Assembly: GCA_039908345.1 (NCBI GenBank)
Contig: JAMOBD010000002.1
Span: forward strand, 62,001-126,000
DNA from: Magnetospirillum sp. WYHS-4
Lineage (GTDB): Bacteria; Pseudomonadota; Alphaproteobacteria; Rhodospirillales; GLO-3
Length of the DNA stretch: 64,000 nucleotides
Reading direction: 5' to 3'
Shown: piece after piece, positions 1-64,000 of the stretch
Layout: every line of letters begins with the position of its first letter
Numbering within the stretch: position 1 is the first letter of the stretch
Translations under genes and position numbers: made by a program
The notes under the pieces: generated by a model
Database searches by the model: none
What the model saw: only the letters and a program-made list of their open reading frames with translations
What the model was told of the DNA's origin: nothing

Positions 1-266
1 AACTCCTGGTCGGCGGCGCGAAGTTGTTCCTCCTCCTTCTGGATGGTCGCCTGGAACTCGGTGCGCTGCTTCTTGATCTGCTCGCGGATGTTCTTGGCCA
101 CCGCCGACTTGCGAAGGATTTCCTCGACATTGAGGACGGCGACCTTGACCACGGTGGGCTTGGCGGCGGCCGGAGCCGCGCCTCCCTTGTCCTGGGCCAC
201 AGCGGGAGCGGCGAACAGGACGGCGGCGGCCAAGCCGCCCAGAATCAGTTTGGCAAAGGTTTTCAA
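1..266 (-). CDS. Skp/OmpH-family periplasmic chaperone, N-terminal part
   Basis: Only the first 88 codons lie in the window; the rest is beyond the left edge. The product begins with a signal peptide (KTFAKLILGGLAAAVLFAA, predicted cleavage after AVAQ), followed by VKVAVLNVEEIL and a charged, heptad-like helix, as in the Skp/OmpH family that holds unfolded outer-membrane proteins in the periplasm. The start is a TTG codon preceded by AGGAGAG at four bases; I see no ATG in frame. The gene follows bamA by 26 bases on the same strand, the usual alphaproteobacterial order (bamA-skp-lpxD), which supports the call. The family assignment rests on the N-terminus and context only. Confidence 0.75.
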   Translation of the reverse strand, partial: MKTFAKLILGGLAAAVLFAAPAVAQDKGGAAPAAAKPTVVKVAVLNVEEILRKSAVAKNIREQIKKQRTEFQATIQKEEEQLRAADQE

Positions 267-292
267 GGGTCTCTCCTGCCTATAAGGCGTTG

Positions 293-2560
293 CTAGAACT
301 TGGTTCCGAACTGGAACCGGAAGCTTTCGGTCTTGTCGAAGGATTCTTTGAGTATGGGAATGCCGAAGTCGATGCCGATCGGCCCCATGGGGGATGCCCA
401 AGTAACGCCCGCACCGATGGCGGCGCGGATAGCGCCAGTATCGTTGACGACGACGTTGTCGACGCCGCCCTTGCCCGCACTGCCGGCATCCATGAAGATA
501 TGTCCCGCCACTCCCAACTCCTCCGGAAGGCCAAGCGGGAAGGCAACCTGGGCGGAAGCCGTGTACATCCACTCGCCACCCAGCGAATCTCCCGTGGACT
601 TGTCGCGCGGCCCGACGCCGCCGATGGCGAACCCGCGCAGGTCGTCGCCACCGACGAAATAGCGATCAATGACGCGAACGTCCTCGCTCAAGCCGACGAT
701 ATGGCCGACGGCTCCCTTGACGGACAATATCCAGTTCTCGTGGAGTTCGTAGTACTTCGTCCCGTCGATCTTGTTGCGCAGAAAATGCGTGGTCCCCCCC
801 AGGCCCGCGACGTCGTTGGTCAGTCTGACGACGTAGCCTTCGGTCGGCTTCACCTTGCTGTCGCGGCGGTCGTAGGCCAACCCATGGGTGACCTGCGACA
901 TGGTCGTGGTTCCCTCCTGCGACTTGATCGCCTGGGAGGCCTTGGCGGCGACGTTGGTCATCTCGCTCTTCGCCAACGTATAGCGCCAGTTCTGCCGCAG
1001 GTTTTCGGTGATGGGATACCCGGCACGCAACGCGCCACCCGTCTTCTTGAAATCGTAGGAACTGGTATCCTGGTTGTCCTGGGTAAAGTGGAAGGCATCG
1101 ACGCCACCCGCCACCTCGCGATCCATGAAATAGGGATCGGTGAAGCCGGCGTCGATCGAGCTTCTCTTGGCCGACAGGGTGAAGTTGGACTTGAGATCAT
1201 ACCCCTTGCCCAAGAGATTGCGCTCGCGCACCCCCACATCGCCCATGGGACCGACCGCCGTCGAATAGCCGGCCCCCAGGGTCAGGGAGCCCGTCGACTT
1301 TTCCGCCACATCGACGGCAATCACGGTCTTGTCGGGCGCACTGCCCGGCAACTGCTCGACATTGACCTTCTCGAAGAAGTCGAGGTTCTGCAGACGGGTC
1401 TTGGACCGCTTCAGCTTGGCGGAATTGAACGCATCGCCTTCCACCATGCGGAACTCGCGGCGGACCACGTTGTCCACGGTGCGCATGTTGCCCGTGACAT
1501 CGATGCGTTCGACGAACACTCGCGGTCCTTCGCTCACCTCGTAGACCACGTCGATGATCCGCTTCTCGCGATCCCGGTTGATACGCGGGCGCACGTCGGC
1601 GAAGGGCAGGCCCGTGTCGCCGATGGCCATACTCAGGGTATCGAGGGTCTTGTCGATCAGCTTGGCGCTGTACCAATCGCCCGTCTCGATCTCGATCTGG
1701 TCGCGCAACATCTGCGGATCGACGTCGCGCAAGCGCACGTCCACGTCCACCTTGCCGAGCGCGTAGCGGTTGCCTTCCTCGACGGTGAAGGTGATGAAAA
1801 AGGCCTTGCGGTCCGGGGTCAGTTCGGCGATCCCCGAAACCACGCGGAAATCGGCGAACCCCTTGTCCATGTAAAAGCGGCGCAACAATTCGCGGTCGAG
1901 GGTCAGGCGGTCCGGATCGTAGGTATCGTCGGAACTGAACATGCGATACCAGCGGCTCTCCTTCGTACGGACCACCTCGCGCAAGCGGCCATCGCCGAAT
2001 TCGCCGTTGCCGACGAAGCGCACGCTGCGGACAGCCGTGGGGTCTCCTTCCTCGATTTCGAAGACCAGGTCGACACGGTTCTGAGGCAACTGGATAACCT
2101 TGGGCTCGACCGTCGCGGCGAAACGGCCGCTCCGCCGATACAGAGTGAGGACACGCTTCACGTCCTGCTGCACCTTGGCCCGCGTATAAATCATGCGCGG
2201 CTTCAGGGTGACTTCCGTCTCCAGATCCTTGTCTTCGAGCTTCCGATTGCCTTCGAAGGCAACCCGGTTGATGACCGGATTCTCCACCACACTGACAACC
2301 AGCACGTCACCTTCTCGCTTCAGCGTCACGTCGGCGAACAGGCCGGTGGCGAACAGGCTCTTGAGCGAGCGGTCGATACGGCTGGGTTCGTAGGCGTCGC
2401 CGGGCTGGATCAGTAGATAGGAGCGGACGGTGTCCGGCTCGACACGTTGGGCGCCTTCCACCTGAACCTGACGAATGATGCCGCCCGACTGGGCAAGCGC
2501 CGCCGTTCCCGGAAGGACCAAGCTCGCGATCAGTACGGCGATTCGAATCAATCCAGTCAA
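293..2560 (-). CDS. bamA: Outer membrane protein assembly factor BamA
   Basis: The 755-residue product has a signal peptide ending near LAQ (residue 24), about five POTRA repeats (roughly residues 25-345, e.g. GGIIRQVQVEGAQRVEPDTV) and a C-terminal Omp85 beta-barrel ending in phenylalanine (FQFGTKF), the usual outer-membrane protein end signal. BamA is the central insertase of the BAM complex that folds beta-barrel proteins into the outer membrane. The conserved VGGDDLRGFAIGGVGPRD stretch of the barrel is present (the VRGF/Y-type motif of loop 6, here LRGF). Length is normal for the family. It lies 32 bases downstream of rseP and upstream of skp, so envelope biogenesis genes are probably co-transcribed. 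Confidence 0.97.
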   Translation of the reverse strand: MTGLIRIAVLIASLVLPGTAALAQSGGIIRQVQVEGAQRVEPDTVRSYLLIQPGDAYEPSRIDRSLKSLFATGLFADVTLKREGDVLVVSVVENPVINRVAFEGNRKLEDKDLETEVTLKPRMIYTRAKVQQDVKRVLTLYRRSGRFAATVEPKVIQLPQNRVDLVFEIEEGDPTAVRSVRFVGNGEFGDGRLREVVRTKESRWYRMFSSDDTYDPDRLTLDRELLRRFYMDKGFADFRVVSGIAELTPDRKAFFITFTVEEGNRYALGKVDVDVRLRDVDPQMLRDQIEIETGDWYSAKLIDKTLDTLSMAIGDTGLPFADVRPRINRDREKRIIDVVYEVSEGPRVFVERIDVTGNMRTVDNVVRREFRMVEGDAFNSAKLKRSKTRLQNLDFFEKVNVEQLPGSAPDKTVIAVDVAEKSTGSLTLGAGYSTAVGPMGDVGVRERNLLGKGYDLKSNFTLSAKRSSIDAGFTDPYFMDREVAGGVDAFHFTQDNQDTSSYDFKKTGGALRAGYPITENLRQNWRYTLAKSEMTNVAAKASQAIKSQEGTTTMSQVTHGLAYDRRDSKVKPTEGYVVRLTNDVAGLGGTTHFLRNKIDGTKYYELHENWILSVKGAVGHIVGLSEDVRVIDRYFVGGDDLRGFAIGGVGPRDKSTGDSLGGEWMYTASAQVAFPLGLPEELGVAGHIFMDAGSAGKGGVDNVVVNDTGAIRAAIGAGVTWASPMGPIGIDFGIPILKESFDKTESFRFQFGTKF

Positions 2561-2592
2561 GGCGATCCCCCTGGGTCCCCAGTCGGTCTGAT

Positions 2593-3747
2593 TTATGACA
2601 GGAAGTTCTTAATAAACTCGAAAACCCTCAGGTGGACCAAGTCGTTCCAGGTAGCGAAGATCATCAACAGCAATACCAGAATCAGGCCGAAGCGGAAACC
2701 GTATTCTTGATAGCGGGCGTCCAGCGGCCGGCCACGGACGGCTTCGGCGGCGTAGAACAGGAGATGCCCCCCATCCAATACCGGAATGGGGAACAAATTG
2801 ATCAACCCGAGATTGACCGACAGGGCGGCCATGAAGAATACGAGGCTAACGAATCCGCTTTCCGCCATCTTGCCCGACATCTGGGCGATGCGCAGGGGAC
2901 CGCCCAAATCCTCGGCGTTGCGGGAGCCGCTGACCATGAGGCCGACTTCCTGAAGGATGCGGGTCGCCAAGCCGAAGGATTTCTCCACGGCCATCCAGGA
3001 GGCACTCAGGGGATTATGGCGCTCGTAGACCACCCGCGCGGGATCGGGCAGCACGCCCAACAGGCCGACTTCCCGCGTCCGGCCATCCTCGTCCGCCCTG
3101 ACCGAAGCCTTGGGGACCGCCTGAAGCGTCATCTCGGCCCCGTCGCGCACCAAGCGGAACGACAGGCCTTGGCCGGGATGGGCCGAAACTATGCGCCGCA
3201 AGTCCTCGAAGCGGGGCGTCGGTTCGCCATCGATGGCCGTTATCAAGTCGCCCTTCTGGAACCCGGCCTGTTCGGCCGAGCTACCGGGCTGCACTTGGCC
3301 GACTCCCGCCTGATGATGGGGATTGCCGACCGTCATGAACATGAGGGCCAACACCGCGATGGCGAACAGGAAATTGGCGATCGGCCCCGCGGCGACGATG
3401 GCCGCCCGCTGCCCCAGGCGTTTGTGGTGGAAGGACACGGCCTTCTCGGCGTCGGTCATCGGGGGACGATCGGGGCTTTCCTCGTCGAAATCGTATTCGC
3501 CGAACATCTTGACGTAGCCGCCCAGCGGCACGGCACTGAACTTCCAGCGAGTCCCCAGGCGGTCGTTGAAACCGAACAGCTCCGTCCCGAAGCCGATGGA
3601 GAAGACCTCGACCTTCACCCCGTTGCGCCGGGCAACCCAGAAGTGGCCGAGTTCGTGCACGAAAACCAGCACGCTGAGCGTAACCAGAAACGGCACGCCG
3701 TAGTCCCACAGGTTGCCCAGAAAGCCGGTGATGCTATCCAATCCCAT
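2593..3747 (-). CDS. rseP: RIP metalloprotease RseP (site-2 protease)
   Basis: A 384-residue inner-membrane zinc protease. The first transmembrane helix carries the HELGH zinc motif at residues 31-35, one PDZ domain spans about residues 149-215 (GQVQPGSSAEQAGFQKGDLI), and the second catalytic motif PIPVLDGGH lies near residue 325. Only one PDZ domain is visible, whereas E. coli RseP has two. In the family it performs intramembrane cleavage of anti-sigma factors after an initial periplasmic cut, and removes remnant signal peptides. The position between dxr and bamA is the standard proteobacterial arrangement. Start is ATG with GGAAGGACC-type ribosome binding sequence just upstream. Confidence 0.96.
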   Translation of the reverse strand: MGLDSITGFLGNLWDYGVPFLVTLSVLVFVHELGHFWVARRNGVKVEVFSIGFGTELFGFNDRLGTRWKFSAVPLGGYVKMFGEYDFDEESPDRPPMTDAEKAVSFHHKRLGQRAAIVAAGPIANFLFAIAVLALMFMTVGNPHHQAGVGQVQPGSSAEQAGFQKGDLITAIDGEPTPRFEDLRRIVSAHPGQGLSFRLVRDGAEMTLQAVPKASVRADEDGRTREVGLLGVLPDPARVVYERHNPLSASWMAVEKSFGLATRILQEVGLMVSGSRNAEDLGGPLRIAQMSGKMAESGFVSLVFFMAALSVNLGLINLFPIPVLDGGHLLFYAAEAVRGRPLDARYQEYGFRFGLILVLLLMIFATWNDLVHLRVFEFIKNFLS

Positions 3748-3759
3748 TTCGGGTCCTTC

Positions 3760-4944
3760 CTATGGCCGTCGTTGGCGGCGGTCGATGACATCCTGGGCGA
3801 CGCGGCGCGCCTCGCCATCGACGGCATGGACGTCTTCCAGCGAGTCCAGCCGGTGCGTCGGCATGGCGGCCAGGGTTTCCTCGACCGTCCGCGCGATGTC
3901 CAGGAATCCGATGTTCCGCTTGAGGAAGCGATCGACGGCGACCTCGTTGGCCGCATTCAGTATAGTGGGGGCGGAACCACCGGTCCGCAAGGCCTCGCGG
4001 GCCAGGCGCAGGGCAGGAAACCGTTCCAGGTCGGGGCGCCGGAAGGTCAGGGTCGCGATCTCTTCCAGCTTCAGGCGCGCCGCCGGAGTCTCCATCCGTT
4101 TCGGCCAGGCCAGGGCGTAGGCGATGGGGGTGCGCATGTCCGGCGTCCCCAATTGCGCCAGGACCGACCCGTCCACGTAGTCCACCAGGCTGTGCACCAC
4201 CGACTGGGGGTGAACCAGGATCTCGATGCGGTCCTCGGAAACCGGGAACAGGTGGTAGGCCTCGATCAGCTCCAGGCCCTTGTTCATCATGGTGGCGGAA
4301 TCGACCGAAATCTTGGCCCCCATGTCCCAGTTGGGATGGGCCACCGCCTGTTCCGGCGTCACGGCGGCCATCTCTTCCAGGCCGCGATCGCGAAAGGGGC
4401 CGCCCGAGGCGGTCAGGATGATGCGGGCGATACGTTCCGGTTGATCGCGGTCGAGAACCTGGAAAATGGCGCTATGCTCGGAATCGACCGGCAGCAGGGT
4501 CGCGCCGTGGCGGGCGATCTCGGCGGTCATCACCGCGCCGGCGGAGACCAGCACCTCTTTATTGGCCAAGCCGACGATAGCGCCCCGCCGCACCGCAGCC
4601 AGGGTGGGGTCCAGCCCGGCCACGCCGACGATGGAGGCCATCACCCAGTCGGCCGGGCGCGCCGCGGCGTCCACCACGGCCTGGGGCCCGGCGGCGCCCT
4701 CGATCCCCGAACCGTCGAGTGCCGCCTTCAATTCGCCATAGCGCGCCGGATCGGCCACCACGGCCAGGCGGGCCTTCAGTGTTCGCGCCTGTTCGGCAAG
4801 CAGTGCCACATTGCGGTTGGCCGTCAGGGCCTCCACCTGAAATGAATCGGGATTGCGCTTCAGCAGGTCCACCGTGCTGGTGCCGATGGAACCCGTCGAC
4901 CCGAGCACGGTGACGCGCCGGGGCTGGGAATGGATCATGACCAT
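3760..4944 (-). CDS. dxr: 1-deoxy-D-xylulose 5-phosphate reductoisomerase
   Basis: A 394-residue cytosolic enzyme that converts DXP to 2-C-methyl-D-erythritol 4-phosphate with NADPH, the second step of the MEP isoprenoid pathway. The N-terminal NADPH-binding motif [13 protein letters not shown], the metal/substrate motifs SEHSAIFQ and [15 protein letters not shown] are all present. I placed the start at the ATG at 4944, which has AAGG seven bases upstream; a second ATG at 4938 forms an ATGA overlap with the cdsA stop and is the alternative (MIHSQPRR). An open frame continues further upstream inside cdsA but is just the opposite reading of that gene. The dxs gene of the same pathway is also in this window (25451). 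Confidence 0.96.
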
Positions 4945-5633
4945 GGCAGCACCTTGCCTCCGCCGGCCACCCGGATCAAGGCCATTGCCAAGGCGGCGGC
5001 CAAGAGGCCGTCCACCCGGTCGAGCAGCCCCCCATGGCCTGGAATGATATTGCTGGAGTCCTTTACCCCGAAACGTCGCTTGACCCAGGATTCGAACAAG
5101 TCGCCGCCCTGCGAAAGCCCCCCCACCAGGGCCCCGGCCAGGGCCGGAGATGCCAAGCCCCCCGCAGCCTCGGTCCCGCCCGCGACGACGACGGCGGCGC
5201 CGGCACCGCCCGCGCAGGCCATCCCGCCCAACAGACCGGCCCAGGTTTTCTTGGGGCTGATGGCGGACGCCAGCTTTGGGCCCCCAATCAGGCGGCCGAA
5301 GGCGTAAGCCCCGGTATCGGTGGCCCAGACGACAGCGAGAAGCCAGAGAATGGCCAAGGCCCCGGCTTCGGCATCGGCGCGCAGCCAGATCAGGGCGGCA
5401 CAGGGCAGGACCACGTAGGCGACTCCCCCCGCCAGCCAAACCACACGGGCCGGCGCCGGCCTGACCAAACGCTGCCATTCCCAGAGCATGACGGCGGCGG
5501 AAACGACCACCAGTATCTCGAAGTAGGGGCGCCCGAACCAGACCGCCGCCAGTACTGGCGGGGCCAGCGCCAGAGCCGACAGAATACGGACCGTAAGATT
5601 GCCAAGGCGCGGCTCACCCGTTGGTTCGACCAT
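4935..5633 (-). CDS. cdsA: Phosphatidate cytidylyltransferase (CDP-diglyceride synthase)
   Basis: Integral membrane enzyme that makes CDP-diacylglycerol from phosphatidic acid and CTP for phospholipid synthesis. The C-terminal CDS signature ([21 protein letters not shown]... [13 protein letters not shown]) is intact, with several hydrophobic helices before it. With the start at ATG 5633 the product is 232 residues, short for the family (about 260-290), and the start lies 20 bases inside uppS. Translation in frame continues open upstream to 5888, but that stretch reads like the alternative frame of uppS, so I keep the short form. Downstream dxr starts within the last bases of cdsA, implying translational coupling. 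Confidence 0.93.
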
Positions 5634-6357
5634 AACGCCTCTCGCGTCGCCGATATTCGCCCAAGGCGTTTCTGAAGTCCTGCTGGGAGAAGTCGGGCCA
5701 TAGGGTATCGACGAACACGAACTCGGTGTAGGCGAGTTGCCAAAGAAGAAAATTGCTGATCCGCTTCTCCCCCGACGTACGGATAAGGATGTCGGGATCG
5801 GGAAGCCCCTCGGTGAACAGGTGGCGGGCGAAGGAGTCTTCGTCGATGGCGGCGGGATCCAGTTCCCCGGCCTTGACCTTCTCCGCAAGACGGCGGGCGG
5901 CGCAGGCGATTTCGGCCCGGCCTCCGTAGCTGAGAGCCATGGTCAGCACCAGTTGCCGGTTATCGACCGTCAAGCGCTCGGCGTCCTCGATCAGGGTCAC
6001 GATATCGTCGGACAGCTTGGTGCGGTCGCCGATGATGCGCAGGCAGACGCCGCCCTCGTGCAAGCTGGCGATCTCGTTGCGAAGGTAGAGGCGCAGCAGG
6101 CCCATCAGGTCCGCTACCTCGGACGCTGGCCTTTTCCAATTCTCAGAGGAAAAGCCGTAAAGAGTCAAATACTTGACACCTGAATCCACGGCCGCCCGGA
6201 TGGTCGTCCGCACCGCCTCGGCCCCCCGCCGGTGCCCCGCCACTCTCGGCAAGCCGCGGGCACGCGCCCAGCGGCCATTGCCATCCATGATGATGGCGAC
6301 GTGCACGGGCGACGGCGATGGATCCTGGGGTTGGGGCGCGGCGGTCATTTGGGACAT
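5614..6357 (-). CDS. uppS: Isoprenyl transferase (undecaprenyl diphosphate synthase)
   Basis: A 247-residue cis-prenyltransferase that extends farnesyl diphosphate with isopentenyl diphosphate to the C55 carrier used for peptidoglycan and polysaccharide assembly. The diphosphate-binding motif [10 protein letters not shown] (catalytic Asp25) and the GHRRG motif follow a short Pro-rich N-terminus; [15 protein letters not shown] and [14 protein letters not shown] close the conserved core. The ATG start shares its A with the last base of the frr stop (TGATG junction) and the 3' end overlaps cdsA, so frr-uppS-cdsA-dxr are packed as one translation-coupled run. It uses the product made by the ispA gene at 24550. 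Confidence 0.96.
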
Positions 6358-6923
6358 CAGACCTGCATGATTTCCTTTTCCTTGGCGTGCAGCGCCTCGT
6401 CGATCTTCTTGATGTAGGAGTCGGTCAGCTTCTGGACCTCCTCCCCGAAGGTGCGATGCTCGTCTTCGGAAATCTTGTGGTCTTTTTCCAGCTTCTTCAA
6501 TTCGTCCATGCCGTGGCGACGAACGTTGCGGACATGGACCCGGGCTTCCTCGGCATACTTGCCGGCGACCTTGGTCAGTTCCTTGCGGCGTTCCTCGTTG
6601 AGCGCCGGAATGGGCACCCGTACCAACTGGCCATCGGTCTGCGGGTTGAGCCCCAGGTTGGCGTCGCGGATGGCCTTTTCGACTGCCTTGACCAAGCCCT
6701 TGTCCCAGACCTGGACGGTCAGCATCCGGGGTTCGGGCGTGCCGATGGTGCCGACTTGGTTCATCGGCATCGGGCTGCCATAGGCCTCGACGGTGATGGG
6801 CTCCAGAAGGCTGGTGGAGGCACGGCCGGTACGCAGACCGGCGAACTCCTTATGCAGCACCCCAAGCGATCCCTCCATGCGGTGCTCGAGGTCCTTCTTC
6901 ATGGCTTTGAAGTCGGCGGACAC
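6357..6923 (-). CDS. frr: Ribosome recycling factor
   Basis: A 188-residue factor that, with EF-G, splits the post-termination ribosome. The all-helical domain I sequence ([26 protein letters not shown], broken here by domain [21 protein letters not shown]) and the C-terminal coiled segment ([14 protein letters not shown]) are typical, and length is normal. The start codon is GTG at 6923, preceded by GGGGAGA; the first internal ATG is at codon 8. The gene lies between pyrH (28 bases upstream) and uppS (one-base overlap), the usual order in the proteobacteria. Confidence 0.97.
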
Positions 6924-6951
6924 GATCGATCTCCCCTGCTTTCTCTAGTGT

Positions 6952-7671
6952 TCAGGCCCCCTCGCCGACCACGGTGAAGCGGCCGCGACCGGCCACCACC
7001 TCGGCGAAAGCCCCCGGATTGTGAATGGAAAAGACCACGATGGGAATGGCGTTCTCGCGGGCCAGCGCGATGGCAGTGGCGTCCATGACCTTGAGATCCT
7101 TGGCCAAGGCCTCGCTATAGCTCACCCGATCGTAGCGCACTGCGTCCTTGGTCTTCTTGGGATCGGCGGAATAGACGCCGTCCACCTGGGTCCCCTTGAA
7201 CAGGGCATCGCAGCCGGTTTCGATGGCGCGCAGAGTGGCGGCGGTGTCCGTGGTGAAGTAGGGATTGCCCGTGCCGGCGGCGAACAGGACGACCCGGCCC
7301 TCGTCCAGATAGCCGAGGGCGGCGCGGCGGTCGAAGGACTCGCAAACCGGTCCCAAGGGCAAGGCCGACAGGACGCGGGCGCGCACACCACGCTGTTCCA
7401 GGGCGTTGCCCATGGCGAGCGCGTTCATCACGGTAGCCAGCATGCCCATGTAGTCGCCGGTGGCCCGCTCGATGCCGACCCCCTTGGCGCCGCGGAAATA
7501 GTTGCCGCCACCGATCACCAAGCCCACCTGAACGCCCAGATGGTGCACGGCGGCAATCTCTCCAGCGAACTTGTGCAGAACGTCCGGATCAATGCCCGAA
7601 CCGTCGGCACCGGCCAGCGCCTCACCCGACAGCTTGAGCAGAACCCGCCGGTATCGCGGCTCGCTCTCCAT
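6952..7671 (-). CDS. pyrH: UMP kinase
   Basis: A 239-residue bacterial UMP kinase of the amino-acid-kinase fold, which phosphorylates UMP to UDP in pyrimidine nucleotide synthesis. The N-terminal [11 protein letters not shown] phosphate loop, the [10 protein letters not shown] motif and the [17 protein letters not shown] nucleotide/substrate stretch are all present and full length matches the family. It is separated from tsf by 96 bases containing a long GC-rich hairpin, and is followed by frr after 28 bases. Start ATG has GGGAAAAG upstream. Confidence 0.97.
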
Positions 7672-7708
7672 GGCTTTTCCCGTCCGTTTGGACTCCCTGG
7701 GGCACCCC

Positions 7709-7743
7709 CCGGCCGGCGTCGATCCTACACCAAGGCCGGCCGG
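7709..7743 (-). terminator. GC-rich hairpin between tsf and pyrH
   Basis: Two nine-base arms (CCGGCCGGC at 7709-7717 and GCCGGCCGG at 7735-7743) pair perfectly around a 17-base loop in the gap between tsf and pyrH. No T-run follows, so this is not a canonical rho-independent terminator; an attenuating or RNA-stabilising hairpin that lowers pyrH expression relative to tsf is plausible. The structure is seen directly; the role is inferred. Confidence 0.45.
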
Positions 7744-7767
7744 CGGGTCTCCGGGAATCTTGCGGCC

Positions 7768-8664
7768 TTACTTGGCCATCGCGGCGACTTCGGCGGCGAA
7801 GTCGTCCTGCTTCTTTTCCAGGCCTTCGCCCAGCTTGAAGCGGTCGAAGCCCAACACCTTCGGCTTGCCGACACCTTCCAGAATCTTGGAAACACGGCTT
7901 TCGCCGTCGATCACGTAGACTTGGTCCAGCAAGCAGACTTCCTCGTAGAACTTCCGGATGCGACCTTCGACCATCTTCTCGATGATGGCGTCCGCCTTGC
8001 CGGATTCCTTGGCCTGGCCGATCAGGACCTGACGCTCGCGCTCGATGGCGGTCGGATCGAGGTCGTCGCGCGACACCGACATCGGCGCCGCGGCGGCGAT
8101 GTGCATGGCCACCTGCTTGGCGACATCCGGGGTCTTGGCGTCGCCGCCATCCAAAGCCAGCAGCACGCCGATCTTGCCCAAGCCCGGCGCAACGGCGCTG
8201 TGCAGGTAGGAACCCAGCACGCCCGCCTCGCGCACCGCGACGCGGCGCAGGCTCATGTTCTCGCCGATGGTGGCGATGAGCGCGGTCAACTCGTCGGCCA
8301 CCGTCCGGCCGGTCCCCGGATAGGCGGCGGCCTTCAGAGCCTCGACATCGTCCCCCACCGCGAGCGCCAACCTGGCCACGGTCCGGACGAAGTCCTGGAA
8401 CTTATCGTTGCGGCCCACGAAATCGGTCTCGGCATTGACTTCGACCAGGGCACCCTTGCCGCCCTCGACGGCGATGCCGATCAGACCTTCGGACGCGACG
8501 CGGCTCGCCTTCTTGGCGGCGGCGGCCAAGCCCTTCTTGCGCAGCCAGTCGACGGCCTGTTCCAGGTCGCCGCCGGTCTCGCCCAACGCCTTCTTGCAGT
8601 CCATCATGCCGGCGCCGGTCTTCTCGCGCAGCTCCTTGACCAGGGAGGCGGTAATCTCAGCCAT
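7768..8664 (-). CDS. tsf: Translation elongation factor Ts
   Basis: A 298-residue guanine-nucleotide exchange factor for EF-Tu. It starts with the UBA-like N-terminal domain ([24 protein letters not shown]), contains the TDFVGRND motif that contacts EF-Tu, and the later core repeats. Length is in the normal range. The ATG start is 63 bases after rpsB, with TGAGAAGG upstream, and the two are normally co-transcribed. No anomalies seen. Confidence 0.97.
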
Positions 8665-8727
8665 GGCGATCTACCTTCTCAGGAAATCCGTATAACGACT
8701 TGTTTCGACAGGAAAGCTCAAGAACGC

Positions 8728-9525
<798 letters not shown>

Positions 9526-9654
9526 GGTCGGTTTCCTTTTCCGGTTGGTCCTCCGCGGGCCACGTCCGACCCCACCGTGGAGTTGGACACCGGAGCGACG
9601 CATGGGGATGTCTCCCCCACCCGCCGCACGCCCGCGTGCGTGATGAAGGCCGTG
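9526..9654 (-). ncRNA. Probable structured 5' leader of rpsB-tsf
   Basis: About 130 bases separate the inferred rpsB promoter from the rpsB start. Read on the minus strand, the leader contains a perfect hairpin GCACGC-GG-GCGTGC (9626-9639) and a second one built from GGGGGAGACATCCCC (9603-9617). Autoregulatory S2-binding leaders are established for rpsB in other bacteria, but I cannot match a specific known motif, so the role here is inferred. Confidence 0.4.
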
Positions 9655-9683
9655 TACATAGTGGAGACGGACGGCGATTGCAA
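9655..9683 (-). promoter_or_regulatory. Sigma-70-type promoter of rpsB operon
   Basis: On the minus strand TTGCAA (9683-9678) is followed after exactly 17 bases by TATGTA (9660-9655), a good match to -35 and -10 boxes. It would start transcription about 125 bases before rpsB. No other promoter of comparable quality lies between rpsB and the divergent gene at 9726. Confidence 0.6.
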
Positions 9684-9725
9684 GCCCCGATGGTCGAGGC
9701 TTGAAACCGGGCGGCCGATGCAAAC

Positions 9726-10253
9726 ATGATGAGGAACGCCAGAAACCGGACGCCCGCCATGAACGCTCCCCGCCGCCGCTTCTACACCATCTCCCCCGAT
9801 TACGTCACCGCCGCCGGTTACGAGAACCTGGCGGGCGCCGAAGCGGCCGCCGTGGCCTTCGGGAATGGCGCCCATGTGGTGGACACCCTGTCCACCACCT
9901 ACACCCCGGCCATCTACCGGGTGGAGGAAGGGGAACTCCGCCTGCAGGGCCAAGGCTCGTTCGACCATCGCCACGGCCTGGGAGCCAACCTGATCGAAGC
10001 CGCCCGCAAGCGCATCCCGCCTTTGGTCCGTGCGCTCCTGGCCAAGGGCGCCGATCCCGATTCCGCCGACCATGACGGCGGCACGGCGCTCCATTGGGCG
10101 GTGGCGGGCGGCAGTTTCGACGTGGTGCGCCTCCTGGTCGAAGCCGGGGCCGATCCCCGGCGCACCGACTCCGACGGCACCACACCGCTGGCCCTGGCCC
10201 GGAGCAAGCACCGGGATACCATCGCGGAGTTCCTGGAACAGATAAGCGGTTAG
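9726..10253 (+). CDS. Ankyrin-repeat protein
   Basis: A product of up to 175 residues. The C-terminal half holds two to three ankyrin repeats (from about residue 95: [60 protein letters not shown]), which usually mediate protein-protein contact. The N-terminal ~85 residues ([18 protein letters not shown]...) are not a repeat and I do not recognise them. There is no signal peptide, so it is probably cytoplasmic. The start is uncertain: ATG 9726 or ATG 9759 (MNAPRRRF). It is divergent from rpsB and 58 bases upstream of the ATPase gene on the same strand, so a link to that module is possible but unproven. Confidence 0.75.
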
Positions 10254-10311
10254 CGGAGAGTTCCGCGAAAGCGACATTGCCGGTCGCCGTCTTCGCAGGT
10301 AATCTGGCGAC

Positions 10312-11649
10312 ATGCTGACTCGGATCGAAATCGATGGCTTTAAGACTTTCGAGAATTTTGCTCTCGACCTGAAACCCTTTGCCGCCATCGTCGGTCCCAA
10401 TGCTAGCGGCAAGTCCAACCTGTTCGATGCCATTCGGTTCCTTTCGCTTCTGGCCAGACATGACGTAAGGACCGCCATGCAGCAGCTTCGCGGGGAACCC
10501 GAGGAGTTGTTCCGGCGTACCGAGGCCAGCCGGGCTTCGCGTATGAGGTTCGCGGTGCAGATCCTGCTGGACGCCGAAGGCACCGATTCCTTTGGCAGCC
10601 AGTTCGAGATCAAGGCCCAGAGGCTGCATTACGAGGTGGAGATTACCATCAAGCACGGGAGCAAGGGCCAACCGCGAGGCATTTTCGTGACGGGGGAAGA
10701 ATGCCGCGCCATCCCGCGCAAGGAGGAAAAGGTTACTTTCCCCAGCATCAAGTATCTGGCCCCGACTTCCCGGCCCTTTCTTCTCACAAAAAAGGAAAAA
10801 GGCCAGACGTTGGCCTTCGAAATCCGCCAGGATGGGGCGACCAAACGTGGGCGGCCGGTGACGCTGCCGGCAGCGGAGGCTTCTCGGACGGCGTTATCGA
10901 CCATCTCCACGGCCGAGTTTCCGCACCTTTACGCGCTGAAGGACCTTTTCGTTTCCACCCAGTTCCTGGAAATCAATCCCCAAGCCGCACGGCGATCGAG
11001 CGACCGCTTCGAAAGCCGGGACCTGCGGCCGGATGCCTCCAACCTGTCGGCGGTTCTCGCCCGCCTCAAGGAGATCACGGCCGCCGACGACCGCCCGGAA
11101 GGCATCATCGCGGATATTTCGGCCGACTTGGCCTCGCTGGTGCCGTCGGTTCGGTCGGTAAAGGTCTTCGACGACGAGGATACGAAGGAATATTCGTTCG
11201 GCGTAGCCATGTCGGAACAGCTGCAATTCAGTTCGCGCGTCATCTCGGATGGCACCCTCAGGCTCCTGGCGCTGCTTGCCGTGCTGGACGATCCGAACCG
11301 CAAAGGAATACTCTGTTTCGAGGAGCCGGAAAACGGCGTCCACGAGGGCCGCATCCCCATGCTTGTGGAGTTTCTCCGCAAGGCGGTGTCCCGTCCGGAA
11401 GCCATCGGCACCGACCGTCTGTTCCAAGTCCTGGTCAATACCCATTCCCCGGCGGTGATGGCTGCGTTGCAAGACGAGGAAATCGTTGCCGCCGATTCGG
11501 TCAGCCATATCGATCCGAAAAGCCGGACCAAGGCGGTCAAGACCAGAATGCGGACTGGCGTCAAGACCGAACTCGACCTCAATCCCGAAACCGACCTGAC
11601 CCGGGGCGAAGTCGCCGCACTGCTCAAGCGCCAGAGCGGGGAGGCCTGA
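10312..11649 (+). CDS. AAA_21-type (OLD/RloA-like) ATPase
   Basis: A 445-residue SMC/ABC-like ATPase. Walker A is GPNASGKSN near residue 29, the signature region is SDGTLRLLALLAVL, Walker B is ILCFEEPENGVH, and the switch histidine is in VNTHSPAVM. This arrangement is typical of AAA_21 ATPases that partner nucleases in OLD-, RloAB- and PARIS-like defence systems. It has no TOPRIM domain of its own; its stop codon shares a base with the start of the next gene, which encodes one, so the two likely act as a complex. Membrane segments are absent. Its precise role is inferred from family and context; a housekeeping role in DNA metabolism cannot be excluded. Confidence 0.85.
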   Translation: MLTRIEIDGFKTFENFALDLKPFAAIVGPNASGKSNLFDAIRFLSLLARHDVRTAMQQLRGEPEELFRRTEASRASRMRFAVQILLDAEGTDSFGSQFEIKAQRLHYEVEITIKHGSKGQPRGIFVTGEECRAIPRKEEKVTFPSIKYLAPTSRPFLLTKKEKGQTLAFEIRQDGATKRGRPVTLPAAEASRTALSTISTAEFPHLYALKDLFVSTQFLEINPQAARRSSDRFESRDLRPDASNLSAVLARLKEITAADDRPEGIIADISADLASLVPSVRSVKVFDDEDTKEYSFGVAMSEQLQFSSRVISDGTLRLLALLAVLDDPNRKGILCFEEPENGVHEGRIPMLVEFLRKAVSRPEAIGTDRLFQVLVNTHSPAVMAALQDEEIVAADSVSHIDPKSRTKAVKTRMRTGVKTELDLNPETDLTRGEVAALLKRQSGEA

Positions 11650-12308
11650 TGCATCTGGCGTGGGCAGCCTACTACGAAGGCGGCAGCGACCGAGCGTATT
11701 TCGACGTCCTTCTGCCGCGGATCATGGAAGAGATCACCCTGTCCGACGGACTGCGCCAAGTCAGCATTCCGAACGCGGCGGCCGTGCATCTGGGCCTGAA
11801 GAACCGCGAAGTCGCAGCGGTTGCCGCCGAGGCCTGCGCCAATGCCGAGGCCTTCCACCTGCTGTTCATCCACGCGGACTCGGGGGGACGCGCGCAATCG
11901 TCCTCCCTGGACAGCCGGGGAAAAGCCTATTGCGCCGCCGTCGAAGCGCGATGCTCATTGAGATCGGCCCGCTGCATCGTCATGGAACCGCGCCACGAAA
12001 CGGAAGCCTGGGTCATGGCCGATCCCGATGCCGTCCTGGGGGCGCTCGGTTTCCGGGGCGGCCGGCAAGCCCTGGCCCTGCCGGCTGATGCCGACGAAGC
12101 GGAACGCCTTGTCGATCCCAAGGCGACTTTGAAAAATGCCGTAAACGCGGTTCGGAACCGCCGCGCCTGTCGCGGAGATGCAGACCTGTTCACCGCCATC
12201 GCCCAGAGACAAGCCATCGATCGCCTTCGCGGGGCGGCGTCTTTTCGATCGTTCGAAGGCGCGTTGCGGGGCGGATTGGCGGATCTCGGCTGTATTGCCC
12301 CCTCCTAA
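11649..12308 (+). CDS. TOPRIM/DUF4276-like protein, partner of the ATPase
   Basis: A 219-residue protein beginning AAYYEGGSDRAYFDVLLPRI, which resembles the acidic first motif of TOPRIM/DUF4276 proteins (E-G-x-x-D/E). A second acidic motif is in LLFIHADSGG, and MEPRHETEAWVMADPDAV matches the ExEAWxxAD signature typical of DUF4276. TOPRIM folds bind metal and cleave or join nucleic acid; DUF4276 genes commonly follow AAA ATPases. The ATG overlaps the ATPase stop by one base, so translation is coupled. Its 3' end overlaps the convergent exonuclease gene by four bases. The family call rests on motifs read by eye; nuclease activity is not shown. Confidence 0.7.
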   Translation: MHLAWAAYYEGGSDRAYFDVLLPRIMEEITLSDGLRQVSIPNAAAVHLGLKNREVAAVAAEACANAEAFHLLFIHADSGGRAQSSSLDSRGKAYCAAVEARCSLRSARCIVMEPRHETEAWVMADPDAVLGALGFRGGRQALALPADADEAERLVDPKATLKNAVNAVRNRRACRGDADLFTAIAQRQAIDRLRGAASFRSFEGALRGGLADLGCIAPS

Positions 12309-13135
12309 AGCAGGAACCGGTTGCCCGAGGCCAGGCCCCAGGCGTCAAGAAAGGCGCCCAGGTGGGGGCGCTTTTCCATTTCCGCCTGGATGTATGAGAC
12401 CACATCGGCGGCGGCGCGGTTGTAGCCGTCGGCGCTCAGGGTCCCGGTATGCAGCTTCCAGCGCAGATATACCAAGTACGTGTTGAGCACGTCTGTCTCG
12501 CAATAGTCGCGCACCTCCTGGATACGGCCCTCGTCGACCATTTGGGCGACCTGGGAGCCCTCGGTGCCGAACTTGCCGGGAAACCCCAGGGCGGCGCAGA
12601 CCTCGTTCAGCTTTACCCGTGCCGAGGCGCCGTAGTCCGACAGCACCTCCAGCAGGTCGCAATGCCAGTCGGCGGCATAGCGGCTGTTGTAGCTGGCCCA
12701 CTTGTCGCCCGCCTGGTGCAGGTAGGGGGCGGAGATGCCGTGCACCATGGCCCGGTACTTGAGCACCGGCAGATCGAAACTGCGGCCGTTGAAGCTGACC
12801 AGGCGCGGCTTCAGGCGTTCGAAGTGCTGGAAAAATCCCTGCAGCAAGGTCTTTTCGTCGTAGTCGGCCCGCCCGCCCGAACGCAATTCGCGCAGCACGT
12901 ACGATTCGCCCGTGCCGTCGCGCTCGATGTCGGCCTCCAGGAAGCCGATCGCCACCACCTTGTGGAAGGGCTGCCGGGGGAAGGGATTGCGGCCTTCGGT
13001 GATTTCCAGGTGATAGCGCTCCAATTCGGCCCGCCGGGCCGCCACGCCGGGCTCGGAAAAGCCCGTCAGATTAGGCACCACGTCGGTATCGGGCAGGGTC
13101 TCGATGTCGAAGACGAAGAGCGTCCGGTGCTGCAT
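12305..13135 (-). CDS. PolB-type DEDDy 3'-5' exonuclease family protein
   Basis: A 276-residue stand-alone exonuclease domain related to that of B-family DNA polymerases. Motif Exo I is FDIETLPD at residues 9-16, Exo II is in LVSFNGRSFDLPVLKYRAM, and Exo III is RDYCETDVLNTY near residue 225 (Tyr form, YxxxD-like spacing with CETD). No polymerase domain follows. It is divergent from ybaB-recR with a 55-base gap, so a DNA repair role is reasonable. Its true in vivo substrate is unknown. Confidence 0.85.
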   Translation of the reverse strand: MQHRTLFVFDIETLPDTDVVPNLTGFSEPGVAARRAELERYHLEITEGRNPFPRQPFHKVVAIGFLEADIERDGTGESYVLRELRSGGRADYDEKTLLQGFFQHFERLKPRLVSFNGRSFDLPVLKYRAMVHGISAPYLHQAGDKWASYNSRYAADWHCDLLEVLSDYGASARVKLNEVCAALGFPGKFGTEGSQVAQMVDEGRIQEVRDYCETDVLNTYLVYLRWKLHTGTLSADGYNRAAADVVSYIQAEMEKRPHLGAFLDAWGLASGNRFLL

Positions 13136-13190
13136 GACTCGTTCTCCTTCCCCTGCTATACACGAGGCACGTTCGCAAGAGGAGACCCGG

Positions 13191-13514
13191 ATGAAGAACC
13201 TTGGCCAGATGATGAAGCAGGCTCAACAATTGCAGAGCCGGATGACCCAGTTCCAGCAGGACATGACGCTGATCGAGGCCGAAGGCTCGGCAGGGGGCGG
13301 CATGGTCAAGGTCCGGGTGTCCGGCAAAGGCGAGTTGCGCGGCCTCAAGATCGACCCAGCCCTGATGGCGCCGGGCGAGGCCGAGGTCCTGGAGGACCTG
13401 ATCGTCGCCGCCCACAACGACGCCCGCACCAAGGTGGAGTCGGAAGTCGCCAAGAAGATGGCCGAGGTCACCGGCGGGCTGCAATTGCCGCCCGGCTTCC
13501 AACTGCCCTTCTGA
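13191..13514 (+). CDS. YbaB/EbfC nucleoid-associated protein
   Basis: A 107-residue DNA-binding protein of the YbaB/EbfC family: MKNLGQMMKQAQQLQSRM helix, then the sheet (AEGSAGGGMVKVRVSGKGEL) and a second long helix. It starts at ATG 13191 with AAGAGGAGA upstream. recR follows after nine bases, the usual pairing; however dnaX, which normally precedes ybaB, is not upstream here and is replaced by a divergent exonuclease gene. The protein coats DNA and affects nucleoid structure; its exact role is not settled in the family. Confidence 0.93.
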   Translation: MKNLGQMMKQAQQLQSRMTQFQQDMTLIEAEGSAGGGMVKVRVSGKGELRGLKIDPALMAPGEAEVLEDLIVAAHNDARTKVESEVAKKMAEVTGGLQLPPGFQLPF

Positions 13515-13523
13515 TCGGCCCCC

Positions 13524-14117
13524 ATGGCGGTCGGCCCCGTCGAGCACCTGATCCAGCTTCTCGCCCGCCTGCCGGGCCTGGGACCGCGTTCGGCGCGCCG
13601 CGCCGCTCTGTTCCTTCTGAAGAAGCGCGAAGCCCTGCTCACTCCCTTGGCCCAGGCCCTCGCCGAGGCCGCCCGCGCGGTGCGGACCTGTTCGGTCTGT
13701 GGTAACCTGGACATGGCCGACCCCTGCCCCATCTGCGCCGACGCCCGGCGCGATCCTTCGACGCTTTGCGTGGTGGAGGACGTGGCCGACCTTTGGGCCC
13801 TGGAACGCTCCGCGCTCTTTCGCGGCCGCTACCACGTGCTGGGCGGAACCCTGTCCGCCCTCGACGGCGTGGGGCCGGACGACCTGGGCATCCCGCGTCT
13901 GGTGGCCCGCGCCAAGGCGCCGGAAATCGCCGAGGTGATTCTCGCCGCCAACGCGACCGTGGACGGTCAAACCACCGCCCATTACATCGCCGAGCGACTG
14001 AAGGATTGCGGCGTCATCGTCACCGGTCTGGCCCATGGCGTCCCGGTGGGGGGCGAACTGGACTACCTGGACGACGGCACCCTGACCGCCGCCCTCAAGG
14101 CCCGCCGCCCGGTCTGA
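13524..14117 (+). CDS. recR: Recombination mediator RecR
   Basis: A 197-residue protein of the RecFOR pathway that helps load RecA at gaps. It contains the N-terminal helix-hairpin-helix ([17 protein letters not shown]), the C4 zinc finger ([16 protein letters not shown] near residue 57) and the TOPRIM region ([16 protein letters not shown]... [16 protein letters not shown]), and ends with the Walker-B-like region ([20 protein letters not shown]). Length is normal. It lies nine bases after ybaB and is probably co-transcribed with it. Confidence 0.97.
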
Positions 14118-14243
14118 GCCCCTATCCCGGCGATTGGGGATAAGTCTGGGGATGGAAGGGTGGCGATGGCCCTGCAAGTCGCCTGGACCAAGGCTTTGCC
14201 GCACCGTTCAACGCCTTGATCTCCCATGCGTCTAAAATTCAAT

Positions 14244-14270
14244 ATATTGATAAATATTGATAATTTATCA
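14244..14270. repeat. Tandem 10-base repeat overlapping a perfect inverted repeat
   Basis: ATATTGATAA occurs twice in direct succession (14244-14253 and 14254-14263). The second copy overlaps the perfect palindrome TGATAA-T-TTATCA (14258-14270). The block is nearly pure A/T in an otherwise very GC-rich chromosome. The pattern resembles a binding site for a dimeric regulator (loosely Fur-box-like) but no gene start lies near, so the role is open. Confidence 0.5.
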
Positions 14271-14385
14271 TTGTTTCGATGGCGTTTCGCCAACTTTCGT
14301 CGACCGGGCCGATAGCCCCGCTTTTCCTGGCGTTCCTTCGGTTTATGTGGAAAAGCGTCCCTCGCCGAGTCCTACCGTCAAGGGC

Positions 14386-14441
14386 AAAAAAACACCCCGG
14401 GACGCCATCGAAGAGAGATCGGGGGGCGGCGACCCGGGGTG
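14386..14441 (-). terminator. Rho-independent terminator of the rhodanese gene
   Basis: On the minus strand a 14-base stem (arms at 14428-14441 and 14393-14406, with one mismatch-like step) encloses a 21-base loop and is followed by seven T residues (14392-14386). It sits 25 bases after the rhodanese stop, exactly where its terminator is expected. Confidence 0.8.
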
Positions 14442-14465
14442 GCAGGTATTGTCGCTCTCGTCAGA

Positions 14466-14834
14466 TCAGTTTTCGACGGCGAACCCTTCCGCCTTCCAGG
14501 CGTTCAATCCGCCGCGCATGCTGATTCCTTCGCCGAATCCGGCCTTGAGGAGCTGCTTGGCCGCCGCAGCCGAGCGCTTGCCGACCGCGCAATGAAGCAC
14601 CACGCGCAGCCCCGGAAGCCGAGGGAAGTTCTGTCCATCGAAGAACGACAGGGGCATCAGCAGAGCACCGGGGATTCGCTCGTTCTCGAATTCGCTTGCC
14701 TCGCGCACGTCCACCAGCAGCACCTCGCCCGCCTGCATCCAGCTATGGACCTGGGCGGGGTCGACCTCGGTGGGTTCGCGCAACGTGATGGCCTCATCCA
14801 CGGCGGGCTTGTGAGCGGAGACGGAGACGTTCAT
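14466..14834 (-). CDS. Single-domain rhodanese
   Basis: A 122-residue cytoplasmic rhodanese. The domain begins VDPAQVHSWMQAGEVLLVDVREASEFENERIPGA in several conserved steps, and the active-site loop is HCAVGKRS with the catalytic cysteine near residue 85, which carries the persulfide during sulfur transfer. The ATG at 14834 has CGAGG six bases upstream; the frame stays open farther upstream but has no better start. A strong promoter precedes it and a terminator follows, so it is a single-gene unit. It may serve persulfide handling, in keeping with other sulfur genes in the window. Confidence 0.92.
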   Translation of the reverse strand: MNVSVSAHKPAVDEAITLREPTEVDPAQVHSWMQAGEVLLVDVREASEFENERIPGALLMPLSFFDGQNFPRLPGLRVVLHCAVGKRSAAAAKQLLKAGFGEGISMRGGLNAWKAEGFAVEN

Positions 14835-14874
14835 GGCTAGCCTCGAAAGATTATCGTTTGTCGATGTGTTGATT

Positions 14875-14903
14875 AACATAAAAGACCACGTTTCGCGTGT
14901 CAA
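14875..14903 (-). promoter_or_regulatory. Sigma-70-type promoter of the rhodanese gene
   Basis: On the minus strand a perfect -35 box TTGACA (14903-14898) is followed after 17 bases by TATGTT (14880-14875). It lies about 40 bases before the rhodanese start, inside an AT-rich divergent region. This is one of the best promoter matches in the window. Confidence 0.75.
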
Positions 14904-14970
14904 ACATATTTTCATCACACAATACATTTGTTTTATATGGCGACTGCCCGACCCCGTTATAGTCCCAGCC

Positions 14971-15846
14971 ATGGTTCCGACCCCCGGAAACGACCCTCTG
15001 CGCGGCGTCTTCTGGATGGCCTTCGCCACGCTGGCAGGAACGGGCATGTTGATCTGCATCCGCTTCGTGGGACGAGACGTTCATCCCCTTGAGATCGGGT
15101 TCCTGCGCTGTCTGCTGGCCTTGCCGCTGCTGCTGCCCTGGTACCTGCCGCAGCACGGCTGGCGGATTCCGCTCGGCCAATGGCGCCTGCAGGTGGCGCG
15201 CGGGGCCATGGTCCTGGTGACCATGCTGTCCTATTTCTCCGCCGCCCTGATGCTGCCCCTGGCGGCGCTGATCGCCTTTACCCTTACCGGCCCCCTGTTC
15301 ACCACTCTGGGGGCCGCCCTGTTTCTCAAGGAACGGGTCGACTATCGCCGCTGGACCGCGGTGGCCGTCGGTTTTGGTGGTGCCCTACTGGTGGCGGCGC
15401 CCGATCCCCTGGGCCCCGACGTTTCCATGCTAGGCGTCCTGCTGGCACTGGCGACCGCCTTGTTCGGAGCCGTCGAACTGGTCCTGCTGAAGTCCTTGTC
15501 CGGGCGCCAATCCACCTGGACCAACGTGGTCTGGGTCACCCTGGTGATGGCCGCCGGATCGGCGGCCCCGGCGGCGACGGTCTGGACATCCCCGTCCCCT
15601 GCCGGCCTCGCGTGGCTGGCGGGCTTGGCGGCTTTCGCGACGCTCGCCCAGGCGGCGGTGAGCCGCGCCTTCTACTGGAGCGACGTGGCCCCGGTCATGG
15701 CGGCGCAATTCCTCCAACTCGTCCTTGCGGCCCTGGCCGGCTGGCTGCTGTTCGGTGAGGCCATCGGCCCCACCACCCTGGCCGGAGCCGCCCTGATCCT
15801 GGCGGCCAACGCGTCGGTGCTGCGCGGCCGACCGGATGCATATTAA
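14971..15846 (+). CDS. EamA/DMT-superfamily transporter
   Basis: A 291-residue integral membrane protein with about ten hydrophobic helices arranged as two EamA repeats (first from FWMAFATLAGTGMLICIRFV, second from VSMLGVLLALATALFGAVEL). The conserved pattern LPLAALIAFTLTGPLFTTLGAALFLKERV at the end of repeat one is typical. Members export metabolites such as amino acids or related compounds; the substrate cannot be told from sequence. Start taken at ATG 14971, which begins a cytoplasmic leader; the open frame starts earlier at 14833 but that part covers the rhodanese promoter. Confidence 0.9.
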   Translation: MVPTPGNDPLRGVFWMAFATLAGTGMLICIRFVGRDVHPLEIGFLRCLLALPLLLPWYLPQHGWRIPLGQWRLQVARGAMVLVTMLSYFSAALMLPLAALIAFTLTGPLFTTLGAALFLKERVDYRRWTAVAVGFGGALLVAAPDPLGPDVSMLGVLLALATALFGAVELVLLKSLSGRQSTWTNVVWVTLVMAAGSAAPAATVWTSPSPAGLAWLAGLAAFATLAQAAVSRAFYWSDVAPVMAAQFLQLVLAALAGWLLFGEAIGPTTLAGAALILAANASVLRGRPDAY

Positions 15847-15869
15847 GAAACGCCATGAAGCCGTAGCGC

Positions 15870-16718
15870 CTAATCCAAGGTCTTCCCCAGCCGCCCCGCC
15901 AAGTCCTGGACGAACTGCCAGGCGACACGCCCCGACCGGGCGCCGCGCGCCATCGACCATTCCAGGGCCGCCGCCCGCAGCCGGCGCCTGGACACCTTCA
16001 GGCCATACCGCCTCGCATAGCCCTCGACGATGGCGAAATAGGTATCCTGGTCACAGGCATGAAAGCCAAGCCAGAGCCCGAAGCGGTCGGAGAGGGAAAC
16101 CTTTTCCTCCACCGCTTCCGAGGGATTGATGGCCGAGGAACGTTCATTCTCGATCATGTCGCGGGGCATCAGGTGGCGGCGGTTGGAGGTGGCGTAGAAC
16201 AGCACGTTGGCCGGGCGCCCATCGATGCCTCCTTCCAGGGCCGCCTTCAGGGATTTGTAAGACGTGTCGCCGCCGTCGAAGGACAGGTCGTCGCAGAACA
16301 CCAGGAAGCGCCTCCCGCTGCCCCGCAGCACCGCCAGCAGGCGCGGCAGGGTGGCGATGTCCTCGCGGTGTATCTCGATCAGCGCCAGGCAGCGGGGGGC
16401 TTCTTCGTTCAGGCGGGCATGGACGGCCTTGACCAGGGAGCTCTTGCCCGTCCCCCGGGCGCCCCACAGCAGGGCGTTGTTGGCCGGCAAGCCCCGGGCG
16501 AAGCGACGGGTATTATCCAGCAACGCAGCCCGCTGGTCCTCCACACCCTTCAGCAGGTCCAAAGCCACCCGGTTGACCGACGCCACCGGCTCCAGGCGCG
16601 CTTCCGGCCCATGCCAGACGAAGGCGTCGGCCGCCTCCAGGTCGGCGGGCGGCGGGGCAGCCGGGGCCAGGCGCTCCAGGGCGGCGGCAATACGGGCGAG
16701 AAGATCGGGATCGGTCAA
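15870..16718 (-). CDS. DUF815-family P-loop ATPase
   Basis: A 282-residue AAA-type ATPase. Walker A is GARGTGKSSLVKAV near residue 85, Walker B is FLVFCDDLSF, and the family stretch VLFYATSNRRHLMPRDMIEN with SLSDRFGLWLGF is present. DUF815 ATPases are widespread in proteobacteria; their function is not well established. No membrane segment. It converges on the EamA gene (24 bases) and is divergent from the TPR gene with a 104-base gap. Confidence 0.92.
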   Translation of the reverse strand: MTDPDLLARIAAALERLAPAAPPPADLEAADAFVWHGPEARLEPVASVNRVALDLLKGVEDQRAALLDNTRRFARGLPANNALLWGARGTGKSSLVKAVHARLNEEAPRCLALIEIHREDIATLPRLLAVLRGSGRRFLVFCDDLSFDGGDTSYKSLKAALEGGIDGRPANVLFYATSNRRHLMPRDMIENERSSAINPSEAVEEKVSLSDRFGLWLGFHACDQDTYFAIVEGYARRYGLKVSRRRLRAAALEWSMARGARSGRVAWQFVQDLAGRLGKTLD

Positions 16719-16822
16719 GGCATCCTCCTGGGCGGCAGGGCGGTAGCAACGGCTCGATCAAGCCATATGGATTTACAAGTTATTGGCCTCATCGGCCAGA
16801 GAAGCCATGATAGGATGAGTCC

Positions 16823-17488
16823 ATGCGGTTCCGCCTTCGCCTCATCGACCTCGTCCTCGTGCTGCTGATCGGCATCATGGCGATACGCCATTGGCCCTAT
16901 GATCCGGCCAAGGAAGCCTGGCGTGTGGGATTCCGCCAGATGATCGCGGGCGACCACGAGACCGCCCTCGCCCGCTTCGACGACGTCCTGACGGCGCAGC
17001 CCGGCTTTCAACGCGCTTTCTTCTACCGGGGCTACTCGCTGTTCTTCCTGGGCCGGTTCAACGAGGCCGCCCAGGATTTCTCCGAAGGCTTGTCCCTGGG
17101 GGGCGACCCGTACATGCTGTTCTGGCGCTACATGGCGCGCCGCCGGAGCGGCGCAGAAGGCGACGGCGAACTGTTGGCGGGACTGCGTGAACGAAACCTG
17201 GATCTCGATGGCTGGCCGGGTATTCTAGGCGCCACTCTGATGGGCACGGCCTCCGAGGACGCGGTCCTCGCTCGCGCCGTCGGAGAAAACGCGGACAGCC
17301 AAGCCGGCCTGTTGGCCGAGGCCCATTTCTATCTGGGCCAACGCCGCCTGATCGAGGGCGAACGCGACAAGGCCCTGGCCCATTTCCGCAAGGCCGTAGC
17401 GACGGGAGCCATCAACTACCTGGAACAGAGTGCCGCCGCCCAGGAAGTCCTCGCCCTTTCGTCGCAGAGGCCGGAGGAAAGCCGGTAG
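16823..17488 (+). CDS. TPR-repeat protein with N-terminal membrane anchor
   Basis: A 221-residue product. Residues about 6-24 (LRLIDLVLVLLIGIMAIRHW) form one hydrophobic segment, probably an uncleaved anchor. Tetratricopeptide repeats follow (FRQMIAGDHETALARFDDVLTAQPGF, FYRGYSLFFLGRFNEAAQDF and near the end FYLGQRRLIEGERDKALAHF), giving an NlpI-like layout, though there is no lipobox. TPR proteins act as binding scaffolds; no specific partner is evident. It stands alone between divergent and convergent neighbours. Confidence 0.8.
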   Translation: MRFRLRLIDLVLVLLIGIMAIRHWPYDPAKEAWRVGFRQMIAGDHETALARFDDVLTAQPGFQRAFFYRGYSLFFLGRFNEAAQDFSEGLSLGGDPYMLFWRYMARRRSGAEGDGELLAGLRERNLDLDGWPGILGATLMGTASEDAVLARAVGENADSQAGLLAEAHFYLGQRRLIEGERDKALAHFRKAVATGAINYLEQSAAAQEVLALSSQRPEESR

Positions 17489-17530
17489 CAGCGGCCGCCG
17501 CGCACGCCTTGGCCCGCGCGGCAAGAGGCT

Positions 17531-17983
17531 CTACGGCCCAAATATCCAGTGGAAAATCCGGTCGCCGGGACTGATGCCCAGGCGCTGGACCGTGCCGGCG
17601 TTCAGTTCCAGGACGGCACGCACAGGTTCCGGCGCGGCGATGATATCGAGAGAATGGGGAACCGTGTTCTCGGCAATGCCGGCGATGGTCCCGTCGGCCC
17701 TGAGAAACAGCATGTCGAGAGGAATGAAGGTGTTCTTCATCCACATCGAGACCGGTTGGATGCGGCCGAAATCGAACAGCATACCGGCGTCGGCGGCCAT
17801 CGATTTTCGGTGTTGCAGGCCCTCGGCGCGCTGCAAGGGCGTCTCGGCCAGTTCCACCGTGAAACGGTATTGCGCACCGCCGCTCAGCACGGCCAGGGTG
17901 GAACCGCGAAAGGTCTCCGCCCGGGCTGCCGACCCCACCGCAAGGGCCGCAGCCAAAAGAAGACCGACGACCCCGCGCCTCAC
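17531..17983 (-). CDS. DUF192 family exported protein
   Basis: About 150 residues. With the GTG start at 17983 the protein begins with a signal peptide (RRGVVGLLLAAALAVGSAARAE) followed by the DUF192 domain (FTVELAETPLQRAEGLQHRK, MLFDFGRIQPVSMWMKNTFIPLDMLF). DUF192 proteins are small, mostly periplasmic, and of unknown function. The GTG overlaps the stop of the upstream gene as GTGA, indicating translational coupling. A longer in-frame form would begin inside the upstream gene and lose a clean signal peptide. Confidence 0.87.
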   Translation of the reverse strand: MRRGVVGLLLAAALAVGSAARAETFRGSTLAVLSGGAQYRFTVELAETPLQRAEGLQHRKSMAADAGMLFDFGRIQPVSMWMKNTFIPLDMLFLRADGTIAGIAENTVPHSLDIIAAPEPVRAVLELNAGTVQRLGISPGDRIFHWIFGP

Positions 17984-18381
17984 TTCTTCTTGGCCTTGGC
18001 CTGTTGCTTGCGCAGATTGACCGCCCCGCATGCCTGGCCGACCACATTGGCGGATACGAAGGCCTTGCTGCCCTCCTTCGCCAACAACTCGCAGGCTTGG
18101 TTGAAGACTTCCATGGCCAGTTCCGAGAGATCGATGCTGATCCCCTTTGGAAGCTTGGTGAACAAGGCGTCCATCTGCACGATGGTCCGTTCGACGCTGG
18201 TGCGCATCTGCGCGTCGTTCGTGGCGGTCTTGGCGATATCGGCGATCTTTCGCCCGACGACCATGACAAAGCCCTTGCCCCAGCAGGTCTCGCGAGCGCT
18301 AGCGCCCTGATCCGCCAGCAAGAGCATGTCCTCGCGCGACAACTCGCGCACGATGGTGTCGAGACTGTCACGATGTTCCAT
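17980..18381 (-). CDS. Conserved hypothetical protein, coupled to DUF192 gene
   Basis: A helical product of 133 residues from ATG 18381 (MEHRDSLDTIVRELSREDML) ending in a Lys/Ala tail (KQQAKAKKK). I do not recognise a family. Two cysteines (ETCWGKGF and ACELLAKE) and no signal peptide or membrane helix are seen. An in-frame GTG at 18465 would add 28 residues with three cysteines (KSCLLCPRGTRCRG); neither start has a strong ribosome binding site. The four-base GTGA junction with the DUF192 gene suggests joint expression. Confidence 0.65.
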   Translation of the reverse strand: MEHRDSLDTIVRELSREDMLLLADQGASARETCWGKGFVMVVGRKIADIAKTATNDAQMRTSVERTIVQMDALFTKLPKGISIDLSELAMEVFNQACELLAKEGSKAFVSANVVGQACGAVNLRKQQAKAKKK

Positions 18382-18740
18382 CGCATCGTACAGCTTCAGA
18401 ATCAAGATATGCAGGATATACCCGCGACAACGGGTTCCCCTCGGGCACAACAGGCAGCTTTTCACCGGCTCGGCATCCCATCCACCTGGAACGCGCGGCG
18501 TCGATGCCCCCCAGAGGTCTCGACATCCGCCTAGCCGCTAATATCACGGAACCGCCGCAAAAGCAAAGCGACATGGGAAAGGCCCCAGGGCTCCGGGCTC
18601 AGGTTAACGCGGTTTACGGCTTGCTGTGCGTATGATTGTTCGAATCGTCACTGATTCGGAGGAACCGCGATAAACCTAAACGTGCCGCAATTCCGACATC
18701 CACGTCGTATTGCCAGAGCAGACTGCCCTCGAGTTCGCTA
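18382..18740. other. Intergenic stretch without recognisable gene
   Basis: About 360 bases lie between the start of the hypothetical gene and the end of the MFS gene. Apart from the possible N-terminal extension of the former (to 18465), I see no gene, no clear terminator and no repeat; base composition falls slightly between 18600 and 18720. Confidence 0.5.
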
Positions 18741-19871
18741 TCAACCGGTTTTGCGAGAGAGAAGAAAGGCTGCGATGGCTCCGCCTCCTCCCAGGACCGC
18801 CATGGCGGCAAAGGCGCCGCCCTCCCAGGCGGCGAACAGCGGTCCGCCGCCCAGAACGGCGATTCCTAATCCCAGCCCCATGACCAGGGCTGCATAGAGG
18901 CTTTGGGCCGTGGCCGACAGCTGGGGCGGTACATGGCGGGCCATGTAGTGAATCGCCCCCAGGTGGGCCGCCCCGAAGGTGAAGGCATGCAGGGCTTGGC
19001 TGACGAGCAGTGGCGCAAGGGCCGTGGTCGTTCCCAGCACAAGCCAGCGCAGCACGGCAGCCAAGCCGGCTGAAATCAGAAGTCGTTCGGGGCCCAGGCG
19101 TCGGACGAGGGGAATCCCCCAGGTGAATAGGAGAATTTCGGCGATCACGCCCTCGGCCCACAGAGCGCCGATCAGATCCGCCGAATAACCCGCCTTTTGC
19201 CAGTGAAGGGTGGCAAAGGTGTAGTAGACGGCATGGCTGCTCTGGATCAGGGCCGCGGCCAGCAGAAAGAGTCGGAAGCGGCGATCCCTCGCCATGGCGG
19301 CCAACGGCAGGTGTCCGACCGCCCTCGGGGCGCGCTCGTCGGGGAGGACGCCGATGACTGCAGCCAGGCCTCCGAGAGCCACGAGCAGGAGCCAGAAGAC
19401 GAGGTCTGGATCGCCGTCCACCAGGAGATGCCCGGTTCCCGCCGCAGCCAGGATGAAGGTGATGGACCCCCAGACCCGCAGCCGGCTGTAATGAAGTCCG
19501 CTGTCGCGGATCGCCATCATGACCAGGCTTTCCCCAAGCGGCAGAATCGGTGACCAGAATACCATGTAGAGGACGGTCAGCAGGAGCACCGGCCAGAACC
19601 CGTGCGCGAATCCGAGGAATCCGAACCCGAGCAGGGTGGCGATTCCGAACCACCCCATCAGGCGCCGCCGCTCTCCGCTACGGTCGGCGACATGGGCGGC
19701 CAAAGGACTGGATACGGCCTTCACCGCGATTCCGATTGCGGACACGATGCCGATTTCGATGGCGTCCAGGCCGCGAGACGCCAGCCACAGCGGCCAAAAA
19801 GGAGTATAGACGCCGATCGCCAGAAACAGGACGCCGTAATAGAGAGACAGGCGGAGGGCGGTAGACTGCAT
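18741..19871 (-). CDS. MFS transporter (HcaT/LacY-like)
   Basis: A 376-residue protein with about twelve transmembrane helices. It opens with LRLSLYYGVLFLAIGVYTPF and contains the MFS loop motif AAHVADRSGERRRLMGW after helix 2, the form seen in the MFS_1-like group that includes HcaT and nucleoside or sugar permeases. The substrate is not predictable. The start at ATG 19871 lies just after GGGGC; an in-frame extension upstream reads as low-complexity Arg-rich sequence and was rejected. It is divergent from the PfkB kinase gene, with 114 bases between them. Confidence 0.88.
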   Translation of the reverse strand: MQSTALRLSLYYGVLFLAIGVYTPFWPLWLASRGLDAIEIGIVSAIGIAVKAVSSPLAAHVADRSGERRRLMGWFGIATLLGFGFLGFAHGFWPVLLLTVLYMVFWSPILPLGESLVMMAIRDSGLHYSRLRVWGSITFILAAAGTGHLLVDGDPDLVFWLLLVALGGLAAVIGVLPDERAPRAVGHLPLAAMARDRRFRLFLLAAALIQSSHAVYYTFATLHWQKAGYSADLIGALWAEGVIAEILLFTWGIPLVRRLGPERLLISAGLAAVLRWLVLGTTTALAPLLVSQALHAFTFGAAHLGAIHYMARHVPPQLSATAQSLYAALVMGLGLGIAVLGGGPLFAAWEGGAFAAMAVLGGGGAIAAFLLSRKTG

Positions 19872-19985
19872 GCCCCATGGGTACGCCGGCCGCGCGGCAC
19901 TTTCAATCGGCCTTGCGCGGCCGAACGAAGACGGTAGTCTTCGGGATCGCCGGGATATGCCGGATGGCGTCGCGGAGGAAGGACG

Positions 19986-20834
19986 ATGGCGGCGATTGTC
20001 GTGGTCGGATCGGTGGCGCGGGACGAGGTGGCGGCGTTGCACGAGCCGCTACGCGAAGGAGCGCACCTGGAAGGAGAGGCGCGCGGCAGCCGGCTGGGCG
20101 GCGGCGGGGCCAACACGGCGGTGGCTCTGGCCCGCGCCGGCCACAGGGCCATTCTGGTGGCGCCCTTGGGCACCGACGCCCTCGGCGACGAACTGCTGGC
20201 GGAGTTGGCGGCATCCGGAGTCGAGACGTCGGCCGTGCGCCGGGTGCCCGGTGCCAGCACTTGGTCCCTGGTCCTGGTGACCCAGGGAGGCGAGCGCACC
20301 ATCGTCAACCTGAACCGGACCCACGAACCGGAGCCCCCTCGCCGCCTGTTGTCCATCGCCGCCGACTGTCTCTACGTCCGCAGCCGGGCCCTCGATCTGG
20401 CTCCCTTATTGGCGGAGAAGGCGCAGGGCTGCCTGGTGGTCGCCCACATGCCGCCGCTGGAAGAGGGAAGCCGACCGGCCCAGGTTCTGGTGGCTTCCCA
20501 ATCGGACCTGCCGCCCGCCGACTTGGCCGATCCCTTCGCCACCGGATTCCGGGTGGCCGGAAACCTTCTGGAGTGGGTCGTGGTGACGCGCGGGCCGGAG
20601 GGGGCAACGGCGCACGGCCCGCAAGGGCTTGTGCTCACGGCGGCGGCTCCCCATGTCGAGACCGTGGACTCCACGGGTGCCGGCGACGCCTTCGCAGCGG
20701 GACTGGTTCATGCCCTGACCGGGGGCCACGCCATGGGAGAGGCTTTGGGCGTGGCTTGCCGCTGGGGCGCCGAGGCGGTCCGTTGGCCAACGTCGGCCTT
20801 GCCTGCTGAGGCGGTAGCTCGCCTGGGAGGATGA
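19986..20834 (+). CDS. PfkB-family carbohydrate/nucleoside kinase
   Basis: A 282-residue ribokinase-like enzyme. The N-terminal glycine motif GGGGANTAVALARAGH and the C-terminal signature DSTGAGDAFAAGLVHAL (catalytic Asp in GAGD) are intact. Substrates of this family include ribose, fructose phosphates and nucleosides; I cannot choose between them. The middle lid region is shorter than in ribokinase. One base separates its stop from the methyltransferase gene, with GGGAGG inside the 3' end serving as that gene's ribosome binding site, so the two are an operon. Confidence 0.9.
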   Translation: MAAIVVVGSVARDEVAALHEPLREGAHLEGEARGSRLGGGGANTAVALARAGHRAILVAPLGTDALGDELLAELAASGVETSAVRRVPGASTWSLVLVTQGGERTIVNLNRTHEPEPPRRLLSIAADCLYVRSRALDLAPLLAEKAQGCLVVAHMPPLEEGSRPAQVLVASQSDLPPADLADPFATGFRVAGNLLEWVVVTRGPEGATAHGPQGLVLTAAAPHVETVDSTGAGDAFAAGLVHALTGGHAMGEALGVACRWGAEAVRWPTSALPAEAVARLGG

Positions 20835-20835
20835 C

Positions 20836-22077
20836 ATGGACGGTACGGCACGGCCGGGCGCGGGTTCGGCGATTTCGGCAACCGCCACGGCGGCAGCGAT
20901 CTTCTCCCTGGAATGGGAGGCGGACGGGGTGCGTCACCGCGATATCCGCTTCGCGCCCAAGGTACGCCTAGATCTCGACATTTTCCCGCGCGGCCTCGAT
21001 GCGGCCCTCATGGGACGGCGGGCGGGTGACAAGGCGACGATCGATTTCGGGCCGGGCGACTTGGTGCCGCCCCCCGACTCGGCCAAGGTGGCGAGATTGC
21101 CGGCCGCCAAGTTCGACAGCAACTTCATTCCGGATCGCTTCCTGGTTCCGGCGCGGGGGCGCTATTTCCCGCAAGGCATGATTTCCGATGGCCTGCCCGG
21201 TCTGTTCAAGGCCAACAACCGCCCTTGCCGTATCGTCCGTATCGATGGCGAGACGCTGACCGTCGATCTCAACTCTCCTTTTGCCGGGCGGGCGGCCCGC
21301 TTGGAAACCGAGATCGTTTCCGTGACCGAGGACTCCGGCCAAGGGGGAGGACGATGCCAGGACTGGACCGAATTTCTGACCGACGGCCCCGGCATGCAGG
21401 CGCGCCACCTGGGGCAGCCGACCGACTTCTGGCAGCCGGAAGGCTTTCGCCGGGCAGTCGAGAACGATGACGCATCGTTCTATGCCAAGCCCCGGATGGC
21501 GGTGCATCTGGACTCCCGGGCCCTGGCGGCGGTGACCGATATCTACCGGCGCCAGCTTTCATCGGGGATGCAGGTGCTCGACCTGATGAGTTCCTTCCGT
21601 TCCCACCTGCCCGATGACGAGGGCCTGGGCGAGGTCATCGGCCTTGGCTTGAACGAGCAGGAGATGCGGCGCAATCCGCAACTTTCCGGGCATGTGGTGC
21701 ACGACCTGAACGCCAATCCACGCCTGCCTTTCGGCACCGGAGCCTTCGATGCCTGCGTCTGCACCGTTTCGGTGGAATACATGCGGCATCCGGTCGATGT
21801 CTTCCGGGACGTGGCCCGCGTGCTGCGTCCCGACTCGCCCTTCGTACTGACCTTCTCGCACCGTTGGTTCCCTCCCAAGGTGACGGGCCTCTGGACCGAA
21901 CTTCATCCCTTCGAGAGGACCGGGTTCGTCCTGGAATGCCTGAGGGAATCCGGCTTCTTCGCCGATCTGGGCAGCGAGTCCCTGCGCGGCCTGCCGCGTC
22001 CGGCCGACGATGGCTATTTCCCCCAAGAAACGGTTTCCGATCCGGTATTCGCCGTCTGGGGCCGCCGGATTTCTTGA
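20836..22077 (+). CDS. SlyD-like FKBP domain fused to SAM methyltransferase
   Basis: A 413-residue two-domain protein. Residues about 20-165 resemble a SlyD-type FKBP prolyl isomerase (GLDAALMGRRAGDKATIDFGP, then NSPFAGRAARLETEIVSV, the counterpart of the NPLAGK motif). Residues about 235-410 are a class I methyltransferase of the kind with VLDLMSSFRSHLPDD in place of the glycine-rich SAM loop, followed by GLGLNEQEM, DACVCTVSVEYM and RVLRPDSPFVLTFS. That methyltransferase usually occurs alone in bacteria and plants. Both halves read cleanly in one frame, so the fusion is real in this sequence. Substrate unknown; it is coupled to the PfkB kinase. Confidence 0.85.
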   Translation: MDGTARPGAGSAISATATAAAIFSLEWEADGVRHRDIRFAPKVRLDLDIFPRGLDAALMGRRAGDKATIDFGPGDLVPPPDSAKVARLPAAKFDSNFIPDRFLVPARGRYFPQGMISDGLPGLFKANNRPCRIVRIDGETLTVDLNSPFAGRAARLETEIVSVTEDSGQGGGRCQDWTEFLTDGPGMQARHLGQPTDFWQPEGFRRAVENDDASFYAKPRMAVHLDSRALAAVTDIYRRQLSSGMQVLDLMSSFRSHLPDDEGLGEVIGLGLNEQEMRRNPQLSGHVVHDLNANPRLPFGTGAFDACVCTVSVEYMRHPVDVFRDVARVLRPDSPFVLTFSHRWFPPKVTGLWTELHPFERTGFVLECLRESGFFADLGSESLRGLPRPADDGYFPQETVSDPVFAVWGRRIS

Positions 22078-22220
22078 TGCCACCCGTTCGGGTCGGAATG
22101 AACTACCCATTGTTTTTCCATGCCGCCACCCGATGAAGTGGCGCGAGTATCAGCATCTCCTGATATGTTCATCCGACATCAAGCGGTTCTTCCCCCGTTT
22201 GTTGCATGTGCGAGCCTCCT

Positions 22221-22256
22221 AAACCGCTGTCCGGTCCGCCGGGCAGCGGTTTTTTT
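22221..22256 (+). terminator. Rho-independent terminator
   Basis: A strong stem (AACCGCTGTCCGG at 22222-22234 pairing with CCGGGCAGCGGTT at 22239-22251) with a four-base loop and a run of T to 22256. It lies 145 bases after the methyltransferase stop, which is long for a simple gene end and leaves room for a small RNA. Confidence 0.85.
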
Positions 22257-22260
22257 CGCG

Positions 22261-23040
22261 TCAGGGTGCCGGGGCGATGGCGGCGCGAAGGCTTTCGGGG
22301 AAGTACTTGGCGGTCAGGTCGGCGTAAGTCCCGTCCGCCAGCAACTTGGCGACGGCGGCGTCCAGGGCCACCAGAAGGGCCTTGTCCTCCTTGCGGACCG
22401 CCATGCGCAACGGCTCGCCCAGCCCGTCCTCGGCGATGGGCTTCCCGACCACGCGGAATCCCTTGTCGCCCCACTTGTTCAGGAAGTCGGCGGCGGGGAA
22501 CATGGGGACGAAGGCCAAGTCGTGGCGGCCCTTTTGCAGGTCGTCCAGCACGTCGGCCATGGAATAGTGGCCCTCGATCTTGGCGCCGCCGGCCGTCAGG
22601 CGCTTCACCCAGGCTTCGTTGGGGGAGTTGTGCTTGACGCCGATCCGCCGGCCCCGCAGCGCTTCAGCCGTCGGCTCGCCCGCGAAGCCAGGGCCGGCGA
22701 CGAAGACGGAGGCGGTCCGGCAATAGGGAATGCTGAGGGCGACGGCATCGGTCCAGGGATCTGCGCCCGAGGTCGGAGTCGCCAGGATGTCGAAGCGCTT
22801 GAGCATCAGGCCGGGCACCCGGTCGCCGGGCGCCACGGCGCGCAGCTTGCACTCGCGGCCCATGGCGGCACAGAGCGCGTTGGCCAGATCCACGTCGAAT
22901 CCAACAAGGGTCTTGCCGCCCACCACCCAACTGAAGGGCGGAAAGAAGTAGTTGACGGCGACCCTCAGGGGCTTCTCGGCGGCGAAGGCCGGCAGGGCGA
23001 GGAAAAGAATCAGGGCGGTGAGGACGAGGCGGCGGGTCAT
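22261..23040 (-). CDS. Extracellular solute-binding protein family 3
   Basis: A 259-residue periplasmic binding protein of the polar amino-acid type. Start ATG 23040 gives a signal peptide (TRRLVLTALILFLALPAFAAE); then LRVAVNYFFPPFSWVVGGKTLVGFDVDLANALC, the typical family opening, and GDRVPGLMLKRFDILATPTS. No permease or ATPase gene adjoins it, so it may work with a distant transporter or a sensor. It is divergent from another solute-binding protein gene, with only 78 bases between starts. Its end lies four bases from the plus-strand terminator. Confidence 0.88.
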   Translation of the reverse strand: MTRRLVLTALILFLALPAFAAEKPLRVAVNYFFPPFSWVVGGKTLVGFDVDLANALCAAMGRECKLRAVAPGDRVPGLMLKRFDILATPTSGADPWTDAVALSIPYCRTASVFVAGPGFAGEPTAEALRGRRIGVKHNSPNEAWVKRLTAGGAKIEGHYSMADVLDDLQKGRHDLAFVPMFPAADFLNKWGDKGFRVVGKPIAEDGLGEPLRMAVRKEDKALLVALDAAVAKLLADGTYADLTAKYFPESLRAAIAPAP

Positions 23041-23118
23041 GGCGCCGGACTGTAGCGGCCTTGGCACCCCATGCCAATGGGGTTAGAAGGAAGTAAGGCA
23101 ACGAGGGAGGACGACTCC

Positions 23119-24084
23119 ATGAACCGATGGACGGCGGCGGCGGCGATCGGGATTCTGGCGGCCGCTCCGGCCGGGGCTGCGGATCGCGATATCCTGCGGG
23201 TTGTTGGGTCTTCCAGCTTGTTTCCCTTTTCTTCGGCGGTTGCCGAAGCTTTCCGGCGCGGTTCTCCCTTCCGGGCTCCGGTCGTCGAGTCGACGGGGAC
23301 TGGCGGGGGATTCAAGATATTCTGCGCCGGGGTGGGGTTGAATACGCCCGACATCGTGACCGCTTCCCGTCCCATCCTTCCGGCCGAAGCCGGAGCCTGC
23401 CGGGCCAATGGGGTTTCAGCCTTGGCCGAAGTGGCGCTCGGCCATGGGGCGGTGGTGCTGGCCCAGGCGCGCGGGGGGGCCGCCATGGCCCTGACCCGGC
23501 GTCATCTCTGGTTGGGTTTGGCGCGCCAAGTTCCGGTAGGCGGCCGCTTGGCGGCCAATCCCCATCGGCGGTGGAGCGATGTCGATCCGACCCTGCCCGA
23601 CACTCCGATCCGGGTCTACGGCCCACCGCCCACCTCGGGAACGCGGGATGTCTTCGCCCAGGTGGCTTTGGAAGGAGGCTGCTCCGCCTTCCGCCAAGTC
23701 CGCGACCTGCCGGCGGAGAAGCATCGCGAAGCTTGTGAAAGCTTGCGCGAGGACGGGGCCTATGTCGAAGTGGGCGAGGACGATGAGATGGCGATCCGCC
23801 GGGTGGCGGCCGACAAGGAAGCATTGGCCGTTGTCGAATTCGGCGCCGTGCTGCGCCACGGAAACCTGGTCCGCGGCGTTCCCGTCGAAGGCATCGTTCC
23901 CACGGCCGAATCCATCGGCCTGGGTAACTACCCCCTGGCTCGCGATCTCTACCTCTACGTCAAGAAGGATCACTTGGGGAGCGTGCCGGGCCTGGGGAAA
24001 TTCGTCGAGGAGTTTTCCTCGCCCGCTGCCATCGGTCCCGAAGGATACCTGTTGCCCTTGGGGCTCGTTCCCTTGGCACGGTGA
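23119..24084 (+). CDS. PstS-like phosphate/anion-binding periplasmic protein
   Basis: A 321-residue PstS-type binding protein. Signal peptide NRWTAAAAIGILAAAPAGAA; then DILRVVGSSSLFPFSSAVAEAF, VESTGTGGGFKIFC and IRVYGPPPTSGTRDVF, the anion-binding loops (SST/TGTGGG and SGTRD) of the family. ATG 23119 has GGGAGG eight bases upstream. The rest of a pst operon is missing, so ligand and partner are uncertain; stand-alone PstS-like proteins exist for signalling or scavenging. Confidence 0.88.
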   Translation: MNRWTAAAAIGILAAAPAGAADRDILRVVGSSSLFPFSSAVAEAFRRGSPFRAPVVESTGTGGGFKIFCAGVGLNTPDIVTASRPILPAEAGACRANGVSALAEVALGHGAVVLAQARGGAAMALTRRHLWLGLARQVPVGGRLAANPHRRWSDVDPTLPDTPIRVYGPPPTSGTRDVFAQVALEGGCSAFRQVRDLPAEKHREACESLREDGAYVEVGEDDEMAIRRVAADKEALAVVEFGAVLRHGNLVRGVPVEGIVPTAESIGLGNYPLARDLYLYVKKDHLGSVPGLGKFVEEFSSPAAIGPEGYLLPLGLVPLAR

Positions 24085-24287
24085 GGCTTTCCCCACCTGT
24101 CGATAGCGACATCACACAGGAATTGGCCGTTTCTGTCATCGACGACTCAAAGAATCACCCCCACAGCAAGACGTAAAGCCGCGTCAACCTGGGTTCGGAG
24201 CCCTGGGCCCCGTGACGAAGCCATTGCCCTGGCGGGTTCCTGCCACTAAACTCCGGCCCTTTCTTCGGGATGCCCGAAGGGGGAGCC

Positions 24288-24539
24288 ATGGTCGAAGACA
24301 AGCTGCCACGCGATATTTCCCGTCTGAGCTTCGAAGAGGCCCTGGCTGAGCTGGAGGCCATCGTGCGCCGCTTGGAGGGAGGTGCCGAGGGGCTGGAGGA
24401 GGCCATCGCAGCCGCCGAACGGGGCGCGCAGCTCAAGCGCCATTGCGAGGCCAAGTTGAAGGAGGCCCGCATGCGGGTGGAACGAATAGTCTTGGGGCCC
24501 GGCGGCGAGCCGGGCACCGAGCCCATGGATGCCGAATGA
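24288..24539 (+). CDS. xseB: Exodeoxyribonuclease VII small subunit
   Basis: An 83-residue protein with the family pattern SFEEALAELEAIVRRLEGGAEGLEEAI followed by a second helix (LKRHCEAKLKEARMRVERI). Binds XseA to form the single-strand exonuclease VII. It precedes ispA and dxs, the conserved xseB-ispA-dxs order. ATG 24288 follows GGGGGAG. Nothing unusual. Confidence 0.94.
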   Translation: MVEDKLPRDISRLSFEEALAELEAIVRRLEGGAEGLEEAIAAAERGAQLKRHCEAKLKEARMRVERIVLGPGGEPGTEPMDAE

Positions 24540-24549
24540 GGATTCCTTC

Positions 24550-25437
24550 GTGACCGACTTCCGCGAACAGTTGACCGTGGCCGCCGCCCGGGTGGCCGAA
24601 TTCATGGACAGCCTGCTGCCGGTGGACGACATCCCCGAGCGCCGCCTGCTGGAAGCCATGCGCTACGCCACCGTGGCCGGCGGCAAGCGCATCCGGCCCT
24701 TCATGGTGATGGCCGGGGCCCGTCTGTTCGGCGTGGCCGAGGAAAGCGCGCTGCGGACCGGCGCCGCCGTCGAGATGATCCATTGCTATTCCCTGGTTCA
24801 CGACGACCTGCCGGCCATGGACGACGACGACCTCCGGCGCGGCCAGCCCACCTGCCACAAGAAATTCGACGAGGCCACCGCCATCCTGGCCGGCGATGCC
24901 CTTCTGACCCAGGCCTTCGAAGTGCTGGGCCACCCCGCCACCCATTCCGACCCGCTGGTGCGGGCCGACCTGGTGGTCGAACTGGCCAAGGCCGCCGGCC
25001 CCCAAGGTATGGTGGGCGGGCAGATGATGGACTTGCTGGCCGAGAAGAATCCGCTGTCCCTGGATGGAATCACCCGCCTGCAACGCATGAAGACCGGCGC
25101 CCTGATCGCATTTTCCTGCGAAGCGGGGGCGATTCTCGGCAAGGCGCCGCCCCAGGCCCGCCAGGCCCTCAAGGCCTATGCCCACGACCTGGGGCTCGCT
25201 TTCCAGATCGTCGACGATCTGCTGGACGTGGAAGGCGACGAAAAGGAAGTCGGCAAGAAGGTCCGCAAGGACGCCAAGGCCGGAAAGGCCACCTTCGTCT
25301 CCTTGCTGGGAATCGAGCGGGCGCGGGAGCAGGCGCGTCTTCTTGGCGACCAAGCCGTCAGGCACCTTGAAATCTTCGCCGAAAAAGCGGACCCTTTGCG
25401 GGGCCTTGCCGAATTCATCCTGAAGCGGCGATCCTGA
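24550..25437 (+). CDS. ispA: Farnesyl diphosphate synthase
   Basis: A 295-residue polyprenyl synthase making farnesyl diphosphate from IPP and DMAPP. The first Asp-rich motif is [15 protein letters not shown], the second DDLLDVEGD, and GGKRIRPF binds the diphosphate. I chose GTG 24550 (GAGG eight bases upstream); ATG 24529, overlapping the end of xseB, is the alternative and would add seven residues. dxs follows after 13 bases. It feeds the uppS product at 5614 and quinone and carotenoid or hopanoid branches. Confidence 0.95.
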
Positions 25438-25450
25438 GGCGAGAACGCGC

Positions 25451-27373
25451 GTGACCCACGACCACAAGACTCCTCTCCTGGACTTGGTCCGGGAGCCAGC
25501 GGACATCCGGCATTTCTCGGTCGAACAGCTCGAGCAGCTGTCCGAGGAGATTCGTCGCGAGGTGATTCGCGTCGTCTCGCGCACCGGGGGCCACCTGGGG
25601 GCGAGCCTGGGCGTGGTCGAACTGACGGTCGCCCTGCACCATATCTTCAATACCCCGGACGACCGCCTGATCTGGGATGTGGGCCACCAAGCCTATCCCC
25701 ACAAGATTCTCACCGGCCGGCGCGCCCGCATGCCGACGCTCCGCCAGGGCGGCGGCATTTCGGGCTTCACCCGGCGGGTGGAAAGCATCTACGATCCCTT
25801 CGGGGCCGGGCACAGTTCGACCTCCATTTCGGCCGGACTCGGGATGGCGGTGGCACGCGACCGCAAGGGCGAGAAGAACCATGTCATCGCCGTGATCGGC
25901 GATGGCGCCATGAGCGCCGGCATGGCCTACGAGGCGATGAACAACGCCGGCGCGATGGAATCGCGCCTGATCGTCATCCTGAACGACAACGACATGTCCA
26001 TCGCGCCGCCGGTGGGGGCCATGAGCGCCTACCTGTCGCGGGTGATCTCGTCCAAGTCGTTCCGCTCGCTGCGCCATTTCGCCCGCGACATCACCGACAA
26101 GCTGCCGCGCTCGCTCAGCATCGCCGCCCGCAAGGCGGAAGAATACGCCCGCGGCATGGTCACCGGCGGCACCCTGTTCGAAGAGATGGGCTTCTACTAC
26201 GTCGGCCCGGTCGACGGCCACAATCTGGAACACCTGCTGCCGGTGCTGAAGAACCTGCGCGACGATCTCGACCCGGCCCCGGTGCTGCTGCACGTGGTGA
26301 CCGAGAAGGGCCACGGCTATGCGCCGGCCGAGGAAGCCCACGACAAGTATCACGGCGTCGGCAAGTTCGACCTGGTGACCGGCGAACTGGTCAAGCCCAA
26401 GGCCAACGCCCCGTCCTATACCGACGTCTTCGCCAAGGCCCTGGTCAAGGTGGCGGAGAAGGACGAGAAGATCGTGGGCATCACGGCCGCCATGCCGGCC
26501 GGCACGGGCCTCGATCATTTCGCCGAACGCTTTCCCGAGCGCTTCTTCGACGTCGGCATCGCCGAACAGCATGCGGTCACCTTCGCCGCCGGCTTGGCCG
26601 TGGAAGGCTTCAAGCCCTTCTGCGCCATCTATTCCAGTTTCCTGCAGCGGGCCTACGATCAGGTGATGCACGATGCGGTGCTGCAGGGGCTGCCGGTGCG
26701 TTTGGCAATCGACAGGGCCGGCTTGGTGGGGGCCGACGGCGCCACCCACGCCGGCGCCTTCGATCTGGCCTTCCTCTGTTGTTTGCCCAACATCGTGGTC
26801 ATGGCCCCGTCCGACGAGGCCGAACTGGTCCATATGATCGCCACGGCGGCGGCCATCGACGACCGGGTCAGCGCGGTGCGCTATCCGCGTGGCGAAGGCG
26901 TGGGGGTCGATCTGCCCGAGGAAGGGCAGGTGCTGCCCATCGGCAAGGGGCGCATCATCCGCGAAGGCTCCAAGGTCGCTATCCTGAGCCTCGGCACCCG
27001 CCTCCAGGAAGCCTTGAAGGCGGCCGAGGAACTGGCGGGGCGCGGCCTGTCCACCACCGTGGCCGATGCCCGCTTCGCCAAGCCCATCGATACCGACCTG
27101 ATCCGCCGCCTGGCGACCGGGCACGAGGTTCTCTTGACCGTCGAGGAAGGCTCGGCCGGCGGCTTCGGCGCCCATGTCATGCAGTTCCTGGCCTCGGAAG
27201 GCCTGCTGGACAACGGCCTCAAGTTCCGCCCGCTGACGTTGCCCGACGTGTTCCAGGAACACGACAGCCCGGACAAGCAGTTGGAAGCGGCCGGCCTCAC
27301 CGCCCCCAACATCGTCGCCACCGCGCTTTCCGCCCTCGGCCGCGCGGACGAGGCCGCGGCGGTAAGGGCCTAG
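25451..27373 (+). CDS. dxs: 1-deoxy-D-xylulose-5-phosphate synthase
   Basis: A 640-residue thiamine-diphosphate enzyme that condenses pyruvate and glyceraldehyde 3-phosphate in the first step of the MEP pathway. Recognisable features are [19 protein letters not shown], the ThDP motif [18 protein letters not shown], the central transketolase pyrimidine-binding region [17 protein letters not shown], and [21 protein letters not shown] start, 13 bases after ispA. Normal length. Confidence 0.97.
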
Positions 27374-27427
27374 CAAGCCCCTTCCACCACCACGGCACAA
27401 AGACACCAAGGAAAGGGGCTTGGTGGT
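27374..27427. repeat. Long inverted repeat after dxs
   Basis: CAAGCCCCTT (27374-27383) right after the dxs stop is repeated inverted as AAGGGGCTTG (27413-27422), and ACCACCA-type and TGGTGGT stretches lie inside and at the edge. The loop, about 29 bases, reads like the CACAAAGACACCAAG phrase found in dispersed intergenic palindromes of many proteobacteria. No T-run follows, so it is a hairpin or REP-like unit rather than a classic terminator. Confidence 0.5.
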
Positions 27428-27455
27428 TCGCTGTTCGAACTTGCGGGAGTGCCTG

Positions 27456-27746
27456 ATGGGTGTCGCGAGGGATGGACTTGGAGTAGCAGAAGTTCTGGCG
27501 CGGGTGCTTACCGGTACGGAAGAGGTCTTTCCGGAGTCTCTTGCGCGGTCCTTGGTAAGTGGCGCCAATCGTATCAAGGCCTACAGGGAATACCGGGGCC
27601 TGACGCAGAAGGAACTGGCGGCCAAGGCGGACATCAATCCGGTCTATCTGTCCCAGATCGAGCGGGGCAAGCGCACCGGCTCCGTCGAGACCCTGAAGGC
27701 CATTGCCTCGGCCCTCGGGGTCGAGGTCGACGACCTGATCCCTTGA
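27456..27746 (+). CDS. XRE-family helix-turn-helix protein
   Basis: A 96-residue DNA-binding protein. The HTH_3 domain is at the C-terminus (RIKAYREYRGLTQKELAAKA, DINPVYLSQIERGKRTGSVE, TLKAIASALGVEVDDLIP). The N-terminal ~35 residues (VLARVLTGTEEVFPESLARSLV) resemble the segment in antitoxin-like HTH proteins that follow RelE-type toxins, but there is no toxin gene beside it. ATG 27456 has GGGAG upstream; a GTG at 27420 is a weaker alternative. Confidence 0.8.
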   Translation: MGVARDGLGVAEVLARVLTGTEEVFPESLARSLVSGANRIKAYREYRGLTQKELAAKADINPVYLSQIERGKRTGSVETLKAIASALGVEVDDLIP

Positions 27747-27861
27747 TCGTCCGTCAGTTCCCTGTTGCCCCATACGCAACCCATGGCATGCTGTCGGAAA
27801 TCACAGCGCCATCAAGGGTGACGGGCCATGGGCGGACGGGAAGAAGCGGACGCCGAACAAG

Positions 27862-27984
27862 ATGGACTTGGCGCGCAAGGCCTGCGAGAAGGGCGTCGAG
27901 CTGGATGTTCTCGATCTGCGGGAGCGGGTCCGAGGTCTCGCTGCCATCATCCGTCGCGCCAACGGAAAGCCGCCTTTGGGATGA
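27862..27984 (+). CDS. Possible 40-residue protein coupled to tlyA
   Basis: A short frame reading MDLARKACEKGVELDVLDLR and then ERVRGLAAIIRRANGKPPLG. Its TGA overlaps the tlyA ATG as ATGA, a strong hint of translational coupling. The amphipathic helix and G/C-rich third positions look coding, and the frame stays open upstream without another obvious start. No strong ribosome binding site precedes the ATG and no family is recognised, so it may be spurious. Confidence 0.35.
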   Translation: MDLARKACEKGVELDVLDLRERVRGLAAIIRRANGKPPLG

Positions 27985-28721
27985 CCAAGAAACGCCTCGA
28001 CCAACTCCTCGTCGACCGCGGGCTGGTGGAAAGCCGCAGCCGGGCTCAGGCGCTCGTCATGGCCGGGCTGGTGTATTCGGGCACAAGGCGGCTCGACAAG
28101 CCCGGTACGGCCTTGCCCGAGGACATCGCCCTGGAGGTCAAGGGACGCGACCATCCCTGGGTGTCGCGGGGCGGCGTCAAGCTGGCCCACGGCCTGGCCC
28201 ATTTCGGCATCGATCCCGACGGCTTGGTCTGTCTGGACCTGGGCGCTTCCACCGGCGGCTTCACCGATGTGCTGCTGACCCACGGGGCGGCCAAGGTCTA
28301 TGCGGTCGACGTGGGGCGCGGGCAACTGGCCTGGAAGCTTCGGGAAGATCCGCGCGTCGTGGTGCTGGAGGAAACCAACGCCCGGCACCTGACCGCCGGC
28401 CAGGTGCCGGAACCCATCGGCCTGATCGTCTGCGACGCCAGCTTCATCGGGCTGGAAACCCTGCTACCCGCTCCCCTCGCCCTGGCGGCCCCCGGCGCCC
28501 ACCTGGTTGCCCTCGTCAAGCCCCAGTTCGAGGTTGGCAAGGGCCGGGTGGGCAAGGGGGGCGTGGTGCGCGACCCGGACCTGCATGCCGAAGTCTGCGA
28601 GCGCATCCGTGCATGGTTGGCGGCGCGGCAGGGCTGGACCGTGCTGGGAATCGCCGAAAGCCCCATCGCCGGCCCCGAAGGCAACAAGGAATTCCTCATC
28701 GCCGGCCGTCTGGACGGTTGA
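27981..28721 (+). CDS. tlyA: TlyA-family rRNA methyltransferase/hemolysin
   Basis: A 246-residue protein with an N-terminal S4 RNA-binding domain (KKRLDQLLVDRGLVESRSRAQALVMAG) and a C-terminal RrmJ-type methyltransferase (LVCLDLGASTGGFTDVLL for SAM binding, then CDASFIGLETLLPA and LVKPQFEVGKG). In the family it 2'-O-methylates 16S and 23S rRNA cytidines. Position after dxs matches the common xseB-ispA-dxs-tlyA order, with the XRE gene inserted. Confidence 0.94.
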   Translation: MTKKRLDQLLVDRGLVESRSRAQALVMAGLVYSGTRRLDKPGTALPEDIALEVKGRDHPWVSRGGVKLAHGLAHFGIDPDGLVCLDLGASTGGFTDVLLTHGAAKVYAVDVGRGQLAWKLREDPRVVVLEETNARHLTAGQVPEPIGLIVCDASFIGLETLLPAPLALAAPGAHLVALVKPQFEVGKGRVGKGGVVRDPDLHAEVCERIRAWLAARQGWTVLGIAESPIAGPEGNKEFLIAGRLDG

Positions 28722-28845
28722 CGCCCGACGCTCCGGGGTATAGGCACGTCTACCTGCCCGGCCGGGCGGCTATCGGCGTTTCCGGCATTCGGGTAGTATC
28801 CGGTTGAACCGCGTACCTCAAGACCAACAACCGAGCGAGGAATTC

Positions 28846-29679
28846 ATGACGTTCTCGGTGCCGCTGATGGCGGGCAAGAAGGGCCTGATCATGGGCGTGG
28901 CCAACGATCGCTCCATCGCCTGGGGCATCGCCAGGGCCGTCCATGCCCAGGGGGCCGACTTGGCCTTCACCTACCAGGGCGAAGCGCTGCAGAAGCGGGT
29001 CAAGCCGCTGGCAGAATCCCTGGGCTGCGACCTCGTAATGCCTTGCGACGTGACCGATGCCGGGTCCCTGGACGCGGTCTTCGACGCCATCGCCGAACGG
29101 TGGGGCCGACTGGACTTCCTGGTCCATGCCATCGCCTATTCGGACAAGGAACAGCTCAAGGGCCGCTACCTGGACACCACGCCCGACAACTTCGCCATGA
29201 CGATGAACATCTCCTGCTATTCGTTCACCTCGGTCTGCCAGCGGGCCGAGCGCCTGATGACCGAAGGCGGGAGCCTGCTAACCCTCACCTACCTGGGCGC
29301 CGAGAAAGTGACCCCCCATTACAACGTCATGGGTGTCGCCAAGGCGGCCCTGGAGGCTAGCGTGCGCTACCTTGCCGAGGACCTGGGCAAGCAGGGCATC
29401 CGAGTCAACGCCATGTCGGCAGGTCCGATGCGGACCCTGGCGGCGGCGGGGATCGGCGACTTCCGCTATATCCTCAAATGGAACGAGTACAATTCTCCCC
29501 TGCGCCGCAACATCACCCTGGACGACGTCGGCGGGGCGGGGCTCTACCTGCTGAGCGGCCTGTCCTCCGGCGTGACCGGCGAGGTCCACCACGTGGATTC
29601 CGGCTACCATGTCGTCGGCATGAAGGCGGTGGATGCTCCGGACATATCGGTGAACAAGAACGGCAACGGGCAGGAATGA
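28846..29679 (+). CDS. fabI: Enoyl-[acyl-carrier-protein] reductase (NADH)
   Basis: A 277-residue short-chain dehydrogenase-type enzyme catalysing the last step of fatty-acid elongation. The FabI pattern is seen in [17 protein letters not shown] for the NADH site and [20 protein letters not shown], where Tyr and Lys form the YxxxMxxxK-like catalytic set. ATG 28846 follows GCGAGGAATTC; an in-frame earlier start at 28804 lacks a good ribosome binding site. aroC overlaps its end by ATGA. Confidence 0.96.
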
Positions 29680-30743
29680 CCGGCAGCACCTTCGGGCACC
29701 TGTTCCGCGTCTCGACCTTCGGCGAAAGCCACGGGCCGGCGCTGGGCTGCGTGATCGACGGAGTGCCGCCGCGTCTTTCTTTGTGCGAGGCCGACATCCA
29801 GAAGGAACTGGACCGCCGCAAGCCCGGCCAATCGCGCTTCACCACCCAGCGCCAGGAACCGGACACGGTGGAGATCCTGTCCGGGGTGTTCGAGGGCCTG
29901 ACCACCGGCACGCCCATCGGGCTCCTGATCCGCAACCAGGACCAGCGCTCCAAGGACTACGGCGAGATCGCCGACAAGTTCCGTCCCGGCCACGCCGACT
30001 ATACCTATTGGAAGAAGTACGGCATCCGCGACCATCGGGGCGGCGGACGGGCCAGCGCCCGCGAGACGGCCATGCGGGTGGCGGCCGGCGCCGTGGCCCG
30101 CAAGGTACTGGGCGACGGAATATCCATCCGCGGCGCCGTGGTCGCCATCGGCCCCCACGAAGTCGACCGCGCCCGCTGGGACTGGGCGGAAGTCGCCAAC
30201 AATCCTTTCTTCTCCCCCGACGCCCAGACCGCCAAGGCCTGGGAGTCTTATCTGGACGGCATCCGCAAGGCCGGCTCGTCGGTCGGCGCGGTAATCGAGG
30301 TGGTGGCTTCCGGCCTGCCCGCAGGCCTGGGGGAACCCATCTTCGATCGCCTGGACGCCGACATCGCCAAAGGCCTGATGAGCATTCCCGCCGTCAAGGG
30401 CGTGGAAATCGGCGAGGGATTCGCCGCCGCTCGCCTGACGGGTCCGGGAAATGCCGACGAGATGCGCATGCAAGACGGACAAGTGGCCTTCCTGTCCAAC
30501 CATGCAGGCGGAGTGCTGGGAGGTATTTCGACCGGGCAGGACGTGGTGGCGCGCCTGGCGCTCAAACCCACCAGTTCCATCCTGACGCCACGCCGCACGG
30601 TGACCGTCGATGGACAGGACACCGAGATCGTCACCAAAGGTCGGCACGACCCCTGTGTCGGCATCCGGGGCGTTCCCGTGGCCGAAGCCATGATGGCCCT
30701 GGTGCTGGCCGACCACCTGCTGCGCCAGAAGGCACGAAATTAA
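29676..30743 (+). CDS. aroC: Chorismate synthase
   Basis: A 355-residue FMN-dependent enzyme that makes chorismate from EPSP, the end of the shikimate pathway. The signatures [52 protein letters not shown] (in parts) and the C-terminal [17 protein letters not shown] are present. ATGA overlap with fabI; the frame upstream belongs to fabI's shadow. Length normal. Confidence 0.97.
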
Positions 30744-30796
30744 GGACGGCCAGGGCCTTCAATATTACTCGAAATCGGCGACGTTGCCGCCACCGC

Positions 30797-31726
30797 TCAA
30801 TGCCCCATCAGCGCCCGCATGTGCGCGGCGACACTCATGGAGAGGGCTTGGAGATCGTAGCCGCCTTCCAGGCAGGAGACCACCCGCCCCTTGCAGCAGG
30901 CGTCGGCCACCTTGAGCAACTCGCGCGTCACCCACCCGAAATCCTCGGTCTGGACGCGCAGATAGGCCAACGGGTCGCGGGCGTGCGCGTCGAAACCGGC
31001 CGAGATGATCAGCAACTCGGGCTTGAAGTTGCTCAACGCCGGAAGGATGATTTCGGAATAGGCGCGACGGAACTCCTCCGAGCCCGAACCAGGCGCCAAG
31101 GGAACGTTGACGATGTTGCCGGCCACGCCATGGTCGTGCTCGCGCCCGGTACCCGGATAGGCGGGCCACTGGTGGCTGGAGGCATAGAACAACGAACCGT
31201 CCTCCCAGAATTCATCCTGGGTGCCGTTGCCATGATGGACGTCGAAGTCGACCACCGCCACCCGGCGGATGCCGTGGGCGGCGCGGGCATGGTAGGCGGC
31301 CACCGCCACGTTGTTGAACAGGCAGAATCCCATGGCCCGAGCCCGTTCGGCGTGGTGGCCGGGCGGACGGACGGCGCAGAAGACGTTGCGCGCCTCGCCC
31401 GTCATCACCGCGTCGACGGCGGCGCAGGCGCCTCCGGCGGCGCGCAGGGCGGCCTCGGCCGAAGCCGGACTCATGCCGGTATCGGCATCGAGATGACGGT
31501 GTCCGGTGGCGGGGCCATTGTCCAGGATGTCGGCTACATAGGCCGGATCGTGCACCCGCTCCAGCGCGGCACGGTCGGCGAGCGGCGCCTCCATCCTCAC
31601 CAGGTAGACGAACTCCTGGGTCTCCAGGGCTTGGAGGATGACCCGCAGGCGGTCGGGACTTTCGGGGTGATGTTCGCCCATCTCGTGCAGGAGGCAGATG
31701 GGGTGGGTGATCAGCAAGGTCGGCAT
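30797..31726 (-). CDS. Histone-deacetylase-family hydrolase
   Basis: A 309-residue zinc hydrolase of the HDAC/AcuC/acetylpolyamine amidohydrolase superfamily. The catalytic loop RPPGHHAERARAMGFCLFNN, the metal site DFDVHHGNGTQ and the second metal motif SAGFDAHARDPLA are intact, with EGGYDL near the end. Bacterial members deacetylate acetyl-CoA synthetase, polyamines or other amides; I cannot assign the substrate. I take ATG 31726 (MPTLLITHP); ATG 31786 would add 20 residues. Convergent with aroC. Confidence 0.93.
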   Translation of the reverse strand: MPTLLITHPICLLHEMGEHHPESPDRLRVILQALETQEFVYLVRMEAPLADRAALERVHDPAYVADILDNGPATGHRHLDADTGMSPASAEAALRAAGGACAAVDAVMTGEARNVFCAVRPPGHHAERARAMGFCLFNNVAVAAYHARAAHGIRRVAVVDFDVHHGNGTQDEFWEDGSLFYASSHQWPAYPGTGREHDHGVAGNIVNVPLAPGSGSEEFRRAYSEIILPALSNFKPELLIISAGFDAHARDPLAYLRVQTEDFGWVTRELLKVADACCKGRVVSCLEGGYDLQALSMSVAAHMRALMGH

Positions 31727-31944
31727 GGACCGCATTCTGCGACAGACCGGCATGTCCTGCCAATGCGCTTTCGCTATCGCAGACATGAATTATTGCAGCG
31801 CAACATCACGGCGACGCGAGAAGCCCCGCCAATTTGGTGGATGCGAAAAATAATCGTCCGGAATCCGACAAAAATCGATTGTGCGCCGCACACTGAAATT
31901 TGGAAAAAGGGGCTGGTTAAGCCAGCTTCATTCCTGTAATTTAA

Positions 31945-31961
31945 CCTTATCTCATATAAGG
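31945..31961 (+). promoter_or_regulatory. Inverted repeat, likely self-operator of the ArsR regulator
   Basis: CCTTAT-CTCAT-ATAAGG is a perfect six-base inverted repeat, ten bases before the ArsR-family start and overlapping a possible -10 sequence. ArsR-family repressors usually bind such AT-rich palindromes over their own promoters. The repeat is directly visible; binding is inferred. Confidence 0.5.
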
Positions 31962-31971
31962 AAGGCTCGAT

Positions 31972-32334
31972 ATGTCGATCGACCTCGACAAGCTTCAGGA
32001 GAACGCCCGCCGAGCCAGCGTGCTTCTCAAGGCCATGAGCAACCAGCACCGCCTGCTGATTCTCTGCCAACTGGCGACCGGCGAGAAGTGCGTCAGCGAA
32101 CTGGAAAAGATGATCGGCCTGTCGCAGTCGGCCCTGTCCCAGCACTTGGCGCGGCTGCGCCGGGACGATCTGGTGCATACCCGGCGGTCGGCACAGACCA
32201 TTTTCTATTCCCTGTCGGGGGAAGAGGCGAGCGCGGTCATCGAGACCCTCTACGCGCTTTATTGCGGCACCCCGGAATCCCGTGCCGCCGGCATTCCCGA
32301 TTCCCTGCCCGCCCGTCCAGCGGCTTCCTGCTGA
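31972..32334 (+). CDS. ArsR-family regulator, SqrR/BigR-like persulfide sensor
   Basis: A 120-residue winged-helix repressor (LLKAMSNQHRLLILCQLATG; recognition helix VSELEKMIGLSQSALSQHLA). Cysteines are at residues 32, 40, 98 and 120. The pair Cys32 and Cys98 are 66 residues apart, the same spacing as the redox cysteines of SqrR (41/107) and BigR (42/108), which form tetrasulfide or disulfide bridges in response to persulfides. It is therefore likely a reactive-sulfur sensor rather than a metal sensor. Target genes are not adjacent; def follows 67 bases later. Confidence 0.85.
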   Translation: MSIDLDKLQENARRASVLLKAMSNQHRLLILCQLATGEKCVSELEKMIGLSQSALSQHLARLRRDDLVHTRRSAQTIFYSLSGEEASAVIETLYALYCGTPESRAAGIPDSLPARPAASC

Positions 32335-32401
32335 GCGGCTTGACGGCCGCCCTCTTCCGCCCTATGTGGAAGGCAAGAACCGATTGGGATTCCTTGCTTC
32401 C

Positions 32402-32926
32402 ATGGCCCTCCTCGAGATCCTTGTCGCCCCCGACCCCCGCCTGAAGAAGAAGGCCGCCCGCGTCGATAAGGTCGACGCCGGCGTCCGTCGGCTGATGGAC
32501 GACATGATGGAAACCATGCACGAAGCCCACGGCATCGGCCTCGCGGCCCCGCAGGTGGCCGTGTCCAAGCGGGTGATCGTGCTGGACGTTGCCCGCGAGG
32601 GTGAAGACCCCATGCCGCTCTACATGGCCAATCCGGAAATCGTCTGGGCCTCCGACGACCTGTCGACCCGCGAGGAAGGTTGCCTTTCCCTACCTGAGCA
32701 GTTCGCCGAGGTCACCCGCCCGGCCCGCATTCGGGTCCGCTACTTGGACCACGATAACGTAGAACGCGAACTGGAGGCCGAGGGCATCCTCTCGGTCTGT
32801 TTACAGCACGAGATGGACCATCTGGAAGGCACCCTGTTCGTCGATCGCATCTCCATGCTGAAGCGGAGCATGATCATGCGCCGCCTGACCAAGGCGCGGA
32901 AGGGTTCCGCGGCCGGCGTCCTGTGA
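32402..32926 (+). CDS. def: Peptide deformylase
   Basis: A 174-residue metalloenzyme removing the formyl group from nascent proteins. Motif 1 is GIGLAAPQV, motif 2 EGCLSLPEQ, motif 3 QHEMDHLEG, the class I zinc/iron-site set. Start ATG 32402. Its stop overlaps the GTG start of fmt by four bases, the common def-fmt operon. Confidence 0.97.
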
Positions 32927-33843
32927 GTTCCTCCTTGCGCCTCGCCTTCATGGGCAGTCCGGACTTCTCGGTCCCCATCCTGGAATCCTTACTGGCAGCC
33001 GGACACCACGTCGCCTGCGTCTATTCCCAGCCCCCCAAACCGGCCGGGCGCGGCCACAAGGAACGCCCCTGCCCCGTCCATGCCTTCGCCGCCGGCAGGG
33101 GACTGCCGGTCCGTACCCCGCGCAGCCTCAAGGATGCGGAAGCTCAAGCCGCTTTCGCCGCCCTGGGGGTCGACTTGGCGGTGGTGGCTGCCTACGGGCT
33201 GATCCTGCCCAAGAAGGTGCTGGAGGCGCCCCGCCTAGGCTGCCTGAACGTCCATGCCTCCCTGTTGCCGCGCTGGCGCGGCGCGGCGCCCATACAACGG
33301 GCCATCCTGGCCGGCGACCGCGAGACCGGCATCACCATCATGCGGATGGACGAAGGCCTGGATACCGGAGCCATGCTGATTAGGGAAACAGTGCCCATCG
33401 CCGCCGACACCACGGCGTCGGGCCTACACGACACCCTGGCTGCCCTGGGGGCGCGGCTGATCGTCGAGGCGCTGGCCCACCTGCCCGAACTGGAGCCCGT
33501 CCCCCAGCCGACGGAAGGCGTCACCTACGCGAAGAAGCTGGATAAGGACGAGGGCCGCATCGACTGGACCCTGCCAGCCGTCGAGATCGAACGCCGGGTG
33601 CGAGCCCTCAATCCCTGGCCGGGCGTCTGGTGCGAAGACGAAGGGGTACGGTTGAAAATCCTTTCCGTCACCCCCACCCAGGGCTCCGGCGAGCCGGGCC
33701 GAGTCCTCGATAGCCACTTGGCCATCGCCTGTGGCACCGGAGCGCTACGCATCGTCCGCCTGCAGAAGGAAGGCAAATCGGCCCTGGATGCCGAAACCTT
33801 CCTGCGCGGCAGCCCCCTGCCCGTCGGCAGGAGATTAAAGTAG
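32923..33843 (+). CDS. fmt: Methionyl-tRNA formyltransferase
   Basis: A 306-residue enzyme that formylates initiator Met-tRNA. The N-terminal formyltransferase domain holds [18 protein letters not shown] and [19 protein letters not shown]; the C-terminal OB-type domain follows from about residue 205. GTG start (GTGA overlap with def). Metionyl-tRNA synthetase metG lies convergently just after it. Confidence 0.97.
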
Positions 33844-33868
33844 ATTCATCGGGAACGGTGATAACAGC

Positions 33869-35434
33869 TTAGCAAGTCTTGTCTTTTTCCCCGTCTTCCA
33901 CGAAGCGCGGAAAGACGCCTTGCGGGGGCGGCAGGGAAATTCCGGGAACCAAGGCGTGCTCGGCCCCCAGGTAGGCGAAGGTCCGGTGCAGGGGCGCCAC
34001 GGCCAACTGGTCGAGCATTCTTCCCGCCGAATCCGGCACGAAGGGCTGGGCCAGCAGGGCCAAGTGCCGGATGGTCTCGGCCAGGACGTACAGCACGGTC
34101 CCCATGCGGGCCGGGTCCTCCTTCTTCAGCTTCCAAGGAGCCTGGTGGTCGACATAGCCGTTGGCCGCCCGGACGACCATCCACAGGGTGTCCAGGGCCT
34201 CGTGGAAGGACTGCACCTCCAGGGCATGGCGGATCTTGCCTAACAAGGCATGGGCACTGCCCAGCATCTCGCGGTCGTCGTCCGTGAACTCGCGATGCAT
34301 CGGCACCGTGCCGGCACAGTTCTTGGCGATCATGGACAGCACCCGCTGCGCCAAGTTGCCGAAGTCGTTGGCCAGATCGCTGTTCATCCGGTGCACCATG
34401 GCGGCATGGGAGTAATCGCCGTCGTTACCGAAGGGCACCTCGCGCAGCAGGAAATACCGGGTCTGGTCCAGGCCATACTTGGCGATCAGCGCCAACGGAT
34501 CGATGACGTTGCCGACCGACTTGGATATCTTCTGGCCCTCGTTGGTCCACCAGCCGTGGGCGAAGACGCGCCGGGGCGGCTCCAGGCCCGCCGCCATCAG
34601 GAAGGCCGGCCAGTAGACGGCATGGAAGCGCAGGATATCCTTGCCCACCATGTGGACGTCGGCGGGCCAGTAGGTCCTGTATTCTCCCGCTTCCGTGTCC
34701 GGATAGCCGACGGCGGTGATGTAGTTGGTCAGGGCGTCCAGCCAGACGTACATGATGTGGGCGTCGTTGCCGGGCACCGGGATGCCCCAGGAAAAGGTAG
34801 TCCGCGACACGGAAAGATCCTGCAGCCCGCCCTTGACGAAGCTCATCACCTCGTTGAAGCGGCTTTTGGGCAGGATGCAGTCCGGGTTGGCCTCGTAGTA
34901 GGCGATCAGACGTTCCTGCCAGGCGGACAGGCGGAAGAAGTAGCTGGGCTCCTCGACCCATTCGACCTCGGCGCCCGTGGGGGCCAGCTTCTTGCCGCCG
35001 GGACCGGAAACCAGTTCGCCCTCGGCATAGAAGGCCTCGTCGCGCACCGCGTACCAGCCGGCATAGGACCCCAGGAAGATTTCGCCCTTTTCCTCCAGCA
35101 CCTTCCAGAGATGCTGGCAGGAACGCAGATGCCGTTCCTCGGTGGTGCGGATGAAGTCGTCGTTGGAGAAATTCATCGCCTTCGCCAAGTCGCGGAAATT
35201 CTGCGAAACCTTGTCGGTGAAGGCCCTGGGGTCCATGCCCGAGGCCTTGGCGGATTTTTCCACCTTCTGGCCGTGTTCGTCGGTGCCGGTGAGGAACTTG
35301 ACGTCGAAGCCATCCAGGCGCTTGAACCGCGCCAGCACGTCGCAGGCCAGCGTAGTGTAAGCATGGCCGATGTGGGGCACGTCGTTGACGTAGTAGATGG
35401 GCGTGGTGATGTAGAAACGCTTGGACGCGCTCAT
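33869..35434 (-). CDS. metG: Methionine-tRNA ligase
   Basis: A 521-residue class I synthetase, short form without the C-terminal tRNA-binding domain. HIGH motif in VPHIGHAYTT, KMSKS variant ISKSVGN, and the LTGTDEHGQKV stretch are present. The knuckle region (YAGWYAVRDEAFYAEGEL) lacks the zinc-binding cysteines. Start at ATG 35434 with CGGAGCGG upstream; ATG 35452 and 35461 are in-frame alternatives. In proteobacteria metG commonly follows holB; here a plus-strand gene separates them. Confidence 0.96.
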   Translation of the reverse strand: MSASKRFYITTPIYYVNDVPHIGHAYTTLACDVLARFKRLDGFDVKFLTGTDEHGQKVEKSAKASGMDPRAFTDKVSQNFRDLAKAMNFSNDDFIRTTEERHLRSCQHLWKVLEEKGEIFLGSYAGWYAVRDEAFYAEGELVSGPGGKKLAPTGAEVEWVEEPSYFFRLSAWQERLIAYYEANPDCILPKSRFNEVMSFVKGGLQDLSVSRTTFSWGIPVPGNDAHIMYVWLDALTNYITAVGYPDTEAGEYRTYWPADVHMVGKDILRFHAVYWPAFLMAAGLEPPRRVFAHGWWTNEGQKISKSVGNVIDPLALIAKYGLDQTRYFLLREVPFGNDGDYSHAAMVHRMNSDLANDFGNLAQRVLSMIAKNCAGTVPMHREFTDDDREMLGSAHALLGKIRHALEVQSFHEALDTLWMVVRAANGYVDHQAPWKLKKEDPARMGTVLYVLAETIRHLALLAQPFVPDSAGRMLDQLAVAPLHRTFAYLGAEHALVPGISLPPPQGVFPRFVEDGEKDKTC

Positions 35435-35621
35435 GGACCGCTCCGGGCTCATTGCCGACACATCAACTGGTATAGGGGCCCTCCCACCCGGTCAAGAAAT
35501 TCCGGGGCTGCGGATGCCACTGTGGAAAACGGGTGACTTTCCGTGCGGATATCTCTATTCTACGAAGCGCAGGGACTATCGGGCTGCATGGGGATTTAGC
35601 GTCAATTCGACGGGTGGGATC

Positions 35622-36206
35622 ATGGCTTCATCGCTCAACGCATTGGGAAACAAGACCGTAGACGACTACTACGCCCAGCGTGGGCTTACCCGCCCGGACG
35701 CCAAGAAGAAGGCAACCGACTCAAAGGCCAAGGCGGCGACCAAGACGGCGCCGGCCGAGCCCCAGCGTCCCGCACCGCGGGAGGCTCTTCAGGGCGCGGT
35801 GGCGAAGGCCGGCCAGAAGACCCAGGACGTCCTGGCCAAGGCCGACGAGAAATTGACCCAGGAAATCAAAACGGCGGCCGAGCGGGGCGACACCAGAAAG
35901 GCCAAGGAACTGACCGAAAAGCAGGCCGAACTGCGCTCCGTCATCGAGACGACGAAGAAGTCCTCCGCCCAGCAGAGCGCCACCCTCAAGGACAAGCTGG
36001 AAGTTTCTGCCACCCAAGCGGCCGATACCAAGGCCCTGGACAAGGCGAGCCAGGAGAAGGCGACGACGAAGGCAGCGGTAACCGACCAGCTTGCGGCGGC
36101 CAGGGCTGCGGCGGCCGAAGGAGACCGCGTCGTCCAGGCGCTGGCGGCGCAGAATGCGCAGACGAGAAACGCCAGGCGGGGTTCGCTGTTCGATTTCTCG
36201 GCCTGA
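35622..36206 (+). CDS. Ala/Lys-rich coiled-coil hypothetical protein
   Basis: A 194-residue protein, strongly helical and rich in Ala, Lys, Thr and Glu (e.g. KKKATDSKAKAATKTAPAEP), with long coiled-coil-like stretches from about residue 50 to 185. There is no signal peptide, membrane helix or cysteine. It ends RRGSLFDFSA. The N-terminus MASSLNALGNKTVDDYYAQRG may be ordered. I recognise no family. It stands on the opposite strand between holB and metG, genes that normally adjoin. Confidence 0.7.
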   Translation: MASSLNALGNKTVDDYYAQRGLTRPDAKKKATDSKAKAATKTAPAEPQRPAPREALQGAVAKAGQKTQDVLAKADEKLTQEIKTAAERGDTRKAKELTEKQAELRSVIETTKKSSAQQSATLKDKLEVSATQAADTKALDKASQEKATTKAAVTDQLAAARAAAAEGDRVVQALAAQNAQTRNARRGSLFDFSA

Positions 36207-36231
36207 TCGGGACGGCGCGACAAGCCGGCCC

Positions 36232-37310
36232 TTATCTCGCCGCCCCCTCCAATCCTGCAAAGATGTTGAGCACCACCTGCTTGCGGTCGAGGTTGATGTC
36301 CTCGCACCGGGCCAGCAGGCGGTTGGTCTTTTCCCAGTTCTCCAGCCAGCGATCGAGAGTCCCCGCCGCCTGCAGCCGTTCGGCCAACGCCCGGTCGGCG
36401 GGCGGCAGGGAGGCCGTGTCGCTTCTTGCCGCCGCCAGGGCCAAGCGGGCCATCCACCAGCGCAACAGGTCGCCCAGGGTGGCGAAGGCCCCCTCCCCGC
36501 CCGCCCGCGCCACCTGATCGCCCAGGGCATGCAGGGCTTCCACGTCCAGTTGCGGCAAGCCGGCCAGCAGGCCGGCGACCCGCCGGTAAAGCTCCAGCCC
36601 CCCCTCTTCCGCCAGGGCCAGGGCGCGGCCGACGCTGCCTTCGGCCAGGTCGGCCAGTTCGCGGGCTTCGGCTTGCGCGGTCTCGGGCCGGTAGCGGCAT
36701 AGCAGGTCCGCCACCATCCCCGTTGGCAAGGGCGACAGCACCAGCTTGCGGCAGCGCGAGCGGATGGTCGGCAGCAGCCGTCCCGGATTGTGGCAGACCA
36801 GAAGCAGCAGCGCCCCCTTGGGCGGTTCCTCCAGCACCTTGAGCACGGCGTTGGCGGCGTTGGTGTTCATGTCGTCGGCGGCGTCGATCACCGCCACCCG
36901 CCAGCCGCCCTCGGCCGCCGTCATGCTCATGAAGCCGCCGATGCCGCGCACGTCGTCGATGACGATCTCGCCCTTCATCTTGCCCGTTTTCTCGTCGACG
37001 CGACGTTCGACGGTGAACAGGTCGGCATGCCCACCCCCGGCCACCCGCTGGCAGACCGGATCGCCGGGCGGCACCTCCAGGCTGGCGGGGGCCGGAGGGG
37101 CACCGCCGAACAGGCTGGGGCCTGCCACTCCCCGGCCCCGAGCCAGAACGAAGCGGGCGAAGCGATAGGCCAGCGTCGCCTTGCCGATCCCCTTGGGGCC
37201 GGAGATCAGCCAGGCATGGGCCATGCGGCCGGAGTTGAAGGCGTCCAGCAGGGCCCGTTCGGCCGCCTCGTGCCCCGCGAGATGGGGATTGGCGCGCGGC
37301 TCCGGGGCGG

Positions 37311-37314
<4 letters not shown>
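36232..37314 (-). CDS. holB: DNA polymerase III subunit delta'
   Basis: A 360-residue clamp-loader subunit. It has HAWLISGPKGIGKATLAYRFA (a degenerate P-loop, as usual for delta'), the central IDAADDMNTNAANAVLKVLEEPP stretch and SRCRKLVLSPLP. Works with HolA and DnaX to load the sliding clamp. The ATG overlaps the stop of the beta-glucosidase gene as ATGA. tmk, its usual upstream partner, is absent here and the glucosidase takes that place. Confidence 0.95.
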
Positions 37315-38648
<1,334 letters not shown>

Positions 38649-38793
38649 AGCGCGTCGCTCCCCTGAAAGACAAAATGCCTCGCTTGCCAATGTATTATCG
38701 CCGATTTCCCGATGCAAGCCGCAGGGAATTCGGTATCGTTCGCGCGACGGATATCGGCCGCCCGCCGATATTCGGGCGCCTGGAACCTGGATC

Positions 38794-39216
38794 ATGATTC
38801 ATGTCACGCCGCTGATCGTCCTGGCCGACGACGAAATCCAGGAACGGTTCATCCGCTCCCCCGGACCGGGCGGGCAGAATGTCAACAAGGTGGAAACCGC
38901 CGTGCAACTGCGGTTCGACGCGGCGAACAGTCCGGCCATTCCGGACCCCGTGTATCGTCGCCTGGTCGCCGTCGCCGGAAACAGAATGACCCGGGAGGGC
39001 GTGATCGTCCTGACCGCCAGCCGGTTCCGCAGCCAGGAACGGAACCGTCGCGATGCCCTCGAGCGCCTGATCGCCTTGATCCGCCAAGCCGCCGTTCCTC
39101 CGAAGCACCGCCAGCCCACCAAGCCGACGCTGGGCGCCAAGCGCCGGCGCCTGGAAGGCAAGCGCCGCCGGAGCCAGATCAAGGCCGGCCGGGGAAAGAT
39201 CGACGACGGCCCCTGA
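38794..39216 (+). CDS. arfB: Peptidyl-tRNA hydrolase ArfB (ribosome rescue)
   Basis: A 140-residue class I release-factor-like protein. The catalytic loop SPGPGGQNVNKVETAVQL carries GGQ, and the C-terminus is a basic tail (KRRRLEGKRRRSQIKAGRGK) that enters the empty mRNA channel. It rescues ribosomes stalled on mRNAs without a stop codon. Divergent from the glucosidase; 145 bases apart. Length is normal. Confidence 0.95.
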   Translation: MIHVTPLIVLADDEIQERFIRSPGPGGQNVNKVETAVQLRFDAANSPAIPDPVYRRLVAVAGNRMTREGVIVLTASRFRSQERNRRDALERLIALIRQAAVPPKHRQPTKPTLGAKRRRLEGKRRRSQIKAGRGKIDDGP

Positions 39217-39295
39217 CCCGCCTTTCCCGGCCGCCTCACTTCCGCCACTTTGCCCATGCCGGATTGCATGGTTGAATGGCAATAAGGGGGACATC

Positions 39296-40402
39296 GTGAC
39301 AGGGCAGGAATCTCTCGCCGACGGCCTGGAGCGCTTCATCGCCGCCAAGGCCGTCTTGGCCGCCGGGCATCCGTTGCGCTACCTGTTCTGGGAAGCGACC
39401 CTGCGCTGCAACCTGGCCTGCCGCCATTGCGGCAGCGATTGTTTCCGCGACAACACCACCCGCGACCGCGAACTTTCCCCCGAGACGATCAAGAACGAGT
39501 TGTCGGCCATCGCCGGCCGCCACGATCCGCAAGGCATCACCCTGGCGATCATCGGCGGCGAACCGCTGATCCGCCGCGACATCGAGGATGTGGGCGCCCA
39601 TGCCGCCGGCCTCGGTTTCGCCTGGGGCATCACCACCAACGGCCTGCTGCTCGACGCGCCCCGCCTGGCCTCCCTGAAGGCGGCGGGGCTGTCGACCATC
39701 TCGGTCAGCCTGGACGGCCTGGAGACGGCGCACGACACCCTGCGCCGCCGCGACGGGGCCTTCCGTCAGGTCAATGCCGCCCTGGAACGCCTAGTGGCCG
39801 ATCCCTTCCATGCCGGCTTCGACGTCATCTGCTGCGTCAACCGCCTGAACATCGGCGAACTGGCGCCCTTCGTCGAGCATCTGGCGGCGCTGGGCGTGCC
39901 GCAGGTCCGCTTCACGCCCGTTTTTTCGCGGGGGCGCGCCGGGCGGGATTCGGGCCTCATGCTGTCCGGCGACGACTACCGGCACCTTTTGGCCTTCATC
40001 GCCCAGGCCCGGCAAGGCCGCGGAGACATCGTCGTCACCCTGAGCGAGGAAGGCTACTGGGGGCCCAACTGGGAATGCCGGGTGCGCGACGGGCTGCACT
40101 ATTGCGGTTCAGGCACCGTCATCGCCTCGATCCTGCACGACGGCACGGTCACCGGCTGCCCCAGCGTCTCGCGCCGCTTTTCCGAAGGCAGCATCCGCGA
40201 GACTCCCTTTCTCGATCTCTGGGACAAGGGCTTCGCCCGCTTCCGCAAGGGGCGCCGCGCCCAGGCGCCGGAAGCCTGCCGGTCCTGCGAGCACTGGTAT
40301 CTCTGCGAAGGCGGAGGTTTTCATTTATTCGACCCCGAGGATTCCGCGACGGCCACCTGCGGTCTCGCCAAGATCGGGGAAATGGGAGAAGGCCATGAAT
40401 GA
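39296..40402 (+). CDS. Radical SAM/SPASM enzyme
   Basis: A 368-residue radical SAM protein. The cluster motif CNLACRHC is at residues 38-45, set in YLFWEATLRCNLACRHCGSDC, a context I associate with the rSAM/lipoprotein-type subfamily. The SAM-fold continues with TLAIIGGEPLIRRDIED and ITTNGLLLD. The C-terminus is a SPASM-like region (CGSGTVIASILHDGTVTGC and CRSCEHWYLCEGGG, last Cys in TATC), with one expected cysteine missing. SPASM proteins modify peptides or cofactors. I chose GTG 39296 (AAGGGGGA upstream); TTG 39272 is possible. It overlaps the Pal-like gene by eight bases. Confidence 0.88.
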   Translation: MTGQESLADGLERFIAAKAVLAAGHPLRYLFWEATLRCNLACRHCGSDCFRDNTTRDRELSPETIKNELSAIAGRHDPQGITLAIIGGEPLIRRDIEDVGAHAAGLGFAWGITTNGLLLDAPRLASLKAAGLSTISVSLDGLETAHDTLRRRDGAFRQVNAALERLVADPFHAGFDVICCVNRLNIGELAPFVEHLAALGVPQVRFTPVFSRGRAGRDSGLMLSGDDYRHLLAFIAQARQGRGDIVVTLSEEGYWGPNWECRVRDGLHYCGSGTVIASILHDGTVTGCPSVSRRFSEGSIRETPFLDLWDKGFARFRKGRRAQAPEACRSCEHWYLCEGGGFHLFDPEDSATATCGLAKIGEMGEGHE

Positions 40403-40907
40403 CACCCGTCGCGATTTCCTGATGCGCTTCGCCGCCACGGCGCTTGCCGCCTCCGGCACCGCCTGCGAGACGGTCCCCGAGGTCCAGAAGATCGACGATC
40501 CCCGCGCAAGGGTCGTCTACGGACCGCCGGCCCGCGCCCCGGAAGGCACCGTCGAACACTTCAACGCCGCGGTCGGCAGCGAAGTCCGCTTCGATACCGG
40601 ATCGCGCGCCCTGACCCCGGAGGCCAAGGCGATCCTCGATCGGCAGATCGCCTGGCTGCGCCGCTTCCCCGACTTCGCCGTCATGGTCGAAGGCCACTGC
40701 GATGAACGGGGATCGCGGGAATACAACCTGGCCCTGGGCGAGTCCCGCGCCGCGTCGGTCAAGAACTACATGGTCGTGCAGGGCGTCGCGGCGGGCCGCA
40801 TCCAGGCCGTCTCCTACGGCAAGGAGCGCCCCCTCGACCCCGGCCATGGTGAGGAATCCTGGGCGCGGAACCGCCGTGCGGTGACGGTCCCCGGCCCCAC
40901 GCGCTAG
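40395..40907 (+). CDS. Pal/OmpA-like protein with Tat-type signal
   Basis: A 170-residue exported protein. The N-terminus has twin arginines (RRDFLMRF, residues 5-12), a short hydrophobic stretch and Cys24 in ASGTAC, which resembles a lipobox but lacks Leu at -3. Residues about 60-165 form an OmpA/Pal peptidoglycan-binding domain with EGHCDERGSREYNLALGE and the ARNRRAV ending. It differs from ordinary Pal by the Tat-like leader and by sitting next to a radical SAM gene, not tolB. It overlaps the enzyme gene by eight bases, and the WD40 gene follows after four. It may be the enzyme's substrate. Confidence 0.87.
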   Translation: MNDTRRDFLMRFAATALAASGTACETVPEVQKIDDPRARVVYGPPARAPEGTVEHFNAAVGSEVRFDTGSRALTPEAKAILDRQIAWLRRFPDFAVMVEGHCDERGSREYNLALGESRAASVKNYMVVQGVAAGRIQAVSYGKERPLDPGHGEESWARNRRAVTVPGPTR

Positions 40908-40911
40908 CCCC

Positions 40912-42915
40912 ATGGGCCGGTTCGTCCCCCAAACCGCCGTCGCCAAGGTCGTCCGCCTGGCCTTCAGCGCCGACGGGAGCCTTCTGGCCGGCGGCACCAC
41001 CGAGGGCGAGGTGGTGATCTGGGAAGCGTGCCGCGGCCGCAAGCTGATGTCCCTCAGCCCCCACCGCGGGCCGGTCACCGCCCTCGCCTTCTCGCCCTCG
41101 GGCCGGCGGCTGGCCTCGGCCGGCTTCATCTCCGTCTCGGTAGCCGACGACACCATCGTCGAGGACCTGGACGCCGTCGAGATCGGGATCGCAGCCGGCA
41201 CTGTAGCTCCCTTGCCCAAACCGCCCAAACTCCGCTGGGTGCCGGCCGCCCGCAACCTGGCCTACCGGGGCGAGGACGAAGTCTGGATGGCATTGGCACC
41301 GAAATCCGGCTTCGGAACCTTCGAAGGCCGGTGGCGGCGCGGAAGGGATGGATTCGCCGTCGATCTGACGGAGGCGTCTCAAGCGGCGATAGCGATGCAC
41401 CCCGGCGGCATCCAGGTCGTCCACGATTGGGACGCCGCCGGCGTCGATATCCGGCGCGGCACCGTCCGGCTGGCCCGCTGGCCGCTGGAAGAATATCCCT
41501 GGGACGCCACCCTTTCGGCCGATGGCGGGACCCTGGCGGTGTTCACGACTTCGAAGCTGATGGCCGGCCGGCTGGAAGATGGGCCTCCGCACACCTTCGC
41601 CGCCGTCCGGGGACGCGCCTATTCCCTATCTCCGGACGGCCGGCGTCTCGCCTATGTCGAGGACAGCGGCAACCGCGACGAGCCTGCCCACCTCGTCATC
41701 GCCGACGTCCGCTCCGGGGAAATCCTGCACCGCCTCGCGCCAAGCGGCGGGCATGTGGCCGCCCTGGCTTTCGCTCCCGATGGCGAAACCCTGGCCCTTG
41801 CCTCCGAGACGGAGGTGGAAGTCCGGTCGATCACCGATGGCCGGCGACGGGACACGCCCGCCGCCGCTCCGGCTACCCTGGCCGGCGCCGCCCTGACACC
41901 GGACAACCGCGCGCTGATCTTGGCCGGCGGCCAAGCGGGCAAGCCCCTGCTGTTGCGGGTCGAACTGGCCGACGGCCGTGTCACTCGGCTGGATAGCGGT
42001 CTCGCCGGGCCGGTTATCGCCTTCGCCTTGGGCGGAACCTTGGCGGTTGTGGCGGCGGAAGGAGGCGTCGAGATCTGGGATGTCGAGCATGGTCACCGGC
42101 TCTGCACGGCGACCGGTTTCGTGGGCCGCGCCTGCTCGGCGGCGGTGGCTCCCGAGGGCACCCGCGCCCTGGTCGTGGTCCGGGATTGCGGCGACAGCGG
42201 TTGCCTGTTGTTCGAACCTGTCAAGGGCCCATCGCCCAGCCACCGCTCCGCCGGCGGCGATGCCGTCGACGCCGCCTTCCTTCACGATGGCGGGATCGTC
42301 TTCGGCTATCGCACCGCCCGCCAGGAGTTGGAGGCCGATCCCTGGAATCCGTCTGTTTCCCGGGCCCTGGGTGCCCAGGTCCAGATCGCGGCCCTCGCTT
42401 CCTCTGGGCGATGGGACGGGGCGCGGGCGGTGCGATACCACACGGCTTCCCAAGTCGACCGCCTGGCGGCGGTGGCGGGGACATCCTGGGTGGTCGGTAT
42501 CGAGCATATGTTCGACCATACCACGCGCTCCGTCATAGCCTGGAACCGCGACAGCGGCACCACGATCCCCTGCGGCACGGGAGACAGCCCGGCCGCCAGC
42601 GGCCCTACGGCCCTCGCCGTCAGCCCGGATGGGCGCCTCCTCGCCGAAGCGGTCGCCTCGCGTCCGGTGCGCCTGATCCTCTCCCCTGCGCCGGGTGCCG
42701 AACCCAACTCCTCGCTGGTTCTCGATGTGGGCGAGCGCCCCCTCTCTTCCCTGGCCTTTGGAGCCGATGGCCGCTTCCTGGTCGGATGCACCGACGACGG
42801 CACCGCGATCCTCTGGGATGTCGAGACGGGTCGCCAGACAACAGCCGTGCACGTGTCGGACGGCGAGGCGAAAATCGGACCGGCCACTCCAACCGGAGAG
42901 CCCTATCAACAATGA
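40912..42915 (+). CDS. WD40-repeat protein
   Basis: A 667-residue beta-propeller protein, probably one or two propellers. Repeats are clear at both ends (VVRLAFSADGSLLAGGTTEG, GPVTALAFSPSGRRLASAG, PLSSLAFGADGRFLVGCTDD) and degenerate in the middle (HVAALAFAPDGETLALASET). No signal peptide or membrane segment, so it is likely cytoplasmic; with two exported or cofactor-type partners this is curious. It follows the Pal-like gene by four bases and closes the operon. Function unknown; it could scaffold the radical SAM enzyme or its target. Confidence 0.85.
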   Translation: MGRFVPQTAVAKVVRLAFSADGSLLAGGTTEGEVVIWEACRGRKLMSLSPHRGPVTALAFSPSGRRLASAGFISVSVADDTIVEDLDAVEIGIAAGTVAPLPKPPKLRWVPAARNLAYRGEDEVWMALAPKSGFGTFEGRWRRGRDGFAVDLTEASQAAIAMHPGGIQVVHDWDAAGVDIRRGTVRLARWPLEEYPWDATLSADGGTLAVFTTSKLMAGRLEDGPPHTFAAVRGRAYSLSPDGRRLAYVEDSGNRDEPAHLVIADVRSGEILHRLAPSGGHVAALAFAPDGETLALASETEVEVRSITDGRRRDTPAAAPATLAGAALTPDNRALILAGGQAGKPLLLRVELADGRVTRLDSGLAGPVIAFALGGTLAVVAAEGGVEIWDVEHGHRLCTATGFVGRACSAAVAPEGTRALVVVRDCGDSGCLLFEPVKGPSPSHRSAGGDAVDAAFLHDGGIVFGYRTARQELEADPWNPSVSRALGAQVQIAALASSGRWDGARAVRYHTASQVDRLAAVAGTSWVVGIEHMFDHTTRSVIAWNRDSGTTIPCGTGDSPAASGPTALAVSPDGRLLAEAVASRPVRLILSPAPGAEPNSSLVLDVGERPLSSLAFGADGRFLVGCTDDGTAILWDVETGRQTTAVHVSDGEAKIGPATPTGEPYQQ

Positions 42916-42941
42916 AGAGTCTCGCTTCCACCTGCCGGCGG

Positions 42942-44840
42942 TCAGGAAACACGCCCCCCTTCCCGGAATATCTCGGCAGCAGGTAGGGTGAAGAAGAATG
43001 TCGAGCCCTGGTTCTGCCCCGTCGACTCGACCCAGATACGTCCCCCGTGCCGCTCGATGATCTTCTTGCAGACCGCCAACCCGATACCCGTGCCGCCACG
43101 TAATCGCCACCGAGTTCGATACCGATGCCGTTGTCGCGAACATGGAACCGCCACGCAGCCCCGTCGCGGACGCAGCCGACGGCGATGCGGGGCGGTCGAT
43201 CCGGAGCCCGATACTTGAGCGCGTTGCCGATCAGGTTCTGGAGCACGCGCTCCAATTCGTCACGGCTAGCCACGACGGCGGGAAGATCGGACGCGATCTC
43301 GACCTCGGCCGAGTTTTCGGTCAATTGAACCCGAAGGTTCGCGAGAACGGTGTCGATCGCCGCCCGAAGCGAAATCCGCGCCATCGGTTCGCTCTGGCGC
43401 CCCACCCGCGAAAAGTTCAGCAAATCGCGGATAAGGCTGTCCATGCGGAGTGCGCCATCGTGAACGAAGGCCAGGAACTCCTTCTCGTCGTTATCCAGAC
43501 GTCCCTCCAGCCGCCGGACAAGGCGGGTGGAATAGACGGTCACGTTGCGTAGCGGTTCGCGCAGGTCGTGGGAAGAGACGTAGGCGAAGGCCTCCAGTTC
43601 CCGGTTGGAGGCTCGCAGGGAGCTCTCGATATCCTTGAGCCGGGAGATGTCGAGACCCATCCCGACCAGACGGGCTCCCTTGTCTGTCCATAGTCGGTGG
43701 CCGGTGAAGAGGTGGGGTATCCGCCCTCCTCCCTTGGGCATCAAGAGCGCCTCGACGACCACGTCTCCTTCTGCGAAAACCTCGCCGATGGCGTCGGCGA
43801 TGGTGGACTTGTCGGCATCGGCAACGAGGTCCAGGGGATGCATGGCGACAATTTCGCTCGCCGTGTATCCGCTCACCTTTTCCAGCGCCCGGTTCCACAG
43901 GAGGAAATGCCCCCCTTCGTCGATCACATAGAACACGCCGGGCAGTGACTCCATGACCGACTGGATGAATTCCGTCTGCTCGCGGAGGGCTTGCCGCGAC
44001 TTCCCGTCCCGCCGTCGGCGATCCAGAAAGGCGGCAAGAAGGCCGGTGCCGAGCAATCGGCGAGCACGGCGTCGCGCCCCACTCCCACCACTACCAATAG
44101 GTCGAACCCAGGAATGCGGCGAAAGGAAGTAATCCTTGTCACTCCGTCCACTGGGGAAATGGTTGATGCCACGCCGTCCCGCATTCCCATCGCAATATCG
44201 GGAAATATGGTGGCGTTATCGACGGTGGTCCCGATGGCCTCGGGATGGTGCGGATAACGCGCCAGAATGAGCCCGTCGCCACGCTGCAGTGTCACATGCC
44301 CCGATGGCCCAAGGTCCAGACTCCGGTGAAAGTCGGAAAAGGTCTCGGGCAGAATATTGACCAGGGCGACACCGGAAAAATCACCATTCGCGCTTTCGAC
44401 CCGTCGGGCGAATGGAATGACGAACTGCCCACTCACTTTGCCGACGATAGGGGCCCCCACAAACATGGCGGAGCCATGGTCCCGTTTCCGTCTATCGCCA
44501 GAATGCGCGGAACAAAGGACAGGGACGTGGCCCAGGATTTCAGGTTTTCCCAGACTTCCCGGTCAGCCTCTACACGATTCCAGTCCGGGCTTTTCCCAAG
44601 CCTGTCCACGGTTGCCATCAGGGCGACATTGGTAGATTCAAAAACGTGACTCGCGTGAGTGGCGGCAACCAGCGTCAGGTCTCGAACCTTCGCTTCCGCT
44701 CTGCTCAAAACGGCATCGCGCTCCGACAAGGCAGTCAGGGCAAACAAGCAGCAAAATGCGACCGCCAGGGCCCCCCAGGCGGAAATCACTCGAATCACTA
44801 GCTTATTTTCGGGCCGCATGAAGAAGCCCATACTTTCCAC
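42942..44840 (-). pseudogene. PAS-sensor histidine kinase broken by three losses
   Basis: Pieces of one kinase lie in order on the minus strand but in different frames. First a transmembrane N-terminus (LVIRVISAWGALAVAFCCL) and sensor start to about 44470; then the Cache-like part from GAPIVGKVSGQFVIPFARRV to about 44050; then, in a third frame, TM2, PAS (GVFYVIDEGGHFLLWNRALE), HisKA (SSHDLREPLRNVTV) and the first half of HATPase to DNGIGIEL near 43100; last, in a fourth frame, [18 protein letters not shown] to the end. The intact kinase at 50055 has 22 residues between DNGIGI and GTGIGLA; here only 23 bases remain. Such losses abolish ATP binding. A sequencing or assembly error cannot be excluded. 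Confidence 0.8.
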
Positions 44841-44980
44841 AGTTACTCAGATGGCCCCCCTTTGGTGCAAGGCGAGTAAAATGTGTCGAGCATTACCACA
44901 TCCTATTGCCAATCAAGCGGAAAGAGCAACGGTAGACTTCTCCCGTCTCCTTCCCGTTTCATATGGATGGATATTTTGAA

Positions 44981-45057
44981 TGGCGCGCCCGGCAGGACTC
45001 GAACCTGCGACCCCCCGCTTAGAAGGCGGGTGCTCTATCCGGCTGAGCTACGGGCGC
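44981..45057 (-). tRNA. tRNA-Arg (TCT)
   Basis: A complete cloverleaf: acceptor GCGCCCG/CGGGCGC, D arm GCTC/GAGC, anticodon arm CCCGC/GCGGG with loop CTTCTAA (anticodon TCT), T arm GCAGG-TTCGAGT-CCTGC, and encoded CCA at 44983-44981. It reads Arg AGA codons, which are rare in such a GC-rich genome. It sits between the broken kinase and the NDUFS4-like gene. Confidence 0.96.
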
Positions 45058-45073
45058 CCATGGACCCGGTGGA

Positions 45074-45370
45074 TCAGGAAACCCGATCCCAGGCGAACTT
45101 GTCGGCGTAGTTCTTCGGCCGCACATGGCGCGCCTGCGGCTCCTCGACGCGAAAGGCCAAGCCATGCCGTTCCGCGAAGGCCACCGCCTGGTCACGGGTC
45201 TCGAATCTCATGCGGACCTGCTGGCGCGTGTCCGACGAACCGGTCCACCCCATCAACGGGTCGATGTCCTTGGCGGCCTCGGGCGCGAACTCCAGGAGCC
45301 AACGGCGGCCGTTGGCCTGACCGGACTGCATGGCGTTACGCGACGGCTGGAAGATGCGGGCCTCGATCAT
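45074..45370 (-). CDS. NDUFS4-like ETC complex I subunit family protein
   Basis: A 98-residue protein of the ETC_C1_NDUFA4/NDUFS4 family (MIEARIFQPSRNAMQSGQAN at the start; RWLLEFAPEAAKDIDPLMGW; QVRMRFETRDQAVAFAERHG; KNYADKFAWDR at the end). In mitochondria and alphaproteobacteria it is an accessory subunit of NADH:quinone oxidoreductase. ATG 45370 follows AGAGG. It is typical of alphaproteobacteria and supports the taxonomic placement. Confidence 0.93.
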   Translation of the reverse strand: MIEARIFQPSRNAMQSGQANGRRWLLEFAPEAAKDIDPLMGWTGSSDTRQQVRMRFETRDQAVAFAERHGLAFRVEEPQARHVRPKNYADKFAWDRVS

Positions 45371-45567
45371 GGCAACCTCTCGTTGGCGAAGGATGACAGG
45401 GATGTTAGCCTTACCAAGCTTGGCAAACAAGCGTCGGCCGCCTAGCGTCAGGAGAGAAATCGGGCCGTTGACATGCCCCCGACAGAAGCGGGAAACTTAA
45501 TACCGTCGGCCGGCCCCCTACAGGGGATGTTCGGGCCGGAGAATCGTCAGGACGGGAAGGAACCGAG

Positions 45568-45738
45568 ATGGACGTGTTGGTCCTGGGTGTGGCCCTTGCG
45601 ATTTGCCTGGCCTACGCGGTGCATGCAGTCAGAAACATGCTCCGCCCCCCTGCATCCGGGCACGGATGCGGAAGCTGTTCGAAGGGCGCCGGTTGCGGAA
45701 CGTCCAACGTCAAGCCCGGCGCGGAAGGGAAATGCTGA
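45568..45738 (+). CDS. Small Cys-rich membrane protein (FeoB-associated type)
   Basis: A 56-residue protein: one N-terminal helix (MDVLVLGVALAICLAYAVHA), a basic linker (VRNMLRPP) and a cysteine cluster CGSCSKGAGCG plus a terminal cysteine. This layout resembles the FeoB-associated Cys-rich membrane proteins, but no feo genes are nearby. ATG 45568 has GGGAAGGA upstream. Two adjacent bases after the gene lead to creA 38 bases later. Metal binding is inferred from the cysteines. Confidence 0.7.
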   Translation: MDVLVLGVALAICLAYAVHAVRNMLRPPASGHGCGSCSKGAGCGTSNVKPGAEGKC

Positions 45739-45776
45739 TTGGGGTCCGTCCGCCCGTCGCCCAGTTCGTGGGATGA

Positions 45777-46259
45777 ATGACGCCGATGACAAGATCGCCC
45801 TCGCTGCTGCCTTTCGTCGCGATTGCGGCCGTTTTCTCAGGTTCTACGGTTGTCACGGCCGAAGAGGTCGGCTGCGTCACGACATCCTTCAGGGTGCTCG
45901 GATCCGACAAGATCTGCATCGACTCGTTCAAGGACCCGAAGGTTGACGGCGTCGTCTGCCACGTCAGCCGGGCAAGGACCGGCGGCGTGAAGGGCTCCGT
46001 CGGGCTCGCGGAGGATACCTCGGACGCCGCGATCGCCTGCCGCCAAGTCGGTCCTATTGCCATGCGGGCCGAAATCAAGGACGGCGAGGACGTCTTCAAG
46101 GAAAGCCGGTCCTGGCTCTTCAAGAAACTCCAGGTGGTCCGATTCCACGACAAGCCGAACAACACCCTCGTGTATCTGGTCTACTCGGACAAGCTCATCG
46201 ACGGTTCGCCGAAGAATTCCGTCTCCACCGTTCCCATCATGCCCTGGCAGTCCAAGTGA
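45777..46259 (+). CDS. creA: CreA family periplasmic protein
   Basis: A 160-residue exported protein. Signal peptide to about TAEE (residue 29), then the CreA domain: [40 protein letters not shown] and [17 protein letters not shown]. CreA is widespread but its role is unknown. Start at ATG 45777; a Met at codon 4 is an alternative. It follows the small Cys-rich gene and may be co-transcribed. Confidence 0.93.
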
Positions 46260-46307
46260 ACCGGAACGTTGTCCCGGCAAGCGCAACGGCTCACCGCCCC
46301 GCCCATA

Positions 46308-46460
46308 TCAACGAGGGGGATTTCGCCGCTCGCCTCCCAGGCTCAGCAACCGCCCAACCCTTTCCCCAAAAATTCCAGGGAATCTCTTGTTCAACTGCCT
46401 CAGCTTGACGACCAGCAACACCGCGAACGCAACAAGCCCCACCAGCAAGACATCGGCCAT
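46308..46460 (-). CDS. 50-residue single-pass membrane protein
   Basis: A very short gene reading MADVLLVGLVAFAVLLVVKL then a basic part ending in SLGGERRNPPR. GGAGAGG lies seven bases before the ATG, an excellent ribosome binding site, and the helix is flanked by positive residues (KLRQLNKR), which suggests the C-terminus faces the cytoplasm. No family recognised. It lies between creA and yajC on the opposite strand. Confidence 0.6.
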   Translation of the reverse strand: MADVLLVGLVAFAVLLVVKLRQLNKRFPGIFGERVGRLLSLGGERRNPPR

Positions 46461-46590
46461 GGCGTACCTCTCCTTCAGGGGCCTGCGATCCCATAGGGCG
46501 GTTCCGATCCGCCGGTCAAGCCCGCCACAGCATCGCGATCATCTTGCGATGCGATGACCTGACCGCCGATCACGATCGCAGACATACCGT

Positions 46591-46618
46591 TTGCATCGCG
46601 CGGCGGGCGGGCTATAGT
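46591..46618 (+). promoter_or_regulatory. Sigma-70-type promoter of yajC-secDF
   Basis: TTGCAT (46591-46596) and TATAGT (46613-46618) are spaced by 16 bases, 35 bases before the yajC start. It is the only good promoter match upstream of yajC. Confidence 0.6.
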
Positions 46619-46653
46619 CCGGGCCCATCGTCTCTAGGTACGCGAGGCTATCC

Positions 46654-47097
46654 ATGTTCGTTTCGCCGGCTTTCGCCCAAGCCGCTAGCGCCGCTCCGCA
46701 GGACGCGGCCGGCATGCCCTTCTTCATCATGATGCTGGCGCTGATCGGCGTCTTCTATTTCCTTATCATACGCCCCCAGACGGCGCAGATGAAGAAGCAC
46801 AAGGACATGTTGGCGGCTATCCGCCGCGGCGACCGCATCGTGGTGGGCGGCATCGTCGGCACGGTGACCAAGGTCATCGACGACAAGCACCTGACGGTCG
46901 AGATCGCCGAGAACATCCGCGTCCGCGTCAAGCGCGAGGCCGTGGCCTCCGTCGAAGCCAAGACCGAACCGGTCAAGGACGAGCCCGCCAACGATTCCGG
47001 CGAGGACGACGGGCCGGCCGGCGGCGAGGACAAGCCCGCCAAGCCGGCCAGCGCCGGCGCCGCCCTGAAGAATCTGCTGGGCGGCAAGAAGTCCTGA
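46654..47097 (+). CDS. yajC: Preprotein translocase subunit YajC
   Basis: A 147-residue inner-membrane protein of the SecDF-YajC complex. One hydrophobic helix (FFIMMLALIGVFYFLIIRPQ) is followed by the RGDRIVVGGIVGTVTKV core. The tail from about residue 105 is an acidic, Ala/Pro-rich extension (EPVKDEPANDSGEDDGPAGG) that is longer than in E. coli. secD follows after 28 bases. Confidence 0.95.
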   Translation: MFVSPAFAQAASAAPQDAAGMPFFIMMLALIGVFYFLIIRPQTAQMKKHKDMLAAIRRGDRIVVGGIVGTVTKVIDDKHLTVEIAENIRVRVKREAVASVEAKTEPVKDEPANDSGEDDGPAGGEDKPAKPASAGAALKNLLGGKKS

Positions 47098-47125
47098 GTC
47101 CAGTGCTAGCGGGAGCCGCCCTGCC

Positions 47126-48703
47126 ATGAACCAATTCCCCAAGTGGAAGATCGCCCTGGTGGCGATCGTGCTGGTGGCCGGGCTGGCCTTCCTGGCGCCC
47201 AACTTCGTCAGCCAGAAGACCGCCGACGCCCTCCCAGACTGGTTGCCCAAGCGCCAGATCAGCCTGGGGCTCGACCTGCAGGGCGGCTCGCACATCCTGC
47301 TGGAAGTCGAAGTCGAGACGGTCATCAAGGAACGGCTCGAAGCGATGGTGGATGCGGCGCGCACCGAACTGCGCAAGGCCCAGATCAAGTACCAGGGCCT
47401 GGGCATCGAGAGGCATGCCATATCCGTCACCATCCTGGACGCGGCCCGTATCGACGAGGCCCGCAACCTGCTGCGCGGCCAGGACGCCGGCATCGCCACC
47501 ACCGTCGAAGGCGGGCGCATCGTGTTGGCGCTCACCGAGCAGGCCATGCTGGAACGGCGCCGCGCCGCCGTCGACCAGTCCATCGAGATCGTGCGCCGCC
47601 GCATCGACGAGACCGGCGTGCGCGAGCCGACCATCCAGCGCCAGGGCGACGACCGCATCCTGGTCCAACTGCCGGGCATCGACGATCCGGAACGCATCAA
47701 GGCCCTGCTCGGCAAGACCGCCAAGATGACCTTCCACTTGGTGGACAAGACCGCCAATCCGCTGGACGCCCAGGCCGGCAAGGTGCCGCCGGGCAGCGTG
47801 CTGATGCAGTCCCTGGAACGCGGCCCCGACAACCGGCCTCGCCAGTATGTAATCCAGAAGCGGGTCATGGTGAGCGGCGACTCGCTGGTGGATTCCCAGC
47901 CTTCCTTCGACCAGCGCACCAACCAGCCCATCGTCAACTTCCGCTTCGATTCCGTTGGGGCCAAGCGCTTCGGCGAGGTGACGGCGAAAAACGTGGGCGA
48001 GTTGTTCGCCATCGTGCTGGACGGCAAGGTCATCAGCGCCCCGGTGATCCGCGAACCCATCCTGGGCGGTTCCGGCCAGATTTCCGGCAGCTTCACCGTG
48101 CAGGAGGCCCAGGACTTGGCCCTGCTCTTGCGTGCCGGCGCCCTGCCCGCCCCCCTGACGGTGATCGAGGAACGCACCGTCGGCCCCGGCCTGGGTGCCG
48201 ATTCGATTCGCGCCGGCACCATCGCGACCATGACCGGCGCCGTGCTGGTGGTGATCTTCATGGTCCTGGGCTACGGCGGGTTCGGCGTGATGGCGAATGC
48301 GGCCCTGATCGTCAACCTGATGCTGCTGCTGGCCGCCATGTCGGTGCTGGGCGCCACCCTGACCCTGCCCGGCATCGCCGGCATCGTGCTCACCATGGGC
48401 ATGGCGGTGGACGCCAACGTGCTGATCTTCGAACGCATGCGCGAGGAGACGCGGCTGGGCCGTTCGCCCATTTCGGCGATCAACGCCGGCTTCGACCGCG
48501 CCTTCACCACCATCCTGGATTCCAACCTCACCACCCTGATCGCCGCCTTCCTGCTCTACATCTTCGGGTCCGGCCCGGTGCGCGGCTTCGCGGTGACCTT
48601 GAGCATCGGCATCGCCACCTCGATGTTCACCGCCGTCACCTTCACCAAGCTGGTGGTCCTGTTCTGGTACGACCGGACCCGGCCCAAGGCCCTGAACGTC
48701 TGA
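47126..48703 (+). CDS. secD: Protein translocase subunit SecD
   Basis: A 525-residue RND-like membrane protein that uses the proton gradient to aid protein export. GLDLQGGSHILLEVEVE near residue 50, a large periplasmic domain, and six C-terminal helices beginning GPGLGADSIRAGTIATMTGA with DANVLIFERMREE are typical. secF follows nine bases later, the standard yajC-secD-secF operon. Confidence 0.97.
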   Translation: MNQFPKWKIALVAIVLVAGLAFLAPNFVSQKTADALPDWLPKRQISLGLDLQGGSHILLEVEVETVIKERLEAMVDAARTELRKAQIKYQGLGIERHAISVTILDAARIDEARNLLRGQDAGIATTVEGGRIVLALTEQAMLERRRAAVDQSIEIVRRRIDETGVREPTIQRQGDDRILVQLPGIDDPERIKALLGKTAKMTFHLVDKTANPLDAQAGKVPPGSVLMQSLERGPDNRPRQYVIQKRVMVSGDSLVDSQPSFDQRTNQPIVNFRFDSVGAKRFGEVTAKNVGELFAIVLDGKVISAPVIREPILGGSGQISGSFTVQEAQDLALLLRAGALPAPLTVIEERTVGPGLGADSIRAGTIATMTGAVLVVIFMVLGYGGFGVMANAALIVNLMLLLAAMSVLGATLTLPGIAGIVLTMGMAVDANVLIFERMREETRLGRSPISAINAGFDRAFTTILDSNLTTLIAAFLLYIFGSGPVRGFAVTLSIGIATSMFTAVTFTKLVVLFWYDRTRPKALNV

Positions 48704-48711
48704 GGTATCCC

Positions 48712-49650
48712 ATGCGCCGGCTCGTCCTCGTCCGCCACGACGTCAACTTCGATTTCATCGGCCGCCGTATCCTGTTCATCGCCGTTTCGGCCTTCATCGT
48801 GCTGGCTTCCTTCCTGTCCATCGCGGTGCAGGGGCTGGAACTGGGAATCGACTTCCGCGGCGGCATCATGATGGACATCCGCACCAAGGAAGCGGCCGAC
48901 ATCGGCGCCCTGCGCTCCAAGCTGAACGACTTGAACCTGGGGGACGTGTCCCTGCAGCAATTCGGCGGCCCCACCGACTTCCTTATCAACCTGCCGCAGC
49001 AGCCGGGTGGCGAGGCGGCACAACAAGGCGCGGTCAACAAGGTCAAGGAAGCCCTGGGGACCAGCGTCGAATACCGGCGCACCGAGGTGGTGGGCCCCAA
49101 GGTGGGCCGCGAACTGATGATCGGCGGCATCATCTCGGTGGTGGTGTCGCTGCTGGCGATCCTGGCCTACGTCTGGTTCCGCTTCGAATGGCAGTTCGCC
49201 TTAGCCGGCGTCGCCGCCCTGGCCCATGACGTGGTGACCACGGTGGGTCTGTTTTCCATCTTCGGCCTGCAGTTCGACCTGACCATCCTGGCGGCGGTGC
49301 TGACCATCGCCGGCTATTCCATCAACGACACGGTGGTGATCTTCGATCGCGTGCGCGAGAACATGCGCAAGTACAAGACCATGCCGATCCCGGAACTGCT
49401 CAACAAGAGCAACAACGAAACCCTGCCCCGCACAGTGATGACCGCCGGCACCGTGTTCCTGACCGTGCTGGCGTTGCTGTTCCTGGGCGGCGAGACCCTG
49501 CGCGGCTTTTCCGTCGCCATGGTCTGGGGCACCATCGCCGGCACCTATTCCACGGTCTGCGTGGCGGTGCCGCTGCTGCTCTACCTGAAGCTCCGCCGGC
49601 CCACCGCGGCGGAGGAAGGCGAAGCGGCGGTCGAACAGACGGCCCCGTGA
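48712..49650 (+). CDS. secF: Protein translocase subunit SecF
   Basis: A 312-residue partner of SecD. Features: GIDFRGGIMMDIR after the first helix, VGPKVGRELMIGGIISVVVS, and YSINDTVVIFDRVRENMRK in helix 4-5. ATG 48712; the open frame begins far upstream inside secD but that is a shadow. The next gene starts at the secF stop (GTGA), so it is coupled. Confidence 0.97.
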   Translation: MRRLVLVRHDVNFDFIGRRILFIAVSAFIVLASFLSIAVQGLELGIDFRGGIMMDIRTKEAADIGALRSKLNDLNLGDVSLQQFGGPTDFLINLPQQPGGEAAQQGAVNKVKEALGTSVEYRRTEVVGPKVGRELMIGGIISVVVSLLAILAYVWFRFEWQFALAGVAALAHDVVTTVGLFSIFGLQFDLTILAAVLTIAGYSINDTVVIFDRVRENMRKYKTMPIPELLNKSNNETLPRTVMTAGTVFLTVLALLFLGGETLRGFSVAMVWGTIAGTYSTVCVAVPLLLYLKLRRPTAAEEGEAAVEQTAP

Positions 49651-50015
49651 GCGGCACCACCGTCAATCCCCTGCCCCTGGAGGGCAAGCCGGTCGTCCAG
49701 TCCTACGGCGAGGGTCGTTTTGGTATCGCCGGCCGGGTCCACGAAGGCTCGGTCCTGATCCTGGGCGGCGAGGTGCGCCCCTGGCCGGCCGCCGAGGCAA
49801 CCCTCGACACCCTGGCCGCCGTCGGCTACGGACCCGGCATCCTGGTGGTGGGCTGCGGCGCCCGCTTCACCCTTCCTCCGGCCGGCCTCGGCGAAGCGCT
49901 GAAGGCGCGCGGCTGGGCGCTGGAATGGATGGACACCGGCGCCGCCTGCCGCACGTTCAACCTGCTGCAATCCGAAGACCGCCCCTCGGCCGCCGCCTTG
50001 ATCGCCGTGGAATAG
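49647..50015 (+). CDS. Mth938-domain (NDUFAF3-like) protein
   Basis: A 122-residue protein of the Mth938/DUF498 family: VQSYGEGRFGIAGRVHEGSV, LVVGCGARFTLPPAGLGEAL and MDTGAACRTFNLLQSEDRPS. The eukaryotic relative NDUFAF3 helps assemble complex I; the bacterial role is not well known. In alphaproteobacteria this gene often follows secF, as here with a four-base GTGA overlap. Confidence 0.92.
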   Translation: MSGTTVNPLPLEGKPVVQSYGEGRFGIAGRVHEGSVLILGGEVRPWPAAEATLDTLAAVGYGPGILVVGCGARFTLPPAGLGEALKARGWALEWMDTGAACRTFNLLQSEDRPSAAALIAVE

Positions 50016-50054
50016 ATATGCGACGTGTCGCCTGGGGCCGGGCACGGCAGGGGC

Positions 50055-51155
50055 TCACCCCTCCGCCGGCCGGTTCCGGAGGGTGAAGCGGAAGGCGCAG
50101 CCGCCTTCCGGGCTGGCTTCCAGCCAGATGCGACCGCCGTGGCGTTCGACCACCCGCTTGCAGATGGCCAGCCCGATGCCGGTGCCAGGGTAGGCCTGTT
50201 GGGTGTGCAGGCGCTTGAACATGACGAAGATGCGGTCCGCGTACTCGGGCGCGATGCCGATGCCGTTGTCGGCCACCGAAAAGCGGAAGCCTTCGGCGAT
50301 GGTCTCGCCCGAGATGCGCACCTCGGGCGGGCGGTCGGAATGATGGAACTTGAGCGCGTTGTCGATCAGGTGCCGGAAGACCAGTTGCAACTGGGCCGGG
50401 TCGCCGACCACGGACGGCAGGCCGTCGACGATCACCCGCGCCCCCGCCCTGTTTACGCCTTCCTTCATCTCGTCCAGCAGCTTGCCCAGCAGGTCGTTGG
50501 TGTCGACGGAACGCTGGCTGTGGGAACCGGAATGGATGCGCGAGTATTCCAGCAGGTCGCCCACCCGGGTCTTCATCAGCCGGGCGTTCTGGACGATCAG
50601 ACGCAGGTCGTCGCGGCCCTGGTCGTCCAGACGGTCCGCGTAGCGCTTTTCCACCAACTGGGCGAAGTTGACCTGGGCGCGCAAGGGCTCCTGGAGGTCG
50701 TGGGCCGCCACGTAGGCGAACTGTTCGAGCGCCGAGTTGGAGCGGCTGAGTTCGTCGACGGTACGCCGCAGCCCTTCCTCGTAGTGCTTACGCAGCGTGA
50801 TATCCTCCTTCACCGCCACGAAGTGGGTAATGGCGCCGGATTCGTCGCGCAAGGACGAGATGGTGGCGAATTCCCAATAAAGCTCCCCGCCCTTGCGCCG
50901 GTTGAGGAACTCGCCCGCCCATTCCCGCCCCGCCAGCAGGGTGCGCCACATCAAGGCGTATTCCTCGGCCGAAGTCTTGCCACTTCTGAGAATGCGCGGA
51001 TTCTGGCCCAGAACTTCCGCGGCGGCATAGCCGGTCACGGCGCAGAATTTCGGATTCACGTATTCGATACGCCCGTCGATGTCGGTGATGATGACCGAAA
51101 CCGGGCTCTGTTCGATGGCGGTCTTGAACTTGCGCAGGTCGCCGTCGCCGGTCAT
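50055..51155 (-). CDS. PAS-domain sensor histidine kinase
   Basis: A 366-residue kinase without membrane segments. PAS/PAC at about residues 8-125 (SVIITDIDGRIEYVNPKFCAVTGY), HisKA at about 140-210 with phospho-acceptor His in VAAHDLQEPLRAQ, and HATPase_c from about 245 (LIDNALKFHHS, DNGIGIAPEYADRIFVMFKR, GTGIGLAICKRVVERHGG). No response regulator is adjacent. ATG 51155 lies one base after the dnaE stop, so it is co-transcribed with dnaE. It is a close relative of the broken kinase at 42942. Confidence 0.93.
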   Translation of the reverse strand: MTGDGDLRKFKTAIEQSPVSVIITDIDGRIEYVNPKFCAVTGYAAAEVLGQNPRILRSGKTSAEEYALMWRTLLAGREWAGEFLNRRKGGELYWEFATISSLRDESGAITHFVAVKEDITLRKHYEEGLRRTVDELSRSNSALEQFAYVAAHDLQEPLRAQVNFAQLVEKRYADRLDDQGRDDLRLIVQNARLMKTRVGDLLEYSRIHSGSHSQRSVDTNDLLGKLLDEMKEGVNRAGARVIVDGLPSVVGDPAQLQLVFRHLIDNALKFHHSDRPPEVRISGETIAEGFRFSVADNGIGIAPEYADRIFVMFKRLHTQQAYPGTGIGLAICKRVVERHGGRIWLEASPEGGCAFRFTLRNRPAEG

Positions 51156-51156
51156 C

Positions 51157-54100
51157 TCAGATTTCCTCCACCCCGCCCAGGCCGGGAATGGCGCGCACGG
51201 CGGCCAGGACGGAGGGCGAGATGGCGAAGCGGTCGCCCAGATCGATTTCCACCTCCAGCCCGTCGATACGCGATACCAGGCATACCCGGCCGCGGCCTCG
51301 CTTTTCGGCGGCGGCCAGGGCACCGCGCAAGGGCGCCAGCGGGGGGATGCCGTCGCAGGCCACCTTGAGCCCGGCCGCCGCCCGCGCCGTCACTTGGTCC
51401 AGAGGTTCGATGGAATTGGCGGTGAAGCGCGCCGTCTCGCCTTCGAACTGCACGCTGCCCTTGACGAAGATGGAATTGCCCGCTTCCAGCATGTCGCGCC
51501 CCGTGGCCAGAACCTCGGAGAACAGCGTCACCTCGAAGACCCCGGACACGTCCGACAGGCGCACGAAGGCATAGCGGCTACCCTTGGCCGACGTGCGTTC
51601 CTTGCGCCCGATCACCGTCCCGGCCAGGGCGACGGGGCCGGCATGGCCGTCGCGGATCACGTCGGCCACCCGGCGCACGCCCAGGCGTTCCAGGCTCTTG
51701 GCGTAGGCGTCCAGCGGATGGCCCGACAGATAGAAGCCGATGGCGTCGGCTTCCTCGTTCAGCCGTTCCATGTAGGGCCAGTCGGGGCCTTCGGGCAGCT
51801 TGAGCGCGGGCGGCTCCCCCCCGCCTCCTCCGAACAGACCGATCTGGCCGCTGTCCCGTTCCGCCCCCGCCGCCTGGGCGTGGCGCAGCAGGATTTCCAG
51901 ACCTTCGAACATTTGGCGGCGGTTCGGATTCAGGCCGTCCAGGGCGCCTGCCCGCACCAGGTTTTCCAACTGGCGCTTGTTGACCGCACGGGCATCCAGC
52001 CGGTTCGCCAGATCGGCGAGGGTCTTGAAGCGGCCCTTGGCTTTGCGTTCGGCGATCAGCGTCGCCATGGCGGCGGCGCCCACGTTCTTGACCGCCGCCA
52101 GGCCGTAGCGAATGCCCTTGGCCTTGCCTTCCTTGTCCCGTTCCACGGTGAACGCAACGCCCGAAGCGTTGATGTCGGGGGGCAGCAAGGGCACGTTCAG
52201 GCGGCGCAGTTCCTCGCGAAAGCCGTTCAGCTTGTCGGTGTTGTTCATGTCCAGCGTCATCGACGCGGCGAAGAATTCCACCGGATAGTTGGCCTTCAGG
52301 TAGGCGGTCTGGTAGGCGACCAGGGCGTAGGCGGCGGCGTGGGACTTGTTGAAGCCGTAGCCGGCGAACTTGTCCACCTGGTCGAAGATGTCCGATGCCT
52401 TCTGTTCGGGCACCCCCTTGGCGGCGGCGCCGGCCACGAAGGTGGCGCGCTGCTTGTCCATCTCCTCCTTGATCTTCTTGCCCATGGCGCGGCGCAGCAG
52501 GTCGGCGCCGCCCAGGCTGTAGCCCGACAGTTCCTGGGCGATCTGCATGACCTGTTCCTGGTAGATCATGATGCCGAAGGTTTCCTTCAGGATGCCTTCC
52601 AGGGTCGGATAGAGGTAGTCGGGCTGTTCGTCCCCGTGCTTGCGGCGGATGTAGCTGGGAATGTTGTCCATGGGACCGGGGCGATAGAGCGCCACCACGG
52701 CGATGATGTCTTCGAAGGTGTCGGGCTTCAGCTTGCCCAGCACGTCCTGCATGCCCGTGCTTTCCAGCTGGAACACGCCGGCCGATTCCTTGCGGCCCAG
52801 CATCTCGTAGGAAGGACGGTCGTCGAGCGGCAGATTGGTGAGATCGATCCGCCTCCCCCCATCGCGGATCAGGTCGACGGCGGTCGACAGCACGGTCAGG
52901 GTCTTCAGGCCCAGGAAGTCGAACTTCACAAGGCCGGCCGATTCCACGTACTTCATGTTGAAGCCGGTGACCGGCATGTCGGAACGGGGATCGCGATAAA
53001 GCGGGATCAGTTCGTCCAGCGGCCTATCGGCGATCACCACGCCGGCGGCATGGGTCGAGGCGTGGCGGTAGAGCCCTTCCAGCGGCTTGGCGATGTCGAA
53101 CAGGCGCTTGACGTCCGCATCCTCGTCGATCAGACGCTGCAACTGCGGCTCTGCCTGGACCGCCTGTTCCAGGGTCACCGGATTGGCCGGGTTGTTGGGC
53201 ACCAGCTTGCATATCTTGTCGATGTAGCCGTAGGGCATTTCCAGCACCCGGCCCACGTCGCGCAGCACCGCGCGGGCCTGGAGCTTGCCGAAGGTGATGA
53301 TCTGGGCCACCTTGTCGCGGCCGTATTTTTCCTGGACGTAGCGGATCACCTCGTCGCGCCGGTCCTGGCAGAAGTCGATGTCGAAGTCGGGCATCGACAC
53401 GCGGTCGGGGTTGAGGAAGCGCTCGAACAACAGGCCCCAGCGCAAGGGGTCCAGGTCGGTGATGGTGAGCGCCCAGGCGACCACCGAACCCGCGCCCGAG
53501 CCGCGCCCCGGCCCCACCGGAATGCCTTGCGCCTTGGCCCACTTGATGAAGTCGGCGACGATCAGGAAGTAGCCGGGGAACTTCATCTTGACGATGACGT
53601 CCAGTTCGTAGTCCAGGCGTTCCCGGTAGGTGCGGGCAGCCTGCTCGCGTTCCGCTTCCGTCATCATGGGCGTGAAAACCTGGGTCTCCAGGCGCCGTTC
53701 CAGGCCGGCCTGGGCCTGGGCCCGCAACTCGTCCGCCTCGTCCCGGCCCACGCCGCAGTCGAAGGGCGGCAGGATGGGCTTCACCGTCTCGACCATGAAG
53801 GCGCAGCGCCGGGCCACCACCAGGGTGTTGTCCACCGCTTCCGGCAGGTCTGCGAAGAGTTTGCGCATCTCCTCGGCCGACTTGAAGTAGTGCTCGGGCG
53901 TCAGGCGGCGACGTTCGGCGGCCGAAAGCGTGGTTCCCCCGGCGATGCAAAGCAGCGCATCGTGGGATTCGTACATGTCGCGGCTGGCGAAGAAGGTCTC
54001 GTTGGTGGCCACCAGCGGCAGGCCGTGGCGATAGGCGAGGTCGATCAGGGCATCCTCGACGGCCGCCTCGGCTTCCGTGCCGTGGCGTTGCAGTTCGACG

Positions 54101-54636
54101 TAGAGTCGTCCCGAAAAAGCCGCCGCCAAGCGCAGCAACAGAGCCTCGGCGGCTTCCGCCTGCCCCTCGCCCAACAGCCGCCCCACCGCGCCCGCGGCAC
54201 CGCCGGTGAGCGCGATCAGGCCGCCCGCATGGCATTCCAGGAAAGACAGCGACACCTTGGGCTCGGACGCATCGGCGCTGCCCATGTAGGCCTCGCCCAA
54301 CAGCTTCAGCAGGTTGCCGTAGCCTTCCCGGTTCTGCACCAGCAGCACCAGCGGGTCGGACTTCGGCCCGCCGGCCCCCGGCAGGCGCCCGGGCACACGG
54401 GCCTCGGCCTCCTCGCGGGCGATGTCCAACTGGCAGCCGACGATGGGCTGGATACCGCCCTTGGCGCAGGATTCGGAAAATTCCAGGGCACCGAACAGAT
54501 TGTTGGTGTCGGTCATGGCGACCGCCGGCATGGCCGCCTTCTGACAAAGCTTCGCCAAGTCCTTGACGCGGATGGCGCCCTCGGACAGCGAATAGGCGGT
54601 ATGCACCCGCAGATGGACGAACCCGGCATGCGCCAT
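51157..54636 (-). CDS. dnaE: DNA polymerase III subunit alpha
   Basis: A 1159-residue replicative polymerase. PHP domain at the start (FVHLRVHTAYSLSEGAIRVK; AVAMTDTNNLFGALEF), catalytic core (GPGRGSGAGSVVAWALTITD and MPDFDIDFCQDRRDEVIRYV carrying the aspartates), helix-hairpin-helix region and an OB domain (GPVALAGTVIGRKERTSAKG). ATG 54636. DnaE1-type. The upstream region carries a single DnaA-box-like TTATCCACA at 54688-54696. Confidence 0.97.
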   Translation of the reverse strand: MAHAGFVHLRVHTAYSLSEGAIRVKDLAKLCQKAAMPAVAMTDTNNLFGALEFSESCAKGGIQPIVGCQLDIAREEAEARVPGRLPGAGGPKSDPLVLLVQNREGYGNLLKLLGEAYMGSADASEPKVSLSFLECHAGGLIALTGGAAGAVGRLLGEGQAEAAEALLLRLAAAFSGRLYVELQRHGTEAEAAVEDALIDLAYRHGLPLVATNETFFASRDMYESHDALLCIAGGTTLSAAERRRLTPEHYFKSAEEMRKLFADLPEAVDNTLVVARRCAFMVETVKPILPPFDCGVGRDEADELRAQAQAGLERRLETQVFTPMMTEAEREQAARTYRERLDYELDVIVKMKFPGYFLIVADFIKWAKAQGIPVGPGRGSGAGSVVAWALTITDLDPLRWGLLFERFLNPDRVSMPDFDIDFCQDRRDEVIRYVQEKYGRDKVAQIITFGKLQARAVLRDVGRVLEMPYGYIDKICKLVPNNPANPVTLEQAVQAEPQLQRLIDEDADVKRLFDIAKPLEGLYRHASTHAAGVVIADRPLDELIPLYRDPRSDMPVTGFNMKYVESAGLVKFDFLGLKTLTVLSTAVDLIRDGGRRIDLTNLPLDDRPSYEMLGRKESAGVFQLESTGMQDVLGKLKPDTFEDIIAVVALYRPGPMDNIPSYIRRKHGDEQPDYLYPTLEGILKETFGIMIYQEQVMQIAQELSGYSLGGADLLRRAMGKKIKEEMDKQRATFVAGAAAKGVPEQKASDIFDQVDKFAGYGFNKSHAAAYALVAYQTAYLKANYPVEFFAASMTLDMNNTDKLNGFREELRRLNVPLLPPDINASGVAFTVERDKEGKAKGIRYGLAAVKNVGAAAMATLIAERKAKGRFKTLADLANRLDARAVNKRQLENLVRAGALDGLNPNRRQMFEGLEILLRHAQAAGAERDSGQIGLFGGGGGEPPALKLPEGPDWPYMERLNEEADAIGFYLSGHPLDAYAKSLERLGVRRVADVIRDGHAGPVALAGTVIGRKERTSAKGSRYAFVRLSDVSGVFEVTLFSEVLATGRDMLEAGNSIFVKGSVQFEGETARFTANSIEPLDQVTARAAAGLKVACDGIPPLAPLRGALAAAEKRGRGRVCLVSRIDGLEVEIDLGDRFAISPSVLAAVRAIPGLGGVEEI

Positions 54637-54687
54637 GGACTTCAGGATTCCACAGCCGGCCCGCGGTGTCACCAACCCGACACCGGC

Positions 54688-54696
54688 TTATCCACA
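54688..54696 (+). promoter_or_regulatory. DnaA-box-like sequence upstream of dnaE
   Basis: TTATCCACA, the perfect DnaA-box consensus, occurs once, 52 bases before the dnaE start. A single box is too little for an origin. Regulation of dnaE by DnaA is conceivable but a chance match is quite possible. Confidence 0.3.
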
Positions 54697-54773
54697 GCAA
54701 AGTGGCTCCGAAGGACATCCCCAGCCGAAACCGATTACGCCATGTGTGACATCAAGCGCACCAAGGGGCTGAA

Positions 54774-55241
54774 CTACCACCTCGTACAGTCGTAGGTGCC
54801 GCCGTAGCGGGGGGTGCAGTTGTAGGTGCGCGGCGCGTTCGCCCGCATGCGGGCGTCCTGTTCGGCCCGCATCTGGGAATCCAGCAGGTCCTGCTGCATC
54901 TGCCACTGCCGATCGGCTTGGCGCTGCTGGAGATCCAGCATGCGCATCTGCGTAAACATCTCGCTGATCTTGAGGCGGCCCTCGACCTCGGAAATTTCCC
55001 GCGCTTCCACCTTCCGCGCCACCAGGTCGGCAAAATTGAAGTAGGAATCCACCGCCGACATGTTAGCGAAGGGGTTCTGCCGGTTGGGCTCCATCATCTT
55101 CTTCTGGCAGCCGATCTGATCCTTGAGGACGGCGAACTGCTGCTCGCAGGTCGTTCGCGCTTCGCCCAGCCCGGGACCGGTGACGCAGCCTGCCACCGCC
55201 AACCCGCCCGCAAGAATGGTCAGGAAAACCCGCCCCCGCAT
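54774..55241 (-). CDS. Hypothetical lipoprotein
   Basis: A 155-residue product from ATG 55241 (GGAGGG upstream); ATG 55253 adds four residues. The signal MRGRVFLTILAGGLAVAGC has a lipobox with lipidation site Cys19. The mature part is helical and Gln/Met-rich (QMRMLDLQQRQADRQWQMQQ) and ends in a Cys-containing motif NCTPRYGGTYDCTRW. No family recognised. It lies downstream of the hdrB terminator and upstream of dnaE. Confidence 0.75.
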   Translation of the reverse strand: MRGRVFLTILAGGLAVAGCVTGPGLGEARTTCEQQFAVLKDQIGCQKKMMEPNRQNPFANMSAVDSYFNFADLVARKVEAREISEVEGRLKISEMFTQMRMLDLQQRQADRQWQMQQDLLDSQMRAEQDARMRANAPRTYNCTPRYGGTYDCTRW

Positions 55242-55336
55242 GACGCCCTCCATGGTTCATTAATCGAGACGGCCGCCATCATATACAGAGTCCGGAAAAA
55301 GTGAAGACAAGCGTCGCGTCCCATTCTTTTCGACAA

Positions 55337-55370
55337 GAAAAAACCCGCCCCCCCCTGGGGGAGGCGGGTT
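55337..55370 (-). terminator. Rho-independent terminator after hdrB
   Basis: On the minus strand AACCCGCCTCCCCC pairs with GGGGGGGCGGGTT and is followed by a run of six T (about 55342-55337). It is 30 bases after the hdrB stop and ends the qmoA-qmoB-hdrC-hdrB transcript. Confidence 0.88.
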
Positions 55371-55399
55371 CCGCATCCAGGCCCGAAACGGGTAGCGGA

Positions 55400-56302
55400 T
55401 TACTTCTTGGCCTTGGCCTTCAGGGCGTCGGCCGGGATCATCTGGTGATTGAGGCCAGCGTCCTTGTCCGGGTCCATGCCGAAGGCCACCGCCATCAGCT
55501 GGCTGTAGTAGACCACCGGGATGCTGAAGTTGGTCCCGAACTGACTGTTGATCTGGGCCTGGTACATTTCGACGTTCTGTTGGCAGAGCGGGCAGGGCGT
55601 GGAGATCACGTCGGCGCCCTTGGCTTGCGCTTCTTCCAGAATGCCCTTCATCAGGTGCAGGGTGCGGTCGGGGCTCATCACCGCGACCGAACCGCCGCAG
55701 CAGGCGGTGCGGTTCTGGAAGTCCACGACCTCGGCCCCGCATGCCTTGGTGAAGTTGTCCAGGAATTCGGGATCGTCGTAGGTGTCGTACTTGTTGGCCC
55801 GTTCGGTGTTGGCAAACGGCCGCACGGTCTGGCAGCCCACATAGCCGGCCACCTTGAGGCCGGTCAGCGGGTTGACGACCTGTTCCTTGATCTTGTCGAC
55901 GCCCACGTCGGTAACCAGCACCTCGCAGATGTGGCGCACTTGGAGCGAGCCGTCGTAGGACTTGCCGTCGGCGGCCAGGGACTCGTTCATCTCGGCCTTG
56001 AAGCCCTCGTGCTCGCGGATGCTCTCGTTGACCTCGTGGGTGTTGAGGTAGCAGGCCGCGCAGGGCGTGGCCACGTCGCGCTGGCCCTGCTGAAGGGCGA
56101 GCGCCAAGTTGCGGGCCGAGAGTGCCGAGTTGGGCGTCATGCCGCCGCCCAGATGGCCGACGGAGGCGCCGCAGCAGTTCCAGTCCTGGATATCTTCCAG
56201 CTCGAACCCCAGCTTGGGCGCGATGGCGCGGATGCTCTTGTCGAGCGCCACCGCACTGGCTTCGGAGCTGCAGCCGGGGTAGTAGGTGAACTTCTTGGTC
56301 AT
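55400..56302 (-). CDS. HdrB-like CCG-domain protein (Qmo partner)
   Basis: A 300-residue cytoplasmic protein with two CCG domains: TYYPGCSSEASAVALD with DWNCCGASVGHL and CAACYLNTHE, then VAGYVGCQTVRP with TACCGGSVAVMS and CPLCQQNVEMY. These cysteines bind the noncubane iron-sulfur clusters of heterodisulfide reductase subunit B. It follows hdrC by three bases. In Gram-positive sulfate reducers an HdrC-HdrB pair replaces membrane subunit QmoC; the same arrangement is seen here. The C-terminus is Lys/Ala-rich. Confidence 0.92.
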   Translation of the reverse strand: MTKKFTYYPGCSSEASAVALDKSIRAIAPKLGFELEDIQDWNCCGASVGHLGGGMTPNSALSARNLALALQQGQRDVATPCAACYLNTHEVNESIREHEGFKAEMNESLAADGKSYDGSLQVRHICEVLVTDVGVDKIKEQVVNPLTGLKVAGYVGCQTVRPFANTERANKYDTYDDPEFLDNFTKACGAEVVDFQNRTACCGGSVAVMSPDRTLHLMKGILEEAQAKGADVISTPCPLCQQNVEMYQAQINSQFGTNFSIPVVYYSQLMAVAFGMDPDKDAGLNHQMIPADALKAKAKK

Positions 56303-56305
56303 GGC

Positions 56306-56914
56306 TCAGCTCCCGAACTTGCGCTTCTCGATCTCGGCCGCCTTGGCCAAGATCTTCTGCAGGCCGCCCTTATCCTTGATGGAATGGGGCGGAGCGAACA
56401 ACGCCATGCGGCCCGCCTTTATCATGGACAGCGCGATCTTCTGGTTGGCCAGCGCCTTCTTGATGCCGCCACCCAGGCCGTAGGAGAAGTAGAACTTGGC
56501 GGTGAAGAGGCGTTCGTCGGTGCGGCCGAACTTGGCGGCCGTCCACCAGAAGGCCTTGCCGAACTTCGCGTTGTCGGTGCTGTCGGCCTCCTGGTAGCCC
56601 TGTTCGATGGCGTAGGTGAGCAGGCCGTGCAGGATGTACTTGACCGGCACCTTGCGGGGGCAGCGGACCACGCAGTTGTAGCAGGAGACGCAGTTCCACA
56701 GGGTGGTGGACTTGAGCACCTCCTCCTTCATGCCGGCGCGCACCATCATGAAGGTCTTGCGCGGGCCGTTGTCCATGTTGGTGCCGATCGGGCAGGAGCC
56801 CGAGCAGACGCCGCACTGCATGCACATGTTCATGCGGTCGCCGCCGTCGATGTTGTCGCGCACCCAGCGGGCGAACGACAGGTCGTACTTGCGGGTCGGG
56901 GTCGGAGCGTTCAT
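56306..56914 (-). CDS. HdrC-like iron-sulfur protein (Qmo partner)
   Basis: A 202-residue protein with two [4Fe-4S] motifs, CMQCGVCSGSCPIG and CVSCYNCVVRCPRKVP, as in HdrC. It lacks the membrane-anchoring helices of QmoC. It starts three bases after the qmoB stop and ends three bases before hdrB. It likely passes electrons between the QmoAB flavoproteins and HdrB. Confidence 0.93.
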   Translation of the reverse strand: MNAPTPTRKYDLSFARWVRDNIDGGDRMNMCMQCGVCSGSCPIGTNMDNGPRKTFMMVRAGMKEEVLKSTTLWNCVSCYNCVVRCPRKVPVKYILHGLLTYAIEQGYQEADSTDNAKFGKAFWWTAAKFGRTDERLFTAKFYFSYGLGGGIKKALANQKIALSMIKAGRMALFAPPHSIKDKGGLQKILAKAAEIEKRKFGS

Positions 56915-56917
56915 GGC

Positions 56918-59197
56918 TTAGAATCCCTTGAACGGGTTGAGACCGACTTTGAGGATCTGGGCCGTCAGATCGTCGATCATCTTGCCCACGGCGGCGGAGT
57001 CGGCGATGGAGACTTCCATGCTGGTGACGCGCTCCTTTTCCAGCATCATGCTCTTCAGCGTTTCCTCGACCTTGCCCATGCGCTCCTTGGCGAGCGCCGA
57101 TCCCTTGACGAAGTGGCACTGGTAGTCGTCGCCCGACTTGCAGCCCATCAGGATCACGCCGTCGTAGCCGACGGACAAGGCGTCCGAAATGCAGAGCATA
57201 CTCACCGACCCCAGGCAGCGCACCGGGATGGTACGCACGTGGGCGCTCCATTCGGTGCGATGGATGCCGGCCATGTCGAGCGCCGGATAGGCGTCGTTCA
57301 TGCAGGCCAGGATCAGGATACGCGGCTTGCCCGAGAACTCGTCGGGGATCTTCACCGACTTCGCCATCGCGACCAGCATCTCGACCGAGTAATTGTCGAA
57401 GCTGATGGCGCGGACCGGACAGGCGCCCATGCAGGTGCCGCAACGGCGGCAGCGCGAGGGGTTGATGGACGGGAAGTCCTTCTCGTCCTCGTCGATGGCG
57501 CCGAACGGGCATTCCACCGTGCAGCGGCGGCACTTGGTGCAGATGTTGAAGTTGAACTTCGGATACGACAGGTCGCCCGAGCGCGGATGCACGGCGCGGC
57601 CGAGCTTCACGCTGTGGATGACCTGGATCGCCTTCATGGCGGCGCCCGCCGCGTCCTTGGCGGCTTCTTCCATGTCCATGGGACGGCGCAGCGGGCCGCA
57701 GGCGTAGATGCCGGTGCGGCGCGTCTCGTAGGGGAAGCAGATGTAATGGCTGTCCGAGAAGCCGTCGGCCAGCATCGGGATGTGCGGCCCTTGGCGGTAC
57801 TGCAGGTTCAGCACCGGCAGGCCTTCCGCGACGCCCACGTCCTTGGTCTGGCAGGGCGAGGGCGCGGCGACGCCGTCCTTGTAGCCGGCCACCGCGAAGG
57901 GCGCGACGGGATTGATGTCGCTCTTGCCCAGCACCAGCTTTTCGTCCGGCAGTTCCGGCGTGGCGGAACCGGGCACCGTGGAGTTGGGCACCATGCCGGT
58001 GGCGAGCACCACCATGTCGATGCCTTCCAGCGGAATGTCGTTGCCCAGCAGGTCGTCGTGATAGGTGACCTTGAGGCTGCCGTCGACGGACGCCACCTTG
58101 CCTTTGACGAAGACCACGCCCTTTTCCTGAGCGGAACGGTAGAATTCTTCCGTCACGCCGGGGGTGCGCAGTTCCTCGTAGATGACCGTGCACATGGCCT
58201 CGGGGTCGGCTTCGATCATCTGGAGCGCCTGCTTGATCGATGCCGCGCAGCAGACCGACGAGCAATAAGGCAGGTGATCAGGATCGCGCGAACCGGCGCA
58301 CTGGACGAAGGCCACCGTCTTGGGCGCCTTGCCGTCCGACTTGCGCTTGACGCCGCCGTTGGCCAGCATGGCTTCCAGTTCGACGCCGGTCACCACGTCG
58401 GGCGAAGCGCCGTAGCCCAGATGACCCAGCTTGCCGGCATCGTAGGGCCGCCAGCCGGTGGCCACGACGATGGCGCCCACCGTCTCGGTGGAACCGTCCG
58501 ACAGATCGACCGCGAACTTGCCCGGCATGCCCGCGGTCTTGGCGACCGTGGTGCCCAGCTTGACGCGAATGTTGGCGTTCTTTTCGACCTTGCCCATCAG
58601 CTCCTTGACCGGGTTGGTCTCGGGCCAGCGGTAGGGCGGGCGGGCCGGGACGACCTTCACCCAGTCGCGGGTGCTGCCGCCCAGCTTGTCTTGCTGTTCG
58701 ACCAGGATCACCGGATGGCCGGCGCGGGCCGCCTCGTTGGCCGCGGTCAGGCCGACATAGCCGCCGCCGACCACCAGCACGGTCTCGGAATAATCGCCCG
58801 AGATCCAGGCTTCCGGGTTCTGGGTCTTCTGGGTCTCGACGATGGACATGCGGAGGTAGTCCTCCGCCAAGGACTGGGTGTCCTCGTCCTGGGGCTTGTG
58901 GCTCCACACCACCTGTTCGCGCAGGTTGGCGCGCACCGTGTGGATGCCGTCGAACCAGAAGCGGTCCGTCATCACGCGGGACGAACAGGCGGCGACCACC
59001 ACCTTGTTCACGTTGCCAGCGGCGATGTCGTCCGCCACCAGCTTGACGCCCTCGTCGCTACACAGGGTGCCGTGGGTCTTGCAGACCGGCACCTTGTATT
59101 CGCCGGTCGCCACCTTCTCCAGATTGCCGACGTTCAGCGACTCGCCGATGCTGCAGCCGCTGCAGATGTAAACGCCGATCTTGCTCTCAGCCGTCAT
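56918..59197 (-). CDS. qmoB: Quinone-interacting oxidoreductase subunit QmoB
   Basis: A 759-residue protein of HdrA type plus an MvhD-like C-terminus. An N-terminal Cys pair region (GVYICSGCSIGES) is followed by an FAD-binding fold (TVLVVGGGYVGLTAANEAAR), two ferredoxin motifs CTKCRRCTVECPFGA and CRRCGTCMGACPVRA, then the MvhD domain (LACMNDAYPALDM, VRCLGSVSML, GCKSGDDYQCHF). In sulfate reducers and some sulfur oxidisers Qmo links the quinone pool to APS reductase. Start ATG 59197 with GAGG upstream; 31 bases after qmoA. Confidence 0.93.
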   Translation of the reverse strand: MTAESKIGVYICSGCSIGESLNVGNLEKVATGEYKVPVCKTHGTLCSDEGVKLVADDIAAGNVNKVVVAACSSRVMTDRFWFDGIHTVRANLREQVVWSHKPQDEDTQSLAEDYLRMSIVETQKTQNPEAWISGDYSETVLVVGGGYVGLTAANEAARAGHPVILVEQQDKLGGSTRDWVKVVPARPPYRWPETNPVKELMGKVEKNANIRVKLGTTVAKTAGMPGKFAVDLSDGSTETVGAIVVATGWRPYDAGKLGHLGYGASPDVVTGVELEAMLANGGVKRKSDGKAPKTVAFVQCAGSRDPDHLPYCSSVCCAASIKQALQMIEADPEAMCTVIYEELRTPGVTEEFYRSAQEKGVVFVKGKVASVDGSLKVTYHDDLLGNDIPLEGIDMVVLATGMVPNSTVPGSATPELPDEKLVLGKSDINPVAPFAVAGYKDGVAAPSPCQTKDVGVAEGLPVLNLQYRQGPHIPMLADGFSDSHYICFPYETRRTGIYACGPLRRPMDMEEAAKDAAGAAMKAIQVIHSVKLGRAVHPRSGDLSYPKFNFNICTKCRRCTVECPFGAIDEDEKDFPSINPSRCRRCGTCMGACPVRAISFDNYSVEMLVAMAKSVKIPDEFSGKPRILILACMNDAYPALDMAGIHRTEWSAHVRTIPVRCLGSVSMLCISDALSVGYDGVILMGCKSGDDYQCHFVKGSALAKERMGKVEETLKSMMLEKERVTSMEVSIADSAAVGKMIDDLTAQILKVGLNPFKGF

Positions 59198-59228
59198 GGT
59201 CCTCGATCCTTTCGATCCGGCGTTACGA

Positions 59229-60506
59229 TCAGCGAGCCCGGCCGCCAACGGCCTGGATGGCCTTGAGCGCCGCGGCGGTCGCCGACTGCACCGACATGGA
59301 AACGTCCAGCGGGCCCGAGGCCACGCCGCAGCTGATCATGCCGTTATCCTCGTCGGCTTCCTCGGGGACGATGAATCCATAATCGTCCTGAGTCAGCTTG
59401 ACGGGGGGAGCGTAACCGGCCGTGGAGGATTCCATGCCCACAGCCAACACCACCAGATCGTAGGGTTCGGCATAAAGCTCGCGGGTGATGGTATTCTCGC
59501 CCTTGACCACCGGGTTGTCGCCCTCGCCCGCCACGATGGCGGCCGGCTTGGACTTGACGAAGTTGACCTGGGGATCGTTCTTCAGGCGGCGATAGAAAGC
59601 CTCCAGCTTATCGTGGGCCCGGATGTCGATGTAGTACATGTCCACCGTCGAGTCCGCGTACTGCTGGCGAACGTAGGAGGCATGCTTCATCGAGGCCAGG
59701 CAGCAAATGCGCGAGCAGTAGGCCAGATGGTTCATGTCGCGCGAGCCGGCGCACTGGATCAGCGCCACCTTCTTGGCTTCCTTGCCGTCGGAGGGCCGGA
59801 CGATCCTGCCGTGGGTCGGGCCGTCGTGGGAGGCCATGCGCTCCATCTCGACGTTGGTCACCACGTTGGCCTGGGTGTCGTAGTGGTAGGAGGTCAGCTT
59901 CTTGGCGTCGTAGGGACGCCAGCCGGTCGCCCAGACGATGGCGCCGACGTTCAGATCGAAGGTGGCTTCCTTCTCGTCCAGGTCGACGGCGCCCACCTTG
60001 CAGGCGTCCTTCATCTTCTGGCCTTCCGGCGTGCCGGCGACGCTGGCGTCGATCACGTAGCGCATGGGGAAGGCCATTTCATGGGGCAGGTAAGCCGCCT
60101 TGACCTTGTCCATGTCGTAGTTGAACGGGTTGGGAATCTCGCTTTCCGCCACCTTGGCGCAGTCGCCGCATGCCGTGCACTTCGAATTGACGAAGCGCGG
60201 CTGGGTCCTGACCGTGACCTTGTAATCGCCGCGCCCGCCTTCGACGGCGGCCACGGTGGCCATGGTCATCACCCGCAGGTTGCGGGCCTTCTTGATGCGC
60301 TGGTAGTTGATTTCCAAGCCGCAGGTCGGATGGCACAGCTTGGGGAAATAGCGGTTGAGCTGCGCGACGCGCCCGCCCAGGGTGGCGCTGCTCTCCAGCA
60401 GGATGACGTCGTATCCCGCCTCGGCCGCTTCGATGGCTGCGCTGACGCCGGAAATACCGCCGCCAACCACCAGAATCGTCTGGCTGCTAGGCCCTCCGTT
60501 CGACAT
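59229..60506 (-). CDS. qmoA: Quinone-interacting oxidoreductase subunit QmoA
   Basis: A 425-residue HdrA-like flavoprotein. The FAD motif TILVVGGGISGVSAAIEAAE is at residues 10-29; the HPTCGLEINYQRIKKARN stretch typical of HdrA/QmoA follows, then a short Cys pair CTACGDCAKV and QCAGSRDMNHLAYCSRICCL. In place of full ferredoxin motifs QmoA has this reduced set. First gene of the four-gene unit. aprBA are not in the window, so its partner must be elsewhere. Confidence 0.93.
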   Translation of the reverse strand: MSNGGPSSQTILVVGGGISGVSAAIEAAEAGYDVILLESSATLGGRVAQLNRYFPKLCHPTCGLEINYQRIKKARNLRVMTMATVAAVEGGRGDYKVTVRTQPRFVNSKCTACGDCAKVAESEIPNPFNYDMDKVKAAYLPHEMAFPMRYVIDASVAGTPEGQKMKDACKVGAVDLDEKEATFDLNVGAIVWATGWRPYDAKKLTSYHYDTQANVVTNVEMERMASHDGPTHGRIVRPSDGKEAKKVALIQCAGSRDMNHLAYCSRICCLASMKHASYVRQQYADSTVDMYYIDIRAHDKLEAFYRRLKNDPQVNFVKSKPAAIVAGEGDNPVVKGENTITRELYAEPYDLVVLAVGMESSTAGYAPPVKLTQDDYGFIVPEEADEDNGMISCGVASGPLDVSMSVQSATAAALKAIQAVGGRAR

Positions 60507-60620
60507 GGTACCTCACCAATCTGTCATGGGTCACGGAATCCGGGGTTCCGTTTGAGGCCGCAGTCTTAGCACAGCCAGGGTATATTAGAAAAATAGAATT
60601 TTTCGTAGGGTTATTGTGCG

Positions 60621-60637
60621 GCGCAACAAAGTTGCGC
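60621..60637 (-). promoter_or_regulatory. Palindrome upstream of qmoA
   Basis: GCGCAAC-AAA-GTTGCGC is a perfect seven-base inverted repeat with a three-base centre, about 115 bases upstream of qmoA. Between it and qmoA lies an AT-rich block with a possible -10 sequence TAATAT (minus strand, about 60582-60587). A regulator site for the qmo operon is plausible; no -35 match is seen. Confidence 0.45.
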
Positions 60638-60721
60638 GGCGGCGCAAGATCGACATTTTCGCCACGCGCGGCGGAAACCTGTCGCCGACGGCCCCCAGCC
60701 CCGGCGCGGATAAGCGGATGA

Positions 60722-63088
60722 ATGATATATAGTCTCGTCATGTACATTCTTATCGTCCTCGTCCTCGGTTTCCTGTCGGCGGCCTCCCAAGCCCTCGGCT
60801 CGGACTCCTGCGGCCCGACCCGAGAGGCGCTGGCGACTGTCTTTCCCTCCGGCCCCCTGCCGGCAGCGGCAGACGACTTGGCGCTGGTCTACCGCGCCGC
60901 GAAGGGGCTGGGGATTCCCGCGGCGGCCGGACGACGGGAAGACAGCCCGCAACGCCGATGGCGGAACGAATCGACGGCCCTGGGCCAGTCCATCCCCGAA
61001 GGAGTCTATTACGGCGACTGCAAGTTCGACTACGCCCTGGAGGTTCTGGCCGAGCGCAAGCGGCGCCTGGGCCCGGACCATCCCTACCTGGAAATCTGGC
61101 TGCGCAACCAGCATGCGGTCTTCGAATCCTGCCGGCTCTGGGGCGGCGACGAGGAGGCGGAGATCGAGCCGGCCTCCGGCTACGGCGCAGAGGTCGACGC
61201 CCTTGCCAAGGCCGACCGCGCCTACCAGGAAGCCTCCCGCTCCTATTACCTCGGCGAGGAAGGGGTACGCCCCGCCTTCGCCGCCATCGCCGCGGACCGC
61301 AAGTCGCCGCATCGCCCGGCAGCCGCTTACATGGTAGCCTTGCTCCGCCTCATGGAAGCCCTGGAAAGCTCGGACCGAGTGGCCAAGGTAAAGCCGGTCA
61401 TGGCAGCGGTCGACCGCATCCTGGCCGACCGCAGCCTGGCACCGGTCCATCGCATCGCCCGCCAACTCTACGACATCATGGCCTGGTGGCTGCGCAAGCC
61501 CGACCTGCTGGAAGAACAGTTGGCCGAGATCGCCCACGTGCTGACCCTGCCGGCCGACGCCATCGATGGAGAGGCCGGTCTTGCCAAGTCCTTCGCCGCT
61601 GCACGCGAGGACCTGACTTGGTTTCTGCCCCTGCTGGGCGGCGGCGGCCCCCATGCGGCGGTCCTGGAGAAGTCGGCCGTCGAAGTTCCCTTCCTGCAAT
61701 GGCTTCGACTGCGCCGCCAAGCCCAGGCCCGCGAGACCGTCTCTGACTGGCTTGCCCCGCGGGGCGACGGCCAGGACGAAGCCTTGATCGCCGAATCCCT
61801 GTCCCGCTTCGACGGGGGCGAGGGGCTTCCCTGGGCCACGGCGGCCCTGGCCTTCATGGGCCCCAGCCATCCCCGCACCGCCAGCCTCCTGGCCTTGGCG
61901 GAAGAACAGCACCGCAAGGCCGTCACCTGCCGCCTGACCCTGCCCGAGGCAGCCGATCATCCGCTGCTTCTCTTGCACGCCGTGCGCCTGCTCGCCCTCG
62001 GAGGCGATCCCGAGAGCGCCGTGACATGGATCGAAGAGGAAGCGGAAAGGGCACCGCCCTTGTTGTCCGAATGGGCGGCCAGACGTCTGCTGCAGTGGTC
62101 CATCGCCCGCGGGCGGCTCGATCTCGCCCGCCGATTGGCCGTCCTGCCGGTCTTGCGCCACGAGACGGCGCTCCGCCAACTGGTGGCCCGCGACCTGGGA
62201 GAATTTTTGGCGGCGGAAAATCCGAATGTGCTTTCGCCTGGCGCGATCGCGGTGCTCAACCGCCTGCCGGTCGCCCGCTTGGCCGAAGCGGCGGCATCGC
62301 CTAGCCTGCCCGTCCGTCATCGCGCCGCCATCGCCCGCATGGCCTGGACCCGCGCCTTCGTATTGCGAGGCGTGGATGCCGCCATCAAGCTATCGCCGCT
62401 GATCGCCCAGACCGACCAGCGCCTTGCCTACCGGCTGTCTAAGATCAAGGAAGGCTGGACGCTACGCCACCGCGAGAACCGCGCCCTGCTGTTCCTGTTG
62501 CGCACCCCCCGCATGGGATTGCGCTTGGCGGGCGGGCTTTGGTCGCCCTACGGCCAGGCACGGGAACTGAGGGCCGAGGCCATCGACCACTTCAATCCCA
62601 GCGACAACAACTGGTGGTGCCCGGTAGAGCCGGATCGGGAAGCGCGCCTGATCGTCCGGAACCTATACGACCGACCGGTCGGTATACCGCAAGGAGACCT
62701 CTCGCTCACGGATATCCGTGAACGCACTCTCGCCGAACATCCGGTTCTGCGGCTTGTCGACGAAAGTGAATTGGCGGCCCTAGCCCTGGTTCCCGGCGGC
62801 CCCCAATTCCTGTCCGAAAGGACGGTGGCCTGGGCCAAGTCCAGCAACCTGCTGTCACGACTGCTGGGGCAGGACAAGGGCCTGGCCGAAGCCCTGGCCC
62901 TAGCCGTCCAGTCGACCCGCCACGGCTGCCAGCGGGCAGGGGGACACGGAACCTATTCCCGCGCCGCATTCCAGGAACTGCACAAGCGCTTCCCCGGCTC
63001 CTCGTTTGCCGAGGAGACCCCCTACTGGTTCGACTGCACCCACTTCCGCCTTGGCTGCGCCGGCCCCTATTCCTTGCCCTTACCCTGA
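60722..63088 (+). CDS. Large exported protein of unknown function
   Basis: A 788-residue product beginning with a signal peptide or anchor (MYILIVLVLGFLSAASQALG after a short leader). The rest is helix-rich with repeated Ala/Leu pairs (e.g. AAYMVALLRLMEALESS, LRRQAQARETVSDWLAPRGD), suggesting TPR- or HEAT-like solenoid packing, but I recognise no family. The C-terminal 200 residues (ARELRAEAIDHFNPSDNNWW) look like a distinct region, and RHGCQRAGGHGTYSRAAFQELHK at the end resembles a compact Cys-containing end domain. Start ATG 60722; ATG 60740 possible. It converges on the next gene by 22 overlapping bases. Confidence 0.75.
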   Translation: MIYSLVMYILIVLVLGFLSAASQALGSDSCGPTREALATVFPSGPLPAAADDLALVYRAAKGLGIPAAAGRREDSPQRRWRNESTALGQSIPEGVYYGDCKFDYALEVLAERKRRLGPDHPYLEIWLRNQHAVFESCRLWGGDEEAEIEPASGYGAEVDALAKADRAYQEASRSYYLGEEGVRPAFAAIAADRKSPHRPAAAYMVALLRLMEALESSDRVAKVKPVMAAVDRILADRSLAPVHRIARQLYDIMAWWLRKPDLLEEQLAEIAHVLTLPADAIDGEAGLAKSFAAAREDLTWFLPLLGGGGPHAAVLEKSAVEVPFLQWLRLRRQAQARETVSDWLAPRGDGQDEALIAESLSRFDGGEGLPWATAALAFMGPSHPRTASLLALAEEQHRKAVTCRLTLPEAADHPLLLLHAVRLLALGGDPESAVTWIEEEAERAPPLLSEWAARRLLQWSIARGRLDLARRLAVLPVLRHETALRQLVARDLGEFLAAENPNVLSPGAIAVLNRLPVARLAEAAASPSLPVRHRAAIARMAWTRAFVLRGVDAAIKLSPLIAQTDQRLAYRLSKIKEGWTLRHRENRALLFLLRTPRMGLRLAGGLWSPYGQARELRAEAIDHFNPSDNNWWCPVEPDREARLIVRNLYDRPVGIPQGDLSLTDIRERTLAEHPVLRLVDESELAALALVPGGPQFLSERTVAWAKSSNLLSRLLGQDKGLAEALALAVQSTRHGCQRAGGHGTYSRAAFQELHKRFPGSSFAEETPYWFDCTHFRLGCAGPYSLPLP

Positions 63089-63897
63089 TCGGTCATCAGC
63101 CCGCCCAATTCCAGAAGCAGGCTGGTGGCGTGCCAGTGGGCGGGGCAACCGGGGGCGTCGAGCAGGCACAGGCCGCCGTCGGGCCGGGCGCGGGACAGAA
63201 CGTGAGCGGCGTGGCCGTCCCACTGGGCAGCCGCCACACCCATCCAGCGCAAAAAGACCAGGGCCTCGGCCAGTTCGTCCAACATGCCGGCCCGCCTCAG
63301 GTGGGGCAGTCCCCATTCGAGGTGGGCTTGGCCGCGCCGCACCGCCACCGGCGGTCCCTGGCAATGAAACAGCGCCAAAGTGGCATGGGAAGTCAGGTAG
63401 AAATTGCTGCGCCCATCGGCTTCGGCGAAGCTGCCGTCGGGACGCTGGCCGGCGGCCAGTCGCGCCACGTCGCGCGGATCGGCCTTCCCCGAACCGCCGA
63501 AGCGGCAATCGAACAACAAGCCGCCCGCCAAATCGAACAGGCTGGTGGCACGGCGGCAGCCGGCGAAGCGCGCCGCCGCCGCCCGGGAATCCAGCTTGCG
63601 GCCGCTGCCCGCCAGGAAGCCGGCGATCAGGAGGTAATCCGCCAGATCGCCGCAGGCCAGCCTTTCCGGGTCCTGGCGGCGAAGGAAAACGGCCGCCTTG
63701 TCGAGCGCACTCGACCTGGGATAGCGGGTCGCCAGGGGAAAGGACAGGGAAGCCACCTTGTTGAGATCGGGCCGTTCGGCCGTCAATTCGGCCCGCAGGG
63801 CCGATTCTGCCCAGGCCCAGGTCCGCCCGGCGGAGTCGCCGGCGTCCGCCCCTCCCGCCGATAGAAGAAGGACCGCCGTCACTCGGAACAGTCTCAT
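63067..63897 (-). CDS. Exported alpha/alpha-toroid-like hypothetical protein
   Basis: A 276-residue protein with an N-terminal signal peptide (RLFRVTAVLLLSAGGADAG). The body has repeats resembling prenyltransferase/terpenoid-cyclase toroids (LAAGQRPDGSF in DVARLAAGQRPDGSFAEADG and SRARPDGGLCLL, plus SNFYLTSHATLALFHC), so a toroid fold is possible. I do not recognise the family. Start ATG 63897; an earlier ATG at 63945 gives a longer, less hydrophobic leader. It overlaps the 788-residue gene tail-to-tail. Confidence 0.65.
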   Translation of the reverse strand: MRLFRVTAVLLLSAGGADAGDSAGRTWAWAESALRAELTAERPDLNKVASLSFPLATRYPRSSALDKAAVFLRRQDPERLACGDLADYLLIAGFLAGSGRKLDSRAAAARFAGCRRATSLFDLAGGLLFDCRFGGSGKADPRDVARLAAGQRPDGSFAEADGRSNFYLTSHATLALFHCQGPPVAVRRGQAHLEWGLPHLRRAGMLDELAEALVFLRWMGVAAAQWDGHAAHVLSRARPDGGLCLLDAPGCPAHWHATSLLLELGGLMTDQGKGKE

Positions 63898-64000
63898 GCC
63901 CGCTTCTCCCCCGGCCCCTGTGACGGCCGTCGTTGCGCCGGCCAACAGATTATCAAATCTTGGGAAAAAGCGTGTTATAAGATTTTCCCCTCGACGGGAA

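Follow-up and report, generated by a model that had tools for sequence, protein, structure and literature searches.

A solitary HEC-01 gene pair between core genes of Magnetospirillum sp. WYHS-4, a candidate anti-phage system of an ATPase and a TOPRIM-like protein

The window analysed here, a 64,000-nucleotide stretch from the draft genome (3.65 Mb) of Magnetospirillum sp. WYHS-4, carries two overlapping genes that encode an OLD/SMC-type ATPase and a small TOPRIM-like protein. The pair is probably a solitary HEC-01 candidate anti-phage system, in which the ATPase would act as a sensor controlling a TOPRIM nuclease. Judged from its profile matches, it is a member of HEC-01, a candidate defence system that is already catalogued and poorly studied. 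The acronym HEC abbreviates Hma-embedded candidate (PMC12111858, PMC12988326). Activity has been reported for several HEC systems, among them HEC-04, an ATPase–TOPRIM fusion for which defence against T4 and T5 has been described (PMC12111858). A search of one literature collection found neither a functional study nor a published phage assay of HEC-01. The gene pairing, the family membership by profile, the fold predicted for the partner and its invariant acidic residues are shown here, together with the co-inheritance and accessory distribution of the pair and the place of sister pairs in restriction operons. A defence function, which would involve sensing, release and nuclease activity, is inferred.

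Organization of the gene pair

The features of the locus, in window coordinates, are as follows.

10312–11649, + strand: ATPase gene, HEC-01A, OLD/SMC-type; 445 aa, stop codon TGA at 11647–11649; presumed sensor/regulator
11649–12308, + strand: partner gene, HEC-01B, TOPRIM-like (DUF4276-like); 219 aa, start codon ATG at 11649–11651; presumed nuclease effector
11647–11651, + strand: TGATG stop/start junction, the one-base overlap of the ATPase and partner genes, from the sequence
12305–12308, no strand assigned: convergent 4-nt overlap between the partner stop codon and the end of a PolB-type exonuclease gene, from the sequence and ORF coordinates

The one-base overlap of the two genes, claimed in the earlier note, is exact in its coordinates. 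A GGGGAGG sequence just 5′ of the TGATG junction is a plausible ribosome-binding site for the partner gene, and the overlap itself is likely to couple the translation of the ATPase and its partner. Both reading frames are intact and keep all the invariant residues described below. The GC content of the pair is 61–65%, with no clear departure from that of the surroundings. Since the same arrangement of ATPase and partner is repeated in at least 65 other loci, it is not a chance juxtaposition.

The ATPase

The ATPase matches the HEC-01A model of PADLOC (PDLC04184) with 518.5 bits, its residues 1–443 aligning with positions 1–462 of the 464 in the model. It also matches Pfam AAA_21 with 98 bits and contains a Walker A motif (GPNASGKSN), a signature motif (SDGTLR), a Walker B motif (LCFEEPEN) and an H-loop (NTHSP). 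The core residues of these four motifs are invariant in an alignment of 62 homologues, in agreement with the earlier identification of an AAA_21 ATPase with intact Walker A and B motifs. The N-terminal part of the protein is similar to RecF and SMC. The AlphaFold2 model has a pLDDT of 92.2, and its matches in the PDB are PtuA, the retron-IA ATPase and SMC heads.

The TOPRIM-like partner

The partner matches the HEC-01B model of PADLOC (PDLC04209) with 269.2 bits, residues 2–217 aligning with positions 3–218 of the 219 in the model. Its match to DUF4276 (PF14103; residues 10–206 against positions 2–191 of 192) scores 22.4 bits, below the curated cut-off of 30.2, and it is termed no more than DUF4276-like. 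The acidic and other motif residues are Glu-10 and Asp-14 in EGGSD, His-75 and Asp-77 in HADSGG, and Glu-117, Glu-119, Trp-121 and Asp-125 in ETEAWVMAD. In 64 aligned partners, Glu-10, Gly-11, Asp-14, His-75, Asp-77, Pro-114, Glu-119, Trp-121, Asp-125, Pro-157 and Lys-158 are invariant, and Glu-117, Glu-152 and Asp-156 are nearly so. Residues of a metal-site type are among the invariant ones.

The AlphaFold2 model of the partner (pLDDT 94.5) consists of alternating strands and helices, with strands at residues 5–8, 46–48, 71–75 and 109–112. In this model Glu-10 and Asp-14 directly follow strand 1 and the His-75-x-Asp-77 motif lies at the end of strand 3, which is the TOPRIM order. The sole high-probability match in the PDB is the C-terminal TOPRIM region of an OLD nuclease (6nk8, probability 0.98), a match of modest significance (E-value 0.02; TM-scores 0.45 and 0.48). 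Neither PDB sequences, searched with a profile of the partner, nor a viral structure library gave a convincing match. Motif II of TOPRIM enzymes is usually DxD; it is HxD in all 64 aligned partners, which thus depart from the canonical form. Because of this replacement, catalysis by the partner cannot be assumed, and the protein is named TOPRIM-like, TOPRIM being valid at the level of the fold only. The previous description of the partner as a TOPRIM/DUF4276 protein therefore stands for the cited motifs and, in the predicted structure, for a TOPRIM-like fold, but not for DUF4276 membership or a canonical motif II.

Assignment to HEC-01 and comparison with known systems

An A-type ATPase, a B-type partner and the adjacency of their genes, all features of HEC-01, are found in the window. 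The assignment to HEC-01 is made because the A and B models match the two proteins over their full length and far above any other defence model. For the ATPase, the PADLOC scores are 518 bits for HEC-01A against 102 for AriA and 88 for MAD3. The candidate-defence reading put forward earlier thus gains from the finding that both proteins match HEC-01 models best. The window pair shares with HEC-01, as catalogued by PADLOC, the adjacent, full-length A and B genes, an arrangement common to at least 65 other loci, but differs in being solitary among housekeeping genes, outside an Hma or other defence operon.

In PARIS, AriB is a TOPRIM tRNase of the two-metal type, freed by the AriA ATPase sensor and inactivated by the E26A substitution (PMC12409363). 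As in PARIS, the window has a separate ABC ATPase gene, whose product matches AriA (102 bits), and a gene for a small TOPRIM-fold protein. However, the AriA score is far below that of HEC-01A, motif II is HxD, and the partner has no AriB or DUF4435 match, which rules out PARIS membership. Resemblance to MADS lies in an ATPase with MAD3 similarity over most of its length and a small partner with weak MAD4 similarity, but the NCBIfam scores (145.4 bits for MAD3, cut-off 420; 21.7 for MAD4, cut-off 160) are both below the curated cut-offs. Other MADS genes are absent nearby, the neighbours being an ankyrin gene, rpsB and the exonuclease gene, and MADS membership is ruled out. OLD and Gabija GajA likewise combine an SMC/OLD-like ATPase with a TOPRIM fold (the 6nk8 match), but the window has them on two separate ORFs and not on one chain, and lacks the helicase GajB; membership is excluded by this architecture. 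HEC-04/IbfA belongs to the same candidate series and also joins an ABC ATPase to a TOPRIM domain, but HEC-04 is one fused protein whereas the window pair is two proteins. RloAB membership is rejected in that no RloB family appears among the Pfam matches at E-values up to 1. Membership of OLD, RloAB, Gabija or PARIS, the families named in the earlier note, is not supported: the partner matches neither AriB nor DUF4435/RloB and is not fused to the ATPase.

Homologous loci and co-inheritance

Homologues were collected by searching GTDB genomes with a two-sequence alignment, the window ATPase with that of Shinella, and the best 80 of 408 related stretches were kept. A scan of genome contigs with the partner as a single sequence gave no match. 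A full-length partner lies directly 3′ of the ATPase gene in at least 64 of these best 80 and at the Shinella locus, and these pairs span the Alphaproteobacteria, other Proteobacteria, the Cyanobacteria and further phyla. The ATPase and partner genes overlap by 1 or 4 nt in 33 of the 34 close-clade relatives having a partner. Several of the remaining stretches among the best 80 have broken or shortened partners, some stretches are cut off by a contig end, and three (L124, L136 and L144) have an ATPase with no recognisable partner. The closest homologue among the best 80 of 408 is from Caulobacter, with 67% identity in the ATPase and 56% in the partner.

In at least seven loci (L087, L112, L118, L123, L127, L148 and L152), a seemingly intact ATPase gene is followed by a frameshifted, truncated or remnant partner gene, a count subject to bias, since the homologues were sought with the ATPase.

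The divergence of the ATPase correlates with that of the partner (Mantel r = 0.92, reached in 0 of 2000 permutations; 0.89 and 0.80 within two clades). This fits co-inheritance of the two genes and does not separate co-inheritance from species history. A search of viral contigs and phage records found no relatives of the pair, so these sets give no sign of phage carriage.

Distribution among relatives and insertion site

The pair is absent from all 119 relatives searched (one genome per species, in a set without a second species of the genus of the window). A weak match in one of them (G007, L011) was spurious, being a coiled-coil SMC-like protein. Among 384 other genomes of the class, one has a distant pair, as a weak match (L013). 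The pair is thus rare and patchy.

The window pair is flanked by the rpsB region and the PolB-type exonuclease gene. In most relatives having the exonuclease, dnaX–exo–ybaB–recR are kept together, and at window positions 9700–12308 this dnaX–exo adjacency is broken exactly at the pair. The dnaX gene of the window genome is on another contig (C96, L157), beside an rpsI-like gene, and the side of exo that it would occupy holds instead the rpsB block, the ankyrin gene and the pair. The pair is absent from the relatives that keep the exonuclease. These flanks are as the earlier note describes them, and the accessory status that it proposed is supported by the absence of the pair from the 119 relatives. 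No convincing flanking repeats or att-like sites were found at the borders of the window pair.

The ankyrin gene just upstream, formerly considered a possible third component, is dismissed as a part of the system: it has no homologue at 81 other pair loci, and it is present in relatives that lack the pair.

Elsewhere, thrS lies just downstream of the pair in Shinella (L014, 8001–8880) and in a Rhizobiales genome (L087, 1640–2407). The region upstream of thrS is a possible shared insertion site of these two pairs.

Genomic link to defence

The window locus is not a defence island, and the pair stands alone among housekeeping genes. The neighbours of close-clade pairs are diverse housekeeping genes, with no more than scattered defence matches among 101 neighbour genes. 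In a sister clade, five pairs (L128, L138, L146, L150 and L151) lie within type I restriction-modification operons, adjoining hsdS or hsdM. The gene order at L128 is REase_I–Specificity_I–ATPase–TOPRIM–MTase_I, with overlaps of 4 to 7 nt at the ends of the pair. This embedding, which comes from the sister clade, is the strongest genomic evidence of a role in defence.

Further pairs in the same genome

Besides the window pair, the same genome unexpectedly holds a second and a third HEC-01 pair, as well as a fourth pair that is related to them.

Contig C81 (L073), 9430–11186: second HEC-01 pair, between pyrG and kdsA
Contig C15 (L074), about 3600–5347: third HEC-01 pair, directly after leuC
Contig C47 (L075), 390–2217: PDC-M07-like ATPase with a partner of 186 aa, between dapD and dapE

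All four pairs, including that of the window, break gene adjacencies that are conserved in relatives. The pyrG and kdsA genes are adjacent in all seven relatives in which both are readable, leuD directly follows leuC in the four relatives read, and dapD and dapE are adjacent in six of six. The partner stop codon of the C81 pair overlaps the kdsA start. The 186-aa partner on C47 has no PADLOC match, and the PDC-M07-like ATPase is probably frameshifted near its C-terminus, by gene decay or an assembly error. At the pyrG/kdsA, leuC/leuD and dapD/dapE junctions the pairs share the direction of the flanking genes; the window junction is exo/dnaX. Some of the four pairs may be expressed from housekeeping operons. 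Tentatively, HEC-01 and PDC-M07 pairs could be dispersed solitary defence cassettes that enter core-gene junctions without detectable mobile-element genes, with an HxD TOPRIM-variant nuclease as the partner.

Proposed mechanism and alternatives

The mechanism of the pair, by analogy, probably resembles that of PARIS, the ATPase sensing infection and the TOPRIM nuclease acting on it. The ATPase would assemble in an ATP-dependent, SMC/OLD-type manner, keep the small TOPRIM protein inactive and respond to a signal caused by the phage. On this signal the TOPRIM protein would be freed or activated as a metal-dependent nuclease, which may then halt infection through cleavage of host RNA (a tRNA in the case of PARIS) or of invader nucleic acid. 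It is possible, although rather doubtful, that the ATPase instead brings the TOPRIM protein to phage DNA for a direct nick or cut without cell suicide, as in an OLD- or Gabija-like system. The partner has a single high-probability match in the PDB, the C-terminus of an OLD DNA nuclease; the ATPase resembles SMC/OLD heads, and the sister pairs lie inside DNA restriction operons. However, the two functions are on two proteins as in PARIS, whose TOPRIM protein cuts tRNA, and the pair lacks the helicase partner of Gabija.

The solitary occurrence of the cassettes in unrelated core junctions also raises the idea of a selfish, toxin-antitoxin-like addiction module that harms cells losing the pair, phage defence being incidental. 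At least seven loci with an intact ATPase and a broken partner are as expected of a toxic partner, with the bias of an ATPase query, but an ATPase antitoxin lacks direct support, and the restriction-modification operons of the sister pairs and the HEC-01 assignment favour defence, making addiction unlikely. A module for DNA repair or chromosome maintenance would suit the RecF/SMC-like N-terminus of the ATPase and the position of the window pair, which has rpsB on one side and a predicted exonuclease gene on the other. It is nevertheless very unlikely in view of the rare and patchy distribution (one weak match in the 384 other genomes of the class), the absence of the pair from exonuclease-keeping relatives and the restriction-modification operons elsewhere. 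Broken partners are frequent in other species, but the intact frames and complete set of invariant residues in the window make it scarcely probable that this strain carries a decayed or inactive pair.

Significance of the pair

The window pair is a real, intact and accessory HEC-01 pair, for which a PARIS-like mechanism is plausible by analogy. The invariant residues, the fold model and co-inheritance make the hypothesis of an HEC-01 nuclease testable by a set of two or three point mutations. As the four pairs dispersed over one genome show, defence-like modules can occur singly between core genes, where they are missed by island-based searches.
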